This document shows, piece after piece, positions 1 through 24,149 of a DNA stretch of 24,149 bases; the first letter of the stretch is position 1, and each line of letters opens with the position of its first letter. The DNA is taken from positions 1 through 24,149 of IMG/VR virus record IMGVR_UViG_3300037153_000140; one strand, 5' to 3'. Origin of the DNA: a virus. A program made the position numbers and the translations under genes. The notes beneath the pieces are model-generated. The model made no database searches. It was not told the DNA's origin and saw nothing but the letters and a program-made list of their open reading frames with translations.

Positions 1-106
1 GGGCATCGGCGGCCTTGTCGATCGCGGCGATCCAGCGCTTGTTTCCGGCGACCTTCGCCTTCGCGGTCTCGACTACCTTGTTGAATTGGGCTTTGTTGAT
101 GTCCAT
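1..106 (-). CDS. Partial leftward gene, N-terminus only
   Basis: The first 35 codons of a leftward gene are visible and the rest lies off the left edge. The protein begins MDINKAQFNKVVETAKAK, followed by a K/A-rich segment containing NKRWIAAIDKAADA. The start is well supported: a GAGGTGA Shine-Dalgarno lies just before the ATG, and a good sigma70-type promoter lies upstream (138-166). It is the only gene in the first 15 kb transcribed leftward, so it is either a host gene flanking a prophage or a phage gene expressed from its own promoter in the lysogen. The opening is loosely like short N-termini of small DNA-binding or SWIM-type proteins found on mobile elements, but that is recollection and the diagnostic part is missing. 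Function is unassigned. Confidence 0.7.
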   Translation of the reverse strand, partial: MDINKAQFNKVVETAKAKVAGNKRWIAAIDKAADA

Positions 107-137
107 TTGTTCACCTCGATTGCTAACTGACAAGTGG

Positions 138-166
138 AATGTACACCACGTTAGCGCAAGTGTCAA
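138..166 (-). promoter_or_regulatory. Sigma70-type promoter of the leftward gene
   Basis: Read on the minus strand, a perfect -35 TTGACA (161-166) is followed after 17 bases by a TACATT -10 (138-143, four of six consensus bases). The start codon at 106 and its ribosome binding site lie just downstream. This is the best-matching promoter at the left end. Confidence 0.7.
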
Positions 167-176
167 TAGTTTATTT

Positions 177-196
177 CAAGAAAAAATATTTTCTTG
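177..196. promoter_or_regulatory. Palindromic operator candidate between divergent genes
   Basis: CAAGAAAA and TTTTCTTG form perfect 8-bp arms around AATA. The site lies 10 bp upstream of the leftward -35 box and overlaps a weak rightward -35 candidate at 194-199, where a repressor could control both directions. The arms are A/T-rich, so DNA curvature is another possible role. Confidence 0.45.
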
Positions 197-222
197 CAAG
201 TCGCGCTAGAGTGTGGTACAAA
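194..222 (+). promoter_or_regulatory. Weak rightward promoter candidate
   Basis: TTGCAA (194-199), a 17-base spacer and TACAAA (217-222) each match four of six consensus bases. It would transcribe the excisionase-like gene at 301. A second weak candidate, TTGCAA-17-TAGTAT, lies at 246-274; which one is used, if either, cannot be decided here. Confidence 0.3.
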
Positions 223-300
223 CTGCGGAATCAAGAGGCGGGTTATTGCAAATTGCGATACGCCCGCTTAGTATGCGCAAACATGGACGGAGACAAATTT

Positions 301-516
301 ATGACCGCAGTAGAGTTTGCTAAAAAGATTGATTACGACTACTCGACAGTGATGCGCTGGCTGAAGCAGGGGCTCGTGCCCGGCGCTGAGTTTGTTCCGG
401 TCAGCGGCGGCTTCGGCGTCTGGAAGATACCGCAATCCGCCCTCGGGATGGAAAAACCGCGACTCGGGCGCAAACGCGTCGGTAAGAAGCCATCCAAGAA
501 GGGAAGGGCGAAGTAA
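301..516 (+). CDS. Excisionase-like helix-turn-helix protein
   Basis: A 71-aa protein starting MTAVEFAKKIDYDYSTVMRW. Residues 1-45 fit the MerR/excisionase winged-helix pattern: a short helix, a recognition helix (YSTVMRWLKQG), a wing (VSGGFGVWKIP), then a strongly basic tail of K/R/G residues that would bind the DNA backbone. The start at 301 is chosen because ACGGAG lies about nine bases upstream. The in-frame ATG at 283 lacks such a site, and an extension back to 139 would run through the promoter region. The gene heads an overlapping series ending in the integrase, so a role in excision or in regulating integration is likely by context. It could instead be a small transcription regulator. 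Confidence 0.75.
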   Translation: MTAVEFAKKIDYDYSTVMRWLKQGLVPGAEFVPVSGGFGVWKIPQSALGMEKPRLGRKRVGKKPSKKGRAK

Positions 517-668
517 TGGAGTCGATCGCTAGAGAACTTTGCGCGCAGTACATCGATGAGACCTGGCGGACAGGATTCGCCGCCGGATCCGCCGCCACAT
601 TCGGCCTGGCGGTTCTGGTCCATTTGGTGATGCGGCTAGTTGATTGGCTGAACGGACACAAGAAATGA
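516..668 (+). CDS. 50-aa single-pass membrane protein
   Basis: A 50-aa reading frame starting MESIARELCAQYIDETWR. It has a glycine/alanine-rich hydrophobic stretch at about residues 20-40 (AATFGLAVLVHLVMRL) and a short charged end (NGHKK), which is the pattern of a small one-pass membrane protein. Its ATG overlaps the stop of the upstream gene (TAATG), and its TGA overlaps the next ATG in an ATGA junction. This double overlap is the main support that it is real, since small genes like this are easily missed. No family is recognised. A lysogeny-related membrane role or a structural overlap peptide are both possible. Confidence 0.6.
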   Translation: MESIARELCAQYIDETWRTGFAAGSAATFGLAVLVHLVMRLVDWLNGHKK

Positions 669-907
669 CACCTAAACAGATCGTGAAAGAACTTGAAAGA
701 GATGGCGACAAGCGGGACACGCCCCGACTTTTCTTTAATGAACTTGAAAACCAAATAGACGACGCTATTTTTGCCGCAATCGAAGAGGAGCGCGAAGCCT
801 GCGCGAAGATAGCGGACACCGCGTTGTATGACGGGCACTACCACTCACCGGAAGCCGCAGCAAGCGACATTGCCGACAAAATCCGCGACCGAGGGAACAA
901 GGACTAA
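665..907 (+). CDS. Small phage protein, unknown function
   Basis: An 80-aa acidic/basic mixed protein, MTPKQIVKELERDGDKRD onward. The middle, AIEEEREACAKIAD, followed by a helix ending AAASDIADKIRDRG, is a pattern often seen in small phage proteins of unknown role. The ATG at 665 is preferred over a TTG at 644 because it forms the ATGA overlap with the preceding gene. The stop overlaps the integrase ATG by one base (TAATG), so it is probably co-translated with the integrase. No membrane segment or signal is seen. Confidence 0.7.
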   Translation: MTPKQIVKELERDGDKRDTPRLFFNELENQIDDAIFAAIEEEREACAKIADTALYDGHYHSPEAAASDIADKIRDRGNKD

Positions 908-2166
908 TGACCGAAGGCCAGAAAAAGAAAAAAGGCAAAGGCAAGCGCGCCAGGACGGGGCAGGTTCAAGAGGTCTCAAAAGGGAAGTGGCGCATCAGGT
1001 TCTCGCTCGGCAAAGACGGCGGATCGGGAAAGCGCCTCGTCTACACGGAGACCTACGCCGCCGAGAACAAAGGCCAGGCCGAGAGCCGCTTGCGCGAACT
1101 CCTGCGCCGGCGCGACTCCGGCGAGCCCTTCAAGTACGCGGCTGACTCCTTCGATTCGTTCCTTGATGAGTGGCTTGCGGCGAAAAAGCCCTCGGTCGCC
1201 GAGTCGGCCTACAAGGTCTATGCGGATACGATCCGCCTTTACATCCGCCCGAAGCTCGGGAAATTGACCCTGGCGCGCGTTGAGGCCGACGCGATACAGA
1301 AGCTCTACAACAAGCTGAGAGACGAGAAGAAAAGCGCCTCGACTATCAGGCAGGTGCATCAAACCCTCGGAATGGTCTTCAAACTGGCGCTCGTTCGTCG
1401 AAAAATACGCCTGAGCCCGATGCTCGGGGTCGTTCTCCCGAAAGAGAATACGGACACGGAGCGTCAAACGAAGGCGATGAGCGCTGAGCAAGTCGCCCGG
1501 TTCCTGGAGGCGGCGCGGGACAATCGATTTGAGAATCTATTTCGGCTGGCGTTTCACGTCGGATGCCGCCCGGGCGAACTCCTGGGCCTGGCCTGGGCGG
1601 ACATCAACGGCGAGGCCGCGACGCTCCGAGTCACGCAAACGATCGTATGGCGCGCCTCGGGCGATTGGTACATCAAGGCGCCGAAGACCCGGCTCTCCCG
1701 GCGGACCATCACGTTAAGACCCGCGATGGTCGGAATGCTCAAGCAACACCGCCGGGCGCAGCTTGAGAAAAAGTTGAGTCTCGGCGCCGCGTGGACCGAC
1801 ACGGGCTTTGTGTTCACGGACGACGGCGGCCAGCCGTGTCCGCAACACAGCCTTCGCTACGAGTTCAAAAAGATTTTAAAGCGGGCCGGGCTGCCCTGGG
1901 ACTTTTCACCTTACACGGCGAGGCATACAATGGCGTCCCTTCTGATCGAGGGCGGCGTGAATATCAAGGCCGTAAGCGAACGCCTCGGACATTCGGAGGT
2001 CGGGATCACGCTCAACACGTACACTCACGTATCGGAGGGCTTTCAGGCCGAGGTCTCCGGGGACATCGAGCGGATACTCGAAGACGGTAAAAAACGGGCT
2101 TTGCAACACAGGGACAACAACTCAGAACCGGAAGAAAATAGAAACCCTTTAAAATCAATTAAATAA
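907..2166 (+). CDS. int: Tyrosine-type phage integrase
   Basis: A 419-aa site-specific recombinase. The very basic N-terminus (KKKKGKGKRAR) leads into an arm-binding domain (about residues 20-75), a SAM-like core-binding domain (about 80-185, including SAYKVYADTIRLYIRPKLG) and a catalytic domain. Catalytic residues seen are R221 in CRPGELLGL, K260 in APKTRLSRR, R339 in YTARHTMASLL, H362 in LGHSEVGI, and the nucleophile Y372 in NTYTH. The usual histidine of the HxxR box is Tyr336, a substitution seen in some active relatives. AAGGA lies just before the ATG. It cuts and joins attP and attB for integration and, with an excisionase, for excision. The two HTH genes at 301 and 2590 are plausible partners. 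Confidence 0.95.
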   Translation: MTEGQKKKKGKGKRARTGQVQEVSKGKWRIRFSLGKDGGSGKRLVYTETYAAENKGQAESRLRELLRRRDSGEPFKYAADSFDSFLDEWLAAKKPSVAESAYKVYADTIRLYIRPKLGKLTLARVEADAIQKLYNKLRDEKKSASTIRQVHQTLGMVFKLALVRRKIRLSPMLGVVLPKENTDTERQTKAMSAEQVARFLEAARDNRFENLFRLAFHVGCRPGELLGLAWADINGEAATLRVTQTIVWRASGDWYIKAPKTRLSRRTITLRPAMVGMLKQHRRAQLEKKLSLGAAWTDTGFVFTDDGGQPCPQHSLRYEFKKILKRAGLPWDFSPYTARHTMASLLIEGGVNIKAVSERLGHSEVGITLNTYTHVSEGFQAEVSGDIERILEDGKKRALQHRDNNSEPEENRNPLKSIK

Positions 2167-2207
2167 CAGGTGTTTTCATTTTACTTAGGCAATAACGCGA
2201 TGGGTGA

Positions 2208-2237
2208 GTTTGATTCAAACCCGTACACATCGGTTTG
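2208..2237. repeat. Overlapping short inverted repeats, possible att/arm sites
   Basis: GTTTG-ATT-CAAAC (2208-2220) is a perfect 5-bp hairpin. CAAACC (2216-2221) and GGTTTG (2232-2237) form a second hairpin around 10 bases, so the two alternatives share CAAAC. Directly downstream of the integrase, this is a plausible recombination core or arm-site region, but no host target sequence is visible to confirm it. Confidence 0.3.
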
Positions 2238-2311
2238 ATGCTATCATAAAGTGCAAATAAGATTTATGGTCATACGTGGACAAGAACAGATATTGGTGGG
2301 CATAGGTAAAT

Positions 2312-2332
2312 TGCAACACGCGTGCAACACGC
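2312..2332. repeat. Tandem 10-base repeat
   Basis: TGCAACACGC occurs twice, at 2312-2321 and 2323-2332, an 11-base spacing close to one helical turn. Repeats in phase with the helix downstream of an integrase gene fit protein arm-binding sites, but two copies are weak evidence. Confidence 0.35.
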
Positions 2333-2367
2333 TGGCCGTGGGACAAAATCGCAGGAAAAAGCGCGCG

Positions 2368-2402
2368 TCTATTGCCAATAGAACTATGCCTATGTTAATA
2401 GA
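2368..2402. repeat. TCTATT/AATAGA operator-like repeats
   Basis: TCTATT-GCC-AATAGA (2368-2382) is a perfect 6-bp inverted repeat. A third AATAGA copy sits at 2397-2402, 20 bases downstream. Two inverted half-sites and an extra half-site could bind a dimeric regulator. Confidence 0.3.
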
Positions 2403-2523
2403 TGTGAACCCTTTGCAGGCCGATCCAGAACGGCCGATACGGGGTCGGTCGGACAACAGGACAAATAAACAAATAAACGTCAGACCATACGCCATCCTGC
2501 TTGCGAACGACCGCCTCATCCCC

Positions 2524-2540
2524 ACCCGGATAATCCGGGT
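2524..2540. promoter_or_regulatory. Palindrome upstream of the Xis-like gene
   Basis: ACCCGGA-TAA-TCCGGGT has perfect 7-bp arms. No T-run follows, so it is not an intrinsic terminator. Its position 31-49 bases before the two possible starts of the next gene suggests an operator, perhaps autoregulatory, or a leader hairpin in its mRNA. Confidence 0.45.
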
Positions 2541-2589
2541 CGTTCATGCCGGTATCCATTCACAATTCAACATGAAGGTTGTACTACGT

Positions 2590-2844
2590 ATGAAAGACGA
2601 TAAGCCTGTAAGAGAGAGGATCGCTTATCGAGTGCCGACGCTTGCGGAGGCCTTCGATTTGTCGCCTCATTACATTCGAAAGGAGATCCGCCTCGGAAAC
2701 CTCCGGGCGTACAAGGTGGGATCGATTTGGATAATCTCGGTGGACGACGCCCGCTCCTGGCTCGCCGGCTTGCCGACGAACCAGGCCGAGGGCGCAGGGC
2801 CTACGGGGCGAACCGTAGACCCCTCACCGGCAACACTCAACTAA
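2590..2844 (+). CDS. Second excisionase-type HTH protein
   Basis: An 84-aa DNA-binding protein (90 aa if the ATG at 2572 is used). Residues about 15-60, including PTLAEAFDLSPHYIRKEI, then LGNLRAYKVGSIWIISVDD, fit the helix-turn-helix family annotated as excisionase or HTH_17: two helices, a short beta wing and a conserved tryptophan near the end of the domain (RSWLAG). The tail is flexible and rich in G/T/P. The ATG at 2590 has only a distant AAGG upstream and the one at 2572 has none, so the start is uncertain. By position it could be the true Xis, a replication initiator or a regulator; the sequence does not decide among these. Confidence 0.7.
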   Translation: MKDDKPVRERIAYRVPTLAEAFDLSPHYIRKEIRLGNLRAYKVGSIWIISVDDARSWLAGLPTNQAEGAGPTGRTVDPSPATLN

Positions 2845-2862
2845 CACCCTAACGACGCGTTT

Positions 2863-3042
2863 GGTGGACACTCGTTGGGATGCGATGCGATGGGCTGCTT
2901 TGGTGTGGGCGGATAATACTCCCGCCCGCGTATCTCAGCAAGCCTTATACAGGGGTCAACCCTCGTGGGATTAATAAAAAATATTGTCAGTAAATGGACA
3001 TATTTTTCATTCCCTAGCGTCCCATCTCGGCGAGTGTCCACC
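2863..3042. repeat. 180-bp segment bounded by a 12-bp inverted repeat
   Basis: GGTGGACACTCG at 2863-2874 is exactly inverted at 3031-3042. The next 20 bases inward still match at about 12 positions when the right side is inverted, and TT just outside the left arm is mirrored with one mismatch. The ends therefore look like terminal repeats of a small mobile element, but the flanks show no clear target duplication. The alternative is a large cruciform or a site for a replication initiator. Confidence 0.55.
2907..2927. repeat. GC-rich hairpin inside the repeat-bounded segment
   Basis: GGGCGG (2907-2912) pairs with CCGCCC (2922-2927) around a nine-base loop. On the + strand RNA the stem extends outward by about four more G-U and G-C pairs. 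It is stable but has no T-run after it. Confidence 0.5.
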
Positions 3043-3061
3043 TAAGCGCACTGGACGCGCT

Positions 3062-3208
3062 ATGATAAATGAAAAAGCCCGACCGATGGAGTCAGTCAGG
3101 CTTTCCCTCACACCACTGAATGATCTGTCAAAGCGAGGGAAGCCTACCACATTCACCCTTGCCATTCAATCGAATACCTACGCCGCCCTATTCAAGGAGA
3201 CGCCATGA
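3062..3208 (+). CDS. Possible 48-aa leader ORF before helicase
   Basis: A short frame of 48 codons beginning MINEKARPMESVRLSLTPLN. Its TGA overlaps the helicase ATG (ATGA), which would couple translation. There is no strong ribosome binding site at its own start. It also overlaps a terminator-like hairpin at 3074-3104, so the RNA may be regulatory and not coding. No family recognised. Confidence 0.3.
   Translation: MINEKARPMESVRLSLTPLNDLSKRGKPTTFTLAIQSNTYAALFKETP
3074..3104 (-). terminator. Terminator-like hairpin, best on the minus strand
   Basis: On the minus strand AAAGCCTGAC pairs with GTCGGGCTTT over 10 bp with one T-G wobble, loop of 11 bases, then a run of five T ending CATTT. On the + strand the stem carries a C-A mismatch and is followed by only three T bases, so it would be weak there and might act as an attenuator of helicase transcription. 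Confidence 0.4.
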
Positions 3209-4842
3209 CAGATGACCTCACGTTGCCCAGGAATAAGGAAATCGAAAAGGCCGTCCTCGGCGCCCTGCTCCTCTCGGAGTCGCCCGAGCGGATAAAAGAG
3301 GTCCGCGAGAAGGCCGGCCCGGATTGCTTCATGGCGCAGGCCCGCGAGATTTACCAATGCCTGTGCGAGATGGCCGACCGGGGAGACTCGATCAACCCCG
3401 TCATGCTTTGGACCCGGCTCAAAGAGCGCAACCCGTCGGCCGACGCTTCGACGATCGCAATGTTGACCGACGACGCTCCGATCCGCTCGGACCTCTCGAC
3501 GGAGATCGCCGAATTGAAGAAGCTGGCGACCCTCCGGGCCGTCCAGTATTACGCGAACTATCTGACGGTCGAATCCCAGGCCAAGGACGTAGACGTTTCG
3601 GCCCTCCTCGAAGGCATTAAGACGCGCGCGGCGGATTTCGACGAGATGGCCTCGGCCGGCGAATCTGGGGCTTTCCCTTTGACCCCCGGCTTCTACGCCA
3701 ACCTGCGCGAACTACACGCCAAAGAGACCGTCCCGGCTGAAGACTTGATGATCGGAGTCCGGCGCCGTCAAGTGACGATCTTCGCCAGCGTTACAAACGT
3801 CGGCAAAACTACCGTTATGTTGAATCACGCGCTCGCGGCAGCCGGCGGTCAATCCTGGTCTCCGCTACTTCCCGAGCGGCCTGAGCGGCCCTTAAAAATC
3901 GTCTTCATTGACGCCGAGAGTACCGATGACGAACTCAAGCGGGACACTCAAACAATGCTCAGGACGATCGGAAATGGCGAGATCGCGGCGGAAAACTTCA
4001 TCCCGGTTGTGGAGGCCACGATCAACGGCGAGACGCTCAACCTTTCCGATAAAAAACACTTTGAGCACATAAAGCGGTTCATTAAATACCATCAGCCGGA
4101 TATTGCTATTTTCGATACGCTCAGTTCCCTTTTTACTCTCTACAGCGAGAACGATAACGCCGAAGTAGTTCGCAAGGTAATACGCCCGCTCAAAGAGCTG
4201 GCGATTGCCGGGAATTGCGCCGTTTGGGTATCTCACCATATTGGGAAAGCCGGGGAGTCCGACGAGACCGAGGAGGCTTACCGGGGGCGGGGGGCCTCGG
4301 CCTTCGGGGGAAACGTCCGAGGGGTTATCACTCTCAGGAAGGAGAAAGCCCTCGGGGACGGATATGTTCGCCTGACCCTGGGCAAGTCCAAGGGGTCGAA
4401 ACTGGAGCCGGTTAATCTCAAGCTGGACTTCGCCAAGCGAGCTTTCGAACTCTGCGCAACGGCGCCTCAGTCACAGACGCCATATCAACAAGTCATCGGG
4501 GTGTTCAACGGAAAGCCGCTCAAGACGGGAGAGATTAAGAAACTGCTCTCCGACCTTTCAAGACCGACGGTTGAGCGGACTTTGACTGAGGCGATTAAAA
4601 ATGGAGACCTACGCCGCACAACTCACGGCGCCTACGAGCGGCCTAATAATCCGCAAAAAACCGATTCCCTCAATTCCCTCACTCCCTATAGGGATGAGGG
4701 AATTGAGGGAATCGCCCAAATCGAAGACAGCGAAGAGGTTGCGGGATTTTTCGATGAAGTGTCCGAAAATGGGATGAGGGACTTTTCGGAGGCGCCCGAA
4801 GAGACCGACGAAGACCGCTACCTCGACGCGATCGACGACTAA
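3205..4842 (+). CDS. DnaB/RepA-like replicative helicase
   Basis: A 545-aa protein. Residues about 8-125 resemble the helical DnaB N-terminal domain (NKEIEKAVLGALLLSESPE). Residues about 175-380 are a RecA-fold ATPase of the RepA/AAA_25 type. The P-loop is SVTNVGKT (195-202, Ser where Gly is usual), Walker B ends at D304 in IAIFDTLSS, a VSHH motif lies at 342-345, and a SAFGGNVRG segment with a likely arginine finger follows. About 425-480 looks like a winged helix, before an acidic tail. It probably unwinds the phage origin as a hexamer. ATG 3205 has AAGGAG upstream. A large translated palindrome sits in the tail linker. No primase is fused or adjacent, so the host primase may serve. Confidence 0.85.
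   Translation: MTDDLTLPRNKEIEKAVLGALLLSESPERIKEVREKAGPDCFMAQAREIYQCLCEMADRGDSINPVMLWTRLKERNPSADASTIAMLTDDAPIRSDLSTEIAELKKLATLRAVQYYANYLTVESQAKDVDVSALLEGIKTRAADFDEMASAGESGAFPLTPGFYANLRELHAKETVPAEDLMIGVRRRQVTIFASVTNVGKTTVMLNHALAAAGGQSWSPLLPERPERPLKIVFIDAESTDDELKRDTQTMLRTIGNGEIAAENFIPVVEATINGETLNLSDKKHFEHIKRFIKYHQPDIAIFDTLSSLFTLYSENDNAEVVRKVIRPLKELAIAGNCAVWVSHHIGKAGESDETEEAYRGRGASAFGGNVRGVITLRKEKALGDGYVRLTLGKSKGSKLEPVNLKLDFAKRAFELCATAPQSQTPYQQVIGVFNGKPLKTGEIKKLLSDLSRPTVERTLTEAIKNGDLRRTTHGAYERPNNPQKTDSLNSLTPYRDEGIEGIAQIEDSEEVAGFFDEVSENGMRDFSEAPEETDEDRYLDAIDD
4663..4713. repeat. 51-bp palindrome inside the helicase gene
   Basis: A 19-base arm (4663-4681) is perfectly inverted at 4695-4713. The centre TCCCTATAGGGA (4683-4694) is itself a palindrome, leaving one unpaired C at 4682. 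Each arm is made of two near-copies of a nine-base unit, so the peptide reads NSLNSL then TPYRDE then GIEGI. GGGATGAGGGA from the right side recurs at 4771-4781. The RNA would form a stem of about 25 bp within the coding region. Confidence 0.9.
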
Positions 4843-4856
4843 AAGGAGGGATTCTA

Positions 4857-5138
4857 ATGAACGCCAAGGCCAAAGGGTCGAGAACGGAATATAAATCTAT
4901 CGCCCTGCTCGAAGCCCAGGGCTACAAATGCACCCGAGCGGCGGCGAGTCTGGGGGTCTTCGACATCATCGCGATAGGCCCGACCGACATTCAGCTTGTG
5001 CAATGTAAGTCGAACAGGTGGGCGGGCGCCGAGGAGATGGAGACCATGCGCCAATTCCCTGCCCCGCCGAATGCCTGGAAGTTGGTTCACAGATGGCGAG
5101 ACCGGCAATCGGAGCCGGATATTCGGATTGTCGCTTAA
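4857..5138 (+). CDS. Small PDDEXK-type nuclease
   Basis: A 93-aa protein with the compact restriction-endonuclease core: E11 in the first helix (GSRTEYKSIALLE), D36 in LGVFDIIAIG, and Q49-C-K51 in LVQCKSNRW. This E...D...QxK layout is the catalytic pattern of Holliday-junction-resolvase and VRR-type nucleases, where Q sometimes replaces E. A perfect AGGAGG ribosome binding site precedes the ATG, 14 bases after the helicase stop, so the two are co-transcribed. It probably cuts branched or damaged phage DNA during replication or packaging. A role in restricting other DNA cannot be excluded. Its family was assigned by motif only. Confidence 0.75.
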   Translation: MNAKAKGSRTEYKSIALLEAQGYKCTRAAASLGVFDIIAIGPTDIQLVQCKSNRWAGAEEMETMRQFPAPPNAWKLVHRWRDRQSEPDIRIVA

Positions 5139-5150
5139 CGAAAGGAGTTT

Positions 5151-5444
5151 ATGAATTTCAACAAGGATACTTTTACAACCGAGACGCTTCTGTCTTTTCT
5201 GGTAAAGCTGAAGCAATTAAAAGCCGCCGCTCACGAACAGGCGTTTCAACCTAAATCCGATCCGCGCTACACGGCCATCGAGTTGAAGGTTGACGCCCTG
5301 CTCGAAAGGGCCAAAAAGCTAATACCCGCCGTCATGCTCGCCGAAGTTCAAGGCCTGGACGCCCTGATAAAAGACATCTACCAAATGTTCGGCGAGCGGG
5401 AACAATCGGAAATCACATCAAAGGAGAGTGGAAATGGACATTAA
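5151..5444 (+). CDS. Unknown helical protein
   Basis: A 97-aa protein beginning MNFNKDTFTTETLLSFLVKL, with AAAGGAG six bases before the ATG. It is predicted mostly helical: KLKQLKAAAHEQ, IELKVDALLERAKKLI and GLDALIKDIYQMFGE make three amphipathic helices, without Cys clusters, membrane segments or catalytic motifs. It overlaps the next gene by 11 bases. No family is recognised. Its place among replication-cluster genes suggests an accessory DNA metabolism or host-takeover protein. Confidence 0.7.
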   Translation: MNFNKDTFTTETLLSFLVKLKQLKAAAHEQAFQPKSDPRYTAIELKVDALLERAKKLIPAVMLAEVQGLDALIKDIYQMFGEREQSEITSKESGNGH

Positions 5445-5706
5445 GGAAAATACAATCGGCTACAATGAAGACGGGCCGGAACTGACGCCTGTCATGATTT
5501 ATTCTTTAGGCTTCAAGGCCGAGGAATTATTGACGGCCTACGGCGCGCTGAGAACGTACCTGAAAGTTCTTGCGAACCAGGAAACGGAAGACCTGGAACA
5601 GATACAGCGCACGACGAAACTGCTCATCACGCTAAGACCGCGAGTTGTCAGAGCGTCAAAAGAGCTGAGTTTAAAAGCGGTAGGAATGGAGGTAGAGAAT
5701 GCCTGA
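5434..5706 (+). CDS. Unknown helical protein
   Basis: A 90-aa protein, MDIKENTIGYNEDGPELTPV onward, with two long helices: LGFKAEELLTAYGALRTYL and EDLEQIQRTTKLLITLRPRV. The ATG at 5434 has AAGGAG seven bases upstream, whereas the in-frame GTG at 5428 sits too close to that site. It overlaps the following gene by eight bases, so all four genes from the helicase are one transcript. No family recognised. Confidence 0.7.
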   Translation: MDIKENTIGYNEDGPELTPVMIYSLGFKAEELLTAYGALRTYLKVLANQETEDLEQIQRTTKLLITLRPRVVRASKELSLKAVGMEVENA

Positions 5707-5974
5707 ACCGATCAACATCCAAGATATTCCGGTCGAAACGCCGGCAGAACACGCATGGAAAAAATACAAGGTATCCCAAGGACCGAGCGGGGACACCGCG
5801 AAGGACGGATTTATGGCCGGCTGGAACGCCGCCCTTGCCTGGATTCCGTTTCGGATCGCGCAGTTTCGAGAACTTGAGGAAATGCAAATAGCGGAAATCG
5901 AAAGCCTGAAAAAGGAAATCGAAGACCTGAAGCGCGGTCGGCCGCCTATTGATTCAGGCGCCAATCCTTCATAA
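5699..5974 (+). CDS. Small coiled-coil protein
   Basis: A 91-aa protein. The N-terminal half has AEHAWKKYKVSQ and then GFMAGWNAALAW, a pattern common in small phage proteins. The C-terminal half (about residues 60-82, RELEEMQIAEIESLKKEI) is a probable coiled coil, ending in a proline-rich tip. GGAGG precedes the ATG, which lies inside the previous gene. It is the last gene before the strong terminator at 6007, closing the early cluster. No function known. Confidence 0.7.
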   Translation: MPEPINIQDIPVETPAEHAWKKYKVSQGPSGDTAKDGFMAGWNAALAWIPFRIAQFRELEEMQIAEIESLKKEIEDLKRGRPPIDSGANPS

Positions 5975-6006
5975 AATCCGCGCCGTACGTTTCGACACTC
6001 CTCCTG

Positions 6007-6037
6007 GGCCGTCTCTCACGAGCGGCCTTCTTTTTTT
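6007..6037 (+). terminator. Rho-independent terminator ending the early cluster
   Basis: GGCCG (6007-6011) pairs with CGGCC (6023-6027). CTC/GAG inside adds three more pairs across a one-base bulge, leaving a four-base loop. The stem is followed by TTC and seven T bases. This is the clearest intrinsic terminator in the window and separates the replication genes from the late genes. Confidence 0.85.
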
Positions 6038-6053
6038 CAGTTCGCTCTCAGCC

Positions 6054-6083
6054 TTGACAATGCGCGCCCGCTTCCCCACTATT
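6054..6083 (+). promoter_or_regulatory. Late-gene promoter candidate
   Basis: A perfect -35 TTGACA at 6054-6059 follows the terminator. The -10 is weak: CACTAT at 17-base spacing (6077-6082) or ACTATT at 18 (6078-6083). A perfect -35 with a poor -10 is typical of a promoter needing an activator. Transcription would begin at about 6089, almost at the next ATG. Confidence 0.5.
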
Positions 6084-6091
6084 GGCGCGAA

Positions 6092-6418
6092 ATGGCTCGA
6101 AAAGAAACACCAAAAACTGAAAACGGCTCTAATGTGGATCACTACGCTACAGAGCGTCCCTCTGATTCTACTACTCAGATTATTTCCGTGGATGAAAAAG
6201 GGCTCCGAGAGATGCTTTTGAAACTCAGAAGCAGTGAAAGATTCATCGCGGACCTTGCCGCTAAACTCGACATCAGCGCACAAATGATGGGCGAGGTACT
6301 GAGCGGTAAGAAAGGCTTTGGTCCTAAGCTCTTGAAGGGGCTCGGAGTGGTCAGGTCTTATCGAATGTTCGATGTCGAAGTCATCATGGAGGATTCCAGC
6401 GATGAGCGAATCGCTTGA
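6092..6418 (+). CDS. Cro/C1-type HTH regulator
   Basis: A 108-aa protein with a flexible S/T-rich N-terminus of about 40 residues, then an HTH domain: LREMLLKLRSSERFIADLAA leads into LDISAQMMGEVLSGKKGFGP and LLKGLGVVRSYR. This is the Cro/CI-like pattern found in many phages (short helix, recognition helix, then a P-K-x-L-x-x-L-G-V tail). The ATG at 6092 lies about three bases after the predicted RNA start and has no ribosome binding site, so a leaderless message is possible. Otherwise translation may start at the in-frame GTG near 6188. As first gene of the late operon it could regulate that promoter. It overlaps the small terminase gene by 17 bases. Confidence 0.7.
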   Translation: MARKETPKTENGSNVDHYATERPSDSTTQIISVDEKGLREMLLKLRSSERFIADLAAKLDISAQMMGEVLSGKKGFGPKLLKGLGVVRSYRMFDVEVIMEDSSDERIA

Positions 6419-6842
6419 GCGCGCGATCCCTGAAGAGTCCCGCCAAAAGCTATTGCTCGCCGTGGCCTTTCCGTCGAGTCGCCGTGTCGGCGTCAGGGAG
6501 GCGGCCGAGGAGGCGGGCATGGGCGTATCTGATGCCGTTCAACTCCTGAATGATCCAACGTTCATCGCCCAAATTCGCCAGATCACTTTCGCCGAGGCCT
6601 CAGCGGCGCTTCACGGTCAGGGCATTTCCGACCTGGTCAAGATAGCCACGACGTCGGAAGAGGATCGCAATAGGCTGACCGCGTGGCGCGTGATCGCGCA
6701 GATCACGGGCGATTTGAAACACAAGCATCAACACGAAGTGCGCGTTACCTTCGAAGACCTCCGCAAGCGTCAGGGCGAGAGCGGGCTTGAGGGGCTTTTC
6801 GACATCCGGTCGACAGTCATAGAGGGCCAGATCGAAGAATGA
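6402..6842 (+). CDS. terS: Terminase small subunit (probable)
   Basis: A 146-aa protein starting MSESLERAIPEESRQKLL. Residues about 25-60 have an HTH-like segment (GVREAAEEAGMGVSDAVQLL) as in DNA-recognition subunits of phage terminases. A helical middle (SDLVKIATTSEEDRNRL) could form the oligomer ring, and a basic/acidic tail could contact the large subunit. GGAGG is eight bases before ATG 6402, better than an upstream in-frame start at 6372. Its stop overlaps the large terminase ATG (ATGA), the expected order. It would recognise the packaging site and deliver DNA to TerL. The assignment is mainly by position plus the HTH. Confidence 0.7.
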   Translation: MSESLERAIPEESRQKLLLAVAFPSSRRVGVREAAEEAGMGVSDAVQLLNDPTFIAQIRQITFAEASAALHGQGISDLVKIATTSEEDRNRLTAWRVIAQITGDLKHKHQHEVRVTFEDLRKRQGESGLEGLFDIRSTVIEGQIEE

Positions 6843-8758
6843 ACGCCACTAGCCCACAGCTAATTCCCTTTGATCGCATCAAAATGATCGTCGATCCGCA
6901 GCGGATTGAGCGAGAGTACCAGGCATGGGTGAGGGAAGGCGATAAATACATCGACCGCCGCTTTACCGATCTCCGGGACTGGGACTTCCCTGTTTACTGT
7001 GCGGTCAACATCACGATCACCACGAAAGATGGCCGCGCGGTTCCCTTCCTTCTCAACAAGATCCAGCTCCGATTGGTCGAAATAATCCTCGAAGAATTGA
7101 CCTCCGGAAAGCCCGTCAGAATCCTGATAGACAAGATTCGGCAAGGCGGCGTCTCGACCGTAATCTTGATTTTCTACTACTGGCTGACCTCGCTACGTCC
7201 GAACCGCAACACGCTCGTAATCACTCAAGACCTGGAATCAGTCACGAACTTTTCGAGCCGCCTGCGCGCAGCCATCGAGGAGGCTGACCCGCTTTTGACT
7301 CCAAGTATTAAGAGCGAGCGCAATAATCTGATTCACTTCGCCAATCCCACGGCCAGGGGCGGCAACCGGAGAGAGCGCAAGGGCAAGGGTCAGGATTCCA
7401 AGATAATGTTTTTCACCTGTAAAAAGGTGAGCATCGGCCGCTCTTTCACGTTTCAATACGTTCACATCTCAGAGGCGGCTTTCTTTCTCGACCAGAAGCC
7501 GAAGGTCAGCGTCAAAACCCTGCTTGGCTCCCTCGCGCACGCCGTACCGCTCCTGCCCGGTTCGATTCTTATCATCGAAACCACTCCGAACGGCCTGAAC
7601 GAAATAGCGAAAATGTGGGATGACGCCGTTAAGGGCAAAAACGAATTTCGCCCTGTTTTCTTCCCCGCTGTCGCGTCCGAGGAGTACCGCGCGCCGCTTC
7701 CCGAAGGCGCAACCCTAGAACTCTGCGAAGCCGAAGAGGCCTCCGGCGTTCCGACCAGGTGGGGCAATGAGCTTGCCGAATCGAGAGTTATCAGGCAACA
7801 GCTCGTCGAATGGCATCCCGAACTCTATGAGAAATGGGGCGATAAATGGCTTGAGCGTGAACTGTTGGCGCGATTGAATTGGCGCAGGCTCTACATCGAC
7901 GGCCCGTGCCACGGAGACAAGGCGGTATTCCGTAGGGAATTTCCATTGACGCCGCAACAAGGCTTCGAGGCCACGGGCCGTAATTGCTTCGACCTGCCGT
8001 CAATCGAACTGATGCGCCGGTTTGTGGAAGACGAAGGCCTCCAGCCTAGGCGATTCGCCTACGTGCATGATCCTGAAGACGGCAACCCGGAGAGCAAATT
8101 CAAGGCAGACAAGTACGGGCCTCTGAGGATCTACGAGGAACCCCGGCGCGGCGTTCAATACGTCCTCGCTGCCGATCCCGCTCAGGGAGTCAAGAACGGA
8201 GACCCTTCGGCCATGCTCCTGCTGGCCTGCGACGAGGAGCCGCCTTACCTTCGAGAGGTAGCCTCTTATAGCGAAGTGATTACGCCAGACAAGTTCGCTG
8301 AACTGCTCTATTACCTGGGGCTCCTGTACGGTACGGCCCTGCTCGCGCCGGAGAGAAACGAGCGCGGAGGCTATGCCGTATGCCTGAAACTCCATAAGGA
8401 AATGAAATACGAGAATCTGTATTTCAGAACGAAGAATTACGGCAAGGCTTACGACGATCAGCCGGGATTCGTGACGGAAGGATCGAACAAGGGCGTCATT
8501 ATCACAGGCCTGGATTACAGAATCAGGGAGGGAGACATCCTGCTTCGCACGCCGGCGCTACTGACCGAGTTGGAGCATTTCGTGGAACTGGAAAACGGAG
8601 AACTTGGAGCGGAGCCCGGCTACACCGACGATCTTGCGATGTGCGCCATGATCGGGGCGAATGTCAGTCTGAGGATTCAACATTGGAGATCGAAAGAAAG
8701 GCCGCCGGCCGGCTCAATCGGCGACATGAAGAAAAGGGGAGTATGGAAGAAACGATAA
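6839..8758 (+). CDS. terL: Terminase large subunit (DNA packaging ATPase-nuclease)
   Basis: A 639-aa packaging motor. ATPase: Walker A is DKIRQGGVST (98-107), Walker B is YVHISEAAFF with E212, where Ser211 stands in for the usual Asp, and the coupling motif is LIIETTPNG (244-252). Nuclease: RNase H-like acidic residues D446 (AADPAQG), D455 (NGDPSAM), E505 (APERNERG) and D597/D598 (GYTDDLAM). It translocates DNA into the prohead through the portal and cuts the concatemer. It is a typical length for the family, translated from an ATGA overlap with the small subunit. Packaging type (cos or headful) cannot be decided from this sequence alone. Confidence 0.93.
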   Translation: MNATSPQLIPFDRIKMIVDPQRIEREYQAWVREGDKYIDRRFTDLRDWDFPVYCAVNITITTKDGRAVPFLLNKIQLRLVEIILEELTSGKPVRILIDKIRQGGVSTVILIFYYWLTSLRPNRNTLVITQDLESVTNFSSRLRAAIEEADPLLTPSIKSERNNLIHFANPTARGGNRRERKGKGQDSKIMFFTCKKVSIGRSFTFQYVHISEAAFFLDQKPKVSVKTLLGSLAHAVPLLPGSILIIETTPNGLNEIAKMWDDAVKGKNEFRPVFFPAVASEEYRAPLPEGATLELCEAEEASGVPTRWGNELAESRVIRQQLVEWHPELYEKWGDKWLERELLARLNWRRLYIDGPCHGDKAVFRREFPLTPQQGFEATGRNCFDLPSIELMRRFVEDEGLQPRRFAYVHDPEDGNPESKFKADKYGPLRIYEEPRRGVQYVLAADPAQGVKNGDPSAMLLLACDEEPPYLREVASYSEVITPDKFAELLYYLGLLYGTALLAPERNERGGYAVCLKLHKEMKYENLYFRTKNYGKAYDDQPGFVTEGSNKGVIITGLDYRIREGDILLRTPALLTELEHFVELENGELGAEPGYTDDLAMCAMIGANVSLRIQHWRSKERPPAGSIGDMKKRGVWKKR

Positions 8759-9006
8759 GTCTTTATAGGCATGCGATTGGGCCGAGGTTTGCGCGCCACT
8801 TCAGTAAGACAAAGGGAGCATGGTTTGCAGGCTTCGGCTTTTACTGGTTTTGCGTGATGTTTTATAGGAAGTGCGGGCCGGAGATGTTCCAATTCGACAC
8901 ATCTTTCAATTGGACCGGGATCGTTTTTTGCTGGAGTCTGAACCCGACGCCGAACTTCGGCGATCTGATTTGGCTAAAGTCTAAAAAGTGGGGTGTCTAT
9001 GCCTAG
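8743..9006 (+). CDS. Small aromatic-rich protein, unknown
   Basis: An 87-aa protein starting inside the end of terL (overlap 16 bases), MEETISLYRHAIGPRFARH onward. The middle is unusually rich in Phe, Trp and Tyr (GAWFAGFGFYWFCVMFY), possibly a membrane-dipping or packed aromatic core, and the end is basic (LIWLKSKKWGVYA). It overlaps the portal gene by eight bases. AAGGGGA lies immediately before the ATG. The sandwiching overlaps favour a real gene. No family recognised, and its place between terminase and portal suggests a head-assembly role. Confidence 0.6.
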   Translation: MEETISLYRHAIGPRFARHFSKTKGAWFAGFGFYWFCVMFYRKCGPEMFQFDTSFNWTGIVFCWSLNPTPNFGDLIWLKSKKWGVYA

Positions 9007-10951
9007 AAAATACCGGCCGCGCACATTCACCGCAGGAAATAGCCAGATAACAATCAACCGCGCTACCGCGCCCGCTCCCGTCGAAACCGGAGACGCCGAG
9101 AAAGACGCCCATATCTGGATGTCGCGTATCCTCAAGACTCTTCATACCAGGATCGAGAGCGACAACGGTGATAGGCATTGGGACGCCTACATCAATTGGT
9201 TTAACGGTCTCCAGTGGCAGCATGAGGATACCGGGAAAAATGGATGGGATCTCTATAGCGATACGATCACAAGCGTCTACACGAACAACATCGTCCAATC
9301 GATCGCCTCGGCCTATATGCCTTTCCTGCTCAACGGCAACATAGAATTTCGAGTCGCGCCGAAGCCTAACCGGCCCGGAGACGCCGTGGCGGCCGAGATC
9401 CATACCTCGCTTCTAAATTACGAATGGGGCGAACGAAGCATGACGGATCAAGTCAAATTGATCATTGATGACGTTGTCACCATAGGCCATGGAGTCGGCG
9501 AGACCGCATATCACGTCGAAGTGGATCAGGCCCGCCGCAAAGATCAGGGCAGCATCGAATACCGGAAATACGTCCGAAAGGACGCATGTACGGTCGAATG
9601 GGTAAATCCCTTCGATTTCCTTTATGACCTGACGGGCAGAGACGGAACGCTCCGAACAGCGCACTGGGCCGCTAAGCGCACATGGATACCGTTTCATGAT
9701 CTCGTAGCAAATAAGCGCTTCAATCCGAGAGCGGTCGAACTGATCCGCTCCGGCGCCGCAAGCCACAATCTTTCGATGCGCTCCGGATTTAGAGAGGAGG
9801 CGAAATCTCGCGTCGGCGGATTCTTCGGCCGCGAGATGGGGCCGAGAGTCCCGGAGGAGTCATTGATCGCAGTCTGGGAGACGTGGGATTGGAAATACAG
9901 GCAGGTAATCACGATGCCCGAAGGCTTACCCTGCCCACTGGACGTTGAGGAGTGGCGGTATCCGTATCTCGACGGATTCCCTTTCGTCATGATTCCCTTC
10001 CTTCGAGCTAAAAAACTGCTTTATCCGATAGGCGTTGCGCGACAACTGAAAGACGCGCAGCTCCAGACAAATCGAATCCGTACTCAACAAGTCCAGAACG
10101 TCCGATCACAAAAGGACATGTACGGCTTCGACACCAACAAGGTAAACAAAGAAGCAATCGAGGATTTCGCAGACCTTCCAACTCGCTCCGTAATTCCGAT
10201 GCAGGGACCGGACGGCATATTCCCAATTGCGAATCCGCAATCAAACCGAGACATTTTGATCCTGGAGCAATCAATCGGACAGGACGCGCAGCGAACGACG
10301 GGCGCCGATGCGATCTTTCAGGGTCAGCCGCTCGGAGACCGGACAACGGCCGGCGAGGTCTCGGCGCGGATCAACATCGTGCGCCTGAAGGCCGACGATA
10401 AAGTCTCGAACGTCGAGAACGGGGTCACGGAACTCGCGCGCCAAGTGCTTCAGCATTTAAAGGCCAACAGGGTCGAAGATGACGTTATTTCAGTTGTCGG
10501 CCTGCTCGGGACTCAATGGCGCCAATATTCCGCCGAAGATATTCAGGCCGAGACCGACGTAACGGTGTCGTATTTCGCCGCGCCGAAAAGCAATCCCGAC
10601 ATCGAGCGCCAGCAAAAAAGCAACGTGTTTTCCCTGGCGGTCCAGGCCGCGCCCGTCATGGCGCAGCAAGGAGCGCCAAACACCATAGACATGGTGGAAC
10701 TTTTCGCCTGGCTTCTGAAATCGTTTCCCGACATCCAGGATGCCGGGAGATTCTTCAAGCCGGCGCTCGTCGTCCATCCCGAGCTTAAACAAATCCCGGA
10801 AGGCGCTGGGGCGGGTCTGCCGCCGGCGCTCGCCGGACAGTTGGCTCCCGGACAACTTCCGTCTCAGCCAGGCGTCGCTCAGCCCGGAGAGGGCGGAAGC
10901 GTGCAGGATCTACTACAGCAAATTCTCGGCGCTTCGAATCGAGGCGCTTAA
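8999..10951 (+). CDS. Portal protein
   Basis: A 650-aa protein starting MPRKYRPRTFTAGNSQITIN. It begins with a basic, T-rich N-terminus and has a body rich in phage-portal signatures: ALDxW-like region at HWDAYINWFNGLQWQ, GHGVGETAYHVEV, and near residues 430-495 TGADAIFQGQP, then RTTAGEVSARIN and LKADDKVSNVENG. The C-terminus is Pro/Gly/Gln-rich and flexible. The portal is the dodecameric ring at one capsid vertex through which TerL pumps DNA and to which the adaptor binds. It follows terL directly, as in most tailed phages. The length suits a podovirus-type portal. The call is by context and recognisable family style; no structure was checked. Confidence 0.85.
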   Translation: MPRKYRPRTFTAGNSQITINRATAPAPVETGDAEKDAHIWMSRILKTLHTRIESDNGDRHWDAYINWFNGLQWQHEDTGKNGWDLYSDTITSVYTNNIVQSIASAYMPFLLNGNIEFRVAPKPNRPGDAVAAEIHTSLLNYEWGERSMTDQVKLIIDDVVTIGHGVGETAYHVEVDQARRKDQGSIEYRKYVRKDACTVEWVNPFDFLYDLTGRDGTLRTAHWAAKRTWIPFHDLVANKRFNPRAVELIRSGAASHNLSMRSGFREEAKSRVGGFFGREMGPRVPEESLIAVWETWDWKYRQVITMPEGLPCPLDVEEWRYPYLDGFPFVMIPFLRAKKLLYPIGVARQLKDAQLQTNRIRTQQVQNVRSQKDMYGFDTNKVNKEAIEDFADLPTRSVIPMQGPDGIFPIANPQSNRDILILEQSIGQDAQRTTGADAIFQGQPLGDRTTAGEVSARINIVRLKADDKVSNVENGVTELARQVLQHLKANRVEDDVISVVGLLGTQWRQYSAEDIQAETDVTVSYFAAPKSNPDIERQQKSNVFSLAVQAAPVMAQQGAPNTIDMVELFAWLLKSFPDIQDAGRFFKPALVVHPELKQIPEGAGAGLPPALAGQLAPGQLPSQPGVAQPGEGGSVQDLLQQILGASNRGA

Positions 10952-10971
10952 CTTAAACGATAAGGAGACCC

Positions 10972-11157
10972 ATGAAACTAAAACTCATCCTCTCAATGCT
11001 GCTTCCAATCGCCAGCATAGCCGTCCAGTTACTAAGGGACAAAGACGAAAATTCGACGGGGATCGATGACATCGCCGCCGATCAACTCGACACGGCGATT
11101 GAGAGCCTGCGCAAGTATTTGGCTCCAGCAACCGAGCCCCTGCGGCCACTGGACTAA
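10972..11157 (+). CDS. Small membrane-anchored protein, unknown
   Basis: A 61-aa protein, MKLKLILSMLLPIASIAVQL then RDKDENSTGIDDIAADQL. Residues about 1-21 are a hydrophobic segment with two lysines at the front, which could be a signal or membrane anchor. The remainder is charged and acidic. AAGGAG six bases before ATG gives a strong start. It may be a minor capsid, holin-like or superinfection-exclusion protein; the sequence does not settle which. Confidence 0.6.
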   Translation: MKLKLILSMLLPIASIAVQLLRDKDENSTGIDDIAADQLDTAIESLRKYLAPATEPLRPLD

Positions 11158-11160
11158 TCT

Positions 11161-11619
11161 ATGCCCCTCTACGACTTCGATTGTAAATTCTGCGGGCGCT
11201 TCGAGCTTCTACTGAAGGAAGCGCCCAAAGGAAAAAGAGCCTGCCCGAAGTGCGGGGCGCGATCTCCCCTTGTCTGGCCTCTGACCGTTATGAGGCCAGA
11301 CTCTTTATGGGCCGGGCATTACATCGAAAATCAAGGCTATTTCACTTCTGAATCTAAGCTAACGAGGGTTATGAAAGAAAAGAAACAAACGCGAGTCGGA
11401 GATAGGATTGACGCTGAAGGAATGAAAAAGATGGCGGAGCAAGCCGCCAAGGCAAGGGATAAGAAGTTCGAGGAGGACAGCCGGAACTTTCTCCGGGCCG
11501 AGATGGCGAAGCGTGATCTTCTCGACAGCGATGGAAAACTCCGGCCCGAGGCCAGTAAACCCTTGTCCGACACTCCCTTGCTTTCAAGTAACGACGAAAG
11601 GACCAGGCCAATTAAATAG
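11161..11619 (+). CDS. FmdB-like zinc-ribbon protein with helical tail
   Basis: A 152-aa protein. The first 35 residues are a clear FmdB-type zinc ribbon: MPLYDFDCKFCG gives C8xxC11 and ACPKCG gives C28xxC31, with the MPxYDF start typical of the family. The tail, from about residue 60, is strongly helical and K/E-rich (MKEKKQTRVGDR, MAKRDLLDS) and may form a coiled coil. FmdB-type proteins are normally short and are annotated as regulators, so a 152-aa version within a head cluster is unusual. It may be a head assembly or regulatory protein. No strong ribosome binding site is seen; it begins four bases after the previous stop. Confidence 0.75.
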   Translation: MPLYDFDCKFCGRFELLLKEAPKGKRACPKCGARSPLVWPLTVMRPDSLWAGHYIENQGYFTSESKLTRVMKEKKQTRVGDRIDAEGMKKMAEQAAKARDKKFEEDSRNFLRAEMAKRDLLDSDGKLRPEASKPLSDTPLLSSNDERTRPIK

Positions 11620-11637
11620 TGTCGATATTTCGACACT
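11618..11637. promoter_or_regulatory. Palindrome in the gap before scaffold gene
   Basis: AGTGTCGA-TATT-TCGACACT has perfect 8-bp arms and starts at the stop codon of the zinc-ribbon gene. No T-run follows, so an operator or mRNA hairpin is more likely than a terminator. A 10-base half-site TTTCGACACT also occurs at 5990-5999, just before the early terminator. Confidence 0.5.
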
Positions 11638-11659
11638 TAGATTGACTTAAGTCTAATAT
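11630..11659 (+). promoter_or_regulatory. Promoter candidate for scaffold/capsid genes
   Basis: TCGACA (11630-11635, five of six -35 bases) is followed by an 18-base spacer and TAATAT (11654-11659, four of six). The -35 lies within the right arm of the palindrome, so bound protein could control it. A GACTTAAGTC palindrome lies in the spacer (11644-11653). The site would give extra transcript for the abundant scaffold and capsid proteins. Confidence 0.45.
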
Positions 11660-11689
11660 TGGACTTAACCTTAATAAGGAGACGATCTT

Positions 11690-12712
11690 ATGCCGCAGAC
11701 TTATCAAGCTCCGGTAGGAGCCGGAGTAGGAGTTCAAAAGTTTTCAATCAAGCCGGGAGGCCTTGGGCTAGACCTCGTCGGCTCGTCTCCGGCTCCGTCT
11801 CCGGCAGCTCCCGGCGGAAACCCAGAATCCGCGCCTACCCCTGCTTTACTCTCCGAGCCGACTCCGCCGCCGACTCCATTTGAAAGGCTTTATCCCGGAG
11901 TAGATCCAACAAAGGTCGAGATGGAGCTTGACGGCAAATCGAACAGGATCAGGTTTAAGCCGATCCAGACCGAGGCTCCGCCGGAAACTCCCACGACTCC
12001 GACAGAGCCTCCGCGTCCGGCGTCCGGGGTTGCGCTCTCGGCGCCGGAAAGCGATCCGGTCGCAAGACTTCAGGCGCAACTCGACCAGCAAAGCCAGATC
12101 ATGACGGCAATGGTTATGGCGGCGGCTTCCGGTCGGCCGCTCGGTGAAGTTCTCGGACTCCAGGCCGCGCAGGCTCCCGAGCCGGATTACTCGGGCCTCG
12201 ACCTTTACGACGACGCGCAGCGGGCGCAATTCATCAAACAACTAAGGGCTGATGCGCTCCAGACCGCCAAGGCTGAAGTCGAGGCGCAGATGCGCGGACA
12301 CCTGCCGCAGATTCAAGGCGCTCAACGATACGGCGAAATAGCCTCCGTCGCGGCCAAGTACGGCAAGGATCCAGACTTCGAGCGCAAGGCCGCGCTCACC
12401 GAGACCCTGGTCAACGGAAATCCCAATATCTCATTTGAGGCGACATATAAGCTCGTCTCGCAGATACAGGAGGGACTGAGCAACCTTCCTGCTACGGCCA
12501 AAGGGGCGGAGCCTGTGGCCGCCCCGGAGGCCAAAACAGTAATGCTCACTCCTGCGCAACAGCAGGCAAAGGCGGCGCAGGCCGCCCGCTATCAATCAAC
12601 TCCAGGCGGACGCGCGAACGGCCCGCCGACTCCGCCGCCCGAGGTGGCGCGGAACTTCAAGAAACTCGCCGCTTGGGTCGCTCACCAACAGGCGCTCGGC
12701 AATCTGCCATAA
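11690..12712 (+). CDS. Scaffolding protein (probable)
   Basis: A 340-aa protein directly upstream of the major capsid gene, where scaffolds usually sit. The N-terminal half (about 1-125) is Pro/Ala/Ser/Thr-rich and disordered. Residues about 125-290 are predicted helical (ARLQAQLDQQSQIM, AEVEAQMRGHLPQ, ALTETLVNGNPN), and the C-terminal end is a basic helix (ARNFKKLAAWVAHQ), the part that binds capsid in many scaffolds. AAGGAG is eight bases before ATG. A protease was not recognised nearby. It assists prohead assembly and is normally absent from the mature virion. The identification rests on position, composition and layout, not a specific motif. Confidence 0.75.
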   Translation: MPQTYQAPVGAGVGVQKFSIKPGGLGLDLVGSSPAPSPAAPGGNPESAPTPALLSEPTPPPTPFERLYPGVDPTKVEMELDGKSNRIRFKPIQTEAPPETPTTPTEPPRPASGVALSAPESDPVARLQAQLDQQSQIMTAMVMAAASGRPLGEVLGLQAAQAPEPDYSGLDLYDDAQRAQFIKQLRADALQTAKAEVEAQMRGHLPQIQGAQRYGEIASVAAKYGKDPDFERKAALTETLVNGNPNISFEATYKLVSQIQEGLSNLPATAKGAEPVAAPEAKTVMLTPAQQQAKAAQAARYQSTPGGRANGPPTPPPEVARNFKKLAAWVAHQQALGNLP

Positions 12713-12721
12713 GGAGATTAC

Positions 12722-13747
12722 ATGGCTTTAGATACCTCTTTTAATCGCGTAGTGGCGACGACTTTGCCGCTGTACGCGCCGAGAGTCACGGAGAGCATCG
12801 TCGGGGCGATTTCCCTACTTTGGAAAATGGCCATGATGGACGGCGTCGAGACTCGACCGGGCGGAACGCAGATCGGCGAGCCGACGATCCTGAGCACAAA
12901 CACCACTGTTAGGGGCTATTCGGAATTTGAAACGCTGAATACAACGCTTCAATCCGATCCGAATATCGCTTCCTACCTTTGGAAGATCATCGCCGGAACG
13001 GAAGGTCTTTCCCTTCTCGAACAGGGCAAGAATTCGAACTCCGCCACAGCGCCCGTGGATTTGTGGGACGCCATCATTAACCGACTCGCGCTTTCAATGC
13101 GTATCGAAGTCAACCGCCAGCTCTTCCTCGATGGAACGGGCGACGCCGGCGCGGACCTGACCGGTTTACAGATCGGACTCGATTTTGCCGGAACGAATAG
13201 CGTCTACGGCAATATTGACTCAAACGTCTTTACGAACTGGCGCAATCAGACCGTGGCCTCGCCGGCGAACTCGATTCTCTCAGGCGTCGCGGCCGACGAG
13301 CTTGCGGGAGTTCAAGCAATGCGGCGGCTTGCGAATCAATGCTCCAGTCAGAACGAATGGCCGACGATGTACATCACGTCGCGCGAAGTTCATGAGGTCT
13401 GGGAAAAGACGCTTATCACGAATGAGCGATATATCCGCGAGGCCTTCGACGATGACATGGTTCGGAGCGGATTCCAAAACTATATCTTCAAAGGCGGCGT
13501 GATGGTCTTCGATGATTTGATCTTCCCGAACACGCTCGGGGCGTCAGGCGCCACAACCGGCCACGGATTTCTCGCGCTCAACCTTCGTTATCTGAAATTT
13601 GTCATGATGGAAAACTTCGATTTCGTCATGAGCGATCCGATCAGGCCGTTCAATCAGATGGCCGACACGATCCAAATGATCATGCACGGAAACATGATCA
13701 TGAATAACCGGCGCCGTCAGGGCCGCATCAACTTCAAGACTGCATAA
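12722..13747 (+). CDS. Major capsid protein
   Basis: A 341-aa protein starting MALDTSFNRVVATTLPLYA, with AAGGAG six bases before ATG. Layout suits an HK97-fold capsid: helical N-arm, then VRGYSEFETLNTTLQSDPN as a likely E-loop, a spine-helix region (LWDAIINRLALSMRIEVN with RQLFLDGTGDAG), a P-domain and an A-domain (YITSREVHEVWEK), and a conserved ending in which the GGVMVFDDLIFPN segment is followed by FVMSDPIRPFN. The RQLFLDGTGDAG and NEWPTMYIT signatures are typical of this family. The length is normal without a delta domain. It forms the capsid shell around the scaffold and is likely the most abundant protein. Confidence 0.9.
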   Translation: MALDTSFNRVVATTLPLYAPRVTESIVGAISLLWKMAMMDGVETRPGGTQIGEPTILSTNTTVRGYSEFETLNTTLQSDPNIASYLWKIIAGTEGLSLLEQGKNSNSATAPVDLWDAIINRLALSMRIEVNRQLFLDGTGDAGADLTGLQIGLDFAGTNSVYGNIDSNVFTNWRNQTVASPANSILSGVAADELAGVQAMRRLANQCSSQNEWPTMYITSREVHEVWEKTLITNERYIREAFDDDMVRSGFQNYIFKGGVMVFDDLIFPNTLGASGATTGHGFLALNLRYLKFVMMENFDFVMSDPIRPFNQMADTIQMIMHGNMIMNNRRRQGRINFKTA

Positions 13748-13756
13748 GGAGGAATC

Positions 13757-14230
13757 ATGCCGCAATCAGGAATTGACGTAACGAGAGTTGACGCGACCGC
13801 GCAGTATCCAGTCGGATACGAGCAGGAAGATCCACGAGGCGGAGCGTTTTCGGGCAACAAGGTGAAATACTGTCGCGCCAATGGAAGCATACCCGTCAAT
13901 AGCGCGGTCAAGGCCGACGCGACATTCGCCACGGCAGCGGAGCGTCACGCGACGGTAATCGTGACGGCGGGCGCTGGAAGCTTTGAGGGCGTTTCGGACT
14001 GCGTGGCCGTGACGGTCACGGCTGGTCAGTTTTTCTGGATCACCACTTATGGCCTGGCCATAGCCTTAACCGCCTCCACTACGGCGGGAACGGCGCAAGG
14101 CACGGCGGCGGCAGGCGGCCTAACCGACCTGACCACGGTCACGTCGGCTCAGGCCGTGGGCAAAACCGCCATCGCGATGTCCGCTACCGGAACTCCGGTG
14201 GCCAATAAGTCCTATGTTCTTTTGAGATAG
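13757..14230 (+). CDS. Capsid decoration-like protein
   Basis: A 157-aa protein starting MPQSGIDVTRVDATAQYPVG, with AAGGAGG nine bases from the capsid stop. It is rich in Ala, Thr, Val and Gly, with beta-rich repeats (TVIVTAGAGSFEG, TVTAGQFFWITTYG, ATGTPVANKSYVLL) and no membrane or catalytic features. Small beta proteins immediately after the major capsid gene usually bind the outside of the shell to stabilise it. It could alternatively be a head-closure protein. Confidence 0.7.
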   Translation: MPQSGIDVTRVDATAQYPVGYEQEDPRGGAFSGNKVKYCRANGSIPVNSAVKADATFATAAERHATVIVTAGAGSFEGVSDCVAVTVTAGQFFWITTYGLAIALTASTTAGTAQGTAAAGGLTDLTTVTSAQAVGKTAIAMSATGTPVANKSYVLLR

Positions 14231-14243
14231 TTGGAGGATAAAC

Positions 14244-14465
14244 ATGCCAGCAATGAAAAAGATGAAAAAGGCCGACTACGGAGGAAAGGCTTTTCAGACT
14301 AACTCCAAAGTCCCGCAGGCCTCGAAGAGTAATGGCCCCAAGGGCTTCGTTCGCGGCTCCCAAAGTCATGGAACGACGGCCGAGACCATGGGGGTCGGCG
14401 GCAGGCCTACGGGCCGAGGCAAGGCCATGGGAACAGCCAAAGGCAGAGGCGGGAAGAGCTACTAA
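14244..14465 (+). CDS. Small basic, glycine-rich protein
   Basis: A 73-aa protein almost free of acidic residues, MPAMKKMKKADYGGKAFQ onward, ending GRGKAMGTAKGRGGKSY. It is dominated by K, R, G and S, lacks membrane segments, and has GGAGG five bases from ATG. A highly cationic disordered protein inside a structural gene cluster could neutralise packaged DNA or tie the capsid to DNA. No family recognised. Confidence 0.6.
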   Translation: MPAMKKMKKADYGGKAFQTNSKVPQASKSNGPKGFVRGSQSHGTTAETMGVGGRPTGRGKAMGTAKGRGGKSY

Positions 14466-14474
14466 GGAGACTGA

Positions 14475-15050
14475 ATGTCGGACACTCTTACTTTTCCGAA
14501 AGCTGAGGACACCGAGGCTCCGCCGAAACGAAAGCGGAGCCTCGAATCTATCGCAAAACAGAAGGCCTCAAACGCGGCGCGGCGCGCCGAGAAGTCCAGC
14601 GCCGTGGACGTGAAGACCGGCCTCGACACCGAAGACCTTGCGGAAATGGAATACGCCCGCAAGTTAGCCGAGGCCGAGGCGCGAATCAAAGAACAAGCCA
14701 TCCCTGAAGACAACCGGCTCATGGTCCATCAGGAGGTCAAGATCGACGTCTTCAATACCCTGAGACGCTACGTCGAACTGACTCCTTCCATGTGCGATGT
14801 TCGCAATTGCCCTTTCGATGCGGCGATCGAAGCCGGGTGCGCGGGCTGGAGCGAGGCGCCCGTGGATCAGCCGATGTCGGACGGTAAAACATTTGGCGAA
14901 AGGCTGATCCAGATGCGGGACTATCACAAGGCCACGGCCCACGTCGTTCGGCCGGACGATAGTCACATCATCACGGCGGCGGAAATGCACAAAAGACAAT
15001 GGTCGGTAGGCAACAGCGTCAAGGGAGACTTCCTGAAAGGCGCGAGGTAG
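14475..15050 (+). CDS. Unknown structural-cluster protein
   Basis: A 191-aa protein. The first about 85 residues are basic and helical (PKRKRSLESIAKQKASNAAR, then ARKLAEAEARIKE). The C-terminal part has four Cys in a short region (TPSMCDVRNCPFDAAIEAGC, with a third Cys), possibly a metal site or disulphides, and a conserved-looking end (MRDYHKATAHVVRP, HIITAAEMHKRQW). AAGGAG precedes ATG by seven bases. It lies between small basic proteins and the adaptor, suggesting a minor head protein. No family recognised. Confidence 0.65.
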   Translation: MSDTLTFPKAEDTEAPPKRKRSLESIAKQKASNAARRAEKSSAVDVKTGLDTEDLAEMEYARKLAEAEARIKEQAIPEDNRLMVHQEVKIDVFNTLRRYVELTPSMCDVRNCPFDAAIEAGCAGWSEAPVDQPMSDGKTFGERLIQMRDYHKATAHVVRPDDSHIITAAEMHKRQWSVGNSVKGDFLKGAR

Positions 15051-15054
15051 CAGT

Positions 15055-15246
15055 ATGGCCAAGAAATCCATGAAGCTCGGCGGCGGCGGCCGTTTCGCTA
15101 AAGTGGCGGCGGCGGCGAAGCGGAGCGGGGCGAAAAACCCGGCGGCGGTCGCGGCGGCGGCCGGACGTGAAAAGTACGGAAAGCAAAAATTCCAGCAACT
15201 TGCAGCCGCTGGAAGACGGAGAGCGACCAGAAAACGAGCCATGTAA
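15055..15246 (+). CDS. Highly basic small protein
   Basis: A 63-aa protein beginning MAKKSMKLGGGGRFAKVAAA, made largely of Ala, Lys, Arg and Gly. The end (LAAAGRRRATRKRAM) is a string of arginines and lysines. Composition resembles a protamine- or histone-tail-like DNA-binding peptide. A GAGG site is five bases from the previous stop. The last 22 residues are closely repeated in a remnant at 15626-15694, showing a gene duplication. Whether it is packaged in the virion is unknown. Confidence 0.7.
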   Translation: MAKKSMKLGGGGRFAKVAAAAKRSGAKNPAAVAAAAGREKYGKQKFQQLAAAGRRRATRKRAM

Positions 15247-15594
15247 TCATGAGACCCAGAAGGCGGGAAAAACACGTCGCCCCCTATTGGAGCATGACTT
15301 ACTACAATATCGCTGCTCTTGATAGCCGGGATGATGATAAAACTCTTGCTGACACCACCAGCATACGGAAGGACTCATGAAGCGTTTTCCTTTATTCACC
15401 GGTACAGCCGGCAGGGTTTTCGCACAATCATGGTGAAGCTGATGGCAACGCTTACAAAGAGTTTCCAGGTTGTTAGGGTTATTATTTGCGTGATCTTCAT
15501 CTTTATGATGTACGACTAAGTGTTTTACTGAATTACAACGTTCGCATGCGGATTTCAGGAATGTTCTATATAGCCGAAAGTTTCTACTACTCAT
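15247..15594 (-). CDS. HNH homing-type endonuclease
   Basis: A 115-aa nuclease on the strand opposite to its neighbours. Features in order: C17xxC20, H29/H30, D32 and H35 (HHKDEDH), N42 in NPNNLETLC, then C47xxC50 and H54/H55, the classic zinc-bound HNH fold. A second zinc-ribbon-like segment follows, C78xxC81 and C97xxxC101, often found in phage HNH proteins. Codons are visibly more A/T-rich than the flanking genes. The start at 15594 is chosen because the protein from there reads as HNH family; an ATG at 15621 is also possible, and neither has a good ribosome binding site. It would cut a homologous sequence lacking it and copy itself in. Confidence 0.9.
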   Translation of the reverse strand: MSSRNFRLYRTFLKSACERCNSVKHLVVHHKDEDHANNNPNNLETLCKRCHQLHHDCAKTLPAVPVNKGKRFMSPSVCWWCQQEFYHHPGYQEQRYCSKSCSNRGRRVFPAFWVS

Positions 15595-15625
15595 GTACAA
15601 GACAATAACACATTTTCGCATCAAC

Positions 15626-15694
15626 GGGCAAAAGAAAATGACGGCCCTCGCGCAGGCCGGAAAGCGCCGAGCGGCAAAAAGACGGGCAATGTAA
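15626..15694 (+). pseudogene. Remnant of a paralogue of the basic protein
   Basis: The + strand reads GQKKMTALAQAGKRRAAKRR then AM and stop. It aligns with the end of the protein at 15055-15246 (GKQKFQQLAAAGRRRATRKR then AM): identical at key positions and the same stop context. The matching upstream part would be the RRREK at about 15261-15272, left of the HNH gene, since the intact copy has REKYGKQK at the same point. The gene was probably duplicated and then split by the HNH insertion. A short expressed ORF from 15593 (33 aa) is also possible. Confidence 0.6.
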
Positions 15695-16395
15695 TGGCCA
15701 CGGTCAACGCGATAGCCTTATCGCTAATCACTGAAGCGGAAGAGTCAACGGACGACACGGGATTCGTCACGAAGATCGAAAAGCGCGTCAATGAGGCGCT
15801 CCAGGAGATCGGCCTTGCGGCGAACTTCAATCCGTTTCGCGCCCGCTCGACTTTCGCTACGGCCGCCACAACTCCGACCTACAACCTACCCGCGAAGGCC
15901 AGCCAGATCGTACAGCTCCGGTTTACCGTTGACGGCGTCCCGATTCCGATGCGAACAGTCCAGGAATTGAGTCGTCTTGGGCTGCGCCTAGAAGATACCG
16001 GGCGGCCTCAATGTTGGGTCGAAGACGGAGTCCTTCAATCCGGCGCTAACAACCTGGTCCGTATCCGTCTCGTTCCGGTTCCTGTCGATATCGAGAATAT
16101 CGAAGAGGAACACTACTTCGACCCTACGGATACCGCCTCCGCCTCGAATCTCGAAGTCCCGGATTCATTTCTGGTTTGCGTCAGGCTTCGCGTTCAAGTG
16201 GCTATGCTCATAAATGACGGTAAGTATACCGCCGCCGCTTTAATTCAGAGACAGTACGACAAGAATCTGGAGAGGCTTGTTGACCGCGAGCATCAGAAGC
16301 CATCGCAGAAGATCGTTTTAAAGGAAGTGGATATAGTAAACGTCCGCAGGCGCCGAGGGCCGCGCCTCCCTGGCAACTACGACGACAGATGGTAA
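15694..16395 (+). CDS. Head-tail adaptor protein
   Basis: A 233-aa protein beginning MATVNAIALSLITEAEESTD. Its layout fits podovirus-type adaptors that plug below the portal: helical N-terminus, a beta region (ASQIVQLRFTVDGVPIPMRT), a loop with RPQCWVEDGV and LVRIRLVPVP, then FDPTD and long C-terminal helices (LRVQVAMLINDGKYTAAALI), ending in a basic disordered tail (NVRRRRGPRLPGNYDDRW). Its ATG overlaps the remnant's stop (TAATG). It joins the portal to the tail nozzle. Identification is by pattern and order. Confidence 0.75.
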   Translation: MATVNAIALSLITEAEESTDDTGFVTKIEKRVNEALQEIGLAANFNPFRARSTFATAATTPTYNLPAKASQIVQLRFTVDGVPIPMRTVQELSRLGLRLEDTGRPQCWVEDGVLQSGANNLVRIRLVPVPVDIENIEEEHYFDPTDTASASNLEVPDSFLVCVRLRVQVAMLINDGKYTAAALIQRQYDKNLERLVDREHQKPSQKIVLKEVDIVNVRRRRGPRLPGNYDDRW

Positions 16396-16402
16396 TGCGT
16401 AA

Positions 16403-18043
16403 ATGGCCGATGAGAACAAAGACCTTCTTGATTTACCGCCGCTCCTCGTTCCCGGCTGGGGACGTGGAATCGTAACCAGCTTTCCCGCCACAGAAATACC
16501 TGACGACGCCGCGCAAGACATCCTCAACATGGAATTCGACGACAGTGATAATCTATCCTGTCGAAACGGACTGACGCAGCTTTTCTCCACCACCTTCGCC
16601 AATCGCATAACGTCGCTCTATTACTTCACTTCCGGCGCCGGAGAGATCGGAATCCTTTACACGACGGCCGCCCAGCTCCGAATCGTCGAGACGAACGGAA
16701 CCGGCGACACGAATCTGACCGGAGCTTTAACTCTACCAAATAATACTTTTTGGCAATGGATTACCTACAAGGATATAGCGATAGGCGTTAATAAGGCCTC
16801 CAGCGGCGATAACCCGGTCAAGGTCTCAACGGGCGCCGTCGCGGCCGCTCTAGGCGGCAGTCCGCCTAAAGGTAAATACATTGCGCTCTGGGAAAACCGC
16901 GTATGGATAGTTTCAGCCACGGAGCCGAATCAACTATGGGGCTCAAAGCTCGGCGATCCTGAAAACTGGACTACGGGAGTCGGCGCCGGAGATGCGATAA
17001 CTCTCGACGTTGAGCTTGACGACGGCGATACGATCAGCGGCCTGTTTGCCACGCGGGACGCCTTATATATCAAGAAAACCAAGCGAATTTATAAAATAGT
17101 TAAGATCGATCAGAATAAGTCCATCACCGATCAGACCAACCTTAAGGTCGCGATCCATTCGCAAACCATAGGATGCGTAAGCCCCTACTCGATCCAGCCG
17201 ATCCTCGACGACGTAATCTATCTATCCGAGCAAGGTCTAGCCTCGTTGAAACTCTCCGAGGTTACGGAGGATTTCCGCACCGCGCTTTACTCGCGCAATG
17301 TCGCAGAGATAGCGAAGATCAATAAAATAACGGATGAGATTCCGTCTCTGCTCCTGCCGAACGTCAATCAATACTGGCTCTCGATCCCGGCCGCGATCTC
17401 TACCAGGCAGATTGACGAAGTATACGTGCTAGATTTTCTGAATATTCAACGCGGAATAGACGCTGCCAGGTGGACGCGGTTTAGCGGGCTTGCGGCCTTT
17501 ACCGCCGCCACGTCCTTCATCGGCGGAACCGGGAGGATGTACGTAATAGGCGCTAAGAACGCTGGCGGAACGTATCAGATTTATACCTACAGGCCGAAGA
17601 CCTCGGGCGGAACGTTCAGCGACAACGGGGTCGCGTATTCAAAGCTCCTGAGGACGAAAGCATACGTGGCAAATCTGCCGCTGATCCGCAAGCACTGGCG
17701 CAAGTGGGGCTTTGCCTTCGACCTGGAGACCAACTCAGCGCAGGTCTCGATTAAGTATTTCCTCGATAGCAATATCACGAAAGGCGGAAGCTACGCCTTC
17801 ACCTTGAACGCCTCGACGCTCGGCGCCCTTTGGGACCAGGCCATTTGGGACGTGGATTCATGGGACACGGCCGTCGAAGGACCTGTAGACATAGTACGCA
17901 AACTCCTTACTAATTCGTCAGGTCAGAGGTCTCAATCCATAACCTTCGAGGTCTCCAACTCTCAGAACGGCGAAGGCTACACAATAAAAGACTTTCTATT
18001 GATTTACAGCATGCTTTCAGAGCTGAAGGTAACGGAAATATAG
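16403..18043 (+). CDS. Tail nozzle/hub beta-propeller protein
   Basis: A 546-aa protein. The opening LLVPGWGRGIVTSFPATEIP then ILNMEFDDSDNLSCRNGL is typical of tail stabilisation/nozzle proteins (P22 gp10-like or T7 gp12-like), which line the tail channel. The body shows repeating blade-like segments (YTTAAQLRIVETNGTG, GLFATRDALYIKKTKRIYK, YLSEQGLASLKLSEV). The length is within the family range. It extends the short tail below the adaptor and carries the fibres. The start has no clear Shine-Dalgarno; it lies eight bases after the adaptor stop, so coupling is likely. Confidence 0.8.
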   Translation: MADENKDLLDLPPLLVPGWGRGIVTSFPATEIPDDAAQDILNMEFDDSDNLSCRNGLTQLFSTTFANRITSLYYFTSGAGEIGILYTTAAQLRIVETNGTGDTNLTGALTLPNNTFWQWITYKDIAIGVNKASSGDNPVKVSTGAVAAALGGSPPKGKYIALWENRVWIVSATEPNQLWGSKLGDPENWTTGVGAGDAITLDVELDDGDTISGLFATRDALYIKKTKRIYKIVKIDQNKSITDQTNLKVAIHSQTIGCVSPYSIQPILDDVIYLSEQGLASLKLSEVTEDFRTALYSRNVAEIAKINKITDEIPSLLLPNVNQYWLSIPAAISTRQIDEVYVLDFLNIQRGIDAARWTRFSGLAAFTAATSFIGGTGRMYVIGAKNAGGTYQIYTYRPKTSGGTFSDNGVAYSKLLRTKAYVANLPLIRKHWRKWGFAFDLETNSAQVSIKYFLDSNITKGGSYAFTLNASTLGALWDQAIWDVDSWDTAVEGPVDIVRKLLTNSSGQRSQSITFEVSNSQNGEGYTIKDFLLIYSMLSELKVTEI

Positions 18044-18916
18044 ATGGCCGCCACAATCGCAAGATTTACAACCTTTGTTCCGGCGACTCCGATCCTGTCA
18101 GGCGACATGAACTCGGAGCTTAACGCCCTGGTCAACCTGTTGGCCGGGAACAGTTCGGGACTCAAGGCCGTCTTCAAGGTCTCAGACGCCGGCGACCCGC
18201 CGCTTGAGGTAAACCAGCTCGGAGTCGGGCCGATTCAGAAATGGTTTCAGGCCGGAGTCGAAAAGGCTCGAATCCGAAATGACGGCTCGATCCGAACGCC
18301 GGGCGTCTACGACTCGAACGACAATGAGGAATTGCTTTTCGTGGCCACGGCTTCCGCAGTCAACGAGCTTACCCTTACGAACGCCGCGACGACCGGAAGG
18401 CCGAAGCTGAGCGCCACGGGAGGCGACGCCAACATCGGCATCGACTTAATCCCGAAAGGGACCGGCGTCGTTAAGATTCAGGCAGGCGCGCCCGTGGCAG
18501 GCGCCGACGCGGCGAATAAGGATTACGTTGACGGCAAGCGGACACTGTGGACGGCGAGTTTTAATATTGCCGATGTGGCGGCGCGAGGCACTGACGCCGA
18601 CTTCAGCAATATACAGGGCGCATGGATTCCATCCGCCGGTTTTACCTGCACTCACATCGCGGCGAAGTTCGGGGCCGGATCGGCAAGCGGCTCCTTCACT
18701 CTCGAATTTCGCAAACAACCCCAAGGTAGCCAGGCGCAAACAACGCTCGGCTCTATTACTTTCAACTCCGGAACTCTTGGAGTAGGGGTAGAAGTGGACA
18801 TTGCAGACCATACCTTTACGGCGCTCGATTGGGTGTACGTGGTCGTAAGCGCGGTAAGCTCGCCACTGCAAAAGTCCGTATGGTGTTCGTTTAGAGGATT
18901 TCAAACCGTATCTTGA
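18044..18916 (+). CDS. Tail fibre/spike protein 1
   Basis: A 290-aa protein starting directly after the nozzle stop. The N-terminal about 85 residues (TTFVPATPILSGDMNSELN, LVNLLAGNSSG, QLGVGPIQKWFQAG) match the same region of the next gene, so this is probably a shared tail-attachment domain. The middle holds the tail-fibre-type DAANKDYVDGK motif near residue 160. The C-terminal part is beta-rich with a likely receptor-binding or trimerisation tip (LEFRKQPQGSQAQTTLGS). It should bind the host surface. No enzyme motif is seen. Confidence 0.75.
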   Translation: MAATIARFTTFVPATPILSGDMNSELNALVNLLAGNSSGLKAVFKVSDAGDPPLEVNQLGVGPIQKWFQAGVEKARIRNDGSIRTPGVYDSNDNEELLFVATASAVNELTLTNAATTGRPKLSATGGDANIGIDLIPKGTGVVKIQAGAPVAGADAANKDYVDGKRTLWTASFNIADVAARGTDADFSNIQGAWIPSAGFTCTHIAAKFGAGSASGSFTLEFRKQPQGSQAQTTLGSITFNSGTLGVGVEVDIADHTFTALDWVYVVVSAVSSPLQKSVWCSFRGFQTVS

Positions 18917-18924
18917 GGTAGCGC

Positions 18925-19896
18925 ATGTCTGTCCTTGTTCGGATAACTGATTTTGTTCCGAGTACGCTCATCAAGTCTCAGGAGATGGACGACGAACTAA
19001 ATCAGCTCGTCAATTTGCTGAGCGGCGCTTCGACGACTAAAGACACGCTGCTTAAATTCTTGGACGGAACAAATCCGGTCTTGCGCGTGGACCAGCTCGG
19101 CGCGGGAGTTATTCAACAGTGGCTGCAAAATGGCGCAGTTAAGACAGTCATAGACAATAGTGGATTTTTATATCTTGGGAAAGGGGTAATAGACGCCGCG
19201 CCAACGGCTGGACTCATAAGTGGCACTGGTGGAAGCGGGACGAATATAGCCGGCGCGCCTCTCGATCTAACGGGCGGCAAGGGCACTGGCAACGCCGAGC
19301 CGGGACAACTCGCGGCGCGGTATCCGCTGCGCGCTTCCAGCGGGTCAGTCCTCCAATCGTTAAGCGCGGATCGGTTTCCGCTTGTCACCGCGCTCTATAC
19401 CAATACAGCGAGCGGGACGGCGGTAGCGAACACCACGACCGAAACAAGCCTTTTCACCGGCATAACCGCTTCCAGTGGCTCAACGCGGACAATCGAAGCT
19501 GGCATTAGCGCGGCGGGGACGGATTATCGTGTCCACCTCGAAGGCTCCATCGGCACGACCGGGACGCCGACAATGCAGATTCGAGCCAAATTCGGCTCGA
19601 CGACGATAGCCGATTCGGGTTTGTTCAACGCGCCGACGAACGCCAGCGGCGTCTGGAATTTCGATTTTATTATTCGAGTTACAGCGATCGGAGGGTCAGG
19701 TTCGGTGACAGCGCGAGCCCGTTTCGAGGGCGTAACGGGCGGCGGCGTGACCACGCCAACGATAGTCCACTCTAATAGCATTGCGTCGATTAATTTCACC
19801 GCGAATCAGACTCTCGACGTGACTTGGCAATGGGGCACGGCTTCCGTGTCGAACACTGCCACTCTAACCGGGGTTACAATCGAAAGGATCAGGTGA
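18925..19896 (+). CDS. Tail fibre/spike protein 2 (paralogue)
   Basis: A 323-aa protein. The first about 80 residues resemble fibre 1 (RITDFVPSTLIKSQEMDDEL, LVNLLSGAS, VDQLGAGVIQQWLQNG), but the rest differs. The middle has a glycine-rich segment (ISGTGGSGTNIAGAPLDLTG) with collar/appendage style, and the C-terminal about 170 residues are a beta-sandwich-like domain (GTDYRVHLEGSIGTTGTP, SNSIASINFTANQTLDVTWQ). Conserved attachment end with divergent receptor-binding ends is the usual way phages change host range. GAGG precedes ATG. The stop overlaps a tiny gene's ATG (TGATG). Confidence 0.75.
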   Translation: MSVLVRITDFVPSTLIKSQEMDDELNQLVNLLSGASTTKDTLLKFLDGTNPVLRVDQLGAGVIQQWLQNGAVKTVIDNSGFLYLGKGVIDAAPTAGLISGTGGSGTNIAGAPLDLTGGKGTGNAEPGQLAARYPLRASSGSVLQSLSADRFPLVTALYTNTASGTAVANTTTETSLFTGITASSGSTRTIEAGISAAGTDYRVHLEGSIGTTGTPTMQIRAKFGSTTIADSGLFNAPTNASGVWNFDFIIRVTAIGGSGSVTARARFEGVTGGGVTTPTIVHSNSIASINFTANQTLDVTWQWGTASVSNTATLTGVTIERIR

Positions 19897-20006
19897 TGCC
19901 TTATCCCCATGACCTGATAGCCGTAATCGGCTTTATCGTCTTTTTTGCGATTGGTTGCCTGCTAGGCTACTGGTCGCGCAGAGGTAAGAAGAATGGCTGT
20001 AAGTAA
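19896..20006 (+). CDS. 36-aa membrane protein hidden in overlap
   Basis: A 36-aa protein, MPYPHDLIAVIGFIVFFAIG then a second hydrophobic part and a basic end (WSRRGKKNGCK). A single membrane helix (about residues 7-26) is followed by positive residues that would stay inside the cell. Its ATG overlaps the fibre gene's stop (TGATG), and it overlaps the next gene by 14 bases. The tight fit makes it likely real. It might be a lysis-related or membrane-associated structural peptide. No family recognised. Confidence 0.6.
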   Translation: MPYPHDLIAVIGFIVFFAIGCLLGYWSRRGKKNGCK

Positions 20007-20964
20007 TCTTTCACCGTATCAGCTTGCGATTCAAAGCGCCGTAGGCAATGGCAAGGGCGCAAGCGCGAGCGGCGATCTTCTCGGGCGAATAGCCGATCAG
20101 GTCTTTGGACCGGCTCCGGTCACGCCCGGCAGCCGGATCACCTATCAAGACGCCGCGACAGTTAAATGGATAGACGCGGAAGGATACGAGCATACGGCGA
20201 CGCGCTCTCTCGACGGCCGCGATCCCAACGCGGGCCAGTGGCGGGACAACACGAACCGCCCGGCGATCCTGCCGCCTTCGCAGGGTCAACAGAACATCGT
20301 CAATCAATTGACCGGGCCGCAAGGCGTGCTCTCGGACATCGAAAAGATCCGAGGCCTCGCCGGGCAACTGTCCACGCCAGCGGCGCTCGCGCAGCTCGAC
20401 CCGCAGACGCAGGCCGCGCTCCAGGCGATCACGGACGCCTCACTCGCTCGGCTTCGGGATCAGTTTCAACAGGATCAATCGGCGCAACTTGCGAACCTTT
20501 TCGGGAATCGAGTTCAATCAAGCTCGATCGCCACGAACGCGCTTGCCGAACTTCTCAAACAGCAAGGCCTTGTCACGTCGGACGCGCTCGCCCAGGGGGC
20601 CGGACGCGAATTAGCCACGAGGCAATTCCTCACCCAGACGGGCCAGCAAGGACTTCAGGCGGCGCTACAGGGCTTAATCGGAGGCGCGAACACTCAAAGC
20701 GATTTACTGCAAAACCTGACCGGACAACAGACGCAGCGCGACATCGCTACGGGAGGCTTAAACCTCGATTATCAGAAGCTCCTGGAGTCAATCAGGCAGG
20801 CCAATCAGGGATTCGAACTCGGCCAGCAAAACGCCGATTCGCAGTTAGCTCAGTCACGGAGCGCGCTCGATAAGGTCCTAAAGATCTCTGAAATCATCGG
20901 TAATTTCGGCAAGGCGGCCTCTGGGGTGGGAACCGGCCTCGGAGCCGTAGGCGTAGGGGTGTAA
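19993..20964 (+). CDS. Internal virion/ejection protein (probable)
   Basis: A 323-aa protein unusually rich in Gln, Ala, Leu and Gly. N-terminal about 95 residues include SRITYQDAATVKWIDAEGY. From about residue 110 it is a long helix-rich stretch (ASLARLRDQFQQDQSAQLAN, QGLQAALQGLIGG, DYQKLLESIRQANQGF) ending in a small glycine-rich hydrophobic tail (GTGLGAVGVGV). Such proteins are often packaged and ejected into the host membrane during infection. AGAGG lies before ATG, inside the preceding small gene. The call rests on composition and position. Confidence 0.6.
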   Translation: MAVSNLSPYQLAIQSAVGNGKGASASGDLLGRIADQVFGPAPVTPGSRITYQDAATVKWIDAEGYEHTATRSLDGRDPNAGQWRDNTNRPAILPPSQGQQNIVNQLTGPQGVLSDIEKIRGLAGQLSTPAALAQLDPQTQAALQAITDASLARLRDQFQQDQSAQLANLFGNRVQSSSIATNALAELLKQQGLVTSDALAQGAGRELATRQFLTQTGQQGLQAALQGLIGGANTQSDLLQNLTGQQTQRDIATGGLNLDYQKLLESIRQANQGFELGQQNADSQLAQSRSALDKVLKISEIIGNFGKAASGVGTGLGAVGVGV

Positions 20965-20966
20965 AC

Positions 20967-22160
20967 ATGGCAAATAACTCAATTGACGTACAACAGGCCT
21001 TAGCCGCGCTACTTCAAGGGAGTGGCCAGAATCCGTTTACGTCGGCGCCCACGGGGCCGACCTTCACGACCCCTGGCCCTGTAGGGCTTGACGCCCTGAA
21101 AGCCTTATTTCAACCGCCGAGCGAGACCGCTCCGATTGACACCGGCGGGACGATTCCAATGGGAACGACGACTTCCGTCCCGACCTTCGCGCCATTGCCG
21201 CCGATGAATGAAGAGATTGGCAATATCCTGAGCATGATTCAAGGACTTGGAATCGGGACGCCTCCGCCTCCGCCTAAGCCGCTCGGCTTACTAGGGAAAA
21301 TCGCGCTCGGGCTGCAAGGTTTCGGCGCCGGAGTCCAGGGACAGGGTCCGCAATTCCTCGCTGCGCTCAAGGCTGAACGCGAGCGGCCGGCGAGAGAGGC
21401 GCAGGCCCAGCGGAACGCCCTTTTAGCGGACATAATCCCTGGCGCGATCTCCAGGCGGGGCGCGCAGCAACAGGCGCGAGAGCAGGCCACCTACACAGCG
21501 GAGCGACAGTTAGGTCTGGAGCAGCTTCAGCAAGAAGGGATTAACTCAAGGGAAACAGCCAAGCGCGCCGACGCGCAATTGACGCTCATAGGTAACCGAG
21601 CGGCGAAGCTTGGAGAATTGGGAGTCCCGGCCCAGGCAGTCCAGCCGATAGCCGAGGCGCTTTCGGGCCTTCGAGTGTGGACGCCTGAATTACTGCAGGT
21701 CTATAACGCCACGGTCCCGGCGAAAGCTCGCGCCGACCTGGCCAGGGCGGAGGCGGAGACGGCGAAGACTCGCGCCGAGGCTCAATTGCTACCGCTGCGG
21801 GCGAGCCAGTTAAAGGCGGAGATTGGAAGAATCGGAGTTCTCAATCAAAAAGACCTTCAGGAGCTCAACCCGGCGTCGAATAAGAAAGTACAAGAGGTCT
21901 TCGATTTCAGCGTACGCGAGGCTCTGGCTCCGACCCTGGCTTCAGGCGCAACCCCGAGCGCGGCCGAGATTCTGAAGGCGACGAACGTCGGCCGCAGAGT
22001 CGCGGTCGAAAGGCTCGGTGGAAACCTCCAGGAATATGACCGATTCCTTCAGCGCGTTGATTCCGATCCAGCCTTCGCTGCGATAGTCAGGGAGCAGAGA
22101 CAGCGCGGCCTAAACGATCTGCAGTTGCTCAAACTGGCAAAGGAAAGCGGTAAGTTCTAA
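20967..22160 (+). CDS. Internal virion/ejection protein (probable)
   Basis: A 397-aa protein starting MANNSIDVQQALAALLQGSG, two bases after the previous stop, with GGGGTG as ribosome binding site. Residues 1-100 are Pro/Gly/Thr-rich and disordered with an NPF near residue 22. Residues about 130-330 form long charged helices, likely coiled coil (TYTAERQLGLEQLQQEG, RAEAETAKTRAEAQL). Ends in a helical domain (REQRQRGLNDLQLLKLAKES). It is probably an ejected virion protein, like the genes on either side. No enzyme domain recognised. Confidence 0.6.
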   Translation: MANNSIDVQQALAALLQGSGQNPFTSAPTGPTFTTPGPVGLDALKALFQPPSETAPIDTGGTIPMGTTTSVPTFAPLPPMNEEIGNILSMIQGLGIGTPPPPPKPLGLLGKIALGLQGFGAGVQGQGPQFLAALKAERERPAREAQAQRNALLADIIPGAISRRGAQQQAREQATYTAERQLGLEQLQQEGINSRETAKRADAQLTLIGNRAAKLGELGVPAQAVQPIAEALSGLRVWTPELLQVYNATVPAKARADLARAEAETAKTRAEAQLLPLRASQLKAEIGRIGVLNQKDLQELNPASNKKVQEVFDFSVREALAPTLASGATPSAAEILKATNVGRRVAVERLGGNLQEYDRFLQRVDSDPAFAAIVREQRQRGLNDLQLLKLAKESGKF

Positions 22161-24149
22161 TGCCTCAGAATCCATTCGACAAGCTGGGAACGGCGGGAAC
22201 CGTCGCGCCTGTAAGGAAGCGGAAATCCGGGAATCCATTCGACGCCCTTGGACCTCTTCAGCCGCCGCCGCCCCCTACGCCTCCGCCTCCCACGCCGGAA
22301 GAACCTCCGGGATTTCTCGAAAACCTGAAGATCGGAGCGCAACGGGCGATCCTGAGCGCGTCGGACGCCGGTCGTGTTCTCAATGAGGCCTTCAGCGCGG
22401 CCGCCAGTGGAGACTTCGGGCCGCTTAAACAACTGGCCGAGGTTGTCGGGCGTGGGGCCGCTCCATTCGTTTCAGCGGCGGCGAATCCACAAATCGCGCC
22501 GCAGTCGTTCATCCTGGAGCGGCAAGCGCAAGCCGGCCCGATTGAAGAACTGACTCGCCAGCGTGAGGAGAGGATCGGCCAGATACCAGAACTTTATTCC
22601 AGCGAGGTTGTAGACCAGGAAACCAGGGCCGAACTCGCGCGCCGCGCCGGCCTCGATCCGTCACTTTTCGGAAAGGTCACGCGCGGAGGATCGGAATTAG
22701 TTACCGCTGCGATTCCGTCCGTGGCCGCCGGAGTCGCAACGGGCGGCAGCGTCCCGGCCGTCGCAACCGTCGCCGGCCTCCAGTCTCTCGGACAGCCGGA
22801 AAACCTGGTTCCGTCCGTGGCGCTCGCCGCAATTCCCTTGCCTGTCGGTAAGGCCGTCGCGCCTTTGATTCGCCGCTTGAGAGGCGGCAGGATCGAGCCG
22901 GTTATCGAGCCGGTATCGGCCAGAGCGCCGGAGATCGTTCCATCAGCGCCGGCCATTTCAGAACCGGCGCCAACTACGGCTCCGGCAGCTATTCCTACAG
23001 TGGCCCGCGCTGCGGCGGAAAACCCCTTTTCCGCGCTCGAAACGCCTCCGTCCTTATCGGGGGTAGGTCAGCGCGCTGGATTGACTACAGGGCAACAGGA
23101 GGCCGAAGCGCTCAATTCGGCGATTCAAAAACTAGGAACCGACAACCCCGGCGAAATCGCGGATATGATCGCCAACGCTAACCGGCGGTTTAATGAAACC
23201 GTCACAAAGCCGGGCGAAGCCAAGCGGCCAATCACGCCGACCGAACGGCAATCCGCCATCGAAGACTACAACCGGATTAAGACTCTCACGAACGCCGAAC
23301 ATGACGCCCTGGCCGAAGTCCTGCCGGAGCGGACATTATCCCCTGTCAACAAGATGCTGGTCGCGGGCGAACCAACGGCGCGAGCGATCAGCGACATCCC
23401 GATGTCGGAGGCCAACGCCCAGCTCGACGCCAACCTTCGCGAACTGGAGGCCTTTTTCGGAGCGCAGGCAGGCAATGCAAACCCCGGCGCGCTGGAGATG
23501 GCAGTCGGAAAAGACGCCTTCGACGGCGCGAAGGTCAAAGTCAAAGACCTCGGGCTTCCATCGAAGACCGCCCCGGTCGAGGCCTCGGACGCGATCCCCA
23601 TCGCCCGGATGGTCAAGGCCGAAGACCTGACGCTCGGCCGGGACGATCTCTCGAAGGGGCGCATGTTCCAGGCTCAAGAAAACCTCAACGAGGGACTGAA
23701 ACCAGGCGGGGCGGAATACACGACGCCCGGCGGCCGCAAGGGCGTTGTGACTGATATACGAGTGACGCCCGACCCGGCCGATCCGGGCAAGTTCATCGTG
23801 GGCGGAGACGGCAATCATCGCGCAGCGCTCCTGAAGCTCCAGGGATACAACGGCGAAATCCCGGTAATTTCGATGGAATCTCCGGCGCAGACGGCGGCGC
23901 TTCAGGTTAAAGGCGTACCGCTCAACGAATTGGAAGTGGCGGCCTCGCGTGGCGTCAAGGTCGCGGAGGCGCGCGGCCCGGCATTGCAGGCCGACTACGC
24001 GGTAAAGACCGGGACGGCCGTAGCGCCGGCGGAAAAATCCTCAATTTGGGATACTTTAGTTTCCATATGGAAGGCCGGCCTTCTAACTAAGCCGACGACT
24101 CACCTTAGGAACATCGGCGGGACTGGTCTCTTCCAGCTAAGCGAGCAAG
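22160..24149 (+). CDS. Giant virion protein with ParB-like motif, partial
   Basis: At least 663 residues, still open at the right edge. It starts by a TAATG overlap. NPF motifs appear at QNPFDKLG, GNPFDALG and ENPFSALE. The first third is Pro/Ala-rich with hydrophobic stretches (SVAAGVATGGSVPAVATVAG) that may insert in membrane. Residues about 500-570, with GDGNHRAALLKLQGY at 549-563 followed by GEIPVI, fit the ParB/sulfiredoxin-like fold. At about 637-653, WKAGLLTKPTTHLRN is a pattern recalled from large phage polyvalent or internal virion proteins. It may be ejected with DNA and act in the new host. A ParB-like fold with nuclease or nucleotide activity is possible but unproved. Confidence 0.7.
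   Translation, partial: MPQNPFDKLGTAGTVAPVRKRKSGNPFDALGPLQPPPPPTPPPPTPEEPPGFLENLKIGAQRAILSASDAGRVLNEAFSAAASGDFGPLKQLAEVVGRGAAPFVSAAANPQIAPQSFILERQAQAGPIEELTRQREERIGQIPELYSSEVVDQETRAELARRAGLDPSLFGKVTRGGSELVTAAIPSVAAGVATGGSVPAVATVAGLQSLGQPENLVPSVALAAIPLPVGKAVAPLIRRLRGGRIEPVIEPVSARAPEIVPSAPAISEPAPTTAPAAIPTVARAAAENPFSALETPPSLSGVGQRAGLTTGQQEAEALNSAIQKLGTDNPGEIADMIANANRRFNETVTKPGEAKRPITPTERQSAIEDYNRIKTLTNAEHDALAEVLPERTLSPVNKMLVAGEPTARAISDIPMSEANAQLDANLRELEAFFGAQAGNANPGALEMAVGKDAFDGAKVKVKDLGLPSKTAPVEASDAIPIARMVKAEDLTLGRDDLSKGRMFQAQENLNEGLKPGGAEYTTPGGRKGVVTDIRVTPDPADPGKFIVGGDGNHRAALLKLQGYNGEIPVISMESPAQTAALQVKGVPLNELEVAASRGVKVAEARGPALQADYAVKTGTAVAPAEKSSIWDTLVSIWKAGLLTKPTTHLRNIGGTGLFQLSEQ

Follow-up and report, generated by a model that had tools for sequence, protein, structure and literature searches.

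Homing genes usually spare the host gene by residing in introns or inteins, by occupying intergenic sites, or by dividing a gene that can function in two pieces. Among phages, the free-standing HNH and GIY-YIG enzymes of the T4 type, such as Seg and Mob, move their flanking DNA by co-conversion (PMC2988022). Other phage homing genes split the gene in which they lie, as mobE does in nrdA of Aeh1 and mobA in gene 60 of T4 (PMC2988022). The mORFs of fungal mitochondria carry foreign C-termini that are joined in phase to the host gene, and the native C-termini are left behind. Examples are known from atp6 of Allomyces macrogynus and from atp6, atp9, cox2 and nad3 of Glomus sp. (PMC3630166). A replacement gene end is a further route for a homing gene, known from fungal mitochondria and with no reported case found in phages. 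Full-text literature searches with partial coverage returned no report of a phage homing element that carries a gene end, and keyword searches of two surveys of phage HNH genes (PMC10448857, PMC12724721) retrieved no such case. Here, we describe a phage locus in which an HNH insertion appears to have supplied a new 3' end to the gene it entered.

The basic gene and its two 3' ends

The locus lies in IMG/VR virus record IMGVR_UViG_3300037153_000140, which was analysed over its whole length of 24,149 bp (the window). The window encodes a portal protein of the SU10/P22 type, a major head protein, an SU10-type adaptor and tail genes. An ORF at 907-2166, judged by eye to resemble a tyrosine-recombinase integrase, suggests that the phage is temperate. 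The interval from a 191-aa gene to the adaptor gene holds a 63-aa basic ORF (15055-15246, plus strand), a minus-strand HNH ORF and, up to 15694, an in-frame orphan fragment (Table 1). A preliminary description had placed an A/T-rich HNH ORF between two pieces of similar coding sequence, and both points are borne out. The insert has a GC content of 44.6% against 56.4% for the window. The orphan fragment GQKKMTALAQAGKRRAAKRRAM, in frame at ~15628-15694, is found with a profile of the gene tail (E = 3.5e-5), and its alignment with that tail scores 62, compared with a mean of 36 and a maximum of 54 for shuffled sequences. The C-terminal similarity is therefore real. The motif RRREK, which had been read as part of a left paralogue piece, comes merely from reading the HNH C-terminus (GRRVFPAFWVS) in antisense, and to the left of the HNH gene there is no start of a paralogue.

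Adaptor relatives are encoded by four viral contigs (L001 to L004). L002 shares ~75-78% DNA identity with the window across both flanks and lacks the HNH gene. It has one basic gene, followed directly by the adaptor gene. The 5' two thirds of this gene match window positions 15055-15179, and its 3' third matches the orphan at 15628-15694. In a BLASTN comparison, the alignment ends near window position 15188 and restarts at 15624; the two segments are contiguous in L002, with an overlap of a few bases. The right junction agrees base for base with the L002 tail. The HNH gene is thus polymorphic in presence and absence at this site between collinear flanks, a comparison of filled and empty sites that rests on one close HNH-less relative. 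L001 is a second IMG/VR record of the same virus, with two differences in 8,699 bp and identical junctions. The adaptor proteins of the more distant L003 and L004 (2701-4010 in each) are 63-64% identical to that of the window, and the small basic gene is absent between the same two neighbours. It follows that the basic gene is dispensable or has moved in that lineage.

Table 1. Features of the locus, with positions in the window
Feature	Position	Strand	Remarks
191-aa gene	14475-15050		Left neighbour of the 63-aa basic ORF
Native head of the single basic gene, codons 1-41/42	15055-15179	+	98/125 bases match L002; GC3 80.5%
Left ACGG at the junction	15176-15179	.	Identical to the right copy and to the one ACGG in L002
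Replacement 3' end of the basic gene, most likely carried in, in frame, KQKFQQLAAAGRRRATRKRAM; stop TAA 15244-15246	15180-15246	+	35/67 bases match L002; GC3 39.1%; KxKFQ class
Terminator-like hairpin for the HNH transcript, antisense within the putative carried tail	15190-15214	-	T tract toward 15180
HNH endonuclease gene, 115 aa from ATG 15594	15247-15594	-	PHROG and Pfam profiles, L128 homology
Leader of 33 bp ahead of the HNH gene, forming the insert's right end	15595-15627	-	Absent from L002; homology restarts at 15624
Right ACGG at the junction	15624-15627	.	Equals the single ACGG of L002 and the left copy
Native 3' terminus of the basic gene, now orphaned, QKKMTALAQAGKRRAAKRRAM; stop TAA 15692-15694	15628-15694	+	Matches L002 tail at 55/67 bases and 19/21 residues
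Adaptor gene	15694-16395		Right neighbour; start overlaps the stop TAA of the orphan tail

The insert of ~448 bp (15180-15627) comprises the HNH gene, in antisense, and an alternative 3' end that continues the reading frame of the invaded gene. Its left edge may lie up to ~15 bp earlier, within ~15164-15179, since the window has GREK where L002 has GIAK. The head of the basic gene matches L002 at the level of the flanking background, and over the 67 bases past the junction the orphan tail is much closer to L002 than the in-frame tail is. Twelve bases separate the orphan from L002. Because 8 of these lie in synonymous codons and the other 4 account for two conservative replacements, the orphan tail seems to have been under selection until recently. 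Tails of a KxKFQ variant class occur elsewhere in the family, and the in-frame tail is one of this class; it shares 13 of 15 residues with tails of the L056 type, against 8 of 15 with its own orphan. Both tails end in RAM, an unusual ending that also occurs in L002. Since the inserted tail keeps this ending, either the donor must be close or the ending has converged.

Composition also separates the in-frame tail from its head. The HNH gene has a GC3 of 40.8% and the orphan one of 63.6%, and a value as low as that of the in-frame tail is reached in 1.8% of the 23-codon windows of ten structural genes. From head to tail, GC3 drops by 33 points, more than in any other of 95 distinct family genes and compared with 2 points in L002. 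The low GC3 and this drop indicate that the in-frame tail most likely arrived together with the HNH gene. Head and tail form one continuous 63-aa ORF of normal length for the family. The copy that had been described as intact and spared is thus a hybrid of the native head and the tail brought by the insert.

The basic protein family is represented in at least 434 viral stretches. It matches no family in Pfam or PHROG, and a search for solved relatives gave nothing convincing, so that its earlier description as a virion protein is putative. The family is common in uncultured virus contigs, yet searches of 50,697 annotated phage genomes with two basic proteins, the adaptor and an L128 neighbour gave no relatives. 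Neither the adaptor nor the HNH gene had a relative in prokaryote genome contigs. In L213 (4330-4680), the basic-family domain does not stand alone and is fused behind a His/Ala/Gly-rich N-terminal stretch.

The HNH gene, its hairpin and its relatives

The HNH protein consists of an HNH core and a C-terminal Cys2-Cys2 finger; its start codon was picked by homology to L128. It matches PHROG HNH families with E-values down to 3e-9 and Pfam HNH_3 at E = 0.0012, with a score that falls short of the curated cut-off. The HNH and Cys residues are conserved in the alignment of homologues, and the C, H, D, N and H columns are invariant. The closest homologue, from L128, is 46-48% identical, including the C-terminal zinc finger. 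A weak profile match links the protein to I-HmuI (PDB 1u3e; E = 0.003). The top matches of a PDB fold search with a structural model (pLDDT 79.5) include nuclease folds, none with E < 0.1. The gene is of the homing type and is inserted in the basic gene; its product would be expected to cleave DNA. A search for a sigma-70-like promoter near the HNH gene found none.

Read on the minus strand, the tail contains a hairpin with an 11-bp stem, followed by TTTTTGCTTT; the hairpin lies 33 bp beyond the stop of the HNH gene. Its energy is -15.1 kcal/mol (z -3.0). The corresponding stretch of L002 has no terminator-like hairpin, and no antisense hairpin of this kind occurs in the other family genes examined. 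The window has two strong minus-strand terminator-like sites, of which this hairpin is one. The other, with a 16-bp stem, lies at 3071-3107, just left of a replicative helicase-like gene at 3205. If the HNH gene is expressed, its transcription would be predicted to end at the hairpin. The putative carried tail appears to double as the code for a C-terminus on one strand and as the HNH terminator on the other. The insert looks like a compact unit of terminator and tail, HNH gene and 33-bp leader, bounded by the two ACGG junctions.

The association between this HNH clade and the basic family recurs. The L128 HNH gene overlaps a member of the same basic family tail-to-tail, and a scan with both HNH proteins revealed the same pairing, with overlapping stop codons, in L213/L214 and L217. 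Homologous HNH genes thus lie tail-to-tail with basic-family genes in three other divergent lineages (L128, L213 and L217). Wherever a basic-family gene lay within 4 kb of an HNH gene in that scan, the two abutted and converged; less related HNH genes were mostly placed otherwise. Two further close relatives are also tail-to-tail with their neighbours, with stops 4-25 bp apart or overlapping. One abuts a head-morphogenesis gene (L212:475-936 with 911-1609; PHROG 1657, E = 2e-38). The other, in L215/L216 (L215:2417-3115 with 3119-4975), adjoins a 618-aa gene amid head-region genes, which is portal-like in its length and surroundings. The arrangement in L212 and L215 suggests a habit of the clade of landing at the 3' ends of virion-region genes.

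No stranded tail was seen in L210, L212, L213, L215, L216 or L217. No convincing compositional break was found in the gene tails of L128 and L217; the comparison for L213 used a misplaced head/tail boundary and carries no information. Without a break or a stranded tail, the three other paired lineages give no proof of tail carriage there. In a search for duplicated gene ends at 80 viral HNH loci, the window alone stood out, and the next matches look like low-complexity chance. As no stranded tail was seen in the other lineages, they may be examples of ordinary residence, and the window may preserve a transfer whose trace can still be seen. A more general proposal, which we hold tentatively and regard as somewhat less than an even prospect, is that the clade is a specialist of 3' gene ends in the virion region, with stops touching tail-to-tail. 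Such elements would carry the last codons of the target as a cut-resistant replacement that doubles as their own transcription terminator. The basic gene would be the chief target, used by the clade in at least four lineages of phages, and portal-like and head-morphogenesis genes would be others.

Origin of the hybrid gene

The locus is probably the product of a single invasion. A homing HNH element of ~448 bp from a donor phage is likely to have entered the single basic gene at conserved KYG codons. It would have brought the end of the donor's gene with it and kept the reading frame whole, and its far side would have been joined at the cut through the 4-bp match ACGG. In a mixed infection, the HNH enzyme of the donor would make a cut or nick in the recipient gene, at ACGG^GCAAAAG or close by. 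The left broken end could then pair with the homologous head of the donor's gene and be lengthened by copying of the donor tail and of the HNH gene that converges on it. With no homology used on the right side, the new strand would join the right broken end at ACGG; a filled-in staggered cut is an equally possible source of the 4-bp match. The outcome would be a basic gene of hybrid origin, followed by the HNH gene in antisense and, beyond it, by the native tail, left stranded. Cutting, invasion by the left end, copying and joining of the right end at ACGG would explain every junction. Since the hybrid site no longer contains the uncut site, the enzyme probably spares the hybrid gene. A search of viral contigs with a degenerate tail pattern yielded no donor phage, the matches being distant family members and the same virus.

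The preliminary description had instead proposed a homing gene in the second of two tandem paralogues, with the first spared. Its view that an HNH gene entered a copy of the basic gene stands, given the uninterrupted site in L002, but the copy that was hit was the sole one. Two C-termini are indeed present in the window. However, the single gene of L002 joins the supposedly intact head to the supposed remnant tail, and no continuous second paralogue can be reconstructed from the flanks, an outcome that the preliminary description had itself named as refuting its model. The window contains no 5' half of a second copy, none of ~107 family loci that were read has two copies, and L002 would have to carry a deletion precisely at the window's junction. 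Tandem paralogues are therefore very improbable. Somewhat more credible, though still unlikely, is a duplication of the phage's own tail, either beforehand or during break repair, with the HNH gene between the copies and later divergence of the in-frame copy. The shared RAM ending and the identity of the two tails at 39 of 67 bases fit such a history. It would require the in-frame tail to have changed much faster than the orphan, toward another natural variant (the L056 type), while also shifting to the GC3 of the HNH gene and gaining a terminator.

The remaining explanations carry far less weight. Two usable tails of one frame class beside a nuclease gene could form a cassette that alternates the two C-termini by recombination at ACGG. 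This is barely plausible for tails sharing 4 bp at the junctions, with no recombinase sites and an HNH enzyme that is not a recombinase, and L001 is in the same state. An intron that splices the head to the orphan tail is just as improbable, even though HNH genes within coding regions are often intronic: no group I or II intron in Rfam matches 14800-16000 even at E up to 5, the HNH gene is antisense, and even without splicing the basic gene has an end in frame and a stop. Metagenome contigs can be chimeric, yet the chance of an assembly artefact is negligible, given the identical junctions in L001 and the exact right junction with the L002 tail.

If invasion with a donor gene end is the true course of events, the element moves protein variants between phages. 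The stranded native tail would then record a single homing event, and the junctions would reveal the way in which the break was closed. Because the HNH clade pairs repeatedly with one small gene family, its recognition of the target can be tested directly.

Comparison with known homing systems

The HNH core is shared with I-HmuI (PDB 1u3e). That enzyme is encoded in an intron, unlike the window locus, which has none. As with mobE and mobA, a homing gene lies inside a phage gene. Those genes are split into two polypeptides, whereas here a new end is supplied and one polypeptide persists. The resemblance to the Seg and Mob enzymes of T4 extends to a nuclease core (here HNH) with a C-terminal DNA-binding module, to a position beside or near the putative target gene, and probably to the transfer of a flank by co-conversion. 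In contrast to those enzymes, which lie between genes and use homology on both sides, one side of the window element was apparently joined at the cut site, and the old gene end was left in place.

The closest parallel is with the fungal mORFs. In both, an endonuclease element within a gene supplies a foreign 3' end in phase, which here yields the 63-aa hybrid. In both, the native end lies downstream and is closer to relatives than the inserted end is, in most cases in fungi and by 55/67 against 35/67 bases here. The fungal elements are mitochondrial, larger, of the LAGLIDADG or GIY-YIG type, and read with the host gene, whereas the phage element spans 448 bp, has an antisense HNH gene and contains a terminator-like hairpin within the putative carried tail. 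We do not class it among the mORFs or claim common descent with them; by analogy, the window element appears to work as a fungal mORF does.
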